This document shows, one piece after another, positions 1-55,450 of a DNA stretch of 55,450 bases; position 1 is the first letter of the stretch; every line of letters starts with the position of its first letter. The stretch is from a virus. The translations under genes and the position numbers were made by a program. The stretch covers positions 1 through 55,450 of the IMG/VR virus record IMGVR_UViG_3300025108_000062. One strand, 5' to 3'. The notes under the pieces are model-generated. The model saw nothing but the letters and a program-made list of their open reading frames with translations. It was not told where the DNA came from and ran no database searches.

Positions 1-204
1 ACGAAGTCACAAATTCGTGTATTGCAATCGATTGGGAGAGGGTTAAGAAAAACTAACGATGGGCGAGGTACTACAATTTATGATTTGGCAGATGATTTAT
101 CATGGAAAAGAAAAAAGAATTACACACTTAATCACGCGATAGAACGTGTAAAAATATACACAAAAGAAAACTTTAATTACAGAATTCACGAAGTGCCAAT
201 ATGA
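1..204 (+). CDS. uvsW: UvsW helicase, C-terminal end (5' truncated by window)
   Basis: The frame is open from base 1, so only about the last 67 residues are present. The segment begins with superfamily 2 helicase motif VI (QSIGRGLRK), followed by a TTIYDLADDLS segment and a tail with FNYRIHEV, matching the end of T4 UvsW in order and spacing. T4 UvsW is an RNA-DNA and branched-DNA helicase that drives the switch from origin-dependent to recombination-dependent replication. Its place just before gene 55 and genes 47/46 agrees with marine T4-like phages. The TTG near base 22 is internal and is not a start. The stop overlaps the next ATG by 4 nt. Confidence 0.87.
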   Translation, partial: TKSQIRVLQSIGRGLRKTNDGRGTTIYDLADDLSWKRKKNYTLNHAIERVKIYTKENFNYRIHEVPI

Positions 205-683
205 ATAAAGATCTTAAAGACTACTTGAATCAGTTTGAGATAGTAACTTATAGGCTAATCGACGGTAGTCACATAATAGCAAACGAAGAAAAATTTGACA
301 GAAATACACGAAGCTTCCACCTCACTGGAGCTGTAGAAATCCAAATCTTAGGAAAGGACGAATCATTTTTTAGTCCTTGGATGCTAGTAAAAGACATCGA
401 TGTTATACAAATAAAGGAAAGTCAAATTATATCTTCTGGAGTTCCTTTGGAAAGTGTACAAATACAATATCACAGGTATTTAATAAAATCTAATTTAGAA
501 GGCCATCTTACTAACAATGAGATTGATACTGTTTTAAAACAATTGTTTAATGATCCAGTTGATAATTTTATGAATACAGATATTGATGGAGGTATCGATG
601 GTATGGAAATTGATGATTGCTATAATCCACAATCATCTTTTAAATGGAGAAGTAAATGGGATAATCCATACGGCAAAAATTAA
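201..683 (+). CDS. Conserved-position hypothetical protein downstream of uvsW
   Basis: A 160-residue acidic protein whose ATG overlaps the uvsW stop (ATGA-type coupling), so the two are probably cotranslated. The first 70 residues are beta-rich, with a VTYRLIDGSHIIANEE stretch that could be a small Sm-like barrel; this is a guess from pattern only. The C-terminal third is rich in D and N and looks disordered. I do not recognise a catalytic motif. The position between uvsW and 55 suggests a replication/late-transcription operon role. Confidence 0.72.
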   Translation: MNKDLKDYLNQFEIVTYRLIDGSHIIANEEKFDRNTRSFHLTGAVEIQILGKDESFFSPWMLVKDIDVIQIKESQIISSGVPLESVQIQYHRYLIKSNLEGHLTNNEIDTVLKQLFNDPVDNFMNTDIDGGIDGMEIDDCYNPQSSFKWRSKWDNPYGKN

Positions 684-770
684 CATAGATGTTTTTTGCC
701 TTTCTAAGAATATTATACACCAAATTTATAATTCTGTACATAAAAAAATGCACAAGGTTGCAATTAAATA

Positions 771-799
771 TGTACATTTAAGAGTTTATATTGTATAAT
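771..799 (+). promoter_or_regulatory. Early-type promoter upstream of gene 55
   Basis: TGTACA at 771-776, 17-nt spacer, TATAAT at 794-799; the ATG of gene 55 is 11 nt beyond the -10 box. Same architecture as the other early promoters in the window. The rest of the gap 684-810 is AT-rich with no ORF I can support. Confidence 0.7.
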
Positions 800-810
800 A
801 TAACTATGCT

Positions 811-1389
811 ATGAAAAAGAAAGCTAAAGATAAACCTCACTACGTAAATAACAGGGAGTTTTCAACCGCCGTTGTAGAATACACTGAATCTGTTTTAGAA
901 GCCCGAGAAAAAGACGTTGAAGAACCACGGATCACCGAATACATTGGAACGTGCTTTCTTAAAATTGCAGAAGGCCTTTCCCATAAACCTAACTTTTCTG
1001 GATATACGTACCGTGAAGAGATGGTGATGGATGCAGTCGAAAATTGTATTAAGGCCATTATGAATTATGATGTAAAAAAGGCGACTCGCACTGGTTTACC
1101 TAATGCGTTCGCATACTTTACACAAATTACATATTACGCGTTTTTAAGACGAATCGCTAAAGAGAAAAAGCACCAGGATATTAAAGAGCTGTATATGGAA
1201 CACGCAGATGCCGCAGGATTTATGGATGTAGGCGATCATAAAGGCGCAGATGGAATTGTTGAACGTATTCGTTTTAAATCACAACTTATTAGAGATCGCG
1301 ATTCTGCAATCAAAAACTTCGGCAAAAAAATAAAAAAGAAAAAGCGATCTAAAAAAAGAATTTCCGGACTGTTAGAAGATTTTATTTAA
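811..1389 (+). CDS. 55: Late-transcription sigma factor gp55
   Basis: 192-residue homologue of T4 gp55, the phage sigma subunit that directs host RNA polymerase to TATAAATA late promoters together with the gp45 clamp. Diagnostic blocks are KPHYVNNREFS near residue 8, NFSGYTYREEM near 61 and NAFAYFTQITYYAFLRRI near 98-115. The C-terminus is strongly basic and then ends in GLLEDFI, a short hydrophobic-acidic tail like the clamp-binding tail of T4 gp55. T4-type late boxes occur in this window, which fits. It has its own early-type promoter, and gene 47 starts 1 nt after its stop. Confidence 0.93.
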   Translation: MKKKAKDKPHYVNNREFSTAVVEYTESVLEAREKDVEEPRITEYIGTCFLKIAEGLSHKPNFSGYTYREEMVMDAVENCIKAIMNYDVKKATRTGLPNAFAYFTQITYYAFLRRIAKEKKHQDIKELYMEHADAAGFMDVGDHKGADGIVERIRFKSQLIRDRDSAIKNFGKKIKKKKRSKKRISGLLEDFI

Positions 1390-1390
1390 T

Positions 1391-2449
1391 ATGAAAATAG
1401 CTCTTATTAATGATACACACGCTGGAATTAAGAATGGTTCAGATATTTTTTTGAATCACTCATCTAGTTTTTATAATGATGTCTTTTTTCCGTATTTGCT
1501 AGAAAACAACATTAAAGATATAATTCATTTAGGAGATTATTTTGATCACCGTAGATACATAAACTACAAAGTTTTAAAACAAAATTATAATGATTTTATA
1601 AAAAAACTTTATGATTATGATATGTTTATGGATATAATCCCAGGAAACCATGATGTTTATTATAAAAACACTAACGAATTAAATTCTTTAGAATTAATTT
1701 TAAACAAATATAGCGATAGGATTAATGTTTCTATGAATCCTATCGTAAAAAAATTCGCTGAATTAAAAATCGGCTTTTTACCATGGATGTGCGAAACTAA
1801 CAATGATGAATGCATGGATTTCATTAAAAATTCTGATGCATCTATTTTAATGGGTCACCTAGAATTAGGAGGATTTAAATACATGGGGAATGCTGACATT
1901 AAGTCACACGGAATGGATAGCAGTTTATTTGATCGTTATGAGTCTGTTTATTCTGGCCACTATCATACGAAAAGCAGCCAAGGAAATATTACATATCTCG
2001 GAACGCAATTTGAGCTTACTTGGTCTGATGCTCATGATCCAAAATATTTCCATATTCTTGATACAGAAACTCGTAAAGTCGAAGCAATTAAAAATCCTCA
2101 ATATCTATTTCAAAAAATTTATTATGATGAAGATAATCTTAAAGCGATAACCAGAGATGAAATTCAAAACACCTTTGTTAAAGTCATTGTAACTAATAAA
2201 AGTGATTTGTATATCTTTGACAAATTCATGGATTTGCTTTATGATTTTAATCCCTATGAAGTTCGAATCATTGAATCATTTGATGAGTATGATGGGGATA
2301 ATATTGATGATGATGCAGTAAGAGTTGATGATACTCCAACATTGCTAAACAGTTACATCGATGCTACAGAAACTAATTTAAACCAAGACGTTCTTAAAAA
2401 AATGATGCAAGAACTATTAATTGAAGCACAATCTTTAGATACTATATAA
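1391..2449 (+). CDS. 47: Recombination nuclease subunit gp47 (Mre11-like)
   Basis: 352-residue metallophosphoesterase matching T4 gp47, the nuclease half of the gp46/gp47 (Rad50/Mre11-type) complex that resects DNA ends and degrades host DNA. Metal-binding motifs are in order: NDTH at 7-10, HLGDYFDHR at 46-54, PGNHD at 84-88, then GHLELGG and SGHYH further on. The stop overlaps the gene 46 start by one base, indicating translational coupling with its partner. The C-terminus is acidic. Confidence 0.95.
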   Translation: MKIALINDTHAGIKNGSDIFLNHSSSFYNDVFFPYLLENNIKDIIHLGDYFDHRRYINYKVLKQNYNDFIKKLYDYDMFMDIIPGNHDVYYKNTNELNSLELILNKYSDRINVSMNPIVKKFAELKIGFLPWMCETNNDECMDFIKNSDASILMGHLELGGFKYMGNADIKSHGMDSSLFDRYESVYSGHYHTKSSQGNITYLGTQFELTWSDAHDPKYFHILDTETRKVEAIKNPQYLFQKIYYDEDNLKAITRDEIQNTFVKVIVTNKSDLYIFDKFMDLLYDFNPYEVRIIESFDEYDGDNIDDDAVRVDDTPTLLNSYIDATETNLNQDVLKKMMQELLIEAQSLDTI

Positions 2450-4182
2450 TGATTACATTTAAGAAACTTACGTGGAAAAACTTTTTATCAACAGGCAACA
2501 AAGAAACAGCGATTTATCTTAATCGTGATTCTGCGACTCTTATTGTTGGTTCAAATGGTGCAGGAAAATCAACAATGCTTGATGCTTTGTCTTTTGCACT
2601 ATTTGGGAAGCCTCATAGAAGTATTAACAAACCACAATTGGTAAATTCTATAAACAACACAAAATGTCTTGTCACTGTAGAATTTTCTGTTGGATCAATT
2701 GAATACAAAATTATTCGAGGAATTAAACCTAATATTTTTGAGGTTTATCGAAATGGAGAACTATTAAACCAAGAATCACATAGCCGCGATTATCAAAAAA
2801 TCATCGAGCAAAATATTCTTAAACTTAATCATAAGTCGTTCCATCAAGTTGTTGTTTTAGGATCATCTAACTTTATTCCATTCATGCAGCTACCTTCTTA
2901 TCAAAGAAGAAACGTTATTGAAGACCTCCTTGACATTGGAATATTTACAAAAATGAACGGTGTTCTAAAAGAAAAAATTGCTATTCTTCGTCATAGCATG
3001 AGTGAAACAGATAATGAATTAAATATACTTAAAGAACGGATTGATCTTCAAACAAAACATATCGATGAACTAAAAAAGATTGATTCTTCTCATGAAGAAA
3101 AAAGAAAAAACGAAATTTTCAATTTAAACGAAGAAGTTGAAGAATTGCTTAACAGCAATTTATCACTTCAAAATGAGTATGACGAATCTTATAATACTTC
3201 AATAGAATCTCATAAAAAAGAAAAAGAAAATATGAACACTTATGCTATGAATATTAACAGTATTAAGCATAAGATGGATGATATCGTAAAAGAATCTATG
3301 TTCTATGATAAGAATGATTGTTGCCCTACGTGTGAGCAAGACATTTCGAAAGAATTGAAAGAATCTAAAAATCATAATTGCAAGATAAAAGCTAAATCTC
3401 TAAATGAAGATTACTATAAAGCAAAAAAAGAATTTAAGATAGTTGAAGAAAATGTAAATGAAATAAACAAGAAAATTGTTCACTTGAATGAAGTTAATTC
3501 AAGTATGCTTAACAACCAAACACGAATTAATATTCTTAAAAAGCGGATTCAAAGCCTTTCTAAAAATATCGATATTCAAGACACTAATGCTGCTGAAAAA
3601 ACACTGTCTAATGATAGAAGCAAAAGAGCAAATTTAAATGAAGTACGTTTAAAGCAATCACAAAAAAGCTCTTACTTTGATGCTATTAGTGAACTCTTAA
3701 GAGACACTGGAATTAAGACTAAAGTTATTCGCCAGTATCTTCCAATCATGAATAAGCTTATCAATCAATATTTACAAGTTCTTGATTTCTTTGTTCTTTT
3801 CCATCTTGACGATTCTTTTAATGAAACAATTAAATCTCGCCACCGCGATGAATTTACGTATGCATCTTTTTCAGAAGGAGAAAAACAAAGAATCGATTTA
3901 AGTTTATTGTTCTCATGGAGACAAATATCTAAAATGAAGAATAGCGCAAACACTAATCTTTTGGTTCTTGACGAAACGTTTGACTCAAGCATGGACGCAG
4001 ATGGTGTTGACAATCTTCTTAAAATTCTTAATACACTCGGTAAAGAAACGAATGTTTTTATTATTTCCCATAAACAGGATTTGTTAGAAGGTAAGTTTCC
4101 TAATAAGATTGAATTTGAAAAGGTGAACAATTTTAGTCAAATGAAAAAAAGTAGTTTACAAACAGCCAAAAATATAGTATAA
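2449..4182 (+). CDS. 46: Recombination ATPase subunit gp46 (Rad50-like SMC protein)
   Basis: 577 residues with full SMC/Rad50 layout: Walker A (GSNGAGKST, 34-42), a coiled-coil region of about 170-420 broken by a zinc hook CPTC near residue 292, an ABC signature (SFSEGEKQRIDLS) and Walker B (LLVLDETFD, near 503). It pairs with gp47 encoded immediately upstream. An early-type promoter for the next gene lies inside its last codons. Confidence 0.95.
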   Translation: MITFKKLTWKNFLSTGNKETAIYLNRDSATLIVGSNGAGKSTMLDALSFALFGKPHRSINKPQLVNSINNTKCLVTVEFSVGSIEYKIIRGIKPNIFEVYRNGELLNQESHSRDYQKIIEQNILKLNHKSFHQVVVLGSSNFIPFMQLPSYQRRNVIEDLLDIGIFTKMNGVLKEKIAILRHSMSETDNELNILKERIDLQTKHIDELKKIDSSHEEKRKNEIFNLNEEVEELLNSNLSLQNEYDESYNTSIESHKKEKENMNTYAMNINSIKHKMDDIVKESMFYDKNDCCPTCEQDISKELKESKNHNCKIKAKSLNEDYYKAKKEFKIVEENVNEINKKIVHLNEVNSSMLNNQTRINILKKRIQSLSKNIDIQDTNAAEKTLSNDRSKRANLNEVRLKQSQKSSYFDAISELLRDTGIKTKVIRQYLPIMNKLINQYLQVLDFFVLFHLDDSFNETIKSRHRDEFTYASFSEGEKQRIDLSLLFSWRQISKMKNSANTNLLVLDETFDSSMDADGVDNLLKILNTLGKETNVFIISHKQDLLEGKFPNKIEFEKVNNFSQMKKSSLQTAKNIV

Positions 4183-4183
4183 T
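4155..4183 (+). promoter_or_regulatory. Early-type promoter within the end of gene 46
   Basis: TTTACA 4155-4160, 17-nt spacer, TATAAT 4178-4183, 11 nt before the ATG of the next gene. It overlaps the stop region of gene 46. Confidence 0.7.
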
Positions 4184-4194
4184 ATCTAAACAAT

Positions 4195-4497
4195 ATGGAA
4201 GGCATTAAATATGATTCAGAAAAACCAGACTATAGTTTAGTTCCACCGAATGCGCTAAACGACGTTGTAAAAGTATTAACACATGGAGCCCAAAAATATG
4301 ATAGAAACAATTGGCAATATCTTGAGAATCTTGATAGTCGTTATTTTGCTGCAGCGCAACGTCATATGTGGGCCCTTCAACGAGGAGAAACTTTGGATGA
4401 GGAAACCGGCATTCATCACGCCGCACACGCGGTTTGCTGCATGATGTTTTTATTGGAATTTTATTATTTACAAACCCCTGAAAATAGTATAGAATAA
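4195..4497 (+). CDS. dATP/dGTP diphosphohydrolase N-terminal-type protein (DUF5664-like)
   Basis: 100-residue protein with a pattern I recognise from the dGTP/dATP pyrophosphohydrolase N-terminal family (formerly DUF5664): KYDSEKPDYSLVPPNALNDV at the start, GAQKYDRNNWQ in the middle, then an RHMWALQRGE block and HHAAHAVCCMMFLLEF. This is an all-alpha fold seen in many marine phages near clamp or polymerase genes. The family name suggests dNTP hydrolysis; the single domain here may act alone or be structural. Sits between genes 46 and 45 with its own promoter. Confidence 0.8.
   Translation: MEGIKYDSEKPDYSLVPPNALNDVVKVLTHGAQKYDRNNWQYLENLDSRYFAAAQRHMWALQRGETLDEETGIHHAAHAVCCMMFLLEFYYLQTPENSIE
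4467..4495 (+). promoter_or_regulatory. Early-type promoter for the sliding clamp gene
   Basis: TTTACA 4467-4472, 17-nt spacer, TAGAAT 4490-4495, 9 nt before the gene 45 ATG; lies inside the end of the preceding ORF. Confidence 0.7.
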
Positions 4498-4504
4498 CTT
4501 GATT

Positions 4505-5176
4505 ATGAAAATCAGTAAAGAAACAATCGAAGTTCTTAAGAACTTTTCCGCAATTAACCCTAATCTTGTGATTAAAGAGGGTAACAATTTATCAACAATT
4601 GCAGACGCTAAAAATATTATGGCTTCTGTTGTTGTAGAAGAGTCCTTTGACTCTGAAGTAGGTATATACGATCTAAATGAATTTTTATCTGCTCTTAATC
4701 TCATTGACGATCCTGACTTAGACTTTGGCGAAAATTCAGTTTCTATTAATAATACTCGAGCGTCAGTCAACTACCGTTATTCGGATCCTCTTATTCTTAC
4801 TTCTCCACAAAAAGAAGTGAGCATGCCTGAGGCTGATTTTAAGGTTGAAATTACTTCAAACGTTATTAATGAAATTCGTAAAGCTGGAGGTGCTCTTGGT
4901 CACGTTGTTGTCTCGATCTGCTCTCTCGAAGGCGATAATAACGTTTATTTAGAAGTAAAAGACCCAGACAACTCTTCCGCCAATACGTATCGACTTCTCA
5001 TCGGCGATGACGAAAGTAGAACTTACGACTTTCAATTTCTTATTTCTAACTTAAAACTTCTACCAGACGATTATGAAGTTTCAGTTAGTTCTAAACTTAT
5101 TTCACAATGGAATGGTATAAAAAACAAAACCAAATACTGGATCGCTTTAGAAAAAAATTCATCATTTAACAACTAA
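4505..5176 (+). CDS. 45: Sliding clamp gp45
   Basis: 223 residues beginning MKISKETIEVLKNFSAINPN, matching the T4-type trimeric sliding clamp: processivity factor for gp43 and the mobile enhancer for late transcription with gp55. Conserved blocks include GNNLSTIADAKNIMA, the mid-protein DLDFGENSV segment and a C-terminal WIALEKNSSF. The upstream TTG at 4499 is in frame, but the ATG at 4505 is preferred because it fits the family N-terminus. Directly precedes two small ORFs, tRNAs and the clamp-loader genes. Confidence 0.93.
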   Translation: MKISKETIEVLKNFSAINPNLVIKEGNNLSTIADAKNIMASVVVEESFDSEVGIYDLNEFLSALNLIDDPDLDFGENSVSINNTRASVNYRYSDPLILTSPQKEVSMPEADFKVEITSNVINEIRKAGGALGHVVVSICSLEGDNNVYLEVKDPDNSSANTYRLLIGDDESRTYDFQFLISNLKLLPDDYEVSVSSKLISQWNGIKNKTKYWIALEKNSSFNN

Positions 5177-5190
5177 CAAAAAAACATATT

Positions 5191-5439
5191 ATGTCAGACA
5201 ATAAAAAAGACACCGCAGTAGAAACTAACGAAGTGCAAGAAGTACAATTGAATGTTCAGCACATCTCATTCGCAACACAAATTATTGACACCGCCTCCGA
5301 GCGAGGTGCTTTCAAGGGCCCCGAACTTTCGTCCGTTGGCCAGTTGCGTGATCTCTTTGTAGAATTTGTTAAGCAGAACGCGCCAAATGAAGAACCTGCA
5401 GAAGACTCTGTTGAAGAAACATCTGAAGCTTCAAAATAA
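5191..5439 (+). CDS. Small conserved phage protein between genes 45 and 44
   Basis: 82 residues; the central segment (ATQIIDTASERGAFKGPELS, then VGQLRDLFVEFVKQNAP) is a pattern I associate with a short protein widespread in marine T4-like phages, of unknown function. The flanks are acidic and low-complexity. The ATG follows an A-run and CATATT with no Shine-Dalgarno sequence. Confidence 0.75.
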   Translation: MSDNKKDTAVETNEVQEVQLNVQHISFATQIIDTASERGAFKGPELSSVGQLRDLFVEFVKQNAPNEEPAEDSVEETSEASK

Positions 5440-5493
5440 AAAAACTAACCTGGCTATGTTGTTAAACTAGCCAAACACTAAAAACGTATTATT

Positions 5494-5784
5494 ATGACTG
5501 GTACAAAAATACAAAGAGCTTATATTAAGCTTATTAAAAACAAAAAAGCTCGTACGAGTTCTTCTGATAAATATTTTCACGTATTTTCCGAGAATGACGA
5601 AGCGTATCTTTTTACTCATTACGAAATGGAGAAAGCTCAAAGGCGTGCTAAAAAAAATCCAGAGGATGTATATCCTGTTGAATTTACTGAACCTGAAGCG
5701 AAGGTGATTGAAAAAGAAGTCGTGAAATATATCGAAGTTAAAAGTCCTGGCATTTTCTCTAGATTAGCCAATATTTTTAAGTAA
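5494..5784 (+). CDS. Hypothetical protein upstream of tRNA pair
   Basis: 96 residues, unrecognised. The N-terminus is basic, the middle has a YLFTHYEMEKAQRRAKKNP helix and the C-terminus ends in FSRLANIFK, a short amphipathic helix that might touch membrane or a partner. Begins in a TATTATTATG context without Shine-Dalgarno. Followed 7 nt later by a tRNA gene. Confidence 0.65.
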   Translation: MTGTKIQRAYIKLIKNKKARTSSSDKYFHVFSENDEAYLFTHYEMEKAQRRAKKNPEDVYPVEFTEPEAKVIEKEVVKYIEVKSPGIFSRLANIFK

Positions 5785-5791
5785 GATCTGC

Positions 5792-5867
5792 GCTCCGATA
5801 GCTCAGTTGGTAGAGCAGTTGATTTGTAATCACCAGGTCGTCGGTTCAAGTCCGACTCGGAGCTCCA
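5792..5867 (+). tRNA. tRNA-Thr (anticodon TGT)
   Basis: Complete cloverleaf: acceptor GCTCCGA pairs with TCGGAGC, D-arm GCTC/GAGC, anticodon loop with TGT, T-arm GTCGG-TTCAAGT-CCGAC and an encoded CCA at 5865-5867. Reads ACA, a codon favoured in AT-rich genes. Confidence 0.96.
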
Positions 5868-5872
5868 TTTAT

Positions 5873-5947
5873 TCCGAAGTAGCTCAGTGGTAGAGCGGGT
5901 GGCTGTTAACCACTAGGTCGTAGGTTCGAACCCTACCTTCGGAGCCA
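5873..5947 (+). tRNA. tRNA-Asn (anticodon GTT)
   Basis: Acceptor TCCGAAG pairs with CTTCGGA, D-arm GCTC/GAGC, anticodon loop CTGTTAA, T-arm with TTCGAAC loop and encoded CCA at 5945-5947. Lies 5 nt after tRNA-Thr, so the two are probably processed from one transcript. Confidence 0.96.
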
Positions 5948-5955
5948 TTTTAGTA

Positions 5956-5984
5956 TGTACAATCTGTAAAAATTAGTGTAAAAT
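5956..5984 (+). promoter_or_regulatory. Early-type promoter for gene 44
   Basis: TGTACA 5956-5961, 17-nt spacer, TAAAAT 5979-5984; gene 44 ATG is 10 nt beyond. Confidence 0.65.
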
Positions 5985-5994
5985 ATATTTGTTT

Positions 5995-6936
5995 ATGAGT
6001 AAAAGTGAATTCCTATGGGTTGAAAAATATCGCCCACAAACCATCGAAGATTGTATTCTTCCAGAAAGTCTAAAGAAGACTTTTCAAAAAATTGTTGACA
6101 CCGGCGAAATGCACAACATGCTTTTAACAGGATCAGCTGGTCTTGGTAAAACAACAGTCGCTAAAGCTTTGTGTCACCAGTTAAACCTCGATTGTATGGT
6201 AATCAATGCTTCTGAAGAAAGTGGTATTGATGTTCTTCGTTCTAAGATTAAACAATTTGCTTCTTCTGTTTCTCTAAATGGAGGAACTAAAGTTGTAATT
6301 CTTGATGAAGCTGATTATCTTAATGCTCAATCGACACAACCAGCTCTTAGAGGTTTCATTGAAGAGTTTAGTAAAAATTGCAGGTTTATTTTAACATGTA
6401 ACTTTAAGAATCGTATTATTGAACCTTTGCATTCTCGTTGTTCTGTTATTGAGTTTAATACGACTAAAAAACAGCTCGCCGGCCTAGCGGCCGGATTTAT
6501 GAAACGCTTACAAGATATTCTTACAGCAGAAAAGGTTTCATTTAACAACAAAATTCTAGCTGAATTGATTATGAGATATGCGCCAGATTGGCGTAGAGTT
6601 ATCAATGAAGTTCAACGATATTCTTCATCAGGTGAAATTACAGCTGATATTCTTGTTGGAATGTCAGATCAAAATATTGCTTCTCTTGTTGGTTTTCTTA
6701 AAACAAAAAACTTTAAAAACATGAGGTCTTGGGTGACTAATAATACAGATGTTGATTCGTCTGTTATATTTAGACGTATTTATGATACACTTTATGACTA
6801 TGCCCAGCCACAATCAATACCTGCTATTATTTTAATTCTTGCTGATTATCAATATAAGGCGGCCTTTGTTGCTGATAAAGAATTAAACACCGTTGCTTGT
6901 CTAACCGAAATTATGGCATCTTCAGAATGGAAATGA
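5995..6936 (+). CDS. 44: Clamp loader large subunit gp44
   Basis: 313-residue AAA+ ATPase that with gp62 loads the gp45 clamp. Shows the clamp-loader N-terminus WVEKYRPQTIEDC, Walker A GSAGLGKTT (46-54), Walker B LDEADYLNAQ and sensor/arginine-finger SRC (near 146). The ATG at 5995 is preferred to TTG at 5989 because it fits family N-termini. Its TGA stop overlaps the gp62 ATG, as in T4-like phages. Confidence 0.95.
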   Translation: MSKSEFLWVEKYRPQTIEDCILPESLKKTFQKIVDTGEMHNMLLTGSAGLGKTTVAKALCHQLNLDCMVINASEESGIDVLRSKIKQFASSVSLNGGTKVVILDEADYLNAQSTQPALRGFIEEFSKNCRFILTCNFKNRIIEPLHSRCSVIEFNTTKKQLAGLAAGFMKRLQDILTAEKVSFNNKILAELIMRYAPDWRRVINEVQRYSSSGEITADILVGMSDQNIASLVGFLKTKNFKNMRSWVTNNTDVDSSVIFRRIYDTLYDYAQPQSIPAIILILADYQYKAAFVADKELNTVACLTEIMASSEWK

Positions 6937-7361
6937 AAAAGGTAACACCGTTTACATTTATTAATTCTATTAATAATGGCAAAAAAGATAAGCATCTTTT
7001 AGAAGATTGTAAGGCAGACCAATCTCTTGAGATGGCAAATCCCGAATCTCCTGATAAAGCTTATGTGCCATTTGTAATTAATCGAAGCTTATCCTACTTT
7101 AAAGATACTGTTATTTTTGCGAATGAAATGAACATTAATCACACTTTGCCTAATCGAATGCAATACGATTTTTATCGCAACATGGTTACAGCAAAGAAAA
7201 GGTTTTCAAAATGGGGTAAAAAAGCAAATGCGTTAAAGGATATTGAAATAATTCAAAAAGAATATGGCTATTCTCGAGAAAAAGCCGAAGCTGTTTATCC
7301 TATTTTCAACAACAAACAAATAAATATTCTTTATAAGAAACACGACAAGGGAGGAAAATAA
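6933..7361 (+). CDS. 62: Clamp loader small subunit gp62
   Basis: 142 residues, recognised by position (ATGA overlap with gene 44) and by the gp62-like blocks KKVTPFTFINSIN, YVPFVINRSLSYF and LPNRMQYDFYRNMV. gp62 bridges the gp44 ring and stimulates its ATPase. An in-frame ATG at 6927 would add two residues; 6933 is chosen for the stop-start overlap. Confidence 0.9.
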   Translation: MKKVTPFTFINSINNGKKDKHLLEDCKADQSLEMANPESPDKAYVPFVINRSLSYFKDTVIFANEMNINHTLPNRMQYDFYRNMVTAKKRFSKWGKKANALKDIEIIQKEYGYSREKAEAVYPIFNNKQINILYKKHDKGGK

Positions 7362-7454
7362 ATGAAATTTAAAAAAACAAAAACAATTGGTATATTAGCA
7401 GCAGCTGCGTTTTCTGTTAAATTGCTTATCCGCAAATTTAGAAATAAAAAGTAA
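7362..7454 (+). CDS. 30-residue basic membrane-type peptide
   Basis: Starts immediately after the gp62 stop behind a good Shine-Dalgarno (GGAGG ending about 6 nt before the ATG) and overlaps the next ATG at its stop. Sequence is a lysine-rich N-terminus, a short hydrophobic stretch (IGILAAAAFSVKLLI) and a basic tail, so it could insert in the inner membrane. Function unknown. Confidence 0.5.
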   Translation: MKFKKTKTIGILAAAAFSVKLLIRKFRNKK

Positions 7455-7708
7455 TGAGTGTAGAATTTAAAATATCAAAAGAATTTGAAAAAGAAGCTGA
7501 AAAGTTAGCAAAGTGTACTAGAAAAATGATGGATCAGGCAGATGAAAAAATCATTTCCCTTTTGGATAAAGCAAAAAAAGAAGAATGGTATACTGGCCCA
7601 TCAGTTATTATTGAAGAGTTGATGTTTGATTATTGTTTAAACAAGTCAGAAAGATCTTGGTCTAATTATTGCGGATCACATAGTTACCTTCAAGAAGATA
7701 CCTATTAA
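7454..7708 (+). CDS. Hypothetical protein
   Basis: 84 residues, unrecognised. The N-terminal half is a charged helix (EFEKEAEKLAKCTRKMMDQA), the C-terminal half carries several aromatic and Cys residues (FDYCLN, SWSNYCGSHSY). Start overlaps the stop of the preceding small ORF, consistent with the 44-62 operon continuing. Confidence 0.6.
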   Translation: MSVEFKISKEFEKEAEKLAKCTRKMMDQADEKIISLLDKAKKEEWYTGPSVIIEELMFDYCLNKSERSWSNYCGSHSYLQEDTY

Positions 7709-7738
7709 AGTATGTGAATATGGCAAAGGTTAAAATTC

Positions 7739-7746
7739 TATAAATA
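7739..7746 (+). promoter_or_regulatory. T4-type late promoter box before regA
   Basis: Perfect TATAAATA, followed by exactly 5 nt and the regA ATG. With T4 geometry (+1 six nt after the box) the transcript would start at the A of ATG. Could be fortuitous in AT-rich DNA. Confidence 0.5.
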
Positions 7747-7751
7747 GTTCT

Positions 7752-8174
7752 ATGAACGAAGATGTTACAGAATGGAAACCTTCTAATATGCTCGAGGTTC
7801 GGATTGAAGAACCAGATGACTTTCTTAAAATAAAAGAAACACTTACAAGAATTGGTGTATCTTCTAAAAAAGAACATAATACACTTTACCAAAGCTGTCA
7901 TATTTTGCATAAACAAGGCCGCTATTTTATTGTGCACTTTAAAGAACTTTTTTTACTGGATGGAAAACCATCAAACTTTACAGAAGACGATTTAGCTCGT
8001 AGAAATACAATTACCACTTTACTTTCTGATTGGGGTTTACTTGAAATTGTAATACCTTCATCTGCAAATCCAAAAACATCTTTAAGAGCAATTAAAATTA
8101 TTTCTCATAAAGATAAAAAAGAATGGAATTTAGAATCAAAATATTCAATTGGTAACATTAAATCGTATAAATAA
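7752..8174 (+). CDS. regA: RegA translational repressor
   Basis: 140 residues, closely patterned on T4 RegA: EEPDDFLKIKETLTRIGV, LYQSCHILHKQGRYFIVHFK, an acidic DDLARRNTI block, LLSDWGLLEIV and KYSIGN. RegA binds around start codons of many early mRNAs (in T4 including 44, 45 and 43) and blocks initiation. Sits between gp62 and the polymerase as in T4. Its last codons (Tyr-Lys-stop) form a TATAAATAA late box for the hsp20 unit. Confidence 0.93.
   Translation: MNEDVTEWKPSNMLEVRIEEPDDFLKIKETLTRIGVSSKKEHNTLYQSCHILHKQGRYFIVHFKELFLLDGKPSNFTEDDLARRNTITTLLSDWGLLEIVIPSSANPKTSLRAIKIISHKDKKEWNLESKYSIGNIKSYK
8166..8173 (+). promoter_or_regulatory. T4-type late promoter box upstream of hsp20
   Basis: Perfect TATAAATA made from the last two sense codons and stop of regA. 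Predicted +1 near 8179 would place a perfect hairpin at the very 5' end of the hsp20 mRNA. Confidence 0.5.
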
Positions 8175-8177
8175 CTT

Positions 8178-8213
8178 TTGAAAAGCACGAAGCTTTTCAA
8201 ATCGGATGTCCGA
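8178..8213 (+). promoter_or_regulatory. Structured hsp20 leader: two inverted repeats
   Basis: TTGAAAAGC (8178-8186) and GCTTTTCAA (8192-8200) form a perfect 9-bp stem with a 5-nt loop; TCGGA-TG-TCCGA follows at 8202-8213. Together they occupy the start of an 80-nt leader before hsp20. Probable roles are 5'-end protection or control of translation; the ribosome site itself (8244-8249) is not obviously sequestered. Confidence 0.5.
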
Positions 8214-8258
8214 AAGGAGTCCACAACATTAACTCGCTTAAATAAGGAGATAAAAAAA

Positions 8259-8666
8259 ATGACAACATACAATATTCCACACGCGTGGACAGTCGGGTTC
8301 GATTCCGTCTTTGACCGAATCGAAAAATTGAGTTCAAAACAACCAACTTATCCACCACACAACGTGGTGAAACACGATGAAGATAGCTTTGAAATTGCTA
8401 TTGCAGTCGCTGGATTTAGTAAGAGTGATTTATTCGTTGAACAAGAGGAAAATGTTCTTTCCGTCGCATCTAAAGATGTTGATTTAAACGGCAATAAAGA
8501 ATATATTCATAAAGGAATTGCAACACGTAAATTCAATAAAACGTTTACGTTAGGTGAATACATTGAAGTTTCAAAGGTATCTCTCACTGATGGAATTCTA
8601 TCTGTGTTTTTAGAGAAATCAATTCCTGAAGATAAAAAACCAAAATCATTTAAAATTGATGACTAA
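8259..8666 (+). CDS. Small heat-shock protein Hsp20 (IbpA-like)
   Basis: 135-residue alpha-crystallin-domain chaperone. Features: N-terminal FDSVFDRIE, domain with YPPHNVVKHDEDSFEIAIAV and AGFSKSDLFVEQEENVLSV, the IHKGIATRKFNKTF segment typical of bacterial/phage IbpA proteins, DGILSVFLE and the C-terminal IPE tail motif. Start chosen at 8259 because AAGGAG lies 9 nt upstream and the N-terminus fits the family; the frame is also open back to a TTG at 8178. Hsp20 is a signature accessory gene of marine T4-like phages. Followed by a clear terminator. Confidence 0.93.
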   Translation: MTTYNIPHAWTVGFDSVFDRIEKLSSKQPTYPPHNVVKHDEDSFEIAIAVAGFSKSDLFVEQEENVLSVASKDVDLNGNKEYIHKGIATRKFNKTFTLGEYIEVSKVSLTDGILSVFLEKSIPEDKKPKSFKIDD

Positions 8667-8694
8667 TTAAATATTAGCCGATGTAAGTTAACTT

Positions 8695-8728
8695 AAGCTC
8701 CCTTATGCAAAAGTGTAAGGGAGCTTTT
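8695..8728 (+). terminator. Factor-independent terminator after hsp20
   Basis: AAGCTCCCTTA (8695-8705) pairs perfectly with TAAGGGAGCTT (8716-8726), loop of 10 nt, followed by TTTT (8725-8728). 11-bp stem. Confidence 0.85.
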
Positions 8729-8730
8729 GT

Positions 8731-8738
8731 AATAAATA
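8731..8738 (+). promoter_or_regulatory. Possible late box (AATAAATA)
   Basis: One mismatch to TATAAATA; ends 5 nt before the ATG at 8744, the same spacing as several other boxes here. Weak on its own. Confidence 0.3.
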
Positions 8739-8743
8739 ATATT

Positions 8744-8944
8744 ATGACAATCTTTAATGAAGAAACACAAACATTCAATTTTAACAATAATCAGCAATAT
8801 GACGATGTAGTGTTCTATGATAAAAAAGGTAATCTCTTTGAGACATTTAGCTCTTTTTCAAATACCATAGTTTCATCCGCAAATGTTTTAGAAAAATCAG
8901 TCTTGCAAGATTGGACCAATTTTATTATGTACAAGTGTGTTTAG
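8744..8944 (+). CDS. Hypothetical protein upstream of DNA polymerase
   Basis: 66 residues, unrecognised: MTIFNEETQTFNFNN start, a YDDVVFYDKKGNLFETFSSF strand-like stretch and a C-terminal LQDWTNFIMYKCV. The ATG at 8744 is chosen because an upstream in-frame ATG at 8705 lies inside the terminator hairpin. The gene 43 promoter begins inside its 3' end. Confidence 0.55.
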   Translation: MTIFNEETQTFNFNNNQQYDDVVFYDKKGNLFETFSSFSNTIVSSANVLEKSVLQDWTNFIMYKCV

Positions 8945-8956
8945 ACATGGTATAAT
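8928..8956 (+). promoter_or_regulatory. Gene 43 promoter fused to the start codon
   Basis: TGTACA 8928-8933, 17-nt spacer, consensus TATAAT 8951-8956, then 6 nt and the gene 43 ATG. Normal +1 spacing puts transcription start on the ATG (leaderless). Confidence 0.75.
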
Positions 8957-8962
8957 ACTTAT

Positions 8963-11437
8963 ATGTTACTAGGTGGATTCTATACAAGTGTTGAACGTTT
9001 AGCAAACAATCTTCTATATCGTGGCTACGATGACGATGGCAAAAAAATATCTCATCGTATCAAATATAAACCAACGCTTTATCTTAAGTCTAAAAAGCAG
9101 AATACATCTTGGAAGTCACTCGATGGTGTTCCAGTAGATCCTATTCAGTTTAGCTCAATGTCAGAGCTAAGGGATTTTCAAAAAACTTATCGCGATGTTC
9201 CTGACTTTAAGCTGTATGGCAACGAACGACACATCCCAGCTTTTATTCAAGGGCAGTTTCCAAATGAAATTCCTTATGATCGACGACTAATTGACATCGC
9301 TTCTCTTGACATTGAAACATCGTTTGGCGATGGTTTCCCAGAAATTGACAATCCTGTTAATGAGATTCTTACTATTGCACTAAAAAGTTCTAGAGACGAC
9401 ACCTATCGTGTTTGGGGTTTAAAACCTTATGACGAGCAATCGACACAATTGCGTTCTTTAAAGATTGAATATCGTCAGTTTAAAGACGAAGCTTCGATGC
9501 TGGAAGCATTTGTCGAATATTGGGCAACGCCAGAAAATACACCTGATATTATTACAGGTTGGAACACCCGCTTTTTCGATATTCCATACATGATTTCTCG
9601 AATGGTTTTTCTTCTTGGCGAAGACTTCGCAAAAGGTCTTTCCCCATGGCGCAAGATTGAACGTAGAGATATTCGTGTTCAAGGTAGTGTTCGAACAACC
9701 TTTGACATTATGGGTATTCAGCATCTTGACTATATGGAATTGTTTAAAAAGTTTGCTTATACATACGGCAATCAGGAGTCTTATTCTCTTAATCATATTT
9801 CGAGTGTAGTACTTGGCGAGAAAAAGCTCGACTATTCTGAAGTTGGTTCTTTACGCGATCTTTATGATGCAGATTATCAAATGTTTGTAGATTACAACAT
9901 TAAAGACGTCGAGCTCATTGAGCGTATGGAAGACAAACTTGGTCTTATTACTCTTGTTATGACTATGGCGTACCTAGGTGGTGTAAATTATCAAGACACA
10001 TTAGGTACCTGTGCGATATGGGATTCAATTATTTTCCGAAGGCTAGCTCGTTTCAATATTGCTACAATTCCATCATCTGATAAAACATCAGAAGCTTTTC
10101 CAGGTGGATATGTAAAAGATCCTCATGTAGGTATGCACGATTGGGTAATGTCTTTTGACCTTAACTCACTTTATCCAAACATAATTGTTCAATACAATAT
10201 GTCGCCTGAAACTATCTTAGGAATGCCAGGCGCTGAAGGTGCTGTAGCTTCAAATGGCGCTGTGTTTAGTAAAGCGAAGAAAGGTATTATTCCCGAAATT
10301 GTCGAAGAGTTATACGCAAAACGTGTAACTGTTAAAGACGAAATGCTTCAAGCTAAAACTAAACTTGAAACAATTTCAAAAACCCAGCGTAATGAATACC
10401 AAACAACCTCAGGGAAAGTTGCACGCCTTGAAACTCTTCAGACAGCAATTAAAATTCTTCTTAACTCTCTTTATGGTGCTATGGGCAACAAATACTTTCG
10501 TTACTTTGATCTTCGAATTGCTTCTGGTATTACTCTGACCGGCCAAGCGGTCATCAAACATGGTGAAAAAAATGTAAATACATTTCTGGACAAATTTATT
10601 GGCGAAAGTAAAGATCGTGTTATTGCAATGGACACTGACTCGCTTTACATTGGAGTTAACGACATCATTGAAAAGTTTAAACCTAAGAATCCTATAGCAT
10701 TCCTTGATGAGTTTGGCTCTAAAGCAATTGAACCTATGCTTGAAAAAGCGTTCCAAGAGTTTTCTGATAGTACAAATGCTTATACAAATCGTATGGTTAT
10801 GAAGCGAGAAGCTATCGCAGATCGAGGTATTTGGACTGCGAAAAAACGTTACATTCTTAATGTACATAACAACGAAGGTGTACAATACGCTAAACCTAAA
10901 ATTAAAATGATGGGTATTGAAGCAGTAAAATCTTCTACGCCTCAAGCTTGTCGAGAAGCTATGAATCAAATGTTTAAAATCATTGTGACAGGCGATGAAG
11001 ACAAAACACAGGAAGCAGTATCTCTTTTCAAAGATCATTTTAAATCTCTTCCTGCTGATCAAGTTGCGTTTCCTCGTGGTGTGACTGATATGACTAAATG
11101 GTCTAATCGTTCTACTGTTTACACAAAAGGAACACCTATACACGCCCGGGGTGCACTTCTTTACAACAATCGAGTAAAATCATTAGGTTTGGAAAAAAAA
11201 TATGAACTTATCCAAAATGGCGATAAAATTAAATTTTTGTATCTTCATGTTCCAAATACAATTCAAGAAAATGTCATATCATTTCCGGGGCATTTGCCTG
11301 AAGAACTCGAGCTAAATAAGTACATTAATTATGATCTTCAGTTTCAAAAGACTTTTCTTGACCCAATCAAAATTATCCTCGATGCGATTGGTTGGTCAGC
11401 AGAACCAAGAGCAGATCTTCAACAATTTCTATTTTAG
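8963..11437 (+). CDS. 43: DNA polymerase gp43 (family B)
   Basis: 824-residue replicative polymerase with 3'-5' exonuclease. Exo I is SLDIETSF (DIE at 116-118); polymerase motif A DLNSLYPNII is near residue 398, motif B KILLNSLYGAMGN near 496, motif C MDTDSLYIG near 557. The extreme C-terminus (RADLQQFLF) resembles the T4 gp43 clamp-binding tail. Intact, not split, with no intein or homing insertion visible. Preceded by a promoter ending 6 nt from the ATG, with no Shine-Dalgarno sequence; T4 RegA is known to repress gene 43, and regA is nearby. Confidence 0.96.
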   Translation: MLLGGFYTSVERLANNLLYRGYDDDGKKISHRIKYKPTLYLKSKKQNTSWKSLDGVPVDPIQFSSMSELRDFQKTYRDVPDFKLYGNERHIPAFIQGQFPNEIPYDRRLIDIASLDIETSFGDGFPEIDNPVNEILTIALKSSRDDTYRVWGLKPYDEQSTQLRSLKIEYRQFKDEASMLEAFVEYWATPENTPDIITGWNTRFFDIPYMISRMVFLLGEDFAKGLSPWRKIERRDIRVQGSVRTTFDIMGIQHLDYMELFKKFAYTYGNQESYSLNHISSVVLGEKKLDYSEVGSLRDLYDADYQMFVDYNIKDVELIERMEDKLGLITLVMTMAYLGGVNYQDTLGTCAIWDSIIFRRLARFNIATIPSSDKTSEAFPGGYVKDPHVGMHDWVMSFDLNSLYPNIIVQYNMSPETILGMPGAEGAVASNGAVFSKAKKGIIPEIVEELYAKRVTVKDEMLQAKTKLETISKTQRNEYQTTSGKVARLETLQTAIKILLNSLYGAMGNKYFRYFDLRIASGITLTGQAVIKHGEKNVNTFLDKFIGESKDRVIAMDTDSLYIGVNDIIEKFKPKNPIAFLDEFGSKAIEPMLEKAFQEFSDSTNAYTNRMVMKREAIADRGIWTAKKRYILNVHNNEGVQYAKPKIKMMGIEAVKSSTPQACREAMNQMFKIIVTGDEDKTQEAVSLFKDHFKSLPADQVAFPRGVTDMTKWSNRSTVYTKGTPIHARGALLYNNRVKSLGLEKKYELIQNGDKIKFLYLHVPNTIQENVISFPGHLPEELELNKYINYDLQFQKTFLDPIKIILDAIGWSAEPRADLQQFLF

Positions 11438-11439
11438 TA

Positions 11440-11468
11440 TTTACATTAGTAAATATATAAGATATAAT
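11440..11468 (+). promoter_or_regulatory. Early-type promoter after gene 43
   Basis: TTTACA 11440-11445, 17-nt spacer, TATAAT 11463-11468; next ATG 20 nt beyond. Confidence 0.7.
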
Positions 11469-11488
11469 ACATAAACAAATTAAAAAAT

Positions 11489-11905
11489 ATGAGTAAAGAT
11501 TGGGTACAAGATATTAGTGATATGCATGAAAAGTACGGAGTACGTCCTGCAGTTGAAAAAATGAATAGTTTAGATTTACGCACATTCTTAAACTTTAGAA
11601 TTAATTTTCTAAAAGAAGAATTAACTGAAACTCAGGTTGCATCAAACAACGCTGGCTATGTTGATTCTGAAGAAGTTGTTGATGGTCTTATTGACTTATG
11701 TGTGGTAGCCATTGGCACGTTGGATGCCTTTGGTGTTGATGCGTATAAAGCGTGGGATGAGGTATTTAAAGCAAATATGAAAAAAGAAGTTGGCATTAAA
11801 GAAACAAGGCCTAATCCTCTTGGTCTTCCAGACCTGATTAAACCTGAAGGATGGGAAGCACCTTCTCATAAAGATAATCATGGTGATTTAGAAAAACTTT
11901 CATAA
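11489..11905 (+). CDS. MazG-like NTP pyrophosphohydrolase
   Basis: 138 residues with the all-alpha NTP-PPase pattern: helix with FLKEELTET (EExxE-like), then SEEVVDGLIDLCVVAIGTLD (ExxD-type metal site) and AYKAWDEVFKANMKK, followed by an extended PNPLGLPDLIKPEGW tail as in phosphoribosyl-ATP pyrophosphohydrolase-like phage proteins. Likely hydrolyses a (d)NTP to NMP and PPi. In a phage that makes hydroxymethyl-dCMP, a dCTPase of this kind could supply dCMP and keep dCTP out of DNA; that link is inference. Stop overlaps the next ATG. Confidence 0.82.
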   Translation: MSKDWVQDISDMHEKYGVRPAVEKMNSLDLRTFLNFRINFLKEELTETQVASNNAGYVDSEEVVDGLIDLCVVAIGTLDAFGVDAYKAWDEVFKANMKKEVGIKETRPNPLGLPDLIKPEGWEAPSHKDNHGDLEKLS

Positions 11906-12843
11906 TGTATTCGCTCACAATATTCAATTCTATTTTCGATAATAAAACACATCGAAAAATGGCCTTCCAAGATTGGAAAGGTTTTGAAGACTTGTTATAT
12001 TCTTTGAGCAAACAGCCTGGTTATAAACCAAAGAAAGGAGAAAGAAAAGATGGCTCGCCGCTTATTACACCAGCTACCTATGATGGGGGCACGACTCGCG
12101 CTAATAGGAATGTTATTTCGTGGGCTAGTTGGGTTGCCCTTGACATTGATGAATATGATTCTACGTTCGAAGAAACGATCGAAGCCTTTAAAGGTCATCG
12201 ATTCGTGTGCTATAGCTCTGCATCTTCATCGAAAGAAAAACCAAAATTCAGAATTGTCTTCCCGCTCACAGAAGAAGTAAAAGCTGATAAGATTAAACAT
12301 CTTTGGTTTGCGTTAAATAAAGAATACAATTCACTTGGTGATCCGCAAACCAAAGATCTTTCGCGCATGTATTATGTTCCAGCACAATATCCTAATGCGT
12401 ATAACTTTATTTTTACACATGAAGGACCATTTCTTGATCCGGTAAAACTAATGGCAAAATATGATTTTGTAGAAAATTCAGGAAATTCATTAAGTGATCA
12501 TTTACCTGAAGCAATTCAAAAAGAGTTGAAAAAGCACTATGAAAGCAAGTTGACAAATACAAATATTAAATGGTCATCTTATCGCGATTGTCCTTTTGTT
12601 AACAAGCAGCTTGTTACTGAGTATATGACAATTAATGAATCTGGTTGGTATCATCACATGTATCGAATAATGATGAGTATTGCTGCTAATGCTATTCGTA
12701 GAAAATATCCTATCACACCTAACGAGGTTGAATCACTTGTTAGAGAAATTGACAACGAAAATGGAGGGTGGTATCGTGGTAGACCAGTAAAACTTGAAGC
12801 TGCTCGAGCCATAGATTTTGCAGTCAAAAGTGTATCTTTTTAG
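11905..12843 (+). CDS. Putative archaeo-eukaryotic-type primase-fold protein
   Basis: 312 residues. Central block WVALDIDEYD carries an hhDhD motif, followed by a VCYSSASSSKEKPKFRIVFP strand with a conserved-looking Arg and then DPQTKDLSRMYYVPAQYPN; this order resembles motifs I-III of AEP/PrimPol-like replication proteins. The C-terminal 60 residues (SGWYHHMYRIMMSIAANAIR, then KYPITPNEVESLVREI) resemble a PriCT-type helical domain. No T4-type gp61 (DnaG-like) primase is seen in this window, so this could prime DNA synthesis; gp61 may lie elsewhere. Start overlaps the upstream stop. The assignment is from motif pattern only. Confidence 0.5.
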   Translation: MYSLTIFNSIFDNKTHRKMAFQDWKGFEDLLYSLSKQPGYKPKKGERKDGSPLITPATYDGGTTRANRNVISWASWVALDIDEYDSTFEETIEAFKGHRFVCYSSASSSKEKPKFRIVFPLTEEVKADKIKHLWFALNKEYNSLGDPQTKDLSRMYYVPAQYPNAYNFIFTHEGPFLDPVKLMAKYDFVENSGNSLSDHLPEAIQKELKKHYESKLTNTNIKWSSYRDCPFVNKQLVTEYMTINESGWYHHMYRIMMSIAANAIRRKYPITPNEVESLVREIDNENGGWYRGRPVKLEAARAIDFAVKSVSF

Positions 12844-12866
12844 CAGTTTTATACAAAAATGACTTA

Positions 12867-12883
12867 AATCTGTAATACAAATT
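12867..12883 (+). promoter_or_regulatory. Degenerate copy of the AATCTGTAATACAGATT palindrome
   Basis: AATCTGTAATACAAATT, one mismatch from the perfect palindrome found at 48485 and (with T in the centre) at 53855. It ends 31 nt before the -35 box of the next early promoter, the same placement as the other copies. Confidence 0.5.
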
Positions 12884-12914
12884 AAAAAAAGTGCTATTAT
12901 TTAGTAAAAAAGTA

Positions 12915-12943
12915 TTTACAGTGGTCATTTTTTGTGGTAGAAT
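12915..12943 (+). promoter_or_regulatory. Strong early-type promoter for tRNA-like RNA 1
   Basis: TTTACA 12915-12920, 17-nt spacer, TAGAAT 12938-12943, behind an A/T-tract UP-like segment. The following ATAATCAGAATCAAGG leader start is shared with other early units. No protein gene lies between here and the next promoter; the transcript would carry the RNA at 12976-13089. Confidence 0.75.
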
Positions 12944-12975
12944 ATAATCAGAATCAAGGAAAACCCCTTAATAAA

Positions 12976-13089
12976 AGCTCTATAGTTTAAAAAGTAAAAC
13001 ATTCTCCACGACCTCTTCAACCATAAGTCACCGAAACCCCAATGGTTCGGGCGAGAAAAATAAAGGTGCAATTCCTTTTAGAGCAGCCA
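12976..13089 (+). ncRNA. tRNA-like RNA 1 with a 46-nt anticodon loop and encoded CCA
   Basis: Cloverleaf ends are intact: acceptor AGCTCTA (12976-12982) with TAGAGCA (13079-13085; 6 of 7 pairs, terminal A-A), positions 8-9 TA, D-stem GTTT/AAAC (perfect) around an 8-nt loop, T-stem AAAGG/CCTTT with 7-nt loop TGCAATT, discriminator G and CCA at 13087-13089. The anticodon stem TTCTC (13002-13006)/GAGAA (13053-13057) is perfect, but the loop is 46 nt instead of 7. The insert contains a hairpin CCGAA-A-CC/GG-TTCGG (13031-13050) and a weaker GAC/GTC arm. It follows a strong early promoter in a protein-free gap (12844-13227). Could be an interrupted tRNA or a tRNA-scaffold RNA of other function. Confidence 0.6.
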
Positions 13090-13101
13090 ATTTCCCATAA
13101 G

Positions 13102-13137
13102 TAATCAGATGAACACCAGTAATCAGATGAACACCAA
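13102..13137 (+). repeat. Tandem 18-bp repeat carrying half of the GTTCA..TGAAC element
   Basis: Two copies of an 18-bp unit with core ATCAGATGAACACC, ending about 33 nt before the next -35 box. The TGAACACC half matches the element at 23398, 48111, 48682 and 53838; the left arm is degenerate. Confidence 0.65.
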
Positions 13138-13165
13138 AAAAAGCCTATTTTTAGTAAAAAAAGTA

Positions 13166-13194
13166 TTTACAAACTACCCATCGTGTGGTAGAAT
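13166..13194 (+). promoter_or_regulatory. Early-type promoter for the 13.2-13.9 kb ORFs
   Basis: TTTACA 13166-13171, 17-nt spacer, TAGAAT 13189-13194, preceded by TTTTTAGTAAAAAAAG. The leader TCAGAATCAAGGAAG is shared with other units; ATG 33 nt beyond. Confidence 0.75.
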
Positions 13195-13227
13195 ATAATC
13201 AGAATCAAGGAAGAAAGTATATTAGTT

Positions 13228-13467
13228 ATGAAAGAAAATAATAACGAGCAGAAGAAGCAAGTGTTGGAGCATATGGATGAGCTTATGAACTGCTTTACTG
13301 ATAAGCTTAAGGTTCTTGAAGCATTAGATAGTGATAGAGCTTGTAGCGGTTGTGCAGATCTTAATGATCAGCTTGATAGCTTATGGAAGCATCAGACTAA
13401 ACTTAAGCAAGCTATTTACAGAGGTAAGGATGTTGTCCCAAATGATCTCGCTAAACTCTACAGCTAA
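13228..13467 (+). CDS. Hypothetical small early protein with CxxC
   Basis: 79 residues, unrecognised. Charged N-terminal helix (NEQKKQVLEHMDELMNCF), a CSGC pair near residue 40 that could bind metal or be redox-active, and a C-terminal KHQTKLKQAIYRG helix. First gene after a strong early promoter, a typical place for host-takeover proteins; that role is inference. Confidence 0.62.
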   Translation: MKENNNEQKKQVLEHMDELMNCFTDKLKVLEALDSDRACSGCADLNDQLDSLWKHQTKLKQAIYRGKDVVPNDLAKLYS

Positions 13468-13489
13468 AGGAACTCAACTATATTACATC

Positions 13490-13690
13490 ATGAAAGAAAA
13501 CAAAAAACTAGAGAACGGACTAACTTGGATTAAAAACCACCTCCTGAACTCCCCACCCCCGCGGGAGGAGCTACACATGCTTGTCAAAGAGGCATCTGAG
13601 AATTTTAAAGTTGATGTAGATCTTATGCGTCGTAAAGCTGAGTCTTCAATTGTTCACACCATTGATTTGAGTAACTTTATCGAGCTCTAA
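13490..13690 (+). CDS. Hypothetical small early protein
   Basis: 66 residues starting MKENKKLENGLTWIKNHLLN, unrecognised; helical with a PPPREELHML turn and a C-terminal VHTIDLSNFIEL. ATG 13490 is chosen over upstream in-frame starts because those overlap the preceding gene. Preceded by TATATTACATC, no clear Shine-Dalgarno. Confidence 0.58.
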   Translation: MKENKKLENGLTWIKNHLLNSPPPREELHMLVKEASENFKVDVDLMRRKAESSIVHTIDLSNFIEL

Positions 13691-13703
13691 AATAAATTTT
13701 ATT

Positions 13704-13910
13704 ATGTTAAAAGAAAAAATGATTAGAAACTACATTGATTCAGGTGAGCATGTTTTCGTCTCGCTCAAACCATTTGATCCTATTGATGAATCCCTTTCCG
13801 CAGAAGGTGTTATCAAGCGGTTGGATGCGAATGGATGGTTTCAACTTGAATTCATGGGATCAATAAACGGTTACCATATTAGCCAAGTTAAAAGCATTAT
13901 AACAGATTAG
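13704..13910 (+). CDS. Hypothetical small early protein
   Basis: 68 residues, unrecognised. Beta-rich: GEHVFVSLKPFDPID, a GVIKRLDANGWFQLEFMG pair and a NGYHISQVKSI end, compatible with a small SH3- or OB-like barrel (pattern guess). Starts in a TTTTATTATG context. Last protein gene before the RNA-rich gap. Confidence 0.58.
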   Translation: MLKEKMIRNYIDSGEHVFVSLKPFDPIDESLSAEGVIKRLDANGWFQLEFMGSINGYHISQVKSIITD

Positions 13911-14029
13911 TCAAGTGAGTATAAACACGGTTAAGCGATAGAATAAGACGTAAAATAATGAACTATTGTGGGAGTAAGGGTGCCCTCAGAGAAAGACCCT
14001 CAACTTTAGGAAAACACAAAACAAAATAC
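13911..14029 (+). other. Gap with weak RNA structure upstream of tRNA-like RNA 2
   Basis: No ORF supported. A short stem AGGGT (13977-13981)/ACCCT (13996-14000) and a GTGGGAGTAA motif that recurs near 14217 are the only structure seen. Possibly the 5' leader of the RNA that follows; no early promoter of the common type is visible here, so it is probably transcribed from 13166. Confidence 0.35.
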
Positions 14030-14153
14030 GGCCCGGTCATTTAACAGGTAAGACCCATCTATATTATACCCAAATCAGTAAAGTGCACTTTACTGTGATG
14101 CGCGCTAGCTAGCGTCTATAGAGGGAATGCAGGTTCGAATCCTGCCCGGGCCT
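14030..14153 (+). ncRNA. tRNA-like RNA 2 with a 59-nt anticodon loop
   Basis: Perfect 7-bp acceptor GGCCCGG (14030-14036)/CCGGGCC (14146-14152), discriminator T, D-arm ATTT-AACAGGTA-AGAC (3 of 4 pairs, conserved A14 and GG), and a perfect T-arm GCAGG-TTCGAAT-CCTGC (14129-14145) that could make the normal D-loop/T-loop elbow. The anticodon stem CATCT (14056-14060)/AGAGG (14120-14124) has one A-G mismatch and extends 3 bp further. Between them are 59 nt holding the palindrome CAGTAAAGTGCACTTTACTG (14076-14095) and CGCTAGCTAGCG (14103-14114). CCA is not encoded. No ordinary 7-nt anticodon loop or class II variable arm can be drawn. Function unknown. Confidence 0.6.
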
Positions 14154-14156
14154 GCT

Positions 14157-14216
14157 CCTAGCAATTAACGAGGCGTCAAAGACTTCACGCCTACAACCTG
14201 AAAGGGGGAGGCTAGG
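14157..14216 (+). other. Nested hairpin downstream of tRNA-like RNA 2
   Basis: CCTAGC (14157-14162) pairs with GCTAGG (14211-14216), enclosing AGGCGT (14171-14176)/ACGCCT (14187-14192). No ORF, no U-tract, so it is not an ordinary terminator. May be a further structured RNA or processing signal. Confidence 0.4.
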
Positions 14217-14237
14217 TGGGAGTAAAAAAAATATATT

Positions 14238-14447
14238 ATGAAAAAATCAAATCAAATCAAATCGGCTATTGTCGAGGAAGTAATCCAAGATCTCATCCGC
14301 GAGATCGAAAGTGAACCGGACGATTCTATAGCACTTCCTATTTGGAAAGTCATGATGAGGTTACGTGAAAAATATTGCCCAGTAGACACTACAAACTTTA
14401 TTGAGAAATATGGATCGTATGATAATAAAAAAGCAAACTTTATGTAA
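14238..14447 (+). CDS. Hypothetical protein
   Basis: 69 residues, unrecognised; helical with AIVEEVIQDLIREIESEPDD and VMMRLREKYCP. Begins AAAAATATATTATG, the SD-less context common in this window. Downstream of the two tRNA-like RNAs. Confidence 0.58.
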   Translation: MKKSNQIKSAIVEEVIQDLIREIESEPDDSIALPIWKVMMRLREKYCPVDTTNFIEKYGSYDNKKANFM

Positions 14448-14455
14448 AAAAAGTA

Positions 14456-14484
14456 TTTACAACTGCCATTTTTTATGGTAGAAT
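14456..14484 (+). promoter_or_regulatory. Early-type promoter
   Basis: TTTACA 14456-14461, 17-nt spacer, TAGAAT 14479-14484; leader contains CAGAATCAAA as in other units; ATG 28 nt beyond. Confidence 0.75.
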
Positions 14485-14512
14485 ATATTCAGAATCAAAA
14501 AAGACTACCACA

Positions 14513-14722
14513 ATGAAAACTGAAAAACCACTTGCCACAATAACTAAAGAAAAAACAGATTACGATAAATTCTTAGAGGAACGTAATGCCGCTCAACTAT
14601 TAAGAGACGAGCTTTGTTGGCTCCTTGGATATATGGATTCCCGCGATGACGTGGTCGTCAGAGATAAACTTAAGAAGGCCTTAAAAGAACACGATGAGAA
14701 CCGATGCCAATCTTGGCTTTAA
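14513..14722 (+). CDS. Hypothetical small early protein
   Basis: 69 residues, unrecognised; acidic-basic helical protein with YDKFLEERNAAQLLRDELCW and SRDDVVVRDKLKKALKEHDE. First gene after an early promoter. Confidence 0.58.
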   Translation: MKTEKPLATITKEKTDYDKFLEERNAAQLLRDELCWLLGYMDSRDDVVVRDKLKKALKEHDENRCQSWL

Positions 14723-14728
14723 TATTTT

Positions 14729-15004
14729 ATGAAAGCACATATGAAAAAGCATTATAGCAATAACTATAATAAAACAGTTTCGTGGGATAATGGTTATACG
14801 TGTAATTATAACGAATATTTCCAGGTCGAAAAAATGGAAGATATTGGAATGGTTTACCCTTCTCCGCAATATCTTAAAAACAACAAAGAAACACGTGTAA
14901 CTTTAGGTGGTGGAAATCAAGCATATAGATATGCTACTAATGGAGAAGTCGAGTTCTATGTAGACTTTGAAGCTAAAGCTTTTTGGAGGGAGGATTTTAG
15001 ATGA
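14729..15004 (+). CDS. Hypothetical protein
   Basis: 91 residues, unrecognised; rich in Asn/Tyr at the N-terminus, then ETRVTLGGGNQAYRYATNG and VEFYVDFEAKAFWRED, suggesting a beta-sheet domain. Its TGA overlaps the ATG of the next small ORF. Confidence 0.55.
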   Translation: MKAHMKKHYSNNYNKTVSWDNGYTCNYNEYFQVEKMEDIGMVYPSPQYLKNNKETRVTLGGGNQAYRYATNGEVEFYVDFEAKAFWREDFR

Positions 15005-15111
15005 ATCGCAAAGACAGAGAATTTTTTGAAAATGTCGTATTTGGATGTTTTCTACTTTTAGCGGCTGTAGCATTTATAGCAGTGTTTATAAAACTAATTG
15101 AAAATATTTAA
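15001..15111 (+). CDS. 36-residue single-span membrane peptide
   Basis: ATG overlaps the previous stop (ATGA). A charged N-terminus (NRKDREFFENVV) is followed by a hydrophobic span with sequence FLLLAAVAFIAVFI and a short tail. Probably an inner-membrane protein; function unknown. Confidence 0.5.
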   Translation: MNRKDREFFENVVFGCFLLLAAVAFIAVFIKLIENI

Positions 15112-15127
15112 CACAAATTATCATATT

Positions 15128-15553
15128 ATGAAAAAAACAATATTACTAGGATTTGGTTTAGCCGTTCCTATTTGGGGAGTTACATTTTGGTCAGCACAAA
15201 ATGCAAAGAGTGTAGAAATCGTAGAAAAGGTAGTGTTGTCTGAACCAGAAAAGGTTGAAGCACACGTCTTTCTAACTAAATGGCAGATTGATAAAATGTC
15301 ATCTTCCTTCAGCGAAGATTCACACCCTTCCGATACCGTTAAATTTAACAGCATTGTTAGAAAAGATGGAAGCGGTTGGAGGATTTCTTCCACACACTTG
15401 GTTAAAGGTTCAGAAAGGTATCCAACACCAAAAGGTCCGTATTACGTGGTTGACTCATCATATGTTGACCACTCGGGAGATTTTAAATCTTGCATCGAAT
15501 ACGCAGATAGCTATAAAGAGTTTCATGATTATATCGTGGTAAGTCCTGAATAA
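15128..15553 (+). CDS. Hypothetical protein with signal peptide or anchor
   Basis: 141 residues. MKKTILLGFGLAVPIWGVTF at the N-terminus is a signal peptide or membrane anchor with an AQNA-type end; the rest is soluble with two SS-rich stretches and SERYPTPKGPYYVV. Start at 15128 is preferred to an in-frame ATG at 15098 because it gives a clean signal sequence. Unrecognised; the envelope location is inferred. Confidence 0.6.
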   Translation: MKKTILLGFGLAVPIWGVTFWSAQNAKSVEIVEKVVLSEPEKVEAHVFLTKWQIDKMSSSFSEDSHPSDTVKFNSIVRKDGSGWRISSTHLVKGSERYPTPKGPYYVVDSSYVDHSGDFKSCIEYADSYKEFHDYIVVSPE

Positions 15554-15574
15554 GTAATACTACAACTTAATCGT

Positions 15575-16198
15575 ATGGAGAACACAGTAGAGTTATTAGG
15601 ACATTATGGATCAGATGAAACAATTGCGTGCAGCGCTTGGACATCAACATCAAGAAAACTGAATGAAGAAAAACGAAAAAGAATTCCGGAGCTCCTCAAC
15701 ATGCTTTGGAGCGAGGGACACGAAACCCCTTTTGAAAAATGCAGCGTTCATTTTCTTATTGATTGTGATATCGCCTCTCATATTCATTTACTTAAGCATA
15801 GATTATCTTCGCTTAATGCAGAGTCGGCACGATACAAAGAACTAAAAGAGGATAAAATGTTTGTTCCTGAAGATTGGCCAGCATTTTGGCAGGAAATGTT
15901 AGTGTCTTATACACAAAAAGGGAATGAGCTTTACCATCAGTGTGTCGGTGAATTGACTGATACACTAGGACGTAAACGAGCAAAAGAATCTGCCCGCTTC
16001 TTTAAGACTTACAATAGCCGCATCCAAGCAGATGTACAATTTAATTTACGTTCTTTCGCCAATTTTATTAAACTGCGTAAAAGCCAACACGCGCAAAAGG
16101 AGATTAGAGAAATCGCTGAAAAAATGCTTAACTGTGTTATGCTTATTGAAGGCAATCCCTTTAAACACACACTAAAAAGTTGGCACAAAATTATTTAA
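15575..16198 (+). CDS. thyX: FAD-dependent thymidylate synthase ThyX
   Basis: 207 residues. The ThyX signature RHRxxS(x)nS appears as KHRLSSLNAES (74-84, first Arg replaced by Lys), with HETPFE at 50-55 and a FFKTYNSRIQADVQFNLRSF segment for flavin/dUMP binding. Makes dTMP from dUMP with methylene-THF and NADPH. T4 uses the unrelated Td enzyme; ThyX is common in marine T4-like phages. Lies just upstream of the dCMP hydroxymethylase gene. Confidence 0.92.
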   Translation: MENTVELLGHYGSDETIACSAWTSTSRKLNEEKRKRIPELLNMLWSEGHETPFEKCSVHFLIDCDIASHIHLLKHRLSSLNAESARYKELKEDKMFVPEDWPAFWQEMLVSYTQKGNELYHQCVGELTDTLGRKRAKESARFFKTYNSRIQADVQFNLRSFANFIKLRKSQHAQKEIREIAEKMLNCVMLIEGNPFKHTLKSWHKII

Positions 16199-16207
16199 AA
16201 AAACATT

Positions 16208-16645
16208 ATGAAAAAAGCAGCATTATTATCAACACTTATTCTTTTAACCTCATTTTTAATCAAGTATGGAGTAGAGGCATACGTATCTCGTCCACCCGAT
16301 TATCCAGACGGCCCAACCGTAAATGCCGATAATTTGTACACGGATTACGCTACGAGTACATTTTATAACTCAGCAAACATGGGTCAAGACAGCTTATTTA
16401 CGGGAACATCTATTAGATACCACGTTAATGGTGAAATGCTTGCAAAGGCTGGAATTAAAAATGGAAAACTGCATGGCCCGTTTGACTCTTGGTACGAGAA
16501 CGGACAGAAACATATTTCTTTGGTTTGGAACAATGGAGAAAAATTCAAGAATTTTAAAGCGTATTTTCCTAATGGTAAGCGCATCCCTGGCGATGCTAAT
16601 GTTCTCGCAGAGCGAATTTTTTCTGGTGAAATCATTGAAGAGTAA
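16208..16645 (+). CDS. MORN-like repeat protein with N-terminal membrane segment
   Basis: 145 residues: signal/anchor MKKAALLSTLILLTSFLIK, then a stretch with GTSIRYHVNGEMLAKAGI, KLHGPFDSWYENGQ and NGEKFKNFKAYFPNGKR, which are MORN/YwqK-type Y-x-NG repeats. Such repeats occur in phage and bacterial surface proteins of mostly unknown role. Location is likely periplasmic or outer face of the inner membrane. Confidence 0.68.
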   Translation: MKKAALLSTLILLTSFLIKYGVEAYVSRPPDYPDGPTVNADNLYTDYATSTFYNSANMGQDSLFTGTSIRYHVNGEMLAKAGIKNGKLHGPFDSWYENGQKHISLVWNNGEKFKNFKAYFPNGKRIPGDANVLAERIFSGEIIEE

Positions 16646-16652
16646 TTTGTTA

Positions 16653-16681
16653 TTTACAAATACCGCGTAATAGTGTAGAAT
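16653..16681 (+). promoter_or_regulatory. Gene 42 promoter fused to the start codon
   Basis: TTTACA 16653-16658, 17-nt spacer, TAGAAT 16676-16681, then 6 nt and the ATG at 16688: predicted leaderless. Confidence 0.75.
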
Positions 16682-16687
16682 ATAGTT

Positions 16688-17419
16688 ATGCAAACTAAGG
16701 ATATCCGCGATCTGTTTATTGATCTATATAACACAGAAAAATACGTTACCGATAAAACAGGTGTAAAAACACTTGAAATTGTTGGTGCATCTTTTACTGC
16801 TGATGAAGTATCAATATTCGGTACTCCTAATAATGAGTATATCAAAAGAGAAATTGATTGGTATCTTAGCGAAAGTCTTTATGTGTATGACATTCCTGAA
16901 AAAACGCCTGAAATATGGAAACAGATATCATCGACAAAAGGCAAGATTAATTCTAATTACGGTCAGCTGATCTTTAGTAAAGAAAACCATAAGCAATACA
17001 ACCACGTATGCCAGCAACTCTTATGTGATCCAAATTCACGAAGAGCTGTTATGATTTACCAAAGACCTACTATGCATGACGATTTTAGTGTTGATGGTAT
17101 GTCTGATTTCATTTGCACTAACGCTGTACAATATATGGTCCGTGACAACGCTCTTCATGCTGTTGTTCAAATGCGATCAAATGATGTTGTGTTTGGTTAC
17201 AGAAATGATTATGCCTGGCAAAAGTTTGTCCTTGATCGTCTAGTAAAAGATCTAAATGATTTTGGTGAAAATACTTATTCAGCCGGTGACATTACTTGGC
17301 AAGTAGGATCTTTACACGTATACGAACGCCATTTCAAGTTTATTGATAAGGAAATCGAAGCAAGAAAAAAGGCTGATGAAGTTCAATCTCTTGCTCAATC
17401 ATCGATGGGTGACTCATGA
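16688..17419 (+). CDS. 42: dCMP hydroxymethylase (T4 gp42-like)
   Basis: 243 residues, T4 gp42 length and pattern: DKTGVKTLEIVGASFTADE (22-40), YIKREIDWYLS, DIPEKTPEIW, INSNYG, GMSDFICTNAVQYM with catalytic Cys143, and MRSNDVVFGYRNDYAWQKFV, where the Asp of RNDYAWQ matches the T4 Asp that gives dCMP rather than dUMP specificity. Converts dCMP to 5-hydroxymethyl-dCMP. Together with the alpha-glucosyltransferase downstream it implies glucosylated hydroxymethylcytosine DNA. A plain thymidylate synthase is the alternative but fits less well. Confidence 0.93.
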   Translation: MQTKDIRDLFIDLYNTEKYVTDKTGVKTLEIVGASFTADEVSIFGTPNNEYIKREIDWYLSESLYVYDIPEKTPEIWKQISSTKGKINSNYGQLIFSKENHKQYNHVCQQLLCDPNSRRAVMIYQRPTMHDDFSVDGMSDFICTNAVQYMVRDNALHAVVQMRSNDVVFGYRNDYAWQKFVLDRLVKDLNDFGENTYSAGDITWQVGSLHVYERHFKFIDKEIEARKKADEVQSLAQSSMGDS

Positions 17420-17841
17420 AGTTTAACGCATCTCAACTAGATAGCGATTTTTATCTCGCTCGAGCTAAGGCAGAGGCGGCCGAAATCTTTTCAAAGACAA
17501 GTACCCGTTTAAAAAGGTCATTCAACCAAATTTTAGAAACAACTTTGTACGGCCATGCTCCTGAAGTATTTCTTATAAAAGAAATGGGATTTACTGATGA
17601 TACTAGAAAATATAAAGACGTTATTGATGCGGAGAATAGTTTTGTAGAAGTAAAAGTAACTGAAGGTGACTATTACGTTCCGTATGTTTTAAAGAGAGCC
17701 AACCGTGCTCGTCAAGACGCGTGGAGAGAATACCCGGATATTCTATATATTTTTATCGGAGACAAGGTGACTGCAGACTATAGCCTCCACGGCATTTACT
17801 ATTGGAATAAAAATAAGAAACAATTTGTTTTACAAAATTGA
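17416..17841 (+). CDS. PD-(D/E)XK nuclease-like protein coupled to gp42
   Basis: 141 residues, start overlapping the gene 42 stop. Contains FLIKEMGFTDDTRKYKDVID then FVEVKVTEGDYYVPY, giving a D...ExK arrangement typical of PD-(D/E)XK nucleases, followed by YPDILYIFIGDK. Could act on unmodified cytosine DNA in the way that T4 nucleases degrade host DNA, or could be non-catalytic; no family is recognised with certainty. Confidence 0.55.
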   Translation: MKFNASQLDSDFYLARAKAEAAEIFSKTSTRLKRSFNQILETTLYGHAPEVFLIKEMGFTDDTRKYKDVIDAENSFVEVKVTEGDYYVPYVLKRANRARQDAWREYPDILYIFIGDKVTADYSLHGIYYWNKNKKQFVLQN

Positions 17842-17857
17842 TAAAATATAATATAAT
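17829..17857 (+). promoter_or_regulatory. Early promoter fused to a start codon
   Basis: TTTACA 17829-17834, 17-nt spacer, TATAAT 17852-17857, then 6 nt and ATG 17864: predicted leaderless. Confidence 0.72.
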
Positions 17858-17863
17858 AACAGC

Positions 17864-18217
17864 ATGGAAAGTAAAAAAGAATCGATTAAGGTTTTAGAAG
17901 AGTGCGCAGATTTACAGATAAAAAAGTCTAATGACTACCAAAATCCTAACTCACGTATAAAACAGACAGATTATTATCCTCGTGGAATTGTGTCAATTCT
18001 TGATATTGTCCACGCAAAAGTTCTTCGTATGCAATCCGTTCTTGAGGCAATGGAATACGACACAGAATATACCCAAAACTTTGAATCTTTGGAAGACTCT
18101 GCAAAAGATTTGATTAATTATTCTTCATTCATGGTTGCATACATGCGGCATGGTATTGAAGGTCAATCGCCTGACCGCGATTTTCTAAACCGCAAAAAAC
18201 CTACAGGTCATAAATAA
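17864..18217 (+). CDS. DUF1599-like (nucleotide-modification-associated) protein
   Basis: 117 residues. ECADLQIKKSNDYQNPNSR, a SILDIVHAKVLRMQS helix and SLEDSAKDLINYSSFMVAYM match the pattern I know as DUF1599 / nucleotide modification associated domain 1, an all-alpha family found beside base-modification genes. Its location between dCMP hydroxymethylase and glucosyltransferase supports a role in modified-nucleotide metabolism, perhaps nucleotide binding or hydrolysis. The last codons His-Lys-stop make a CATAAATAA box before the next gene. Confidence 0.72.
   Translation: MESKKESIKVLEECADLQIKKSNDYQNPNSRIKQTDYYPRGIVSILDIVHAKVLRMQSVLEAMEYDTEYTQNFESLEDSAKDLINYSSFMVAYMRHGIEGQSPDRDFLNRKKPTGHK
18209..18216 (+). 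promoter_or_regulatory. Late-like box (CATAAATA) fused to agt start
   Basis: One mismatch to TATAAATA; ends exactly 5 nt before the ATG at 18222 and overlaps the upstream stop codon. Same arrangement as 37721-37728. Confidence 0.35.
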
Positions 18218-18221
18218 TTTT

Positions 18222-19457
18222 ATGAAAATAATACATATATTAGGCAGAGGGATTGAAGGTTGCGGTGTAACACGATTTACATTAGAAATAAAAAATTGGG
18301 CCTTATCTAAGGGATGGGATTATAAAATTTATGCAACTAAAGATAAGCGTTGGACTCGGGCTAAATCCCACATTTTAGGAGAAAACGTAATTGAACAAAA
18401 ATTTGGCAATAAACCTTCTAGAGGTGATAGTGTTTGCGGCGTTGATAATATCATTGAAGATGCAAAAGATGCTGATATGGTAATTATCGGTTCGCTACCA
18501 TCGAAAGGGCATCCAGATGATTGTATTGAAAACTTTAGTAAGCTTATTAGCAGTATTGATACTAAAGTTGTTATGATTCAACATGATCATAAAATGATGT
18601 CAATCCGTAGGAATGCAGTCCTCGACGAAACAATTAAAAAGGCTGATGTTATATTCTCTTATTCTACAAAGAGTCCTTTTATGAATTATTGCAGAACTGT
18701 TGGAACAAACGCAGCGCTACACAATTTTTGTAATGGGATTGACATTTCAACAATTAAAAATGAGTATTGGAAATCAATTGAAGAGCAAGATGAAAATCAT
18801 TTAAAATGGATCGGCCGTAGTGCGTATTGGAAAGGATTTGATGTTCTTTTTGATTTATATGAAAACAACGCAAAAAACCAAGGTTTTCTTTTTACGTTAG
18901 AAGGAATGGAACGATCAATTCAGTTTGTAGATATACGCAAAAAATACGATTTTCATCATCCAGACAGCGACTTTGGTTTTAATTTAGAATACGACACTAA
19001 GCCATATGTGTTTTCAGCATACAAATACACTGAAATGCTTGAAAGATTATCTAAATGCGCCTTTGGTTTTCAGCTAACATATCTTCAGCCTGAATACATT
19101 CAAAATTTTATTGAATTTACTCACTTAGAAATTGTTGCGGCTGGATGCATTCCAATATTTAGAAAGTCTTATGGCGATCATTGCTATCATTTGCAAACTG
19201 GTAATGCAATGACTGCTGATAACGATAATGGAACAATTTGGCTAGGAGAAGTTGGCTCAGATCACGCACAAAATATGGAGTTAATTAATCAATTAAGAAA
19301 AGATTCTGTAATGCGTGATGAATGGAGACATAAAGCATATGAGTACTATTATTCTCATAATTCGCCTGATTCATCGTTTAATGATTTCTTTAATAAAGTG
19401 AAAAAAACAAATAAAGAAACTAATCGTATTATAAACATCGAAGAATTTTTTGCATAA
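18222..19457 (+). CDS. agt: DNA alpha-glucosyltransferase (T4 AGT-like)
   Basis: 411 residues against 400 in T4 AGT. Matching blocks: ILGRGIEGCGVTRFTLE at the N-terminus, MIQHDHKMMSIRRN with KKADVIFSYS, LKWIGRSAYWKGFDVLFD, LEGMERS, MLERLSKCAFGFQLTYL, and FTHLEIVAAGCIPIF. GT-B fold enzyme that moves glucose from UDP-glucose to hydroxymethylcytosine in DNA, protecting it from restriction. Its presence with gp42 makes glucosyl-hmC DNA likely. Stop lies 1 nt before the next start. Confidence 0.92.
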   Translation: MKIIHILGRGIEGCGVTRFTLEIKNWALSKGWDYKIYATKDKRWTRAKSHILGENVIEQKFGNKPSRGDSVCGVDNIIEDAKDADMVIIGSLPSKGHPDDCIENFSKLISSIDTKVVMIQHDHKMMSIRRNAVLDETIKKADVIFSYSTKSPFMNYCRTVGTNAALHNFCNGIDISTIKNEYWKSIEEQDENHLKWIGRSAYWKGFDVLFDLYENNAKNQGFLFTLEGMERSIQFVDIRKKYDFHHPDSDFGFNLEYDTKPYVFSAYKYTEMLERLSKCAFGFQLTYLQPEYIQNFIEFTHLEIVAAGCIPIFRKSYGDHCYHLQTGNAMTADNDNGTIWLGEVGSDHAQNMELINQLRKDSVMRDEWRHKAYEYYYSHNSPDSSFNDFFNKVKKTNKETNRIINIEEFFA

Positions 19458-19458
19458 A

Positions 19459-20655
19459 ATGAAAAACAAATATAATTACGCTTCGTGCGTTCCACTTATA
19501 GGTGGTGAAACAATCGCAATGGAAAACGCCTTTGAAAAAAGACCTGAGTATATTTTATCGTATTCGCCTTTTCAAGACAACGACTCACAACTTCTAAATC
19601 ATTATAATAATGAAGTTCCATATTATTTAATTGATCAAGGGGATGAAAAGAAAAGTTATGTGGATGTAGTAAACGCTGTATGTCCATGTGCTGGGTTATC
19701 TTCACTTAGTCCATCAGCTTCTATAGATAATAAAGCAAACGATTGGATGGTTGAATCTGCAAAATACGTTTTAGGTAAAGTTAAACCTAAAGTTTTTTGG
19801 GGAGAAAACGCTCCTCGTCTTGCTTCAAAAATGGGTGGTCCTATCGTAAAAAAATTAAGAGATGTAGCAAAAGAAAATGGTTATACTCTTCTCTTATATA
19901 AAACAAAATCAAAACTTCACGGCCTAAGCCAAACTAGGGACAGATCTTTTTACTTTTTCTGGAAAGGAAAAAGAATTCCATATATGCCTTTTTATCATCG
20001 TCCACACGAAAGAATTGAAGATACTATTATAAATTCATTTGTGTCTGATGATGATCCTATGAATAAGTTGACAAACACTGGTAAACCAACAGAAAATCCT
20101 TTTTACAAATATGTTTTAGAAGAAATTGAAGGCGGTATTACTCATAGACAATTTTTTGATAAGATTGAAAAAACTATTAATCCTATGGATTATATAGAAA
20201 AACATGGTATAGAATATGATAAAGTTGCGGTTTGGATGGAAGACAATGGTTATCCTAAAAAAGCAGAAAGATGCTTGCAGGTTCATAAAAAGCTAAAAGC
20301 TGGAGGAAACGTTATGCGCAAATTAACCGAAATACCTAAGGATTACATTGGTGCTTTCGTTGGTCATATGCCAACATGTCTTACACACCCACATAAAGAT
20401 AGATATCTTACTATTCGTGAGTGTTTAGCGATTATGAAAATGCCAAAAGAGTTTCAACTTCAAGGAGGAAAAAGAAATCTTAATATGATTTGTCAAAATG
20501 TTCCTGTTACTACAGCTACAGACATGGCGTTAGGTATTAAAGATTGGCTCAATGGAAAATTAAATAGTCGTGAAGCAGATTTTGCTATCGCTGATAATAA
20601 AAAACAAACAATAGAATTTGAGGAAAATGTTCAAACCATTGAATCTTTCATTTAG
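19459..20655 (+). CDS. C5-cytosine DNA methyltransferase family protein
   Basis: 398 residues with the conserved motifs in order: motif I-like CVPLIGGETIAMENAF, motif IV AVCPCAGLSSLS (catalytic Cys of PC), motif VI WGENAPRL (ENxP), motif VIII LSQTRDRSF (QxRxR), a long target-recognition region, motif IX-like YLTIRECLAIMKMP, and motif X CQNVPVTTATDMAL. Expected reaction is SAM-dependent transfer to C5 of cytosine. C5 is already substituted in hmC DNA, so its role here is puzzling: it may act before replacement is complete, act on host DNA, or have a changed reaction. ATG 19459 is preferred to TTG 19450. Confidence 0.85.
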   Translation: MKNKYNYASCVPLIGGETIAMENAFEKRPEYILSYSPFQDNDSQLLNHYNNEVPYYLIDQGDEKKSYVDVVNAVCPCAGLSSLSPSASIDNKANDWMVESAKYVLGKVKPKVFWGENAPRLASKMGGPIVKKLRDVAKENGYTLLLYKTKSKLHGLSQTRDRSFYFFWKGKRIPYMPFYHRPHERIEDTIINSFVSDDDPMNKLTNTGKPTENPFYKYVLEEIEGGITHRQFFDKIEKTINPMDYIEKHGIEYDKVAVWMEDNGYPKKAERCLQVHKKLKAGGNVMRKLTEIPKDYIGAFVGHMPTCLTHPHKDRYLTIRECLAIMKMPKEFQLQGGKRNLNMICQNVPVTTATDMALGIKDWLNGKLNSREADFAIADNKKQTIEFEENVQTIESFI

Positions 20656-20658
20656 TGG

Positions 20659-20687
20659 TGTACAAACAGACAAAACAGTAGTATAAT
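20659..20687 (+). promoter_or_regulatory. Early-type promoter for uvsX
   Basis: TGTACA 20659-20664, 17-nt spacer, TATAAT 20682-20687; uvsX ATG 21 nt beyond. Confidence 0.72.
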
Positions 20688-20708
20688 ATCTACAAGCTAA
20701 AAACAGAT

Positions 20709-21758
20709 ATGTCATTATTAGAAAAACTTAAAAAATCATCCCGCTCCGCGGGTGCAGCTGTCCTTTCAGAATCAAAACTTTTTTCTGAAAAAGAATTGAC
20801 ACCAACACCGGTGCCAATGATCAACGTCGCGCTGTCTGGCTCAATCGATGGCGGACTTGCCTCAGGCCTTACAGTATTGGCCGGCCCATCAAAACATTTT
20901 AAAACATCATTTGCGCTTTTAATGGCTGCTGCTTATTTGAAAAAACATGATGATGCGGTTCTTATGTTTTATGATTCAGAATTTGGATCACCACAATCTT
21001 ACTTTGAATCTTTCGGAATTGATACTTCGCGTGTACTTCACACACCTGTTACTAACATTGAAGAACTGAAGTTTGATATTGTACACCAATTAAATGAGAT
21101 TGATCGCAAAGATAAAGTCATTGTTGTAATTGACTCTGTTGGAAATATTGCTTCTAAGAAAGAAGTTGAAGATGCTGAAAATATGAAATCAGTTGCTGAT
21201 ATGACACGGGCAAAAGCTCTTAAAGGTCTTTTTAGAATGATTACACCAACACTAACTCTTAAAGATATTCCTCTTCTTGCTATTAATCACACATACATGG
21301 AACAAGGTATGTTCCCAAAAGCTATTGTTTCAGGTGGAACTGGTGTAATGTATTCTGCTGACAATGTTTGGATTATCGGCCGCCGACAAGAAAAAGACGG
21401 CACCGAAATCAAAGGTTACCACTTTGTTGTAAACGTCGAAAAGTCTCGTTTTGTTAAAGAAAAATCTAAAATTCCTATTTCAGTTTCTTGGGAAGGTGGC
21501 ATTCAGAAATGGTCTGGTTTACTCGATGTAGCTCTAAAAACCGGTCACGTCGTTAAGCCTAAAAACGGTTGGTATCAAGCGAAAAATCCAGCTAATGGCG
21601 AAGAGCTCTGCGGAAATGTTCGTGCTAAGCAAACTTTAGAAAAGGCTTTCTGGGAACCAGTTTTTGAAAATACTGACTTTGCACAAGATATTGAAAAGAT
21701 GTTTAAAATTGGAACAGTAGAAATGGTAATAGAGGAGGTTGAAGATGCCAGCGAATAA
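20709..21758 (+). CDS. uvsX: Recombinase UvsX (RecA-like)
   Basis: 349 residues. Walker A GPSKHFKTSFAL (T4 UvsX style, lacking the usual second Gly), Walker B VVIDSVGNIAS, LLAINHTYMEQGMFPK followed by VSGGTGVMYSADNVW for the L2 region, and an acidic C-terminus. Strand-exchange ATPase for recombination-dependent replication and repair, working with gp46/47 and gp41. The next gene starts inside its 3' end. Confidence 0.95.
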   Translation: MSLLEKLKKSSRSAGAAVLSESKLFSEKELTPTPVPMINVALSGSIDGGLASGLTVLAGPSKHFKTSFALLMAAAYLKKHDDAVLMFYDSEFGSPQSYFESFGIDTSRVLHTPVTNIEELKFDIVHQLNEIDRKDKVIVVIDSVGNIASKKEVEDAENMKSVADMTRAKALKGLFRMITPTLTLKDIPLLAINHTYMEQGMFPKAIVSGGTGVMYSADNVWIIGRRQEKDGTEIKGYHFVVNVEKSRFVKEKSKIPISVSWEGGIQKWSGLLDVALKTGHVVKPKNGWYQAKNPANGEELCGNVRAKQTLEKAFWEPVFENTDFAQDIEKMFKIGTVEMVIEEVEDASE

Positions 21759-22071
21759 AGTAAACGTCGACAGATATATTCAATTTGTTGAAAAAGGTGA
21801 TAGTGAATTGTATGCATTAAAGGTTGTACAAGGTCCTTATACTGGTGTAATATATACCTATGGTAAAGTTGAAATCAAAGGTACAGTTGATGAACCAGTT
21901 GTAAAATTTGACTTTGCAATTAATGAAGTTCCTAAAGGAAAAAAGAAAACTAAATTAGAAAAATCTAAGGCGTTTAAAAATTTTATGGGTGATATCCTTA
22001 TCACTTTAATCGAAGAAAAAGTTAATGACGAATCTACAGAAGCTGATACTCAAGAATCTGACGAACGATGA
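21745..22071 (+). CDS. Small protein in the gene-40 position
   Basis: 108 residues; ATG 21745 preceded by AGAGGAGG. Compact beta-rich body (NVDRYIQFVEKGDSELYALK, GPYTGVIYTYGKV), a basic KGKKKTKLEKSKAF and a LGDI-like GDILITLIEEK end. It lies exactly where T4 gene 40 (a head-vertex assembly chaperone) sits, between uvsX and 41. I think it is the gp40 counterpart but this rests mainly on synteny. Overlaps uvsX by 14 nt and gene 41 by 47 nt. Confidence 0.7.
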   Translation: MPANKVNVDRYIQFVEKGDSELYALKVVQGPYTGVIYTYGKVEIKGTVDEPVVKFDFAINEVPKGKKKTKLEKSKAFKNFMGDILITLIEEKVNDESTEADTQESDER

Positions 22072-23392
22072 AGAATTTTGTCGTCAGACACTACCACACC
22101 TCAAGCCTGAATACTTTGAAAACGAGTATCGGCCTGTGTATGAACTAATACTCCAATTTTTAGGTAATTACAACAAATTACCAACATCATCTGCACTGGA
22201 TGTTGAGTTTCAAAAGTCTGATTTTATAAATAAGTCAAACAAGAATGAGATTCATAATTTAATTCTTGATTTATGTAATCATGAGAAGATTGACAGAGAA
22301 TGGCTACTGAACTCTACCGAGGAATGGTGCAAGAATAGAGCAGTCTATCTTGCTATCATCAAATCTATAAGCATCATCGATGGAAAGGAAACACAACTAA
22401 CAGATGGTGCAATCCCCGGAATATTATCCAAGGCACTCCAAGTGTCTTTTGATACAAATGTCGGCCACGACTATTTTGAAAATTCAACCCAACGATACGA
22501 TTTCTATCATGCTCAAGAAGATAAAATACCGTTTGACATATCGCTCCTTAACACCATTACAAAAGGTGGTGTTTCGAATAAAACTCTTAACATCATATTG
22601 GCAGGTACGGGTGTGGGAAAAAGTTTGGCGATGTGTCACTTCGCTAGTGCCAATCTCGCCGCTGGACTCAACGTATTATACGTTACTCTCGAAATGGCAG
22701 AAGAAAGGATTGCTGAGCGAATCGATGCTAATTTACTTGATGTCCCGATTGATCAACTTGAGACGTTGCCTCAACAACTTTTTGATACCAAAGTTGACAA
22801 ACTCAAGGAGAAGTCTAGAGGCAAACTTATCGTAAAAGAATATCCTACAGCTACAGCGCATGTCGGCCATTTTAGAGCTTTGTTTGATGAGCTAAGGCTT
22901 AAGAAAAACTTTAAGCCTGATATAGTTTATGTCGATTATCTTAACATTATGGGATCATCGCGCATTAAAGGGTTGGGTGGCTCTGTTAATACGTACTCGC
23001 TTATTAAAGCAATTGCTGAAGAACTCAGAGGTTTAGCTGTTGAGCACGATGTTCCAATCTGGTCAGCTACTCAAGTTACTCGTTCAGGTTTTGGTAATAC
23101 TGATGTTGAGTTGACAGATACTTCTGAATCCTTTGGTCTTCCTGCAACCGCTGATTTAATGCTTGCCCTTATTTCCACCGAACAGCTGGAAGGTATGAAT
23201 CAACTTATGGTAAAGCAACTTAAAAATCGATATAACGACCCAACACAGAACAAAAGATTTGTTGTTGGTATTGATCGATCTAAAATGAGACTATACGATG
23301 TTGAAGATTCAGCTCAAACTTTATCTAGTGATGAAATTACAACATCTGCAGCACCTTGCGGAAATAGCGACTTTTCAGCCTTTAAAATATAG
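22025..23392 (+). CDS. 41: Replicative DNA helicase gp41 (DnaB-like)
   Basis: 455 residues. N-terminal helical domain (LQKLILKNLTNDEEFCRQTL), Walker A GTGVGKSLAM, LEMAEERIAERIDANLL (DnaB-type), Walker B VDYLNIM and SATQVTRSG with KNRYNDPT before the C-terminus. Hexameric 5'-3' helicase of the primosome. The start at 22025 lies 47 nt inside the preceding gene but gives the N-terminus expected for the family. Confidence 0.94.
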   Translation: MTNLQKLILKNLTNDEEFCRQTLPHLKPEYFENEYRPVYELILQFLGNYNKLPTSSALDVEFQKSDFINKSNKNEIHNLILDLCNHEKIDREWLLNSTEEWCKNRAVYLAIIKSISIIDGKETQLTDGAIPGILSKALQVSFDTNVGHDYFENSTQRYDFYHAQEDKIPFDISLLNTITKGGVSNKTLNIILAGTGVGKSLAMCHFASANLAAGLNVLYVTLEMAEERIAERIDANLLDVPIDQLETLPQQLFDTKVDKLKEKSRGKLIVKEYPTATAHVGHFRALFDELRLKKNFKPDIVYVDYLNIMGSSRIKGLGGSVNTYSLIKAIAEELRGLAVEHDVPIWSATQVTRSGFGNTDVELTDTSESFGLPATADLMLALISTEQLEGMNQLMVKQLKNRYNDPTQNKRFVVGIDRSKMRLYDVEDSAQTLSSDEITTSAAPCGNSDFSAFKI

Positions 23393-23397
23393 ATATT

Positions 23398-23409
23398 GTT
23401 CATTTGAAC
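23398..23409 (+). promoter_or_regulatory. GTTCATTTGAAC palindrome upstream of an early promoter
   Basis: Perfect inverted repeat GTTCA-TT-TGAAC followed by ACCAAAA, ending 33 nt before the -35 box at 23443. Same element and spacing recur at 48111 and 48682. Candidate operator. Confidence 0.6.
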
Positions 23410-23442
23410 ACCAAAATAGGTGTATTTTCTAGAAAAAAAATA

Positions 23443-23471
23443 TGTACAATGGCTAGTTTTTATGGTAGAAT
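23443..23471 (+). promoter_or_regulatory. Early-type promoter for the SprT-like gene
   Basis: TGTACA 23443-23448, 17-nt spacer, TAGAAT 23466-23471; ATG 14 nt beyond. Confidence 0.73.
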
Positions 23472-23485
23472 CTATCTAGATAGTA

Positions 23486-23932
23486 ATGGTTAAAGTATCT
23501 GGATCCGGAAAAAATAAAAGGGCCGAAGTAAAATCTCTAATCGAGTTTTGTGTAGACAAGCTTATGCCGAGACTTAAAGACAAATTAGCAATTGATGTAA
23601 CACTAATTGCTAATCTTACAGAAAAGGAAGGCCTTGCTGGAGATTGTATATGGAATGATGATTCGTGTAATCGTCCTAGAGAGTTTATAATACGTGTTGA
23701 TTCTACACAAGATCGTGATGATATGATGGAAACTGTTGCTCACGAAATGGTTCACGTAAAACAGTATGCCAGAGGAGAGCTTAAAGATTTTTCTGCTACA
23801 GACGCAGTTTGCAAATGGCAGGGGAAAGATATCAATCTTTCAAAGTTAAACTATTATGATCATCCATGGGAGATTGAAGCCCACGGCCGTGAAAAAGGAT
23901 TGTACATCCAATGGGTTTCTTCAGAGATTTAA
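23486..23932 (+). CDS. SprT-like zinc metallopeptidase-fold protein
   Basis: 148 residues. HEMVHVKQYARGEL gives the HExxH zinc site (near 86-90), and the third ligand region is YYDHPWEIEAHGRE. SprT/SPRTN-type proteins cleave DNA-protein crosslinks in eukaryotes; phage versions of this size are common but untested. Alone behind an early promoter with an upstream palindrome. Confidence 0.8.
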   Translation: MVKVSGSGKNKRAEVKSLIEFCVDKLMPRLKDKLAIDVTLIANLTEKEGLAGDCIWNDDSCNRPREFIIRVDSTQDRDDMMETVAHEMVHVKQYARGELKDFSATDAVCKWQGKDINLSKLNYYDHPWEIEAHGREKGLYIQWVSSEI

Positions 23933-23953
23933 CATTAATCATATCGTCAAGTG

Positions 23954-23970
23954 TATAAATATTATAAATA
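23954..23970 (+). promoter_or_regulatory. Double late promoter box
   Basis: TATAAATA at 23954-23961 and again at 23963-23970, upstream of the large late gene at 23998, which has a GGGG ribosome-site-like run just before its ATG. Confidence 0.7.
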
Positions 23971-23997
23971 GAAATACTACTTAATTTATGGGGAATC

Positions 23998-25806
23998 ATG
24001 TTAACATTTAAAGATTACGAAATTTTATCGGATACTATGACAGAAGCAACAGTGAGTGCTTCTAAATACGGAGAAGGATCATTCTTCATTTTAAAGACTC
24101 AAAAGATTGATGCTTTTAATAAAAAACTCGCTGGAAAAATTAACTTGCCACCTTCGCCGGTTTTTAGTAAATTAGATCCCAGCAAAGTTCCTTCTGATGC
24201 TATTATATTTGGTAATCCTAAGGACGAATTAAGAGCTGCATTTAATATTTTAGACGGTCCAGATGGAAAATCATATGGTGCAGTTGCATGGTATGAAAAA
24301 GCAGTTGATAACTATTTTAACAATTTAAAAATAGGATCAGACATAAACTGGGGAAGAGACACACCAACACTAGAAACAGTTCAGTGTATTGGTGTTTTTT
24401 ATAAATCAGTAGAAGCCGATGCTGAAGACAGAAGCCGCGTAATTAAAAATGTAAAGGATATTCTTAACAACGGCCAAGATTGGGATACTAAAGGGAAGTC
24501 AGGTCTTCTTTCAAAACTTGACACAATGACTTCCAAGAATTTTAATGAATTGATTGGACTAATCGCTGGTATGAGTGATTTTATGAGTCTTATTGATTTT
24601 AAACCAAACATTATCCATGGAAGAATTAATGACTATTATTCAGCTGAAGAAGAAAACGAAAACGTTGAAATAACAGGCGTTAAAGCAAATACTGCAGACA
24701 TGATTATTTCTTCCGCTGATGCTAATAAAACGATTGAGGCAATGAAAAGCGACTCATTCACATTTGATAAAAACGGATTAATTACTGGAAAAAATAGTAA
24801 GATTAAGCTTATACAAGTATCTTTGAAAAAATCAGCTAATAAAGCACAACTTGGTAAGGTTACAGCGTACCTTATTCAGAAATACGGTTTACCTTCTTAC
24901 GACGATTACTTCACCGATATTGTCAACGAATCAATTGTTATTGATGAAGGTGTTATCGATTTTATTAAAACTGCTTACAGTAAAGTAAAGGATGTTTTTT
25001 CAAAAGTTTCTGCAGCAGTTACTAATTTCTTTAGTAATATTATGAATAACTTTAAAAAGGTTAATTCTAAAGAGAAGAAAAAAGTTTTTTCACGTTATCA
25101 AAAGCTTTTCAATTTAGGAAAAAGGGATATGTTTATCCTTGAAAGTTATGCTGAAAACCCAAATATTATTCTCGAAAAAAAGGCTGAACAAACTTTGAAC
25201 AGCAAGCTTGAAAATATTAAGATATCTAACGCAAATAAACTCGTTAAAGAAGTTAGAAATAAAAAGAGCGAAATTATTAATTTGTATAATACTAAAGATT
25301 ATCTTATACATAAAGCCGGGAGTAAGATTAAGAACTTTAGTGACAAAAGCGAATTAAACATCGATGTTATTTCAAAACTTCTTTCTAATTCGTATTCATT
25401 GGCATCTGTACAATCTATTATTGGTACAGCGAAAACAGACGAAATTATGTCTGCGGTGATTGACATGCATAAAGAAGTATTTTTCGGTAAGACATCTCTT
25501 CCTCTATATAAAGTGTATGGAAAGTCAGGAGGTAAGTCATGGGAATATTTGGGTTCAGCTGACGAATATGTTGAAAAGAAAAAAGAAAAACTTAAAGACG
25601 TTCAATTTCCAATTTCAGGCATTAGGATGAATACACAAGATAATAAATATTTAAATATCGATCTGTATGTTGTAAGTGACGTTGTGGACAATCAAATTTT
25701 TTATACAGCATTCCGCACTGGAACCAATGCATCAGGTAGATTCTCCTTTAACTTTGAAGGAACTAAAAAAATATCGCACGAACAATTTATTAAATTTTTA
25801 AAATGA
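23998..25806 (+). CDS. Large late protein with prohead-targeting-like N-terminus
   Basis: 602 residues, no known fold recognised. Starts MLTFKDYEILSDTMTEATVS, resembling T4 capsid-targeting leaders that end in a gp21 cleavage site (here MTE/A at 16-17). IVNESIVIDEGVIDF near residue 320 offers two more such sites, just before an amphipathic segment AYSKVKDVFSKVSAAVTNFF. The last 100 residues (SGGKSWEYLGSADEYV and after) look like a separate folded domain. Late boxes upstream. Probably packaged in or part of the head; inference. Confidence 0.72.
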   Translation: MLTFKDYEILSDTMTEATVSASKYGEGSFFILKTQKIDAFNKKLAGKINLPPSPVFSKLDPSKVPSDAIIFGNPKDELRAAFNILDGPDGKSYGAVAWYEKAVDNYFNNLKIGSDINWGRDTPTLETVQCIGVFYKSVEADAEDRSRVIKNVKDILNNGQDWDTKGKSGLLSKLDTMTSKNFNELIGLIAGMSDFMSLIDFKPNIIHGRINDYYSAEEENENVEITGVKANTADMIISSADANKTIEAMKSDSFTFDKNGLITGKNSKIKLIQVSLKKSANKAQLGKVTAYLIQKYGLPSYDDYFTDIVNESIVIDEGVIDFIKTAYSKVKDVFSKVSAAVTNFFSNIMNNFKKVNSKEKKKVFSRYQKLFNLGKRDMFILESYAENPNIILEKKAEQTLNSKLENIKISNANKLVKEVRNKKSEIINLYNTKDYLIHKAGSKIKNFSDKSELNIDVISKLLSNSYSLASVQSIIGTAKTDEIMSAVIDMHKEVFFGKTSLPLYKVYGKSGGKSWEYLGSADEYVEKKKEKLKDVQFPISGIRMNTQDNKYLNIDLYVVSDVVDNQIFYTAFRTGTNASGRFSFNFEGTKKISHEQFIKFLK

Positions 25807-26327
25807 ACCAAAATGTACTAGAAGCACTTGATTTTCATTACGAAAATAGCATCCCACTAGCTAATAATATTTTTAGACCTCATTCTGAAAATTATTACAA
25901 ACTTTTTAGTTATGCACGTATTCTTAAAGAGTCTTTAAATTTAACTGATTTTGACGAGTATTTGTTATCAACAGACATTGGAAATTTTGGAATTTACGAA
26001 GGAATTGAAGTTCCTTTAGATCATCCATTCATCAATGAAGCAGAATACAAAGGTAATAAGGTTGATTTGAATCAACCTAAGCGAGGCGGAAGTAAGAAGT
26101 TTTATGTTTATGTTAAGAATGATAAAGGCAATATCATAAAGGTTGAGTTTGGCGATACATCAGGCCTTGATGTAAATTTCGCTGATGATGGTGCAAGGAA
26201 ATCTTTTGCTGCACGTCACAAGTGTCATCTTAAAAAAGATAAAACAAAAGCAGGATATTGGTCGTGTAATCTCCCACGATACGCATCTGAACTAGGTCTT
26301 AAAAACGGAGGTAATTTTTTCTGGTAA
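25803..26327 (+). CDS. Late protein with ARHKCH-GYWSC conserved block
   Basis: 174 residues; ATG overlaps the previous stop. A gp21-type site FINEA occurs near residue 76, separating an N-terminal helical part from a C-terminal domain with GNIIKVEFGDTSGLDVNFAD and then SFAARHKCHLKKDKTKAGYW with SCNLPRYA, a Cys/His block I have seen in structural proteins of marine T4-like phages. Likely the processed C-terminal domain is the mature protein. Function unknown. Confidence 0.72.
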   Translation: MNQNVLEALDFHYENSIPLANNIFRPHSENYYKLFSYARILKESLNLTDFDEYLLSTDIGNFGIYEGIEVPLDHPFINEAEYKGNKVDLNQPKRGGSKKFYVYVKNDKGNIIKVEFGDTSGLDVNFADDGARKSFAARHKCHLKKDKTKAGYWSCNLPRYASELGLKNGGNFFW

Positions 26328-27835
26328 TGAGTAATCCATATACAGACACAAAAGAAGGTAATGCGAACATTCGTATTTTTGAAGCCGCAGTAGATTCGAA
26401 AGAACTTGTTTGGCATCGTGATAAACAAAATCGGCGAGTTACTATTTTAGAAGGTGAAGGCTGGTCGTTTCAAATGGATAATAATATTCCAAAAAAATTG
26501 GTTGTAGGCGATGTTATTAATATTCCTAAAATGGAATATCATCGTATATACGAGTCAGGATCTACCAATCTTAAAATTTTAATCGAAGAACCACCTATGA
26601 AATCATTTAAAGACTATATTTCAGAAGCTTCCCGCGCTGGCAAAAACACACACATGACACATATCGAAGATCGTGTTATTTACGGTGGAGTCAAGGGAGC
26701 GAGAGAATCAATTCTTGCTCTCCGTTCTTTAAGAGATATGCTAGCTGGTAAAGTTAGTTCTTCAACTAATGTTACTGAAAAATGGGACGGTGCACCTGCG
26801 GTATTTGCCGGAATTGATCCTTCAGATGGTAAGTTTTTCGTAGCAAAAAAAGGTATTTTTAATAAAGATCCAAAGGTTTATAAGTCAGAGGCCGATGTGA
26901 GAAACGATACATCTGGCGACTTAGCAGACAAATTAGTAATCGCATTCAATGAACTTAAAGATCTTGGTATTAAAAACGTTATTCAGGGAGATATTATGTT
27001 TACAAAGGGAGACCTTGAATCTGAATCTATCGATGGTGAAAAGTATATTACATTTCAGCCTAACACCCTCGTGTATGCAGTTCCTTCCGGCTCTGATTTA
27101 GCAAAGACAATTTCAAAGGCTAATTTAGGAGTTGTATGGCATACAACTTACAAAGGTGATAGTTTTGAATCTATGACTGCATCTTATGGTGTAGACGTTT
27201 CTTCTCTTAAAAAGAAAAAAACAGTTTGGTATCAAGACGCTGATCTTAAAAATCTTTCTGGTACCGCAACATTAACTAAAGCGGATACTGAAGAAGTTAC
27301 TGAGCAACTTTCAAAAGCTGGTAAAATCTTCCAAAAGATTAAGTCGACAACTCTTAACGAGCTAGAGAATAATCCAGAACTTGCTACTAAACTTGAGACA
27401 TTTAATAACACACTAGTAAGAAAGCGTGAGCGTATTGAAAATACTGCAAAGCATGTAAATGATCTAATTGCTTGGTTTGATAAAAAACATAAAGCCGAGT
27501 ACAAAAAGCGCAAAAGTGATAAAGGCAAACGAGATATAGCACTGAAGAATGAAAACGAAATGAAATTCTTTTCTAAGGAAAATAGAAAGAACCTTGATAT
27601 GATGTATCAACTAATGAATGCAATTATTGATGCCAAGTTGATTATTATAAATAAATTAGATAAGTTAAAGGAAATTGACACTTTCATTAGAACAAAAAAA
27701 GGTTTTAAAGTAACAGGTTCAGAAGGATTTGTTGCGATTGACTATAACACTAATGGCGCAGTTAAACTAGTTGACCGATTAGAATTTTCTACAAATAATT
27801 TTTCACCAGATGTTATCAAAGGATGGGAACGATAA
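26327..27835 (+). CDS. Cupin-like domain fused to a packaged ligase-like nucleotidyltransferase
   Basis: 502 residues. Residues 1-88 look like a small cupin (LVWHRDKQNRRVTILEG, then INIPKMEYHRIYESG). Residues 91-101 are MKSFKDYISEA, near-identical in style to T4 internal-protein leaders and ending in a gp21 site (E100/A101). After that comes a covalent-nucleotidyltransferase pattern: KWDGAPAVFAGI (KxDG, Lys152), FFVAKKGIF, NVIQGDIMF and EGFVAIDY. This resembles the family called DUF6267 in phages (from memory) and RNA/DNA ligases. Met91 may be a second start, giving a packaged enzyme without the cupin. Confidence 0.75.
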   Translation: MSNPYTDTKEGNANIRIFEAAVDSKELVWHRDKQNRRVTILEGEGWSFQMDNNIPKKLVVGDVINIPKMEYHRIYESGSTNLKILIEEPPMKSFKDYISEASRAGKNTHMTHIEDRVIYGGVKGARESILALRSLRDMLAGKVSSSTNVTEKWDGAPAVFAGIDPSDGKFFVAKKGIFNKDPKVYKSEADVRNDTSGDLADKLVIAFNELKDLGIKNVIQGDIMFTKGDLESESIDGEKYITFQPNTLVYAVPSGSDLAKTISKANLGVVWHTTYKGDSFESMTASYGVDVSSLKKKKTVWYQDADLKNLSGTATLTKADTEEVTEQLSKAGKIFQKIKSTTLNELENNPELATKLETFNNTLVRKRERIENTAKHVNDLIAWFDKKHKAEYKKRKSDKGKRDIALKNENEMKFFSKENRKNLDMMYQLMNAIIDAKLIIINKLDKLKEIDTFIRTKKGFKVTGSEGFVAIDYNTNGAVKLVDRLEFSTNNFSPDVIKGWER

Positions 27836-29748
27836 AAAAAATAAACAATATTAAAGGCTTTAAACAGTTTAATGAAGACAGCGTAAAGGCAATAGTTTTT
27901 ACGTTTGGAAGATTTAATCCACCTACTGTTGGACACGGCAAGCTTATAACCAAGGTAGCTGCAGCAGCTATTGGAAATCAGTATCGTATATATGCTTCGC
28001 AATCTAATGATTCTAAAAAGAATCCTCTTAAATATAAAGAGAAAATTCGTGTTATGCGCAAAATGTTTCCAAAACACGGAAGAAACATTATTGAAGATAA
28101 GAATGCAAAAACTGCATTGCACATCGCTTCTATTTTACATGACCAAGGTTTTACAAAGCTGACTATGGTTGTTGGCTCTGACCGCATAAAAGAATTCCAA
28201 AAACTTCTTAAAAACTATAATGGTGTAAAAGGCCGCCATGGATTTTATGATTTCAATGATGGTATAGAAGTTATTTCAGCCGGTGAGAGAGATCCTGATG
28301 CAGAAGGTGTTGAAGGAATGAGTGCTTCTAAGATGCGTTCAGCAGCAATCGACGGCGACTTTAAATCTTTCAGCCAAGGATTACCAAAGGAGTATGGCGA
28401 AGACATGACACTGTTTAATCTAATTCGAAAAAGAATGGGCTTAAAAGAAAAGGTCAGCTTTCGTAAACACATTCAACTTCCAAGTTTTTCAGAAAAAAGA
28501 GAGCAGTATATTTCAGGCGAAATATTTAATGTCGGAGACACTGCTGTTACTGAGTCTAATGATGAAATCGTAATTAAAGAAAGAAAGTCAAATTACGTTA
28601 TTGATTCAAAAAACAAAAAACATTTTATTGAAAAAATCAATCCTTCTTATAAAAAAGATTTGTCAAAATCAACTACGGCAAAACGCCAAGCTCAGTTTAA
28701 TAAGCAGGCTAAAATGGACGATGATGATCCTAAAGCTTATAAGAAAGCCCCAGGAGATGCTCGAGCAAAGACAAAGGTTTCTAAGCACACAAAGGCATAT
28801 CATAAAAAATTCGGTAAAAAAGAAGCCTTGGATCAAGGAACAGATGAGTTAGTTAAAGCGTACAAAAAGCTTACACCTCTCGAAGAAAAACAAATTGCTG
28901 GTCTTAAGAAAAAAGCAGAAGAATCTGGTATGCCATATAGTGTATTGAAAAAGGTGTTTGACCGCGGAATGGCCGCATGGAAGACCGGCCATCGTCCAGG
29001 AGCAACTCCTCATCAGTGGGCGTATGCACGAGTCAATTCTTTTGTTACAAAGAGTAAAGGCACATGGGGTGGAGCCGATAAAGACTTAGCAGCAAAGGTT
29101 AGAAAAGAATCAATTGAGGAAGAAGCTGTGTGTCCTCCGGCAACACAAGATTTAAAAATAAATACAAAAAATCGAGATGCCACAATTAAAGAGTATAATT
29201 ATGGTCCTTTAAATGTTGATGAACCTGGCACTTATTGGAAAGATATTGCTAAGTATTGGAAAACAACTGTACAAGCTGCGCAGAAGTCAATCTGTGAAAA
29301 TTGCGTTGCCTTTGATATCTCTCCTAGAATGAAAGATTGTATGCCTGGTGAAACATCTGATGAAGATGGTGAACTTGGTTATTGCTGGATGCATCACTTT
29401 AAATGCCATTCTGCTCGAGCTTGTCATACGTGGGCTAAAGGAGGTCCAATTGACACTGATAAAATTTCAGCTGAATGGGCTAAGAGAGCAGGCAAAGACT
29501 ATTTTAAAGAAGATACCAAAACATTTTCGGAAGGACCAGGCAAATATAAAGGAGAAACTTGGGAAGACGGTTTTAAAAGACGTGTAGTAAAAACAACAAA
29601 GCCTGAACATAAAGAAAAAGGTTACAGTTGGCGCATTAAAGGAAAGGAGCGGGACGAAATTTCAATTAAGCTTTATAAAGAAAAGCCTGATTTTAAAGAA
29701 TTTGAAAATCAAATGAAACGAGTCGCTGGCCATGAGTTTGGTGGTTAA
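27823..29748 (+). CDS. Multidomain late protein: nucleotidyltransferase + DUF5872-like + Cys-rich domain
   Basis: 641 residues, overlapping the upstream gene by 13 nt. Modules: a leader with IKGFKQFNED (10-19); an NMNAT/cytidylyltransferase-type fold with GRFNPPTVGHG (29-39, HxGH-like) and SASKMR (167-172, ISxSxxR-like); a basic linker; a domain near 350-440 with LKKVFDRGMAAWKTGHRPGA, which I recall as DUF5872; and a Cys/His-rich domain near 491-540 (CENCVAF, GYCWMHHFKCHSARACHTW) likely to bind Zn or Fe-S. SIEEEA near residue 430 could be a protease site separating modules. Nature of the transferred nucleotide is unknown. Confidence 0.78.
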   Translation: MGTIKKINNIKGFKQFNEDSVKAIVFTFGRFNPPTVGHGKLITKVAAAAIGNQYRIYASQSNDSKKNPLKYKEKIRVMRKMFPKHGRNIIEDKNAKTALHIASILHDQGFTKLTMVVGSDRIKEFQKLLKNYNGVKGRHGFYDFNDGIEVISAGERDPDAEGVEGMSASKMRSAAIDGDFKSFSQGLPKEYGEDMTLFNLIRKRMGLKEKVSFRKHIQLPSFSEKREQYISGEIFNVGDTAVTESNDEIVIKERKSNYVIDSKNKKHFIEKINPSYKKDLSKSTTAKRQAQFNKQAKMDDDDPKAYKKAPGDARAKTKVSKHTKAYHKKFGKKEALDQGTDELVKAYKKLTPLEEKQIAGLKKKAEESGMPYSVLKKVFDRGMAAWKTGHRPGATPHQWAYARVNSFVTKSKGTWGGADKDLAAKVRKESIEEEAVCPPATQDLKINTKNRDATIKEYNYGPLNVDEPGTYWKDIAKYWKTTVQAAQKSICENCVAFDISPRMKDCMPGETSDEDGELGYCWMHHFKCHSARACHTWAKGGPIDTDKISAEWAKRAGKDYFKEDTKTFSEGPGKYKGETWEDGFKRRVVKTTKPEHKEKGYSWRIKGKERDEISIKLYKEKPDFKEFENQMKRVAGHEFGG

Positions 29749-29761
29749 AAATATCAAACAT

Positions 29762-29769
29762 TATAAATA
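29762..29769 (+). promoter_or_regulatory. T4-type late promoter box
   Basis: Perfect TATAAATA, 13 nt before the ATG at 29783. Confidence 0.68.
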
Positions 29770-29782
29770 GTAAAATAATTAT

Positions 29783-30079
29783 ATGAATCAAGGAGACAAT
29801 AAACGTTTAGATCGAATTGAAGAAAAAATTGATAAAATGACTGCGGCTGTTATTGCTTTAGCTCGTGCTGAAGAAAAAATTGTTAGTCTTGATGAAACAA
29901 CCAGAATGATTCTTAATAAAATGGTTGATCAAGACAAACGTTTACGAACACTTGAAGCGACGCAATTAGATACAGAATCAACTATTAAAACTGTAAGAGC
30001 CGTTGCTTTTACAACAATATCTGCGTTAATTACAAGTGCTGTCGCAGGAATAATTTGGTTATTGTCGGGAGGAAAATAG
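29783..30079 (+). CDS. Coiled-coil protein with C-terminal membrane span (XhlA-like topology)
   Basis: 98 residues. RLDRIEEKIDKMTAAV and DQDKRLRTLEATQ are coiled-coil heptads; the last 30 residues (VAFTTISALITSAVAGIIWL) form one membrane span. This layout resembles XhlA-type haemolysin/holin-associated proteins, but also small phage membrane proteins in general. Expressed from a late box. T4 holin (T) is different, so a lysis role is only a suggestion. Confidence 0.68.
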   Translation: MNQGDNKRLDRIEEKIDKMTAAVIALARAEEKIVSLDETTRMILNKMVDQDKRLRTLEATQLDTESTIKTVRAVAFTTISALITSAVAGIIWLLSGGK

Positions 30080-30080
30080 T

Positions 30081-30437
30081 ATGATAAGCTTTAAACAATT
30101 TTTGCTTGAAAAGCCATTAAATCCTGCGCAAAGAATTGCTAGAAGCCGTACGATGAAAAGGTTGATGCCAAAAATTCAAATGAAAAGAAAGCTGGCAATG
30201 AAGAAAAAAGCCTCCTTTGATCAGTTGAAAGCAAGATCCGTTAAAAAGGCTACAGACATTGTTAGAAAAAAATTAGCTAAAGGTGACTATTCTTCAATGA
30301 CATATTCTCAGAAAATTCAAATTGACAAAAAACTCGAAAAGAAAAAAGGACTAATAAAAAAACTTTCTAAAAAACTTATTCCAGCTATAAAACAAGCAGA
30401 AGCTGATAGAATTAAAAAAGCTAAAGAAAACTCATAA
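30081..30437 (+). CDS. Highly basic late protein with prohead-targeting leader
   Basis: 118 residues, start 1 nt after the previous stop. Leader MISFKQFLLEKPLNPAQR matches the F-K-x-F-x-x-E style of capsid-targeting sequences. The body is extremely Lys/Arg rich (MKRLMPKIQMKRKLAMKKKA and KKLEKKKGLIKKLSKKL), as expected for a DNA-condensing internal head protein. Conserved-looking in marine T4-like phages from memory. Confidence 0.75.
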   Translation: MISFKQFLLEKPLNPAQRIARSRTMKRLMPKIQMKRKLAMKKKASFDQLKARSVKKATDIVRKKLAKGDYSSMTYSQKIQIDKKLEKKKGLIKKLSKKLIPAIKQAEADRIKKAKENS

Positions 30438-30440
30438 CAA

Positions 30441-30448
30441 TATAAATA
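30441..30448 (+). promoter_or_regulatory. Late promoter box fused to start codon
   Basis: Perfect TATAAATA, then exactly 5 nt and the ATG at 30454: predicted leaderless by T4 geometry. Confidence 0.62.
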
Positions 30449-30453
30449 GAATT

Positions 30454-31617
30454 ATGTACCAAGACGATTTAACGAAAAAAATTGCCAACGCGGCAAAAGA
30501 AGTACTTGAAAATAAAAAAGTAAAAGAAACTGAGGTTCAGCCTTCAGACAAAGACTTTGTCGATCTTCATTCGATTGATAAAGGAAAGCGTCGTGGCTCA
30601 ACTCCTCTTACGGAAAAAGATATTGACGAAGCAAATGAATTTACTAAAGCTGCCGCAAAAGCCGCAGTTGCTGGTGATGACGAGTTTGAATTTGACGGTA
30701 AGAAATTCCCTACTGAAATGGATGTTGAAGTAGCCAAGAAAATCCTTGGTGAGTCAACAGAGCTTGATGAAGCTACCATGAGCTCAGGCGTAAAAATGGC
30801 AGGTGAACGCATTTATGCTTTAGAGAAACAACTAAAAGTCGGATCAGCGGTAAATAAGGGTGTTAACAAAGCACTTGGAGGAAAGTACGATGGTGACTTT
30901 AAGGATATGACGAAAGCTATCGATAAAGTCATTTCTGTTTGGGAAGAAATTGAGTTTCAGTACGGCCAGAGTGAGTCAACTAATGTTGACGAATCAGTCG
31001 ATCTTGATGAAGCATATATTGACGTTGATACTGCCGATCCAAAATCAATTGAATTTGCAAAGCTGATGAAAAAGTATCGTGTTAAAGGAAGAATTATAAC
31101 AATGAAAGGCCCTGGCGGTGGAATGCCATTGGTTAGGCTTACTGGTAAAAAGAAAGACCTAGAAGGCATTTTAAAAGATCCTAAAGGTTGGCAGGATGAC
31201 GGATTCCTTGCAGGATTTATTGAGGAATCGGCCAATCCTGGAAAGGCTATCGAAGAAGCTATAAAAGGACTTTCTGAAGAACAAATCGATGAGCTTATTG
31301 GTGGATTGCTTAAAAAAGGAGCTAAGGCTTTAGGCAAGGCTGTAAAAAGTCGTGTTACTAAATCCGGAAGACAAGATCGTGCTGACAAAAAACACAAGTT
31401 AGACGTACGAGGAAAAAAACTTGAAATAAAGAAAAAAATTAATGACATTTTAGATAAAAAGAGTAAAGCTCAAAAGAAAAAAAGAGATGTCGAAAAAGAC
31501 TCAAAAGCTGCAAAAGCACTTGATGACAAAATTGATGGATATAAAACACGTATTGATCAACTTAAGGATAAAATGAACGATATTGTTGAAAGCGATATTG
31601 AAGAATCTAACAGTTGA
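30454..31617 (+). CDS. Late precursor protein with multiple gp21-type cleavage sites
   Basis: 387 residues to the TGA. Contains several matches to the prohead protease consensus (L/I/V-x-E before A/S): LDE/A at 104-107, LDE/A at 184-187 and IEE/S near 256-259. Between them lie small acidic and basic modules, including GPGGGMPLVRLTGKKKDLEG and a long Lys-rich coiled coil (KKINDILDKKSKAQKKKRDV). This looks like a scaffold/internal-head polyprotein. The reading frame continues open for 179 codons after the TGA (see next entry). Confidence 0.72.
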   Translation: MYQDDLTKKIANAAKEVLENKKVKETEVQPSDKDFVDLHSIDKGKRRGSTPLTEKDIDEANEFTKAAAKAAVAGDDEFEFDGKKFPTEMDVEVAKKILGESTELDEATMSSGVKMAGERIYALEKQLKVGSAVNKGVNKALGGKYDGDFKDMTKAIDKVISVWEEIEFQYGQSESTNVDESVDLDEAYIDVDTADPKSIEFAKLMKKYRVKGRIITMKGPGGGMPLVRLTGKKKDLEGILKDPKGWQDDGFLAGFIEESANPGKAIEEAIKGLSEEQIDELIGGLLKKGAKALGKAVKSRVTKSGRQDRADKKHKLDVRGKKLEIKKKINDILDKKSKAQKKKRDVEKDSKAAKALDDKIDGYKTRIDQLKDKMNDIVESDIEESNS

Positions 31618-32157
31618 AAAGATAAAGTAGAATCTGAGTCTCAGGTTGATGAAGCAGTTAGACCAAACGATAAAGTTTTTGTTAAAGGAAAAAACAGAGA
31701 TGGTAAAACCATAAGTTATTTTGCGTTCGGCGCATCTTTTAAAGAAGTTAAAGCTTTTAGGAGGGCAATAAAGAAACTGCTATCTGATCACGCTCAGAAA
31801 AAATTTGATGTTTATGTTGATGGAAATTCAGACCTTGTAGATTCTGATTCAAGCAAAACGATTGTTAGATTTGATGACAAAATGACAGTTGCTGACGTTG
31901 CTAAAGCTGTCGAAGAGTTTATCAATAAAGAGTATCCTCCAAAGAAAGCTGCTCCTGCTGTTGACTATAAAACAGACACACGTACAATTGTTACAGCCGA
32001 TGATGAAAAAGCAAAAGAGCTTAAGAAAAAATATCACGGCAAAGGAACTAAAGTACGAATTATGAAGAGAAAATCTGGTAATAAGGTATACATCGATTCT
32101 AAAACATCTGAAATTCATAAAGCAATTAATGATGCATTAGCTGATGAATTGAATTAA
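31618..32157 (+). CDS. In-frame continuation after TGA (readthrough extension or broken gene)
   Basis: Same frame as 30454-31617, open from 31618 to the TAA at 32155-32157. The first ATG is at 31882 and has no ribosome site, while the 88 codons before it read as real protein: a further protease-site-like QVDEAVRPN, then NDKVFVKGKNRDGKTISYF and SSKTIVRFDDKMTVADVAK. So this is either the readthrough part of a 567-residue product, or the 3' half of a gene recently broken by a point mutation or sequencing error. Other genes here use TGA as a normal stop. Confidence 0.6.
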   Translation, partial: KDKVESESQVDEAVRPNDKVFVKGKNRDGKTISYFAFGASFKEVKAFRRAIKKLLSDHAQKKFDVYVDGNSDLVDSDSSKTIVRFDDKMTVADVAKAVEEFINKEYPPKKAAPAVDYKTDTRTIVTADDEKAKELKKKYHGKGTKVRIMKRKSGNKVYIDSKTSEIHKAINDALADELN

Positions 32158-32171
32158 ACAACAAAAATAAA

Positions 32172-32258
32172 ATGACATTTGAGTTAATGACTGATGGAAT
32201 AACAGCTATTGTTCTTTTGTCGTGTGTTTCCTTATTAATAATGAATATGCGTCAATAG
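32172..32258 (+). CDS. 28-residue membrane-type peptide
   Basis: MTFELMTDGITAIVLLSCVS then LLIMNMRQ and stop: a single hydrophobic span. ATG follows an A-rich run. Small and unproven. Confidence 0.35.
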   Translation: MTFELMTDGITAIVLLSCVSLLIMNMRQ

Positions 32259-32277
32259 ACTTGCAGTATAAAGGTTA

Positions 32278-32285
32278 GATAAATA
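32278..32285 (+). promoter_or_regulatory. Late-like box (GATAAATA)
   Basis: One mismatch to TATAAATA; ends 6 nt before the ATG at 32292. Confidence 0.4.
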
Positions 32286-32291
32286 ACTTAT

Positions 32292-32663
32292 ATGGACAAA
32301 CTATTTGACGAATTAACAAGTCAAAATTTTGAATTATTTGCTGCTAAATATTACACTAATAAAAGGTGTCTTACTATGGATGAATTTTACGGTGATTTAT
32401 CAACATTTAAATACATAGTAAGATTGCTTAGGAGATACAGAAGTTCTGGCAAATTACAAGAAAAACTACTTTTAAACCACTTGATTTTAATTTACAATGT
32501 TTTTGAAATACACGCTGCAACACGGATGCTTTTCTTTAGAGTTGATGAAAATTTGTGGCCAGCGCTTAAAACATTTATGATTTATTTAAATTATTTACAA
32601 CCGAACACTTATCAAGATATAAATATTGATTTGAGTATAGCTAACAAACTGAAAGAAATATAA
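32292..32663 (+). CDS. Conserved T4-like phage protein of unknown function
   Basis: 123 residues, helical: NFELFAAKYYTNKRCLTMDE, FKYIVRLLRRYRSSGKLQE, LLLNHLILIYNVFEIHAATR and LWPALKTFMIYLNYLQP. I recognise the RLLRRY...LILNHLIVIYNVF pattern from marine T4-like genomes, where it lies among late genes; no function is known to me. Confidence 0.75.
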   Translation: MDKLFDELTSQNFELFAAKYYTNKRCLTMDEFYGDLSTFKYIVRLLRRYRSSGKLQEKLLLNHLILIYNVFEIHAATRMLFFRVDENLWPALKTFMIYLNYLQPNTYQDINIDLSIANKLKEI

Positions 32664-32665
32664 CT

Positions 32666-33244
32666 ATGGGATTATTTAGAGGACCAGACTTTTTTTACGC
32701 ATTACGATTTCTTCGTCTATTAACGATGCCGTGGATAAAAACCGACGCGTTTAAACAGGGCATTGTAGACGATCAAGGAGTAAAAGTTAAAAAACCTGAA
32801 ACACCTAAAGAAAAGTCATCATACACAATTTTTCATAAATTAGTATTCAATATTCGAAGGCTTTTGGGAAAAATCCCGTTAGGCAAAAGTACAATAGCAC
32901 GTTACGCCGCGGCATTGTATCTCATTAAGGAACATACAAAAATTAGCGATGAACGTCTAGTTAAGATCCTTAAAGAAACAAATGGTGTAGATCTTTCGGA
33001 ATATAAGCCAGACTTAAATGAATGGTATTTGACCGAAGACGGAAATATAGAAAAGGGAAAATATGCACTTGTCCGTGACATAGCATTACCAAAGACCGGA
33101 GAAATTTTAGCATTAAAAGGGTCTATGGTAGAAACAACGGAATCTCAACCGCATGGCTCAGTGTTGGGTCATGCGGTATTTAAAGTTAAACACGTTAAAA
33201 CACAACAAACAGTATACGTTACACAGGAAGATATCGCTAGATGA
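32666..33244 (+). CDS. Conserved T4-like phage protein of unknown function
   Basis: 192 residues. N-terminal FFYALRFLRLLTMPWIKTDAF may be a membrane-associating or amphipathic segment; middle YTIFHKLVFNIRRLLGKIPL then STIARYAAALYLIKEHTKI; C-terminal beta-rich GEILALKGSMVE with AVFKVKHVKTQQTVYVT. Pattern seen in marine T4-like phages from memory; probably virion or assembly related. Stop overlaps the next ATG by 4 nt. Confidence 0.73.
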   Translation: MGLFRGPDFFYALRFLRLLTMPWIKTDAFKQGIVDDQGVKVKKPETPKEKSSYTIFHKLVFNIRRLLGKIPLGKSTIARYAAALYLIKEHTKISDERLVKILKETNGVDLSEYKPDLNEWYLTEDGNIEKGKYALVRDIALPKTGEILALKGSMVETTESQPHGSVLGHAVFKVKHVKTQQTVYVTQEDIAR

Positions 33245-33510
33245 AAAAAGAAAATATGACCACGTCGGCAGTTGCAATTACCGACAAACCGTTAGGAGCC
33301 GTAGTAAAAAGAAAATATCGTGTTTTTGATGTTTCTATGGAGACTTTTAGAAAGTTCGAAACCGGCCGTACAAAATATGAACGGTGGTCAAAATTTATTA
33401 ATGAAGGCGAGAAAAATATTGTCGATTATTATAATCGAAATAAGGACGCTGTGATTGTTTTACGTAACGCAGAAACTGGAGCTTTACGTGCTCTATATAA
33501 TTCAAAATAA
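33241..33510 (+). CDS. Small conserved phage protein
   Basis: 89 residues, ATGA overlap with the previous gene. KRKYRVFDVSMETFRKFETG, YERWSKFINEGEKNIVDYYN and VIVLRNAETGALRALYN are the main blocks. Unknown function; travels with the two preceding genes. Confidence 0.7.
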   Translation: MKKENMTTSAVAITDKPLGAVVKRKYRVFDVSMETFRKFETGRTKYERWSKFINEGEKNIVDYYNRNKDAVIVLRNAETGALRALYNSK

Positions 33511-33531
33511 GTAAAAATAGGTTTTACTTAT
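33507..33531 (+). promoter_or_regulatory. Perfect 10-bp inverted repeat overlapping a stop codon and the nrdB -35 box
   Basis: ATAAGTAAAA (33507-33516), loop ATAGG, TTTTACTTAT (33522-33531). The right arm contains the -35-like TTTACT of the nrdB promoter and the left arm the TAA of the preceding gene. Could be an operator or an mRNA 3' hairpin. Confidence 0.55.
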
Positions 33532-33551
33532 CTGCTTTAATGTGTTATAAT
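33523..33551 (+). promoter_or_regulatory. Early-type promoter for nrdB
   Basis: TTTACT 33523-33528 (last base differs), 17-nt spacer, TATAAT 33546-33551; ATG 21 nt beyond. Confidence 0.65.
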
Positions 33552-33572
33552 AATTAACATCAAATCACCGCT

Positions 33573-34547
33573 ATGTCTATATTCGAAGAACAACAATCTC
33601 GTAAACCAAATTTATATCCATGGACAGAACAGTTCATTGAATCCATGCATAACGGATTCTGGACTGATAAAGAATTCTCTTTCACGTCTGACGTTCAACA
33701 ATTTAAAACTGAACTTGACGATCAACAAAGAGAAATTATTGTCAGAACACTTTCAGCTGTTGGCCAAATTGAAGTCGCAGTAAAAACTTTCTGGGCTAAA
33801 CTAGGAGAGAATCTTCCACATCCCGCGCTTCAAGACTTAGGTTATGTAATGGCTAATACTGAAGTGATTCATAATAACGCATATGAAAGACTTCTTACGG
33901 TGCTTGATATGGAAGATGTGTTTGAAGAAAATTTAAAACTAGACTTTATTCAAGGTCGTGTTAACTACTTACGCAAATACACACACAAATTTTATAAGAG
34001 CTCTAAGAAACAGTATTTGTATGCCCTCACACTTTTCACACTGTTTGTAGAAAACGTATCTCTCTTCTCTCAGTTTTATATTATTAACTGGTTTGCACGT
34101 TATAAGAATGTGCTAAAAGACACTGATCAACAAGTTAAGTACACACGAAACGAGGAGAATATACACGCTCTTGTTGGCATGAAAATCATTAACACGATTC
34201 GTGAAGAAAGCCCTGAATTATTTGATGAAGAGCTAGAAGAAAGAATTCGAGGAGAGGCCGTAGACGCATTTACAGCCGAAAGTAAAATAGTTGATTGGAT
34301 GATTAATGGAATTGATGAGCCAGGATTAAACGCCACTATTGTTAAAGAGTTTATTAAAAACCGTATTAACTCTTCTTTAGATCAAATTGGTTTCGAACCC
34401 GTATTTGAAGTAGATGACACTCTTTTAGAATCGACTATGTGGTTTGAAGAGGAGCTTCTTGGAAATAACATGACTGATTTTTTCCACTCACGCCCTGTTG
34501 AGTATTCGAAGAAAAGTCAGTCTTTTGACGAGGACGATCTCTTTTGA
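33573..34547 (+). CDS. nrdB: Ribonucleotide reductase small subunit NrdB
   Basis: 324-residue class I beta subunit. Metal ligands and radical Tyr are visible: TEVIHNNAYERLL supplies Glu, His and Tyr in the usual E-x2-H-x3-Y spacing, LFVENVSLFSQF a second Glu, and RNEENIHALVG Glu/His. Provides the radical for NrdA encoded next, making dNTPs for phage replication. The C-terminal acidic tail ending in EDDLF should dock on NrdA. Confidence 0.95.
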   Translation: MSIFEEQQSRKPNLYPWTEQFIESMHNGFWTDKEFSFTSDVQQFKTELDDQQREIIVRTLSAVGQIEVAVKTFWAKLGENLPHPALQDLGYVMANTEVIHNNAYERLLTVLDMEDVFEENLKLDFIQGRVNYLRKYTHKFYKSSKKQYLYALTLFTLFVENVSLFSQFYIINWFARYKNVLKDTDQQVKYTRNEENIHALVGMKIINTIREESPELFDEELEERIRGEAVDAFTAESKIVDWMINGIDEPGLNATIVKEFIKNRINSSLDQIGFEPVFEVDDTLLESTMWFEEELLGNNMTDFFHSRPVEYSKKSQSFDEDDLF

Positions 34548-34574
34548 TTTTAAATTTTTTGCTATTATAATATT

Positions 34575-36221
34575 ATGAATGACATTTATTGGTTAAACAA
34601 AGACAGTCGGCAGTTCCTTGAAAGGGGCTATCTACTTCCTGGTGAAAGTCCAGAACAGCGCATTATTGACATTGCGAATAAAGCCCAAGAATATCTTGGT
34701 GATGATAGTTGGGCTGAAAAGTTTATTGACTATATGCACAAAGGATTCTATTCCTTATCATCTCCTATTTGGTCTAACTTTGGGAGAGATAGAGGTTTGC
34801 CGATCTCTTGTTTTGGATCTTATATTCCAGATGATATGGAGAAGATTCTTGGTAAGATTGCTGAGGTTGGAACTATGTCTAAAGTCGGCGGAGGAACTTC
34901 TGCGTATTTTGGCGATGTACGTTGTAGAGGAGCAGAAATTTCTAGCGGAGGAAGTGCTACTGGAGTTCATCACCAGTTAACAGTATTTGATTCTTTAACA
35001 AATTACATTTCACAAAGCAATGTCCGACGAGGATCATTTGCGGCTTATTTGCCGATTGACCATGGCGACATTGAAGAGTTTTTAGGAATTAGAGGTGAAG
35101 GAAATGCTATTCAAGATCTTTCTATTGGTGTTACTATCAGTGACGAATGGATGAAAGAAATGGTTGCAGGTGATAAAAAGAAAAGATCTATATGGGGTAA
35201 GGTTATTAAGAAGCGTTATGAGTCTGGGTATCCTTACATATTCTTTTCTGATAACGCTAATAACGCCGCTCCGGAAGTTTACAAAGATAAAGGTAAACGT
35301 ATTCACGCTTCAAATTTGTGCACTGAAATATTTTTATCCGCAGAAGAAGACGAGTCATTTGTGTGTGATCTATCTTCTCTTAATCTTGCTAAGTGGTCAG
35401 AAATTGTTGAAACCGACGCTATTGAAACATTGACACAGTTCCTTGATGCTGTTATGACTGAGTTTATTAACAAAACTCGTGGAGTTAAAAATTTAGAATC
35501 ACCACATAAGTTTGCTATGACTCAAAGAGCTCTTGGTATAGGCGTACTAGGTTGGCATTCATACTTACAACAGGAAAGTATTGCTTTTGAGTCCATGGAA
35601 GCTAAGCTCCAAAACTCTCTTATTTTTAAGACTATTCAAGAGAGGACAACTGCAGCTTCTAAAGAAATGGCTATTGAATATGGTGTACCATCTCTTATGG
35701 AAGGTTATGGTTTACGTAATAGTTGCTTAGTAGCTATTGCTCCTACCACAAGCAGCTCTTTTATTCTAGGTCAAATTAGTCCTTCAATCGAACCTCTTAA
35801 TAGTAATTACTTTACAAAAGATCTTGCTAAAGGCAAGTTTACCTACAAAAACCCAGAGCTTACTAAAGTTCTAATTAGCTACGATAAAAACGATAACTCT
35901 ACTTGGAGAAGCATATTGCAAAAAGGTGGTTCTGTACAGCATTTGAAATTCCTCTCTGACCACGAAAAAGAAGTATTTAAAAACTTCGGTGAAATATCTC
36001 AGAAAGAAATTCTTATCCAAGCAGCACAACGCCAAAAATACATTGATCAAGGGCAGTCTATTAACATGATGGTTCCACCTTCGACTAAACCTAAAGAAGT
36101 TAACGAACTACTTGTATGGGCATGGGAAAACGGGATTAAGTCATTGTATTATCAGCGTAGCGCAAACCCTGCTCAAGAGCTTGCACGCTCACTAAACGAA
36201 TGCACTACGTGTGAATCATGA
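34575..36221 (+). CDS. nrdA: Ribonucleotide reductase large subunit NrdA
   Basis: 548 residues, shorter than E. coli or T4 NrdA and lacking an N-terminal ATP-cone, as in cyanophage-type NrdA. Active-site features: LPISCFGSYIPDD (first redox Cys), ASNLCTEIFLS (N-x-C-x-E), SSLNLAKW for the second redox Cys region (VCDLSSLN), and the C-terminal thiol pair ECTTCES. Lack of the cone suggests no dATP feedback inhibition. A TATAAT 3 nt before ATG is too close to be its promoter, so it is probably read through from nrdB. Confidence 0.95.
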   Translation: MNDIYWLNKDSRQFLERGYLLPGESPEQRIIDIANKAQEYLGDDSWAEKFIDYMHKGFYSLSSPIWSNFGRDRGLPISCFGSYIPDDMEKILGKIAEVGTMSKVGGGTSAYFGDVRCRGAEISSGGSATGVHHQLTVFDSLTNYISQSNVRRGSFAAYLPIDHGDIEEFLGIRGEGNAIQDLSIGVTISDEWMKEMVAGDKKKRSIWGKVIKKRYESGYPYIFFSDNANNAAPEVYKDKGKRIHASNLCTEIFLSAEEDESFVCDLSSLNLAKWSEIVETDAIETLTQFLDAVMTEFINKTRGVKNLESPHKFAMTQRALGIGVLGWHSYLQQESIAFESMEAKLQNSLIFKTIQERTTAASKEMAIEYGVPSLMEGYGLRNSCLVAIAPTTSSSFILGQISPSIEPLNSNYFTKDLAKGKFTYKNPELTKVLISYDKNDNSTWRSILQKGGSVQHLKFLSDHEKEVFKNFGEISQKEILIQAAQRQKYIDQGQSINMMVPPSTKPKEVNELLVWAWENGIKSLYYQRSANPAQELARSLNECTTCES

Positions 36222-36385
36222 CAAAAGAACAAGTTAATTGCCAAAGCTGCTCTGCAGATTATTATATTATGTGGAGTGATGATTTAGAAGACGATTACGG
36301 AAACCAAGTAGTTCCTGAGTACTGTCCTTTTTGCGGATCAAGTCATATTTGTGTTGAAGAAGAATATTTACTTGAAGAAGACTAA
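36218..36385 (+). CDS. Zinc-ribbon-like small protein downstream of nrdA
   Basis: 55 residues in ATGA overlap with nrdA. Two Cys pairs, NCQSC and YCPFCGSS, with an acidic middle and tail: a rubredoxin/zinc-ribbon pattern. Stop overlaps the next ATG. A thiol-transfer role for NrdAB is possible but only by position. Confidence 0.6.
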   Translation: MTKEQVNCQSCSADYYIMWSDDLEDDYGNQVVPEYCPFCGSSHICVEEEYLLEED

Positions 36386-36792
36386 TGTACACATACAAAA
36401 TTAAAGAAATCACAAAGGTAGTTGACGGAGACACAGTCGATGTTATTATTGACTTAGGCTTTGGTATAACTAAAAAAGAACGCGTACGAATTGCTGCAAT
36501 TGACGCTCCTGAGTCACGGACCCGTGACCTATACGAAAAAAAGCTAGGATTAGAAGCAAAACACTGGCTAAAAAAACACGTTGAATACTGTGATAGTGTT
36601 ATTATTAAAACTGAAAAGGAAGGCAAATACGGCCGTATTTTAGGTTGGTTATACACAGATGAATTCAGCATTTCTTTGAATGAAGTAATGGTAGAAAAAG
36701 GTTATGCTTGGGTATATGATGGAGGAAAGAAAGAAAAGGATTATGACGAGTTAAAAGAAAAAAGAATTGCAGATGGATCGTGGATTAAATAG
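36385..36792 (+). CDS. Thermonuclease-like (SNase-fold) nuclease
   Basis: 135 residues with staphylococcal-nuclease motifs: VVDGDTVDVIIDLGFGI, RVRIAAIDAPESR (catalytic Arg and Asp region), KEGKYGRILGWL (second Arg) and a C-terminal NEVMVEKGYAWVYDGG. No signal peptide, so it acts in the cytoplasm. Ca-dependent cleavage of DNA/RNA is the family activity. Confidence 0.85.
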   Translation: MYTYKIKEITKVVDGDTVDVIIDLGFGITKKERVRIAAIDAPESRTRDLYEKKLGLEAKHWLKKHVEYCDSVIIKTEKEGKYGRILGWLYTDEFSISLNEVMVEKGYAWVYDGGKKEKDYDELKEKRIADGSWIK

Positions 36793-36800
36793 CTGTTTTG

Positions 36801-36808
36801 TATAAATA
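36801..36808 (+). promoter_or_regulatory. T4-type late promoter box
   Basis: Perfect TATAAATA, 9 nt before the ATG at 36818. Confidence 0.65.
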
Positions 36809-36817
36809 GAATTGAGT

Positions 36818-37729
36818 ATGTGTGTAGTAGCGGTAAAATATATGAATGGTTACGGCTGGATCGGTGCAAAAAACCGTGACCGTAATTATAAAACAGATGT
36901 TGTAATTACACAATCTAATCGTCACGGTTTACAACGCTTATACATTGATGACAAACTAAGTAGATGGAGCGAAGGAGTCAATGAACATGGGTTAGCAATT
37001 ATATCTGCGTCCTTTTCTGTTAAAAGCGACGAAAAGGAAGGCGATAAGATTATTTTAAAAAGAAAAAATAAGCGAGACAATATTGGATATTATTCTCCTG
37101 ACGGAAGGGCAATTAGAAAAGCTCTTTTGGCCAAAACACCTAAGGAAGCTTTAGATCTACTTGTTGAACTTAAATTGGCTGGTGCTACATATGTCTTTAA
37201 TGAAAAAGATTGTTATGTTCTTGAGGGAGGATTTACTGTAAGAAAAGATGATGCTACTAAAGAAAATCCAAGAGAGTACAAATACGTTATAAGCAAAATT
37301 TCAAAAGACGAACCGTGTTCGTGTAGAACAAACCACGGTATTACAATGAAGGAACTTGGGTATCATAAAAACCCAACCGATGAACGTTTAGTTAAAGCCC
37401 GTGAAAGTAGCGAAAAACGTTTAGAATACGCAAGGAAGTTTGCGTCAGCTGATATTTCAGAACCAGGAGAACTCATTGATCAAATCGCAAAATGTCCTGA
37501 TAAAGACGTTTTCATGAATCCAATGAGAACAGGCAATATTAAAAAAGGTGAGATGGTGACAACTGGACAATTGTTGATTGTACCAAAGGAAAGAACACTT
37601 CATTATAGACCAATATACTCTTCAGTTTCTTTTGATTACGACCGCTTAAGTGGTCCTGAAGCAAAAACTTTTTTTGAAATTATTTCATCCCGTAAGCTCT
37701 TATCCTTTAAAGAGTTCGCGCATAAATAA
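36818..37729 (+). CDS. Ntn-hydrolase (C45/choloylglycine-like) family protein
   Basis: 303 residues. Start at ATG 36818 gives MCVVAVKYMNGYGWIGAKNR: Met removal would expose Cys as N-terminal nucleophile, and GAKNRDRNY is typical of linear amide hydrolases/acyltransferases of this superfamily. GLAIISASFSV and CRTNHGITM also fit. Substrate unknown. It has a late box and ends in LLSFKEFAHK, recalling the F-K-x-F leaders of the packaged proteins but at the C-terminus. Peptidoglycan or signal-amide cleavage would be guesses. Confidence 0.75.
   Translation: MCVVAVKYMNGYGWIGAKNRDRNYKTDVVITQSNRHGLQRLYIDDKLSRWSEGVNEHGLAIISASFSVKSDEKEGDKIILKRKNKRDNIGYYSPDGRAIRKALLAKTPKEALDLLVELKLAGATYVFNEKDCYVLEGGFTVRKDDATKENPREYKYVISKISKDEPCSCRTNHGITMKELGYHKNPTDERLVKARESSEKRLEYARKFASADISEPGELIDQIAKCPDKDVFMNPMRTGNIKKGEMVTTGQLLIVPKERTLHYRPIYSSVSFDYDRLSGPEAKTFFEIISSRKLLSFKEFAHK
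37721..37728 (+). promoter_or_regulatory. Late-like box (CATAAATA) fused to start codon
   Basis: Overlaps His-Lys-stop of the preceding gene and ends exactly 5 nt before ATG 37734; same layout as 18209-18216. Confidence 0.35.
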
Positions 37730-37733
37730 CTTT

Positions 37734-38147
37734 ATGTGGATTTATAACGGAGAGGAATTTACCTCTGAAATGATCGAATCATACCATGGATTTGTGTATG
37801 AAGTAACCGATACTCATAATAAAATGAAGTATATTGGTAAGAAAAAGTTTTGGTCTAAAGTCACCCGCCCTCCTCTTAAAGGCAGAAAAAACAAAAGGAG
37901 ATCTATAAAAGAGTCGGATTGGCAAAAGTATTATGGTTCGAATGAAGAAGTAAAGACACTAGTAGAGGAGTTTGGACCTAGCAGATTTGAAAGAACCATA
38001 CTAAAATTGTGTGTTTCTCCAGGGCAAATGACATATTTCGAAATGAAAGAGCAAATTGACAGAGAAGTGCTTTTTAAGCCAAATGAGTACTATAATGCCT
38101 TTATTGGCGGTAAAATCCATAGAAAACACGTTTTTAAGGAAAAATAG
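37734..38147 (+). CDS. GIY-YIG-like putative endonuclease
   Basis: 137 residues. HGFVYEVTDTHNKMKYIGKK reads as Y-x-(10-11)-YIG, followed by the FWSKVTRPPLKGRKNKRR basic segment, SDWQKYYGSNEE and FERTILKLC. These fit small phage GIY-YIG nucleases. Start at 37734 is preferred to the in-frame ATG at 37650 inside the previous gene. Not obviously a homing enzyme since no intron or displaced gene is seen. Confidence 0.68.
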   Translation: MWIYNGEEFTSEMIESYHGFVYEVTDTHNKMKYIGKKKFWSKVTRPPLKGRKNKRRSIKESDWQKYYGSNEEVKTLVEEFGPSRFERTILKLCVSPGQMTYFEMKEQIDREVLFKPNEYYNAFIGGKIHRKHVFKEK

Positions 38148-38149
38148 TA

Positions 38150-38178
38150 TTTACAATGGTTAGTTTTTATGGTAGAAT
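38150..38178 (+). promoter_or_regulatory. Early-type promoter for rnh
   Basis: TTTACA 38150-38155, 17-nt spacer, TAGAAT 38173-38178; ATG 23 nt beyond. Confidence 0.75.
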
Positions 38179-38201
38179 ATATCCATAACAAACAGAAAAC
38201 T

Positions 38202-39089
38202 ATGATTATTGTTGACTACTCAGGAATTGCAATTGCGGCTATTTTTTCTCAAGATAGACCGGAAGAAATTGAAGAAAGCCTTATTAGGCACATGATTCTA
38301 AATCGTATTAGAATGTATAATACTAAGTTCCGTGAAAAATACGGAGAAATGGTAATTGCTTGTGACAGCTCGTCCTGGCGTAAAGAAACATATCCGCAAT
38401 ACAAAGCTAAGCGCAAGACCAGCAGGGATGAATCACCATTAGATTGGGGCCATTTCTTTACGCTAATTAATAGTATACGAGACGAAATCAAAGAACACAC
38501 ACATTATCCTGTGGTTCAAGCAGATCGAGCAGAAGCTGATGATGTCATCGCAGCACTGGTTGAATCAACACAGGAGTTTGGCAAATCAGAGCCTGTTATG
38601 ATTGTGTCTTCTGATAAAGATTTCTTTCAACTTCAACGCTATTCTAACGTTAAGCAGTTTAGCCCAATGAAACGTGATTTCGCTAATGTAGATGATGCTG
38701 CATTTTATAAATTCGATCATGTGTGTCGAGGTGACAGCAGTGATGGTGTTCCAAATGTTTTAAGCGTAGACGATAGTTTTACAGAAGGAATTCGTCAAAA
38801 ACCTATGCGAGCCAAAAAAATTCAAGAGTGGTATACTGCTAAAAATGATTCTGAACTAATGGACATGATGGGCCAAGAAACATACCGCAATTATTGCCGC
38901 AATAAATCTGTTATCGATTTAGACTGTATTCCTGAAGATATTGTACAAGATATTAACGATAAATATAATCTACAGAGAAATAAAGATAAAGGAAAGGTTC
39001 TTCCTTACTTAATTGAAAAGCGTTGTAGTATGTTAGTCAGTTCTGTAGAAGACTTTTTCCCACCAAAATACGAATCAAGTTACATTTAA
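38202..39089 (+). CDS. rnh: RNase H / 5'-3' exonuclease (FEN-1 family)
   Basis: 295 residues. MIIVDYSGIAIAA, ACDSSSWRKETYPQYKAKR, RAEADDVIAAL, VSSDKDFFQLQ and RGDSSDGVPNV are the conserved acidic and arch/gateway motifs of T4 RNase H. Removes RNA primers and adjacent DNA from lagging strands. ATG 38202 is preferred to the in-frame start at 38169, which lies within the promoter. Confidence 0.93.
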   Translation: MIIVDYSGIAIAAIFSQDRPEEIEESLIRHMILNRIRMYNTKFREKYGEMVIACDSSSWRKETYPQYKAKRKTSRDESPLDWGHFFTLINSIRDEIKEHTHYPVVQADRAEADDVIAALVESTQEFGKSEPVMIVSSDKDFFQLQRYSNVKQFSPMKRDFANVDDAAFYKFDHVCRGDSSDGVPNVLSVDDSFTEGIRQKPMRAKKIQEWYTAKNDSELMDMMGQETYRNYCRNKSVIDLDCIPEDIVQDINDKYNLQRNKDKGKVLPYLIEKRCSMLVSSVEDFFPPKYESSYI

Positions 39090-39093
39090 AATT

Positions 39094-39516
39094 ATGCAAA
39101 AATATATTTATGAGGTGTTTGAAGAAGTATGCAAACTAGAAAATCGAGATGATAGAATAGCATGCTTAAAGAAAAACGAATTCAAACAATTAAAAACTGT
39201 TCTTCAACTTTGTTATAACGACAATATTGAATTAGACTTACCTAAAGGTAGACCACCTTTTGAAGAATGTCCTGAAGGTAAGGAACCATCTTCTTTTAAC
39301 AGCGCATTTAGTTCAATACACATGTGTGTTGTTAAAAATAATGTTTTAAGAATAAAAAAGGAAAAAATCTTTATTGGCATTTTAGAACAATTGTGTAAAA
39401 ATGATGCACATATTCTTTGCGCAGCTAAAGATGGTACAATCACGACACTTGAAAACAAAAAATATTCGAAAATCACAAAAAGCTTAGTACAAGCTGCATT
39501 TCCTAATATTTTATAG
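39094..39516 (+). CDS. Conserved phage protein (DUF6433-like)
   Basis: 140 residues. YIYEVFEEVCKLENRDDRI, LKTVLQLCYNDNIELDLPKG with RPPFEECPEG, IKKEKIFIGILEQLCKNDA and a LVQAAFPNIL end match a family I recall as DUF6433, common in marine T4-like phages near replication genes. Function unknown. Confidence 0.75.
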   Translation: MQKYIYEVFEEVCKLENRDDRIACLKKNEFKQLKTVLQLCYNDNIELDLPKGRPPFEECPEGKEPSSFNSAFSSIHMCVVKNNVLRIKKEKIFIGILEQLCKNDAHILCAAKDGTITTLENKKYSKITKSLVQAAFPNIL

Positions 39517-39545
39517 TGTACAATATGCTCACATTGTGATAGAAT
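39517..39545 (+). promoter_or_regulatory. Early-type promoter
   Basis: TGTACA 39517-39522, 17-nt spacer, TAGAAT 39540-39545; ATG 9 nt beyond. Confidence 0.72.
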
Positions 39546-39554
39546 ACTTCTGTA

Positions 39555-40100
39555 ATGAATGTATTTGTTTTAGATAATGACCCTACCACCGCAGCTCAAC
39601 AGCACTGCGACAAGCATGTCGTAAAAATGATTATTGAGTCTGCTCAAATGCTATCAACTGCTCATCGCATGTGTGATGGAAAACCAGAACGTAGACCATC
39701 AAGTTCAGGTAAAACGATGCAACAGTATTATGTTTTACCTGACGAACGCGAAAATATTCTTTACAAAGCAGTTCACAAATATCACCCATGTACAGTATGG
39801 ACAATGGAAACCATTCAAAACTATCGGTGGCATTGGCAGTTATTCAACGCTCTTTGCGACGAGTATAAGTATAGATATGGCAGAGTTCATAAGACCGATG
39901 AAGTACTCCGCGATGAACTTTACTGGGGTCCGGCAAACATTGCTGATTCTAAAAAAACAAAATTTCCATTAGCTATGAAATCAAACCCCGAATGCATGTT
40001 CGATGATCCTGTCAAATCATATCGAGAATTTTACAAAACAAAACAAGACAGATTCAAAATGGTGTGGACAAACCGCGAAACACCAAACTGGTTTAAATAA
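39555..40100 (+). CDS. Conserved phage protein with CDKHVVKM block
   Basis: 181 residues. Opening NVFVLDNDPTTAAQQHCDKH then VVKMIIESAQMLSTAHR, later YKAVHKYHPCTVWTMET and NYRWHWQLFNALCDEY with RYGRVHKT. Many conserved His/Asp/Cys suggest a metal site. I know the pattern as widespread in phages but cannot give a reliable function; a nucleic-acid enzyme such as a glycosylase is possible. Confidence 0.75.
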   Translation: MNVFVLDNDPTTAAQQHCDKHVVKMIIESAQMLSTAHRMCDGKPERRPSSSGKTMQQYYVLPDERENILYKAVHKYHPCTVWTMETIQNYRWHWQLFNALCDEYKYRYGRVHKTDEVLRDELYWGPANIADSKKTKFPLAMKSNPECMFDDPVKSYREFYKTKQDRFKMVWTNRETPNWFK

Positions 40101-40102
40101 TT

Positions 40103-40357
40103 ATGACATACGAATATATTTGCGATAAATGCAAAAACCGATGGGACGAGTCTCATCCTATGAAAGATCGCGATCTCCCTGTAGGAAAAAAATCTCCGTG
40201 TTGCGAAGATGGAATTGTTAAAATGGCTATCACCGCTCCAGGTCTAAACTTTGATGGAGCCATTTCACCAATCCGAAGAGCAGGAACTGGATGGAATGAC
40301 GTCCTAAAAGGAATTAAAAAAGCATCAGGAAAAGACAATACAATCGATCACTACTAG
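40103..40357 (+). CDS. FmdB-type zinc-ribbon protein
   Basis: 84 residues: TYEYICDKCKNRWDESHPMK and KKSPCCEDG form an FmdB-like zinc ribbon, followed by an AITAPGLNFDGAISP segment and a Lys-rich end. Such proteins are small regulators or accessory factors; role here unknown. Confidence 0.78.
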   Translation: MTYEYICDKCKNRWDESHPMKDRDLPVGKKSPCCEDGIVKMAITAPGLNFDGAISPIRRAGTGWNDVLKGIKKASGKDNTIDHY

Positions 40358-40358
40358 A

Positions 40359-40610
40359 ATGAAAATTACAACACAACAAACATTGCCAGTCGAAGTCACA
40401 CTTAACGACGATCAACAAAGAAACGTCACAGCTACCTTTTTAGAAAAGGTACTTAACTGGAATCGTGATTACTTTATTGAAGATAAGCTAGTAAAAAACA
40501 CTAAAACTTATTACACAAGCCATTCGTGGAAAAAAGTGGAAACTGTAAGAAAGGCCACAACTGAAGATAAATTCGCGTTTGATGTTTTCCAACAAATCTA
40601 CAATAGATAA
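40359..40610 (+). CDS. Hypothetical protein
   Basis: 83 residues; TLPVEVTLNDDQQRNVTATF and KVLNWNRDYFIEDKLVKNTK. Unrecognised; sits between the zinc ribbon and phoH genes with only 1-3 nt gaps, so it is in that operon. Confidence 0.65.
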   Translation: MKITTQQTLPVEVTLNDDQQRNVTATFLEKVLNWNRDYFIEDKLVKNTKTYYTSHSWKKVETVRKATTEDKFAFDVFQQIYNR

Positions 40611-40613
40611 TCC

Positions 40614-41357
40614 GTGCCTAGAAAAAGTACTAAAAAGAACGATAATGTTATTGTTCCTCAGGTAGACATGCTATCTGAGTATTCAAATAATATGCGTGAT
40701 ATTAAACCTATCACTGATTCTCAAATCGAAGCTTATGAACAATGGGACAGAGGCAGAAACCTGATTTTGTCAGGAGCTGCTGGATCTGGTAAAACGTTTA
40801 TAGCATTATACCTAGCTCTTCAAGAGCTTATTAAAAATCGTAAAAAACGATTGGTCATATTAAGATCTGTTGTACCAACGCGTGATATTGGATTTTTGCC
40901 AGGAACACAGGAAGAAAAAGAAGCAGCATATTTGACACCTTATATTGGTGTTATTAGTGAGATCTTTAAAAACAATCCTACACTTTTTACATCGTTTCTT
41001 AAAAATGGAACAATTGAATTTCTCACAACATCTTACATTCGAGGAATAACTTTAAAGGACGCAATTGTAGTAGTTGACGAATTTCAGAATTGTAACTTTC
41101 ACGAATTAGATTCTATAATCACAAGGATTGGTAAAGGATCACGTGTGATTTTCTCTGGTGATTATTACCAATCGGATTTTACAAATAGAAAAGAAAAAGA
41201 AGGCATTGGTGAGTTTTTAAAAATTATTGAATCGCTAAAACACTTTAAAAAGATTGAATTTACTTGGAAAGATTGTGTGAGGTCAGGAATGGTCCGCGAC
41301 TATCTTATGACAAAAGAAAAAATGATTGAAGACAACGCAATCAACATCCCTAAATAA
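40614..41357 (+). CDS. phoH: PhoH-like P-loop ATPase
   Basis: 247 residues, GTG start. Walker A LSGAAGSGKTFIALYLAL, VILRSVVPTRDIGFLPG, Walker B IVVVDEFQNC and SGDYYQSDF are PhoH hallmarks. Common in marine phages; RNA helicase/nuclease-associated ATPase role is suspected for the family. Stop overlaps the next ATG. Confidence 0.93.
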   Translation: MPRKSTKKNDNVIVPQVDMLSEYSNNMRDIKPITDSQIEAYEQWDRGRNLILSGAAGSGKTFIALYLALQELIKNRKKRLVILRSVVPTRDIGFLPGTQEEKEAAYLTPYIGVISEIFKNNPTLFTSFLKNGTIEFLTTSYIRGITLKDAIVVVDEFQNCNFHELDSIITRIGKGSRVIFSGDYYQSDFTNRKEKEGIGEFLKIIESLKHFKKIEFTWKDCVRSGMVRDYLMTKEKMIEDNAINIPK

Positions 41358-42037
41358 TGAACAAGACATTTGAACATGCTGATATTCAGCTTAAATACGA
41401 AGAGCTCTCGGCTAAAACTGAAAAGAGCGGTCGTGTATATACTACACCAGGAGGCAACAAATATCCCTCAGTGACTACTGTATTAGGATATCGTGACCGG
41501 TGGAAATGGGCTAAATGGCGAAAGTCAATTGGTGAAAAAGAAGCGAATCGTATTACGCGCCATGCTACAACACGAGGAACTGCTGTTCACAATATTGCTG
41601 AACGCTACATTAATAACGAAGAAGATTTTATTCGAACTGATAACGACAAAATGCCTCATATCCAGTTTGGATGGAAAACCCTTAAAAATGTTATTGACGA
41701 CCGAATTGGTAAAGTGTATATGCAGGAATGCACGCTTTACTCTGACGATTTAAAGATTGCTGGACGTGTTGATTGTATCGCCGAATTTGATGGTGAACCA
41801 GCTATTATTGATTTTAAAACTTCTGGTAGAGTAAAAGCAGAAAAGGAAATTGGTACGTATTTTATGCAAGAGTGTGCTTATGCAATTATGTTCAAAGAAC
41901 ACACTGGTATCGACATTAAAAAACTAATTACTATTATGGTAGTAGACGGTGATCCTAAGCCAATTGTTTTTGAACAAGCTGTTGGCGATTGGGAAGATAA
42001 GTTGAGAAAAGAAATTGACTATTATTACAGCTGGTAA
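41357..42037 (+). CDS. RecB-like PD-(D/E)XK exonuclease
   Basis: 226 residues. YPSVTTVLGYRDR N-terminus, RGTAVHNIAERYI, then the catalytic block AGRVDCIAEFDGEPAIIDFK (GxxD ... DxK) followed by YFMQECAYAIMF (QxxxY motif). This is the RecB/Cas4-type nuclease pattern found in marine phages near phoH. Likely DNA end-processing. Confidence 0.87.
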   Translation: MNKTFEHADIQLKYEELSAKTEKSGRVYTTPGGNKYPSVTTVLGYRDRWKWAKWRKSIGEKEANRITRHATTRGTAVHNIAERYINNEEDFIRTDNDKMPHIQFGWKTLKNVIDDRIGKVYMQECTLYSDDLKIAGRVDCIAEFDGEPAIIDFKTSGRVKAEKEIGTYFMQECAYAIMFKEHTGIDIKKLITIMVVDGDPKPIVFEQAVGDWEDKLRKEIDYYYSW

Positions 42038-42043
42038 ATTGCT

Positions 42044-42613
42044 ATGATTATTTTGACGGATTGCGATGGTGTCCTTCTTTCATGGGTGCACTCGTTTGAA
42101 TGGTGGATGAAGCGGAAAGGTTATAAGCCTTGTGCTGTTTCATACGATGTATCAGAACAGTATGGTATTAGCAAAAAACACGCTGCAGATCTTGTAGAAG
42201 TGTTTTGCGAATCTGCTGCAATTGGATACTTGCCTCCTCTAAAAGATGCGATTAAATATGTGCGAAAGCTTCATGAGGAGCAAGGTGCAGTTTTCCACTG
42301 TATTACTTCGATTGGTGTTGACCCTTATGCAGTAAAACTCCGTGAACAAAATCTTAATAGAGTGTTTGGAGAAACTGTTTTTGAAAGAATCCATTGCCTA
42401 CCTTGTGGTGCAGACAAAACTGAAGCGCTTAAAAGGTATAAAGGATCTGATTTTGTATGGGTTGAAGATAAATTGGAAAACGCAAACCTAGGAGCTGACA
42501 TGGGTTTAAGGTCGTTTTTAATAAACCATCCATATAATCAAATGGGCGTTGTGCATGAGGATGTTACTAGAGTTAATAATTGGAAAGAAATATACGAGCA
42601 TATCGCGCAATGA
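42044..42613 (+). CDS. HAD-superfamily phosphatase (deoxynucleotidase-like)
   Basis: 189 residues. MIILTDCDGVLLSW is the DxDGV nucleophile motif, CITSIGVDP the Thr/Ser motif and DFVWVEDKLENANLGADMG the acidic motif III. Resembles 5'(3')-nucleotidases; may adjust nucleotide pools or act on a sugar phosphate, given the glycosyltransferase genes that follow. Stop overlaps the next ATG. Confidence 0.82.
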   Translation: MIILTDCDGVLLSWVHSFEWWMKRKGYKPCAVSYDVSEQYGISKKHAADLVEVFCESAAIGYLPPLKDAIKYVRKLHEEQGAVFHCITSIGVDPYAVKLREQNLNRVFGETVFERIHCLPCGADKTEALKRYKGSDFVWVEDKLENANLGADMGLRSFLINHPYNQMGVVHEDVTRVNNWKEIYEHIAQ

Positions 42614-43374
42614 AAAAGGTAGCATTTTTAAACCTATCATACAACGCGTTTAACAGGAACGACATCTGGAAATCTTTCTTTGACCAGGGTAATCACAACT
42701 TGTATATACATCCTAAAGATGACTCTGAGTGTGTGTTCTCTAATTACTTTATTGATAATCGCGTAGAAACCGGATGGGGTCATTTCTCTTTAGTTGAAGC
42801 TACTATTGAATTAATGAAAGCAGCGCTTGAGGACAAAGACAATGAATACTTTACACTTATTAGTGATTCTCACCTTCCTTTATATTCTCTAGAGAAAGCA
42901 ACAAAGTTAATCAAAGAAAATTATAACAAGATGACGTTTAGCACTCATGGAGCGATATCAACAAAAGAGAAGAGCCAAAGAGTTTTAAAACACGGAGTTC
43001 AAGGAAATCATAATTTTAACTTGTATAACGCAGTGTGTCAATTCTTTGTTTGTAGAAGAAAGGATGCGATTCGTTTTATTGAAACCTTTGAGCACTATTC
43101 AAAGTTCTTTGTTAAGAACAAAGTTATTTTCGCCGATGAATTTTATTTTTGGGCAGTTGCAAGAGAGCTAAAGATGGATTTTGATATTGGTCAAGCATCA
43201 ACATACTCTGACTGGTGTGAATATCCAATTGAGGGGACAAATAGAATTCAAAGACAACCTCGCGAAGAATTTAGTCTAAATTCTTTAGTGCTGAAAGTAC
43301 TTAGAAAGCAGGGGTTTGTATTTACACGGAAAGTTATGCCAACTACTAAAATATCTGCAGACATTTTTAATTAA
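42610..43374 (+). CDS. GT14-like (core-2/I-branching family) glycosyltransferase
   Basis: 254 residues. VAFLNLSYNAFNRNDIW start, then FTLISDSHLPLYSLEKA (GT14-type LSgxxxPL), AVCQFFVCRRKDAI and FADEFYFWAVARELK (DExF). ATG 42610 overlaps the previous stop. Could add a sugar to glucosyl-hmC DNA or to a cell-surface glycan; the donor is unknown. Confidence 0.75.
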   Translation: MKKVAFLNLSYNAFNRNDIWKSFFDQGNHNLYIHPKDDSECVFSNYFIDNRVETGWGHFSLVEATIELMKAALEDKDNEYFTLISDSHLPLYSLEKATKLIKENYNKMTFSTHGAISTKEKSQRVLKHGVQGNHNFNLYNAVCQFFVCRRKDAIRFIETFEHYSKFFVKNKVIFADEFYFWAVARELKMDFDIGQASTYSDWCEYPIEGTNRIQRQPREEFSLNSLVLKVLRKQGFVFTRKVMPTTKISADIFN

Positions 43375-43381
43375 AAAAGTA

Positions 43382-43410
43382 TTTACAATTCACAGAAAAT
43401 AGGTTAGAAT
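43382..43410 (+). promoter_or_regulatory. Early promoter fused to a start codon
   Basis: TTTACA 43382-43387, 17-nt spacer, TAGAAT 43405-43410, then 6 nt and ATG 43417: predicted leaderless. Confidence 0.75.
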
Positions 43411-43416
43411 AATAGC

Positions 43417-43614
43417 ATGACAGTTGAGGAATATAAAAAATCACTACAAATTACTGCTGAAATTTTGGAATTGGTGCATAACCATATTCCTCCAGGCAAA
43501 GACGATTCAGGATCAGTCAACAATCTTGATAATCTTATTAATGATTTAGTGCACCTGAGAGCTAATATTTTTGCTGAAGAAAACGAAAAAAACCAAGACA
43601 AATTTAATTTTTAA
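43417..43614 (+). CDS. Small early protein, paralogue of 53960-54172
   Basis: 65 residues. ILELVHNHIPPGKDDSGSVN then NLDNLINDLVHLRANI aligns with the product at 53960 (NYNLPPDDDAGTIQNVVNLVDDLNDY). Helical, acidic. Unknown function; both copies stand directly behind early promoters. Confidence 0.65.
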   Translation: MTVEEYKKSLQITAEILELVHNHIPPGKDDSGSVNNLDNLINDLVHLRANIFAEENEKNQDKFNF

Positions 43615-43618
43615 AATT

Positions 43619-43759
43619 ATGAAAAAAACAGAATTAGTGCGTTATCGTGTTTTCGATAAAGACGGTAGATATCACCAATCGTATCTCTATAAAGAAGATG
43701 CAAAATTTTGCGCAAAGCGAATTGGTGGTGTAATCAAAGAAGTAGAGGAAAATAAATGA
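43619..43759 (+). CDS. Hypothetical small protein
   Basis: 46 residues: KKTELVRYRVFDKDGRYHQS then YLYKEDAKFCAKRIGG. Start at 43619 follows TTAAAATT, no Shine-Dalgarno. Stop overlaps the next ATG. Confidence 0.52.
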   Translation: MKKTELVRYRVFDKDGRYHQSYLYKEDAKFCAKRIGGVIKEVEENK

Positions 43760-43998
43760 TTTGTGGATGTGGTAGTCCTATTGAAAAGGCCAGGCGTGAG
43801 CTCAATTTAAAGCTGTGTAAGTCCTGCGCCTTTTCTCTTCCTGATCATGATCAGCCGAAGATAAAAGGGCGTATGGTTTATAGCCATAAAACTGGCGGAG
43901 AAATCGAAATTATGTCGAATGAATCATGGGACGAAAATAAAAAATATTTTATTCCTAATGGTCCTCGGAGTTCAGTTAAAAACTTTTCGAAAGGATAA
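43756..43998 (+). CDS. Zinc-finger-like small protein
   Basis: 80 residues. CGCGSPIEKARRELNLKLCK then SCAF has Cys pairs like a DksA/TraR-type finger; the rest includes GGEIEIMSNESWDENKKYF. ATGA overlap upstream. Could be a transcription-modulating factor; unproven. Confidence 0.6.
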   Translation: MICGCGSPIEKARRELNLKLCKSCAFSLPDHDQPKIKGRMVYSHKTGGEIEIMSNESWDENKKYFIPNGPRSSVKNFSKG

Positions 43999-44001
43999 TT
44001 T

Positions 44002-44649
44002 GTGCCTGACCCAAACATATTAAAAATTGAAAAACATAAAATTGCGTTTATGTTTGTGAATAAGGCCGGCAATTCTTCTGTAAAAAGAGTGATTGCAGAA
44101 AAGCTTTTAGGAAAAGGAAATGGAAAAGACGTTGTTTTATCATGGTCAGAACCTTTTCATGAAGATGTGGAATTTACTAATAGAATAAGTATACCACCCG
44201 ACTATCTTATCTTTGGCACCTGCCGTCATCCTGAAGATAGACTAATTAGTTGTTGGAAAGATAAAGTTCGCAATGGATTTAAACTACACGAAGGTTTATA
44301 CAAATCTTCTCGGAAATTTTACAAAGATATGCCATTTGCTGAATTTGTCAAAGAAATTTCTTTGATTAAATACAGATCTAAAATATGGGATCAACATATT
44401 AGACCGCAATGGCATGATTTAGACTTAACGCGCATTTCCTATCTAATCAGGGTTGAAAATTTTATTAGCGATTGGGAAAATGCTCGGGAAATGATAAAAA
44501 AACACTGCGGTGAAATATATCCAGAAATGATATTTCATGATCGAAACACTGGTTTATCTAAACCAAAAATAAGCAAAAAAACAAGATCTTTAATTGAAAA
44601 AATATACGCAAAAGATTATAGAATTTTAAACTATAAAAGCCGTGCCTGA
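44002..44649 (+). CDS. Sulfotransferase-like protein, copy 1
   Basis: 215 residues, GTG start (the same GTGCCTGA start as copy 2). FMFVNKAGNSSVKRV fits the 5'-phosphosulfate loop (PKxGxTS-like) and FGTCRHPEDRLISCWKDKVR the 3'-phosphate Arg/Ser block of carbohydrate sulfotransferases using PAPS. C-terminal LIRVENFISDWENAREMIKK is also typical. Acceptor unknown: surface or DNA-linked sugar are both possible. Confidence 0.78.
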   Translation: MPDPNILKIEKHKIAFMFVNKAGNSSVKRVIAEKLLGKGNGKDVVLSWSEPFHEDVEFTNRISIPPDYLIFGTCRHPEDRLISCWKDKVRNGFKLHEGLYKSSRKFYKDMPFAEFVKEISLIKYRSKIWDQHIRPQWHDLDLTRISYLIRVENFISDWENAREMIKKHCGEIYPEMIFHDRNTGLSKPKISKKTRSLIEKIYAKDYRILNYKSRA

Positions 44650-45274
44650 TCCAAATATCATAAAAATAGAAGAAGACAAAATTGGCTTTATGTTTGTATG
44701 TAAAGCTGGAAACACTTCTATTAAAGAAGTATTAAAAACACACTTCTGCAAAGATAGAATAATTAAAAATATACATACAAAAACAGCCTTACTACCTTAC
44801 GTCAAATACTGTAAAAAAGATACATTCACTGATGATTATTTAGTTTTTGGCACGTGCAGACATCCAGAAGATCGCTTAATAAGCTGCTGGAAAGATAAAA
44901 TTTTCAATAGATTTCATCCAGGATTCCGACACAAAGAATATAATTTTTATAGGAAAATGCCATTTTCAGATTTTGTTGAAGAAATCTTAAATATCGAAGA
45001 TGGCACTGATTGTGAGCAGCATATCCGCTCTCAACATTTTGACTTAGATGTTGAAAGAATTGATTATCTTATAAGGATGGAATCATTTTATGATGATTGG
45101 GAAAAGTCGCTTCTGCTGATAAAAAACCATTGCGGGAAGAATTACCCTAAAATGACATTTCATAAAAATAAGACAGAAAGTGTAGATTTAGAGATAAGTA
45201 AAGAAACAAGAGCTCTTGTTGAAAAGCGGTATGCTAGAGATTACGAGCTTTTAGGATATAAAAAAAGATCATGA
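44642..45274 (+). CDS. Sulfotransferase-like protein, copy 2
   Basis: 210 residues, tandem paralogue of the preceding gene: same PDPNIIKIEEDKIGFMFV opening, CKAGNTSIKEV loop, FGTCRHPEDRLISCWKDKI block and MESFYDDWEKSLLLIKNHCG end. GTG start overlapping the upstream stop by 8 nt. The variable middle segments suggest different acceptors. Confidence 0.78.
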   Translation: MPDPNIIKIEEDKIGFMFVCKAGNTSIKEVLKTHFCKDRIIKNIHTKTALLPYVKYCKKDTFTDDYLVFGTCRHPEDRLISCWKDKIFNRFHPGFRHKEYNFYRKMPFSDFVEEILNIEDGTDCEQHIRSQHFDLDVERIDYLIRMESFYDDWEKSLLLIKNHCGKNYPKMTFHKNKTESVDLEISKETRALVEKRYARDYELLGYKKRS

Positions 45275-46113
45275 GAGTTTTAGTTAATGCAGTATTGTCA
45301 CACCAGCATAAAGCTATTGGCAATTTTCTTCTTGGATTTGATAAAGAAAAACACGAAATTCATAATTTCAATCCTTCATCTTTGCCAAATGGATCGTACG
45401 ATATTTGTATTTGTTGGGGTGTAGCGCAAATGGAAAAAGTTAAAAAATATGCTAAAATTAAAAATTTTATTATATTCGAAAATTCTTATCTCAACAATGT
45501 TCAAGGAAAAGCAAAAGAATGGGTTTCAGCCGGTTGGAATGGCCTTAATGGCAGAGCTAATTTTTGTAACAAAAATTCTCCAGATGATAGGTGGAAAAAA
45601 CACTTTAACGATGGTAGATTAAAGGAGTACACTGACGGCGATTATATTCTTATTCCTCTCCAGATTAACGGAGATCAATCTCTAAAATATCTCGATTGGG
45701 ACGTCAATTATCAAAGCATATGTGAGTCAATTAGAAAACACACAGATTTGCCGATTTTAATTAGGGATCACCCAACAAGACCAAACACACAACAAAAAAT
45801 AGAAGGAGTAAACGATGTTAAATACGCTGATTTCAAGTTGCCTATTCAAACTGCAATTAGTGGAGCAAAATGTGTTGTTACTATCAATAGTAATGCTGGA
45901 GTTGATTCTGCATTAGCTGGAAAACCAGTTATCTCCATTGATAAAGGTTCAATGGTGTGGAATATTTCAGATCATGATTTTACAAACATAAATAGCCCAA
46001 AGCAATATGATAGAACACAGTGGTGCAACGATATTGCTTATGCGCAATGGCATCCAGACGAACTCAGATCTGGAGAAGCTTGGAATCATTTAAAGAAAAT
46101 ATACGAAAAATAG
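45271..46113 (+). CDS. Capsule-type (KpsC/KpsS-like) glycosyltransferase
   Basis: 280 residues, ATGA overlap with the sulfotransferase. YDICICWGVAQMEKV, LIRDHPTRP and a nucleotide-sugar site TINSNAGVDSALAGKPVISI fit the capsule polysaccharide synthesis/modification family (GT-B, Kdo-transfer-like). Ends the glycosyl/sulfo-transferase operon. Could make or modify a surface glycan of the host or a sugar on phage DNA. Confidence 0.7.
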   Translation: MRVLVNAVLSHQHKAIGNFLLGFDKEKHEIHNFNPSSLPNGSYDICICWGVAQMEKVKKYAKIKNFIIFENSYLNNVQGKAKEWVSAGWNGLNGRANFCNKNSPDDRWKKHFNDGRLKEYTDGDYILIPLQINGDQSLKYLDWDVNYQSICESIRKHTDLPILIRDHPTRPNTQQKIEGVNDVKYADFKLPIQTAISGAKCVVTINSNAGVDSALAGKPVISIDKGSMVWNISDHDFTNINSPKQYDRTQWCNDIAYAQWHPDELRSGEAWNHLKKIYEK

Positions 46114-46115
46114 TA

Positions 46116-46144
46116 TTTACAAACCTCTAAAAATACAGTATAAT
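46116..46144 (+). promoter_or_regulatory. Early promoter fused to a start codon
   Basis: TTTACA 46116-46121, 17-nt spacer, TATAAT 46139-46144, then 6 nt and ATG 46151: predicted leaderless. Confidence 0.75.
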
Positions 46145-46150
46145 AAACAC

Positions 46151-46378
46151 ATGAACAGCGGAATTGTAATAGATACACTTAAAAACGGTAACTTCGTGAT
46201 TTTAGATAAATACAACACCGAATCAGTTATTAGTGGTTACGCTGCTTTTAATTACTACAACCAAATGTCAGCAGGGGAAAATATTACATTTACTAGAGAG
46301 GCAATAGATGAAATCCAAACGGGAATTGAAAATGAGCTCGCTAGACAAGAGAAACTTAGTCAGGCATCCTATGCCTAA
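46151..46378 (+). CDS. Hypothetical small early protein
   Basis: 75 residues: IDTLKNGNFVILDKYNTESV, GYAAFNYYNQMSAGENITFT and an acidic helix to the end. Unrecognised. Confidence 0.6.
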   Translation: MNSGIVIDTLKNGNFVILDKYNTESVISGYAAFNYYNQMSAGENITFTREAIDEIQTGIENELARQEKLSQASYA

Positions 46379-46454
46379 GCCTACGATTCGCTTTGTCAAT
46401 AGAAAAAAGAAATTATCTAAATATGCATGCCGCAATAAAAAGAATCAAATATGA
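46371..46454 (+). CDS. 27-residue basic peptide (overlapping ORF)
   Basis: MPKPTIRFVNRKKKLSKYAC then RNKKNQI. ATG overlaps the preceding stop by 8 nt; overlaps the next ORF's start. Strongly basic; real status uncertain. Confidence 0.35.
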   Translation: MPKPTIRFVNRKKKLSKYACRNKKNQI

Positions 46455-46593
46455 AATGTATTTTGCATTATATGTTTTTACTGTAATTCCAGCTTCATTG
46501 TTTTTAGCGTATTTTACTATTACAGTTGATATTTTTAAAAAGGCTCCTCACGAAATAGAAAAACATCTTAAAGATAAAATTTATGGAAAATAA
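46423..46593 (+). CDS. Small membrane protein
   Basis: 56 residues from ATG 46423 (an ATG at 46456 is the alternative). One span FALYVFTVIPASLFLAYFTI followed by a charged tail. Overlaps the next ATG. Function unknown. Confidence 0.52.
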   Translation: MHAAIKRIKYEMYFALYVFTVIPASLFLAYFTITVDIFKKAPHEIEKHLKDKIYGK

Positions 46594-47026
46594 AATTTTA
46601 AAATGCGAATACGAAAATGAATGGAAAGGGTTCGAAATTATAGAACTCCCTGTTGATGATATTTGGCAATCAGTCCCTATTGCTGAAAAGGTTAATGGAC
46701 AAGAATTTTACAGCCGCGTAAAACAAGATATTCAGAAAGAAGGTATGCATTTCCCTATTATGTGTGTTCATAGTAACTATAACAAATTAGAAGAAGCAAA
46801 AGATCGATGGGGTAATAAAATTAACGAACTACCTTTTTGGCATAATGCTCTCGGTAAACATAAAAAAATGGTATGGAGTGTATGGGGAGGTTCTAACCGC
46901 CTTGCAATTGCAAAGGATTTAGGTTACACACACATTGATGTCGCGGTTATTCCTACAATTAAACAAGCTGTTTCTTTACAAAAACATATGAGAAAGCCGT
47001 ATAACTCAAGATATTACGGAAGATAA
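46583..47026 (+). CDS. ParB-like domain protein
   Basis: 147 residues. EFYSRVKQDIQKEGMHFPIM and VWSVWGGSNRLAIAKDLGYT followed by HIDVAVIP follow the ParB/Srx fold order (GGxxR-like GGSNR as the nucleotide-binding motif). Phage single-domain versions may be nucleases or CTPase-like; function unassigned. Confidence 0.7.
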   Translation: MENKILKCEYENEWKGFEIIELPVDDIWQSVPIAEKVNGQEFYSRVKQDIQKEGMHFPIMCVHSNYNKLEEAKDRWGNKINELPFWHNALGKHKKMVWSVWGGSNRLAIAKDLGYTHIDVAVIPTIKQAVSLQKHMRKPYNSRYYGR

Positions 47027-47029
47027 ATA
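47022..47029 (+). promoter_or_regulatory. Late-like box (GATAAATA)
   Basis: One mismatch to TATAAATA, overlapping the upstream stop; 7 nt before ATG 47037. Confidence 0.3.
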
Positions 47030-47036
47030 CTATATT

Positions 47037-47297
47037 ATGAGCGAACTATTTGACTTTGGATTTACCGCAGTAGACGAAACTGAACTTGCATCTTATCAAC
47101 AAGCAGAAGCTAAACTTGAGGATGCAGAAGAAGAGACCCTTGCGGTATCAGAAAAAATTGACAACCTTTATAACGCTATTCAACCTTTGCTGAATAATTT
47201 AAAATCTAACCCTGAAAAAGAATACATTCTATGGCCTAATCGCCTAGAAAAAGTAGAAGAATTTGAAAAATTTCTTTATGACATTTATAAGTCATAA
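47037..47297 (+). CDS. Conserved small T4-like phage protein
   Basis: 86 residues. SELFDFGFTAVDETELASYQ, a coiled acidic middle, and PLLNNLKSNPEKEYILWPNR then LEKVEEFEKFLYDIY. I recognise the LFDFGFTAVDE start and ILWPNR end from many marine T4-like phages; function unknown. Confidence 0.75.
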   Translation: MSELFDFGFTAVDETELASYQQAEAKLEDAEEETLAVSEKIDNLYNAIQPLLNNLKSNPEKEYILWPNRLEKVEEFEKFLYDIYKS

Positions 47298-47331
47298 AGC
47301 ATTGAAGAAAAAAAAAAATAAAATATATTAT

Positions 47332-48054
47332 ATGAAAAACAAAAAAACACTAAGTGTCATCGCCCTTATTACAGGAACTATTATTAGTCTTTGTGGATTA
47401 GCAAACGCTAGCTATAAAGTTCCTGTTCTTGGTTGGGATCTTCATCCATTGCAACCTGTTGATATCGCAGGAGAAGCGAGTTTTAAAGAAAAGAGAATTG
47501 ATCGAGGATTGTTCACACACACTGACGCTTTTAGCGCTGGAGGAAGTGGAGTTATTGGTTCAGCTTATGACACCCCAATCGTTGGAGGCGTTGAATTTAT
47601 TAAAGGTGAAAATGATGATCTATTTACAGGATATGTTGGAATCGCAGGAGACAATCTTTATGTTGGATTGAATCTTGGAACTAATGCAGCTGACGGTGAT
47701 ATCGCAGGAGATACCGATTTCAACTTAAACGTTGGATATGCGTATGATCCAAAATTCTTTGATGTTATCGTATCAACTGAAGTGAACTATATTTCCGGAG
47801 GAGCATTTGATTTATCATTGAGCGCATCCCGCGAACTTTTTTCAGCATTTGGAGTCTTTGTTAACGGATCAGTCGAAGTTGGTAAAACTTGGCAATACGC
47901 TGAAGATTACGAATGGGTGCAAGGTGCTATTTCCGCAGTATACGGTCTTCCAGGCGGAGGACAGGTGTTCGGAGAAGTAGCTTATGTAGATAACCAACTG
48001 CAAACTGACGGCTTTGATGCTGTTGTTCAAGCTGGTGTTAAATACACATTCTAA
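47332..48054 (+). CDS. Outer-membrane beta-barrel (porin-like) protein
   Basis: 240 residues. Signal peptide MKNKKTLSVIALITGTIISL ending LANA/S, then alternating amphipathic strands (GYVGIAGDNLYVGLNLG, FNLNVGYAYDPKFFDVIVS, FGVFVNGSVEVGKTWQYA, VFGEVAYVDNQL) and a C-terminal VKYTF with terminal Phe, the usual Bam-recognition signal. It may have 8-12 strands; TorF-type putative porins look similar. A phage-made outer-membrane protein could block superinfection, change permeability or be a virion-escape aid. Start 47332 is chosen for the signal sequence. Followed by a strong terminator. Confidence 0.78.
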   Translation: MKNKKTLSVIALITGTIISLCGLANASYKVPVLGWDLHPLQPVDIAGEASFKEKRIDRGLFTHTDAFSAGGSGVIGSAYDTPIVGGVEFIKGENDDLFTGYVGIAGDNLYVGLNLGTNAADGDIAGDTDFNLNVGYAYDPKFFDVIVSTEVNYISGGAFDLSLSASRELFSAFGVFVNGSVEVGKTWQYAEDYEWVQGAISAVYGLPGGGQVFGEVAYVDNQLQTDGFDAVVQAGVKYTF

Positions 48055-48079
48055 TCAAAAAAAGTAACTAAATCTATCA

Positions 48080-48105
48080 AAGCTCTGCGAAAGCAGGGCT
48101 TTTTT
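48080..48105 (+). terminator. Factor-independent terminator after the beta-barrel gene
   Basis: AAGCTCTGC-GAAA-GCAGGGCTT hairpin (9-bp stem with one G-T pair, GAAA tetraloop) followed by a T run. Confidence 0.9.
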
Positions 48106-48110
48106 AGTAT

Positions 48111-48122
48111 GTTCATTTGAAC
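48111..48122 (+). promoter_or_regulatory. GTTCATTTGAAC palindrome
   Basis: Perfect inverted repeat followed by ACC and an A-run, ending 33 nt before the -35 box at 48156. Candidate operator. Confidence 0.6.
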
Positions 48123-48155
48123 ACCAAAAAAGTGCAATTATTAGTAAAAAAAGTA

Positions 48156-48184
48156 TTTACAAACCGCAAAAAATAGGTTAGAAT
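48156..48184 (+). promoter_or_regulatory. Early promoter fused to a start codon
   Basis: TTTACA 48156-48161, 17-nt spacer, TAGAAT 48179-48184, then 6 nt and ATG 48191: predicted leaderless. UP-like AATTATTAGTAAAAAAAG precedes it. Confidence 0.77.
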
Positions 48185-48190
48185 ATAGTC

Positions 48191-48493
48191 ATGATCAAAA
48201 AAGAAAAGGACATTTACAGGGTTCAAAAGGGTAACAATTATAGCCTGTACACAAAAAATGGTGTCAAACACAATTTGAGTGGTCCTGCTCTAAAAATTGA
48301 CGAAGACGAATGGTACTATATTAAAGGACAGAGCTACACTTGGAGCCAATGGACTGATTATGTTAGCCTTTTTCAGAGCTTTGAGAAACCGCAGTTTGAT
48401 ACAGAAAAGGACCAATTTGCTCTAGCTGAAGAGTCTTCTGACGGCATATCCATAGATTTAAAGGAATTTAAAGGAAAAAGCCGTAATCTGTAA
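48191..48493 (+). CDS. Hypothetical early protein with HNLSGPA block
   Basis: 100 residues. GVKHNLSGPALKIDEDEWYY then IKGQSYTWSQW resembles a short repeat-type motif (NG..HN..GPA....W...G) seen in various phage proteins of unknown role. Acidic C-terminus. The second early palindrome overlaps its last codons. Confidence 0.65.
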   Translation: MIKKEKDIYRVQKGNNYSLYTKNGVKHNLSGPALKIDEDEWYYIKGQSYTWSQWTDYVSLFQSFEKPQFDTEKDQFALAEESSDGISIDLKEFKGKSRNL

Positions 48494-48501
48494 TACAGAT
48501 T
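48485..48501 (+). promoter_or_regulatory. AATCTGTAATACAGATT palindrome
   Basis: Perfect 17-nt palindrome (7-bp arms, ATA-like centre), overlapping a stop codon, ending 32 nt before the -35 box at 48534. No T-run follows, so it is not a terminator. Confidence 0.6.
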
Positions 48502-48533
48502 GAAAAAAAGTGCAATTATTAGTAAAAAAAGTA

Positions 48534-48562
48534 TTTACAATCCGCAGAAAATAGCTTAGAAT
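48534..48562 (+). promoter_or_regulatory. Early promoter fused to a start codon
   Basis: TTTACA 48534-48539, 17-nt spacer, TAGAAT 48557-48562, then 6 nt and ATG 48569: predicted leaderless. Confidence 0.77.
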
Positions 48563-48568
48563 ATAGTC

Positions 48569-48679
48569 ATGCAAGATAAAAAAAGGTTAGAAGAAAGACT
48601 TAAAGAGTCCCTTGAAAAAGGTCATATCAGCGAACAAGACGCTCGCGAGATCCTCAAATTGAGTGAAATTGAAGATTAA
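48569..48679 (+). CDS. 36-residue early protein
   Basis: MQDKKRLEERLKESLEKGHI then SEQDAREILKLSEIED: two amphipathic charged helices, antitoxin- or adaptor-like in size. It has a whole promoter to itself, which supports it being a real gene. Confidence 0.55.
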   Translation: MQDKKRLEERLKESLEKGHISEQDAREILKLSEIED

Positions 48680-48681
48680 TT

Positions 48682-48711
48682 GTTCAGTTGAACACCAGTA
48701 TTCATCTGAAC
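48682..48711 (+). promoter_or_regulatory. Two GTTCA..TGAAC-type elements in 18-bp tandem
   Basis: GTTCAGTTGAAC at 48682-48693 and ATTCATCTGAAC at 48700-48711, both followed by ACC; the second ends 34 nt before the -35 box at 48746. Same 18-bp period as 13102-13137. Confidence 0.62.
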
Positions 48712-48745
48712 ACCAAAAAAAAGCACATTTTTAGTAAAAAAAGTA

Positions 48746-48774
48746 TTTACAATCCGCAGAAAATAGGTTAGAAT
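48746..48774 (+). promoter_or_regulatory. Early-type promoter
   Basis: TTTACA 48746-48751, 17-nt spacer, TAGAAT 48769-48774, leader with TCAGAATCAAACAAGAAAC; ATG 24 nt beyond. Confidence 0.77.
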
Positions 48775-48798
48775 ATAATCAGAATCAAACAAGAAACT

Positions 48799-49242
48799 AT
48801 GAAAAGAAACGGCAAAAAGAACATCCAACTCCTCCGCAACCTCATTTCAACCTTCAATGGAGATATTCCACGAAAAACGGTTGTTGCTCTTGCTACTAGC
48901 AACAATCTCATCGAAAATGATACCTATCCACTCATTAAGCCTATTGCTCGAGGAAATGAGCGAGGAACATACAGCGTTGATAAGATGTTGGAACTCGCCG
49001 ACAAAATCCTCAACAAAGGTAAAAAGGCCAAGCCTAGTACAAAAAAGGCTGTCAAAAAACCTTCTCTCAAGGAAGAAATTTTGGCGATGACTCCAACTGA
49101 ATTGGTTGACGAGTCTGGAATGTTTGAGGTTGCAGCTGCAATCCACGAGGAAAAAAACTACAACAATCGAGTATGGGGAGAAGTTCCATATACTGAAGAC
49201 GACGTCAATGACGAGCTCAGCCTTATGGGAACTTACCTTTAA
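48799..49242 (+). CDS. Hypothetical early protein
   Basis: 147 residues. N-terminal KRNGKKNIQLLRNLISTFNG and IPRKTVVALATSNNLI could form a helix-turn-helix-like unit; middle is Lys-rich (KGKKAKPSTKKAVKKPS); C-terminal half acidic (YTEDDVNDELSLMGTYL). Unrecognised. Confidence 0.62.
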   Translation: MKRNGKKNIQLLRNLISTFNGDIPRKTVVALATSNNLIENDTYPLIKPIARGNERGTYSVDKMLELADKILNKGKKAKPSTKKAVKKPSLKEEILAMTPTELVDESGMFEVAAAIHEEKNYNNRVWGEVPYTEDDVNDELSLMGTYL

Positions 49243-49269
49243 TTTAAAAGATCAGATATAAAATTAGAT

Positions 49270-49485
49270 ATGAAAGAAATGAGTAAATGTTACAAGTTGA
49301 TTAAGCACTATGGATCGGATCATAGTGAGAGCGTGGTAGCGGTATCACATCAAATGGAGAAGCTTCACAAGGCTTTAAAGGTGCTTAATGTTAAAGGATG
49401 GGATGTCTTATCTGAAGATCAACTCGAATGGGCACACCAGCGAGAAGGCAACTACTTCGCAGTTGTTCCAGTCACTTACCTCTAA
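49270..49485 (+). CDS. Hypothetical early protein
   Basis: 71 residues: KCYKLIKHYGSDHSESVVAV, a helical middle and EWAHQREGNYFAVVPVTYL. Unrecognised; same transcription unit as the previous gene. Confidence 0.57.
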   Translation: MKEMSKCYKLIKHYGSDHSESVVAVSHQMEKLHKALKVLNVKGWDVLSEDQLEWAHQREGNYFAVVPVTYL

Positions 49486-49486
49486 T

Positions 49487-49675
49487 ATGAAAACAATAGA
49501 ACTAAAATACCTACTAAAAAAGGTCGCGCTCTCTCCGAAAGAGGAGCCCGTATTGATGGGCGAGATCACACTCGCTGTTAACGTGATTGAAAGAGTTAAG
49601 CACCAGAATCCGGGGCTTTATGAGAAGGTGCTGGATATGATCATGCCTGTTGAGGATGCTCCAATTGGTGAGTAA
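49487..49675 (+). CDS. Hypothetical early protein
   Basis: 62 residues starting MKTIELKYLLKKVALSPKEE, helical throughout. ATG 49487 chosen because the upstream in-frame ATG lies inside the previous gene. Unrecognised. Confidence 0.55.
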   Translation: MKTIELKYLLKKVALSPKEEPVLMGEITLAVNVIERVKHQNPGLYEKVLDMIMPVEDAPIGE

Positions 49676-49711
49676 AGATTGAAAAAAAGCACATTTTTAG
49701 TAAAAAAAGTA

Positions 49712-49740
49712 TTTACAATCCGCAAAAAATAGGTTAGAAT
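49712..49740 (+). promoter_or_regulatory. Early-type promoter
   Basis: TTTACA 49712-49717, 17-nt spacer, TAGAAT 49735-49740, leader TCAGAATCAAGCAAGAAAC; ATG 29 nt beyond. UP-like ATTTTTAGTAAAAAAAG precedes it. Confidence 0.77.
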
Positions 49741-49769
49741 ATAATCAGAATCAAGCAAGAAACCACATT

Positions 49770-50252
49770 ATGACTACCACAGCTACAGAAAAATTCACCC
49801 AGATTTTCACTCAAATCCACGAAAATTATGGTTCACATGATTGGGATGGATCTGGCGAATGCCCGAACCATTGGAAACCTAAAGGAGGCACGACGTATAT
49901 CCTCGCGGAAGATGTTGATGTTGATGCCTTTATCAAAGCTATTGAAAGCGAAGACGACTATTTTACGGAAAAAGTTAGACACCAGGAAGTTGTTGAAGAC
50001 CCATACGAAAATGTTGAGTCTTGGGATCCACCAACATGGGTTACGAGTGCAGAAGATGGTTTCTTCCTTGACATCACGCAAACGGCTGAAACCAGCTCTT
50101 TACACCCAAAAATCGCTGTAAAAAAGTCTGTCACATGTCTTAATTTTGAGGGCTATTACAACCATCTTGAAACAGTGTACACTACGGTTGATGGAGAAAT
50201 TCTCGGATCGTCTAAAATTGAAGCTTGGCTCAAAGCAAATCCTTCTCGATAA
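49770..50252 (+). CDS. Hypothetical early protein
   Basis: 160 residues: HENYGSHDWDGSGECPNHWK, GGTTYILAEDVDVDAFIKAI, SWDPPTWVTSAEDGFFLDIT. Acidic, Trp-rich, unrecognised. First gene of its unit; host-takeover role would be a guess. Confidence 0.62.
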   Translation: MTTTATEKFTQIFTQIHENYGSHDWDGSGECPNHWKPKGGTTYILAEDVDVDAFIKAIESEDDYFTEKVRHQEVVEDPYENVESWDPPTWVTSAEDGFFLDITQTAETSSLHPKIAVKKSVTCLNFEGYYNHLETVYTTVDGEILGSSKIEAWLKANPSR

Positions 50253-50280
50253 TTAAAGTCTAATTATCTGCAAAAAAATA

Positions 50281-50309
50281 TGTACAACTACCATTTTTTA
50301 TGGTAGAAT
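50281..50309 (+). promoter_or_regulatory. Early-type promoter
   Basis: TGTACA 50281-50286, 17-nt spacer, TAGAAT 50304-50309; ATG 29 nt beyond. Confidence 0.73.
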
Positions 50310-50338
50310 ACTATCAGAAACAAAAAACAAACTATATT

Positions 50339-50728
50339 ATGAAACTAAGTCAATTCGATAAGTCGTCAGTAAAAGAAATCAGGGTAGCTATGGATGCTGC
50401 TCTCGCAAAAGTAGAAAAGCAGTATGGAATTAAGATTTCTACAGGAAACGCTAGGTTCTCTGAAGAGGAGATTGTTTTTAAGGTTAAAGCTAACGCCATT
50501 GATACTAGCGGAAACGTAAAAACTAAGGAAGCTAAAGCATGGGAGACGATTCGACACGCTATTGGACTAGGAAATTTGTCAGTAGGTGATGATATTAAAG
50601 TCCAAGATAAGTTTTTTGCATTAAAAGGCTATAACAGCAGAGCCCGAAAATCACCTATTGAAATTGAAGATTACAACGGCCGAGCATACAAAATTTCAGT
50701 TGATACGCTAAAATTATTCAACAAGTAA
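50339..50728 (+). CDS. Hypothetical early protein
   Basis: 129 residues. VKEIRVAMDAALAKVEKQYG, ISTGNARFSEEEIVFKVKAN, AIGLGNLSVGDDIKVQDKFF and ALKGYNSRARKSPIEIEDYN. The C-terminal half reads as a small beta-barrel. Pattern occurs in several phages from memory, function unknown. ATG in ACTATATTATG. Confidence 0.65.
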   Translation: MKLSQFDKSSVKEIRVAMDAALAKVEKQYGIKISTGNARFSEEEIVFKVKANAIDTSGNVKTKEAKAWETIRHAIGLGNLSVGDDIKVQDKFFALKGYNSRARKSPIEIEDYNGRAYKISVDTLKLFNK

Positions 50729-50755
50729 AAAAACAAAAAGTAGAAAAAATATATT

Positions 50756-51580
50756 ATGGGATTCTTTAAACAAATTGACACACTTGATCAGGTACCGCAA
50801 TTCAACGTTGAAAAGGTAAAAGTTTTTGACGCAAATAATCGCGAAATTCCTAACACTTATTCACTTCAGCGAGGTGATAATAACGAACATTTAGGTATGG
50901 TTAAGGAAAACTATCGACCAATCCAAATGGATGAAATGATTGATATCCTTAGCACTGCTTCAAAAAATGTTGGCGATATTAATCATGTTGCTTATGCATT
51001 CGCTAGGAAAGGTCGACAAGTCGTCATTCAATCTAAATTGGCTGAAGATATTAACGTTGACGGTGATATCTTGAAGCCATATTTTTACACTGTTATTGAT
51101 AACAGTGGTAAAGGTTCTAATAAAACTATTCCTTCAACTGAGAGAATTGCTTGTATGAATGCGTTTCATTTAATTAAATCTGATGCTTCAAACCGAAGTT
51201 TGCATAACACTAACTTCGATCATAAGGTTGAAGCAATGACTGATAATATTGTCAACTCAGTAAATAGAGCTAGACAGTTTAGCTCAGTTATTGAAAGACT
51301 AAAGGGTTTATCGTATACTAGAAAAGATATGGAAAACCTATCTGAAAATCTTATTCCAGTAAAAAAGGATGAGTCTACAAACCGAGTGAATAAAAGAGCA
51401 GAGCTTCTGCATCTATTTAGCAGAGGTCTTGGAAACTCAGGCCGCACTAGGTGGGATGCGCTTAATGCTATTACTGAATACGAAACGCACAAAGGTAAAA
51501 AGACACCTGAAAAACTTGTGCATGAGCTTACCGTTTCTAACACTCTTTCAAAAAGAGGTTTTGAAATTCTAGCTGCTTAA
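50756..51580 (+). CDS. DUF932-family protein
   Basis: 274 residues. Matches DUF932 (phage/plasmid-like protein) by HLGMVKENYRPIQMDEMIDI, a beta-rich mid-domain with STERIACMNAFHLI, and GLGNSGRTRWDALNAITEYE then THKGKKTPE near the C-terminus. Function of the family is unknown though common on plasmids and phages. SD-less TATATTATG start. Confidence 0.87.
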   Translation: MGFFKQIDTLDQVPQFNVEKVKVFDANNREIPNTYSLQRGDNNEHLGMVKENYRPIQMDEMIDILSTASKNVGDINHVAYAFARKGRQVVIQSKLAEDINVDGDILKPYFYTVIDNSGKGSNKTIPSTERIACMNAFHLIKSDASNRSLHNTNFDHKVEAMTDNIVNSVNRARQFSSVIERLKGLSYTRKDMENLSENLIPVKKDESTNRVNKRAELLHLFSRGLGNSGRTRWDALNAITEYETHKGKKTPEKLVHELTVSNTLSKRGFEILAA

Positions 51581-51582
51581 TT

Positions 51583-51684
51583 ATGGAACACGAAACTATT
51601 ATAGAAGCTATTAGTTTTATATTGAAACTAATCCTAGGTGGCTTAAGTTGTTTAGCTATAGGCACCTTTTTAATGGCAGTATAA
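51583..51684 (+). CDS. 33-residue membrane peptide
   Basis: MEHETIIEAISFILKLILGG then LSCLAIGTFLMAV: almost wholly hydrophobic after residue 9, one membrane span. Ends 6 nt before tRNA-Leu. Confidence 0.45.
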   Translation: MEHETIIEAISFILKLILGGLSCLAIGTFLMAV

Positions 51685-51690
51685 AAACAT

Positions 51691-51776
51691 GGCTCGGTGG
51701 CGGAATTGGTAGACGCTGTGGATTTAAAATCCATTGATCCTAGATCGTGCGGGTTCGATCCCCGCCCGAGCTACCA
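51691..51776 (+). tRNA. tRNA-Leu (anticodon TAA)
   Basis: Class II tRNA: acceptor GGCTCGG/CCGAGCT (first pair G-T), anticodon stem TGGA-TTTAAAA-TCCA, long variable arm, T-arm GCGGG-TTCGATC-CCCGC and encoded CCA at 51774-51776. Confidence 0.95.
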
Positions 51777-51801
51777 TTAAAAAAAACATTAATAAAAATT
51801 T

Positions 51802-51960
51802 ATGAACGAAATTAATCATTCACCAGAACTAATCGATTATTGCATTGATAATAAGCTAACATTTGCTGAAGGATATGCAGCAATGATTGAACAAAAGCTT
51901 TCCAAGCTTGAAGAAGATCTACGCGATTTACGACGGGATATTGAATTTAGTATCGATTAA
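51802..51960 (+). CDS. 52-residue hypothetical protein between two tRNAs
   Basis: NEINHSPELIDYCIDNKLTF then AEGYAAMIEQKLSKLEEDLR, ending RRDIEFSID; C-terminal coiled-coil helix. Unrecognised. Confidence 0.5.
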   Translation: MNEINHSPELIDYCIDNKLTFAEGYAAMIEQKLSKLEEDLRDLRRDIEFSID

Positions 51961-51966
51961 TAAAAT

Positions 51967-52042
51967 GCGCTTGTAGCTCAGTGGTTAGAGCAGGGGTCTC
52001 ATAAACCCTTGGTCGCTGGTTCGAGTCCAGCCGGGCGCACCA
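51967..52042 (+). tRNA. tRNA with CAT anticodon, probably Ile2 (lysidine type)
   Basis: Acceptor GCGCTTG/CGGGCGC, D-arm TAGCTCAGTGGTTAGAGC, anticodon loop CTCATAA, T-arm GCTGG-TTCGAGT-CCAGC, CCA at 52040-52042. The D- and T-arm sequences resemble E. coli tRNA-Ile2 more than elongator tRNA-Met; if so it reads ATA after lysidine modification. Met remains the alternative. Confidence 0.92.
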
Positions 52043-52050
52043 TTTAAATG

Positions 52051-52058
52051 TATAAATA
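52051..52058 (+). promoter_or_regulatory. T4-type late promoter box
   Basis: Perfect TATAAATA, 6 nt before ATG 52065, leaving essentially no leader. Confidence 0.6.
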
Positions 52059-52064
52059 AATTAT

Positions 52065-53303
52065 ATGAAAGCGACAGATAAGATCAGCAAAATAATCGAA
52101 AATCTTCAAGATTCCATCAAAGAATTAGAAGGGCTGAAAACCGCTATTCCAAAAGCAGAAGAAGTTTCTAGTGCAGAATACAGCAGTGCTGAATCTAGTG
52201 CTGAATCCAAACCTACCAAGCAAAGAGGGACATGGCCATGTCCCAAACCTACCCAGGGTTTTTTTTCTCGTGGCTTAACCAAATCATGGCCAAGCTTCAA
52301 ATATCTCTCAGGGGAGATCGTAGGAAATCTGACGAAAACTCGGACAATGGCGTTAGATGACTTTAACGTCATTCACTCACTTGGTTATAAGTCTGACATG
52401 CACATTAAAACTGATACGCTTTTAGGGAGCATATCACGCGAGATGCCAGGCCATAAAGGCTTCATTGGTACAGTAGACGCGTCTAACGGAATTACATATT
52501 TCATGCCTGCTTACTCAACTTCTATCGGCAAATTAGAAAGACAAACTGGCAAACTTACTCTCGAAAACAAATTTCCTTCAACACCTCAAGTTAGATCTGG
52601 AGCTGAAGGAAAGAACGGTGTCATTTATATGCCATCCTATACTAGAACTCTTAAAATATACACCTACGATACTAAGACTGGAGAGACTACATCATTTACT
52701 CCTGAAAAACCTAAACGAAGTGGAATTGGTGGTTGCAACCATATTTGGGGAGCAGCTACAGATAAAAAAGGAGAGATTTACATGCCTCAAGTTCTAGGTT
52801 CTAGTGTTGCTAAGATTGATAAGAATGGTGTTTTTAAATACCTTGAAGGTCCTCCTGCTACTTCTGGAGTTTCCGGATGGACCCACAAATATGTCGGAGC
52901 AATTTATGTTGAAGCCGTTGATAAAGTATTCTGTTTACCAAGATGTGGTAAAAAAATCTTAATCATTAATTGTGTTGACGACACATACGAAGAAGTTGAC
53001 CTTCCAGCAGATTATTTGAAGGTGGCAAACAAGAATAAAAACTTTCACGGATTTTTAGGGCCTGATGGTTGGGTTTACAGCGCTTTCTGGGCTGACACCA
53101 AATGCTTTAGGATTAATCCGCACACCAATGAAATTCAGTGGAAAGATTACGAATACGAATTTATGGATGGACACCCAACAGTCAAAGCAGGATCAGGAAT
53201 CATGAGTCTTGGAACCGGATATTCTACAGCAGCACTAGTCAAAAACAAGAGTGTATACCTCGGCTTAGCTGGTACTTCAAGAGCTATTAAGCTCGAGTTC
53301 TAA
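52065..53303 (+). CDS. Late beta-propeller protein
   Basis: 412 residues. A coiled N-terminus (ISKIIENLQDSIKELEGLK) and a Ser/Ala/Glu linker (AEYSSAESSAES) precede repeated blades such as GTVDASNGITYFMPAYSTSI, GKNGVIYMPSYTRTLKIYTY, DKKGEIYMPQVLGSSVAKID and GPDGWVYSAFWADTKCFRIN, a YVTN/SMP-30-like six- or seven-bladed propeller. The late box suggests a virion or assembly product; a receptor-binding or tail accessory role is possible. An unusual hairpin plus T8 lies inside codons 55-68. Confidence 0.75.
   Translation: MKATDKISKIIENLQDSIKELEGLKTAIPKAEEVSSAEYSSAESSAESKPTKQRGTWPCPKPTQGFFSRGLTKSWPSFKYLSGEIVGNLTKTRTMALDDFNVIHSLGYKSDMHIKTDTLLGSISREMPGHKGFIGTVDASNGITYFMPAYSTSIGKLERQTGKLTLENKFPSTPQVRSGAEGKNGVIYMPSYTRTLKIYTYDTKTGETTSFTPEKPKRSGIGGCNHIWGAATDKKGEIYMPQVLGSSVAKIDKNGVFKYLEGPPATSGVSGWTHKYVGAIYVEAVDKVFCLPRCGKKILIINCVDDTYEEVDLPADYLKVANKNKNFHGFLGPDGWVYSAFWADTKCFRINPHTNEIQWKDYEYEFMDGHPTVKAGSGIMSLGTGYSTAALVKNKSVYLGLAGTSRAIKLEF
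52227..52267 (+). other. Intragenic hairpins with T-run (terminator-like)
   Basis: Perfect 18-nt palindrome GGGACATGGCCATGTCCC at 52227-52244, immediately followed by AAACC (52245-52249)/GGTTT and a run of eight Ts (52259-52266). It looks like a terminator but lies in an open reading frame. Confidence 0.5.
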
Positions 53304-53304
53304 A

Positions 53305-53517
53305 ATGAAAAGCTACAAACAATTTTACAAAATAGCAAGAGATCGAGGTTTTTCGTGTGAACCTGTTGCAAACACACCAGAGTTTAGTCACGCAGAAGAA
53401 GCTTTAGTATATTGGAAGTATAACGCAAAAAGAATTCACGACAGCAATTTTTACAACGATCCGACAGTTTTAATTAGACGAGAGGTGCATACTGTTATTG
53501 AGAAACAACTTGATTAA
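53305..53517 (+). CDS. Hypothetical protein with MKSYKQF start
   Basis: 70 residues, 1 nt after the propeller stop. MKSYKQFYKIARDRGFSCEP recalls the F-K-x-F leaders of packaged proteins but lacks the cleavage Glu. Rest helical. Stop overlaps the next ATG. Confidence 0.6.
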   Translation: MKSYKQFYKIARDRGFSCEPVANTPEFSHAEEALVYWKYNAKRIHDSNFYNDPTVLIRREVHTVIEKQLD

Positions 53518-53675
53518 TGAATAAATTATGGAGAATATGGTGTAAAACTATGGGAGAAAAGGTGAGTGCAGATTCACGAGAAGCCGACATCGCTGCTCTT
53601 ATTAGAACCTTTTGGTGGTTTGTGCATATTACAACATGCGGTTTTATCATCGCAAATACAATTAGACACTGGTAA
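53517..53675 (+). CDS. Small conserved membrane protein
   Basis: 52 residues: MNKLWRIWCKTMGEKVSADS, READIAALIRTFWWFVHITT, then CGFIIANTIRHW. The MNKLWRIW..LGEK..D.READI.A..RT pattern is one I recall from many marine T4-like phages as a one-span membrane protein. Overlaps the preceding stop by one base. Confidence 0.7.
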   Translation: MNKLWRIWCKTMGEKVSADSREADIAALIRTFWWFVHITTCGFIIANTIRHW

Positions 53676-53678
53676 ATT

Positions 53679-53828
53679 ATGTTTGAAAATTTTCACTTAG
53701 ACGACTTAGGTCGCATCACATACAGAATTGTCCGAAGATTTGGATATACCGAAGAATGGTGGTTTGAATACGACGAAAAAGGTACTAAAACGTGCACTAA
53801 GTATATTAAGGAGCATAAACCTTTTTAG
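53679..53828 (+). CDS. Hypothetical small protein
   Basis: 49 residues: MFENFHLDDLGRITYRIVRR then FGYTEEWWFEYDEKGTKTC. Aromatic, beta-rich. Unrecognised. Confidence 0.52.
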   Translation: MFENFHLDDLGRITYRIVRRFGYTEEWWFEYDEKGTKTCTKYIKEHKPF

Positions 53829-53837
53829 AGGTTAATT

Positions 53838-53871
53838 GTTCAAATGAACACCAAAATCTGTATTACAGATT
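53838..53871 (+). promoter_or_regulatory. Both early palindromes side by side
   Basis: GTTCAAATGAAC at 53838-53849 followed by ACC, then AATCTGTATTACAGATT at 53855-53871, which ends 30 nt before the -35 box at 53902. This is the only place where both element types occur together. The gap 53829-53959 holds no ORF I can support. Confidence 0.6.
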
Positions 53872-53901
53872 AAAAAAAGTGCATTTTTTGTAAAAAAAGT
53901 A

Positions 53902-53930
53902 TGTACAGTAGTCATTTTTTATGGTAGAAT
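53902..53930 (+). promoter_or_regulatory. Early-type promoter
   Basis: TGTACA 53902-53907, 17-nt spacer, TAGAAT 53925-53930, behind ATTTTTTGTAAAAAAAG; leader with AAGCAAGAAAC; ATG 29 nt beyond. Confidence 0.77.
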
Positions 53931-53959
53931 ATTACTAGAATAAAGCAAGAAACTACCAT

Positions 53960-54172
53960 ATGACCAAAGAAATTGAAGAGTGGAAAAAACTCAGACAGGA
54001 AAAAATTGAAATCGCCCAGAAAGTTTACGCAATCGTAAATTATAATCTTCCTCCAGATGACGATGCTGGAACAATTCAAAATGTGGTAAACCTCGTCGAC
54101 GACCTTAACGATTACGTAAAACACTTAACTGAAATCGACCCAGTCATCGATCAACGAGTACTTTCTATATAA
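53960..54172 (+). CDS. Small early protein, paralogue of 43417-43614
   Basis: 70 residues: EIEEWKKLRQEKIEIAQKVY then NYNLPPDDDAGTIQNVVNLV and DDLNDYVKHL. Shares the helix-(N/H)xxPPxxDDxGxxxNxxNLxxDL pattern with the 43417 product. Unknown function. Confidence 0.63.
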   Translation: MTKEIEEWKKLRQEKIEIAQKVYAIVNYNLPPDDDAGTIQNVVNLVDDLNDYVKHLTEIDPVIDQRVLSI

Positions 54173-54173
54173 T

Positions 54174-54857
54174 ATGAAAAACACACTAATTATTATTACT
54201 GCTATTATCGCAGCTGGTTTTTATTTCGACCGAAAACCAAAAGTCATTGAGACCGTAAAAGAAATTGAGACTATTAGGGAAATGACTCCTCTTCTCGTTA
54301 AGCCAAATTTTATTTACGTAAATCATTCTATTGAAATGCGTGTTAGAAAAGAACCTCTGCTTGTTAAACCAAATGTTGTTCCTTTAAAACCTAAACCTAA
54401 TTACGATTTTCACAATGAAATGTTGAAAGGCGTTAAATTTTTTGAAGGATTCAAAAGTAAATCATACTACTGTTGTGCTGGTGTTAAGACTATTGGTTAT
54501 GGGTGTACAGACAAAAAAATTGTTAATATTGGAGTGATTACTCAAGATAAAGCTTCTGCTCTTTTATTAAATGAATTACGTTCTGTACGTGAGAAAGTGA
54601 AAAAGGAAGTTAAAGTGCCACTAACTGAATATCAGCTGTGTGCTCTTACTTCTTTTACATACAACTTAGGCCTTACTAATCTCAAAGAATTGATTAATAG
54701 CCCTAACCGTCTTAACGATGGAAACTATAAAAGTGTAGAAAAAATCATGCCTCTTTATCGTAATGCAGCTGGCAAAATTAAAAAAGGTTTAGTTAAGCGG
54801 AGAGCTTGGGAAGTTTCTTTGTGGAATGGTGAGCCGAATTGTTTAATTACACACTAA
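54174..54857 (+). CDS. GH24 endolysin with N-terminal signal-anchor
   Basis: 227 residues. N-terminal KNTLIIITAIIAAGFYFDRK is a signal-anchor-release-type span. The lysozyme domain begins near residue 85: FFEGFKSKSYYCCAGVKTIG with catalytic Glu, GYGCTDK, then PLTEYQLCALTSFTYNLGLT and IKKGLVKRRAWEVSLW, as in T4-lysozyme/RrrD-like muramidases. Cleaves peptidoglycan; the anchor would hold it inactive in the membrane until depolarisation. Transcribed behind an early-type promoter together with a small early gene, which is unusual for lysis. Confidence 0.88.
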   Translation: MKNTLIIITAIIAAGFYFDRKPKVIETVKEIETIREMTPLLVKPNFIYVNHSIEMRVRKEPLLVKPNVVPLKPKPNYDFHNEMLKGVKFFEGFKSKSYYCCAGVKTIGYGCTDKKIVNIGVITQDKASALLLNELRSVREKVKKEVKVPLTEYQLCALTSFTYNLGLTNLKELINSPNRLNDGNYKSVEKIMPLYRNAAGKIKKGLVKRRAWEVSLWNGEPNCLITH

Positions 54858-54865
54858 ATTAGAAT

Positions 54866-55009
54866 ATGATTATAAAAAAAGGAGATTTTACAGGATATGG
54901 TGTGGTTACTATGGTAGCTCACTGGGGATTTATTGCAGTATCTAAAGATGGAAAAGTTACTGTAAAGACTAATCCCGATTGGGATGATTGGTACAAGCAA
55001 GGACGTTAA
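54866..55009 (+). CDS. Hypothetical small protein
   Basis: 47 residues: MIIKKGDFTGYGVVTMVAHW then GFIAVSKDGKVTVKTNPDWD. Compact beta pattern. Unrecognised; follows the endolysin by 8 nt. Confidence 0.5.
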   Translation: MIIKKGDFTGYGVVTMVAHWGFIAVSKDGKVTVKTNPDWDDWYKQGR

Positions 55010-55012
55010 GAT

Positions 55013-55267
55013 ATGAAGCAAGTAGTAAAATCTCGATATGGAGACTCTAGAATTTTCTTTTGTGAAGATTCTAAATGGTATGTAGATCTTAAAGAAACTC
55101 GCTTTGTAAGATTTATAGGAGAGGGTGATGATATAGATGCAATTGATCCCGATGGAGGTCCTTATATCGCTATAGGGTATAAGCTAAGTGATATAGCTAC
55201 TTTCCTTCCTGATACAACAATCTCTAAGCTTAATAGAATTAAACCGGGTACGTACCAATTAACTTAA
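55013..55267 (+). CDS. Hypothetical protein
   Basis: 84 residues: KQVVKSRYGDSRIFFCEDSK, VDLKETRFVRFIGEGDDIDA, YIAIGYKLSDIATFLPDTTI. Beta-rich, unrecognised. Confidence 0.57.
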   Translation: MKQVVKSRYGDSRIFFCEDSKWYVDLKETRFVRFIGEGDDIDAIDPDGGPYIAIGYKLSDIATFLPDTTISKLNRIKPGTYQLT

Positions 55268-55315
55268 TTAAATTATGAAGTTATTATTTTTTACACTTGT
55301 TATCTAATTTTTATC

Positions 55316-55450
55316 ATGAACATAGAAAAAACATGGATGGAAGAGGCTCGTCAGATTGCAGCGCAATGCTGGTGCGACGAGGAAACGCAAGATCGTGAAA
55401 TGGATGTTGTCCTCGCGGAAGCAGTGGCGAAACGGATCGCGGCTTGGATG
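55316..55450 (+). CDS. Hypothetical protein, 3' truncated by window
   Basis: 45 codons to the window edge: MNIEKTWMEEARQIAAQCWC then DEETQDREMDVVLAEAVAKR. Helical and richer in G/C than its neighbours. A 10-codon ORF at 55275-55307 upstream is too short to support. Confidence 0.5.
   Translation, partial: MNIEKTWMEEARQIAAQCWCDEETQDREMDVVLAEAVAKRIAAWM

Follow-up and report, generated by a model that had tools for sequence, protein, structure and literature searches.

A tRNA-like phage RNA with a two-hairpin anticodon arm as the middle module of a larger RNA element

The tRNA-like RNA and its genomic setting

The window analyzed here, a virus record of 55,450 bases taken in full, comes from a marine T4-like phage and carries T4-type replication genes for a DNA polymerase, a clamp loader, UvsX, and a DnaB-like helicase, the polymerase sharing at most 48% identity with the best-listed phage among the matches listed from an annotated phage collection. 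Four ordinary tRNAs are found elsewhere in the window, and all four encode their CCA. When close relatives are compared, the neighboring cassettes differ strongly. A promoter-like cassette, TATTTACA...TAGAATATAATCAGAATCAAG, is repeated in the window before small exchangeable genes (12905-12955, 13160-13205, and 14447-14498, with further sites at 48684-48800, 49682-49770, and 53878-53948).

The feature under study, hereafter module B, occupies positions 14030..14153 of the plus strand, as do all modules, stems, and RNAs located below. Its assignment as a tRNA-like RNA draws on its fold stability, on a core shared by seven of seven homologs, and on the Rfam score of one of them. The acceptor (14030-14036/14146-14152, GGCCCGG/CCGGGCC) is paired at 7/7 positions and the T-arm (14129-14145, GCAGG-TTCGAAT-CCTGC) at 5/5. 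Between them lie T8, a D-arm (14040-14053) with A14 and with G18G19 in its loop, an anticodon helix (14054-14063/14117-14125, CCC-(A)-TCTATA with TATAGA-GGG), and the variable AAT (14126-14128), and the molecule ends with a U at position 73 (14153). The D-stem has three base pairs and position 10-25 is unpaired; when the variable loop is taken as positions 44-48, the helix extends two pairs further below the normal anticodon stem. The tip of this helix, CCC(A)TCTATA/TATAGAGGG, bears two hairpins and no 7-nt loop. After position 73 there is no CCA, and GCT stands there in all homologs.

The minimum free energy of B is -44.7 kcal/mol (z = -3.9), a value matched by 0 of 200 shuffles. The extent, perfect acceptor and T-arm, and D-loop GG given by the sequence-only reading of this DNA were borne out. 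A descriptor combining acceptor, T-arm, T8, A14, GG, and anticodon stem found B as its single site in the window and no site in 300 simulated windows, in agreement with the earlier view that a chance origin is unlikely. Neither ARAGORN, also with introns allowed, nor the Rfam tRNA model detected B in the window. A short protein read through B was rejected, as the ATG-to-TAG frame of one homolog (L034) is interrupted in L049 and L057, and in the window it lacks a start.

Homologs and conservation of the tRNA core

Seven distinct B sequences were compared, namely that of the window and six others, which lie on separate marine metagenome phage contigs; a near-identical relative of the window (L009) carries an identical B. 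The copies in L034, L035, and L037-L039 were located through a small upstream gene, and those in L048, L049/L051, L053, and L057 by DNA patterns. Genome matches in L059 (Corallococcus) and L061 (a Gammaproteobacteria MAG) and a viral match in L064 were set aside as chance matches in coding DNA, and L031 was rejected as a homolog because only a T-arm and acceptor stretch is in common.

All seven sequences keep T8, A14, A15:U48, G18, G19, A21, G53:C61, T54, T55, C56, R57, and A58. The 7-bp acceptor and the 5-bp T-arm with its 7-nt T-loop are likewise paired in all seven, except for one C.A in L057. At acceptor pairs 2-71 and 7-66, and at pairs 25-45, 27-43, and 30-40 of the anticodon helix, both sides change while pairing is kept in most of the seven; this covariation amounts to about five pairs among seven hand-aligned sequences, in which the T-stem and most acceptor pairs are invariant. 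The L053 copy scores 31.9 bits against the Rfam tRNA model with the insert skipped (gathering score 29), and the homologs fold with z values of -2.3 to -4.9, the D-arm not always being recovered in minimum free energy folds. Since the core is kept in every distinct copy, the comparison indicates that the whole tRNA tertiary core of B is under selection.

None of the seven possesses an ordinary 7-nt anticodon loop. The sequence-only reading had proposed comparing homologous loci and had named homologs with such a loop as evidence against it; the comparison found conserved stems with a varying insert, and none of the six further distinct homologs has that loop. The kept elbow, the compensatory helix changes, and the free insert together argue that B is a selected RNA, the product neither of decay of a tRNA nor of chance.

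The anticodon arm

In the window, the two hairpins of the insert are a perfect 20-nt palindrome, CAGTAAAGTGCACTTTACTG (hairpin A of the insert, 14076..14095), and a 12-nt palindrome, CGCTAGCTAGCG (hairpin B of the insert, 14103..14114). No other palindrome as long as the first occurs in the window, which holds two more perfect ones of 18 nt each (44348-44365 and 52227-52244). Two hairpins in place of a 7-nt loop are thus found where the sequence-only reading had put them. Across the homologs, the inserts fall into two classes: class 1 comprises the window, L053, and L057, and class 2 comprises L049 together with the L034 group and L048, whose two hairpins differ from those of class 1. Hairpin A is kept in L053 with one wobble and has another sequence in L057, and the counterparts of hairpin B, CGCTCCGGAGCG in L053 and CGCACCGGTGCG in L057, have changed bases but retain the stem, and their loop is still complementary to itself. 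The loop cores of all three class-1 inserts (UGCA; AGCU, CCGG; GGUACC) share this property. In class 2, both hairpins of L049 abut the helix, leaving hardly any base unpaired, and the L034-group insert has the weakest fold (z = -2.3).

The insert of the window is identical to that of L034 at only 23 of 62 aligned positions, versus 86/92 and 66/71 for the flanking modules A and C described below. Two hairpins on one helix nevertheless recur across the homologs although the insert sequence is hardly shared, which implies that the palindromes themselves are not the conserved feature; they are one version of a hairpin design. The earlier emphasis on two perfect palindromes accordingly holds for the window and fails as a conserved property, the exact 20-nt palindrome being confined to the window and L009, and class 2 having none.

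A larger modular element

The alignments indicate that B is the middle of a modular element of about 320 nt, A-B-C, whose flanking modules the sequence-only reading had overlooked. Module A (13908..14000, about 93 nt) lies between the stop codon of the upstream gene and B and contains the hairpins GTG/CAC and AGGGT/ACCCT. It is identical to its counterparts in L034-L039 at 86-89 of 92 positions, and the gene upstream of it at 129-133 of 213 nt. A pseudoknot between the A hairpin loop and upstream sequence, visible in L060, was discarded as inconsistent in other sequences.

Module C (14153..14224) is a three-way junction, a structure to which double changes in its closing stem and covariance model matches both point. 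The closing stem P1 (14157-14162/14211-14216, CCUAGC/GCUAGG) encloses hairpin 1 (14171-14176/14187-14192, AGGCGU/ACGCCU) and hairpin 2 (14197-14206), and an outer pairing, UGCUC/GAGUA (14153-14157/14220-14224), competes with P1 for C14157, which is common to both. P1 shows double changes with pairing kept in L060, L048, and the Tetrasphaera phage TJE1; there is almost no variation in the joining nucleotides AAUYAACG, ACAA, and RGAG; and the module is identical to those of the L034 group at 64-67 of 71 positions. The covariance model scores 69 bits in TJE1 and 71.5 bits in the L060 contig, both of which have C without B. The C-only copy of TJE1 (L047:1501-1560) sits inside a stretch of about 1.7 kb without annotated genes. 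The L060 contig is a circular phage contig of 51 kb that was binned with a Paceibacterota MAG, and its copy (L069:56-115) spans the joint. A search with the C model through 380 genomes from the phylum to which the L060 MAG belongs found the known copy alone. Because the outer strand UGCUC starts at position 73 of B and can pair with GAGUA, the acceptor stem and the C helix may form one stack, leaving no free 3′ end.

The modules occur in several arrangements. L057 has B-C without A in a different gene context, an ORF separates A from B in L048, the last hairpin of A ends about 8 nt from B in L053, and the empty locus of L036 has none of the three. B thus moves as a unit, and A, B, and C come apart. 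In the L034 group, L048, and L057, B is preceded at about 25 nt by a promoter-like GGAACT..TATAAT, and similar sequences stand before genes there. More generally, GGAACT(2-6 nt)TATAAT has many sites in L048, L052, and L057, which end mostly 5-7 nt before an ATG; if this motif is a promoter, it would give nearly leaderless phage mRNAs.

Other tRNA-like RNAs in the window and its relatives

The sequence-only reading had paired B with a second tRNA-like RNA nearby, RNA1 (12976..13086), which carries an anticodon-loop insert of about 46 nt and an adjoining CCA at 13087-13089. RNA1 stands as a tRNA-like sequence, with 38.7 bits against the Rfam tRNA model when the insert is skipped. The stretch folded, which lacks the first two acceptor bases, is no more stable than shuffles (z = -0.3), and the only other copy of RNA1 is in L009, the close relatives L010 and L011 missing it at that place. 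A strong promoter-like site immediately precedes RNA1.

The relatives also encode mini-tmRNAs, RNAs of 63-67 nt that consist of the tRNA-like domain of tmRNA only, with a tiny hairpin in place of the tag and pseudoknots. They were located on the plus strand at L009:8913-8975 (with CCA), L034:2086-2150, L038:2224-2290, and L048:6437-6500, and occur in L037 and L039 also; in the nearest relative (L009) the mini-tmRNA follows 0.7 kb downstream of the element. Those in L034, L038, and L048 score 49.6-65.6 bits against RF00023 (gathering score 47). Both versions have G3.U70, and their acceptors show four compensatory differences. The mini-tmRNAs probably serve as decoys for SmpB or alanyl-tRNA synthetase.

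Comparison with known RNAs

The closest match in design is T4 RNA C (species 1 RNA, rnaC), a late RNA whose function is not known (PMC9697503, PMC3014915). It is stable, phage-encoded, and of similar size, and has a TTCGAAT T-loop beside an acceptor-like stem. Its fold, computed here, combines a T-arm with an acceptor that is imperfect and with a large branched arm that, as in B, replaces the anticodon arm. The likeness is one of design only. T4 RNA C differs from B in two U.U mismatches in its acceptor, in a long variable-arm hairpin, in its place beside the T4 tRNA cluster, and in having no modules A and C. T4 was absent from the blastn matches of the element to the phage collection, which were 60-nt matches to TJE1 or generic T-arms.

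A second precedent is the tmRNA-domain-only RNA of mycobacteriophage DS6A, the one phage case described in the paper cited, similar molecules strongly inhibiting tmRNA (PMC4131195). Like this RNA and the mini-tmRNAs found here, B keeps the acceptor, D-loop, and T-arm and drops the decoding part; unlike them, it lacks the tmRNA D-loop (TGG.TTCGACG) and G3.U70 and has a long branched anticodon arm. That B is itself a tmRNA was rejected, as it has no tmRNA D-loop, G3.U70, or tag frame, and the Rfam tmRNA matches in relatives lie elsewhere. With ordinary tRNA (RF00005), B shares the acceptor, the elbow, the Levitt pair, and a 5-nt variable loop, and it departs from it in the missing 7-nt anticodon loop and encoded CCA, the 3-bp D-stem, and a 3′ end running directly into C. 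Judged as a decoding tRNA, B thus has the acceptor and T-arm and the elbow and core nucleotides (7/7) and lacks the anticodon stem-loop and CCA. YrlA, a bacterial Y RNA (RF02553), also has a tRNA-like elbow within a noncoding RNA; identity with it was rejected at 15.6 bits in the window against a gathering score of 69. GOLLD and ROOL resemble B as phage noncoding RNAs near or containing tRNAs, but they are far larger and modules A and C differ; the absence of any Rfam match to them in the window excluded identity. A literature search found no report of phage tRNAs with anticodon-arm inserts.

A non-decoding tRNA mimic and its alternatives

The reading that we favor, with a probability of roughly 0.5, is that B, as part of a modular A-B-C RNA, mimics a tRNA without decoding and is kept by selection, and that it would act as a decoy or scaffold through a host factor. 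The comparisons above indicate that B joins a tRNA fold to a non-decoding arm, is under selection, and lies directly beside C; the decoy or scaffold role is suggested by the missing anticodon loop and by analogy. With T4 RNA C and the tmRNA-domain-only RNAs as precedents, and mini-tmRNAs in the relatives, it is our leading idea, held with moderate confidence. On this proposal, B and C would probably be made as one transcript (or A-B-C together), in the relatives from the putative phage promoter about 25 nt upstream, and the C helix beginning at position 73 could stack on the acceptor stem of B. The complete elbow formed by T-loop and D-loop and the acceptor stem are retained, the anticodon arm being an extended helix with two hairpins, and B would most likely be read by a host factor that recognizes elbow and acceptor, candidates being RNase P, tRNA-modifying enzymes, EF-Tu, or a tRNA-targeting defense protein. 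Having lost its anticodon loop, B would be useless in translation and proof against anticodon nucleases, and C, with A where present, might provide the second binding surface of the decoy or scaffold.

The main rival to the decoy or scaffold is that B is a processing and spacing element: by its tRNA shape it would attract RNase P of the host, along with a 3′ nuclease, so that A is cut from B-C or C is freed, in the way known for mascRNA, a tRNA-like structure that terminates a human lncRNA. Only the acceptor and T-arm would then matter and the anticodon arm would be free to vary, and indeed the parts read by RNase P are the best kept, the insert is free, and B lies exactly between A and C, with the gap of about 8 nt in L053. 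Yet G18G19 of the D-loop, A21, the Levitt pair, and the two hairpins on the anticodon helix are kept too, the putative promoter that separates A from B in the L034 group and in L048 would make cleavage of A unnecessary, and TJE1 and L060 have C but no B; we regard this explanation as possible but on balance unlikely. An assembly of RNA only, a homodimer or larger, in which self-complementary hairpin loops kiss between molecules, has less in its favor and seems improbable. ROOL and GOLLD are oligomeric phage RNAs, and the class-1 loop cores stay self-complementary in 3/3 inserts despite base changes; tRNAs moreover sit in the GOLLD linker (PMC12286853). Against this, the class-2 inserts (L049 and the L034 group) lack such loops, Rfam matches the element to neither ROOL nor GOLLD, and short tetraloop stems are easily self-complementary.

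The two readings that would make B a tRNA gene proper fare worse. The sequence-only reading had suggested that removal of the insert would leave a TCT (Arg) anticodon, and the insert does lie in the anticodon arm, the site of tRNA introns, within an otherwise tRNA-like remainder that splicing could turn into a decoding tRNA. This suggestion did not survive the comparison: the seven homologs share neither an anticodon nor a splice boundary, their inserts belong to two unrelated classes, and the hairpins of L049 stack directly on the helix. The length of the insert also falls far short of a group I intron, and no Rfam intron matches it (group I and II scores were inadequate, and ARAGORN in intron mode returned nothing on B), and no CCA follows position 73, versus four of four ordinary phage tRNAs. 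Splicing of bulge-helix-bulge introns is not known from bacteria, and that motif was inspected in B by eye only. An intron-containing tRNA is thus very improbable. That B is a tRNA gene in decay, into which a random insertion has come, is scarcely credible at all: the neighboring cassettes are highly variable among close relatives, as decay might lead one to expect, but the homologs refute it with an invariant core and compensatory changes in all seven and an altered arm in every one, and the flanking RNA is better conserved than the neighboring gene.

A bolder and more doubtful extension of the non-decoding mimic is that A-B-C represents a new class of modular phage RNA, a defense-evading, tRNA-shaped decoy with swapped anticodon arms and modules exchanged among phages. 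If so, a complete tRNA fold would be fused acceptor-end-first to a separate conserved three-way-junction module, the freely swapped anticodon arm would keep the decoy ahead of host defenses that target tRNA, and the same phages would deploy tmRNA-domain decoys too. 

The usual accounts of phage tRNAs invoke codon supply or replacement of tRNAs cut by host defenses; a conserved phage RNA that has a tRNA fold but has lost decoding indicates that phages can make the tRNA shape for its own sake. T4 RNA C has been known for decades, and its unsolved role becomes testable by comparison. The reduction of tmRNA to its tRNA-like domain in the same phages, for its part, suggests a wider habit of tRNA mimicry.
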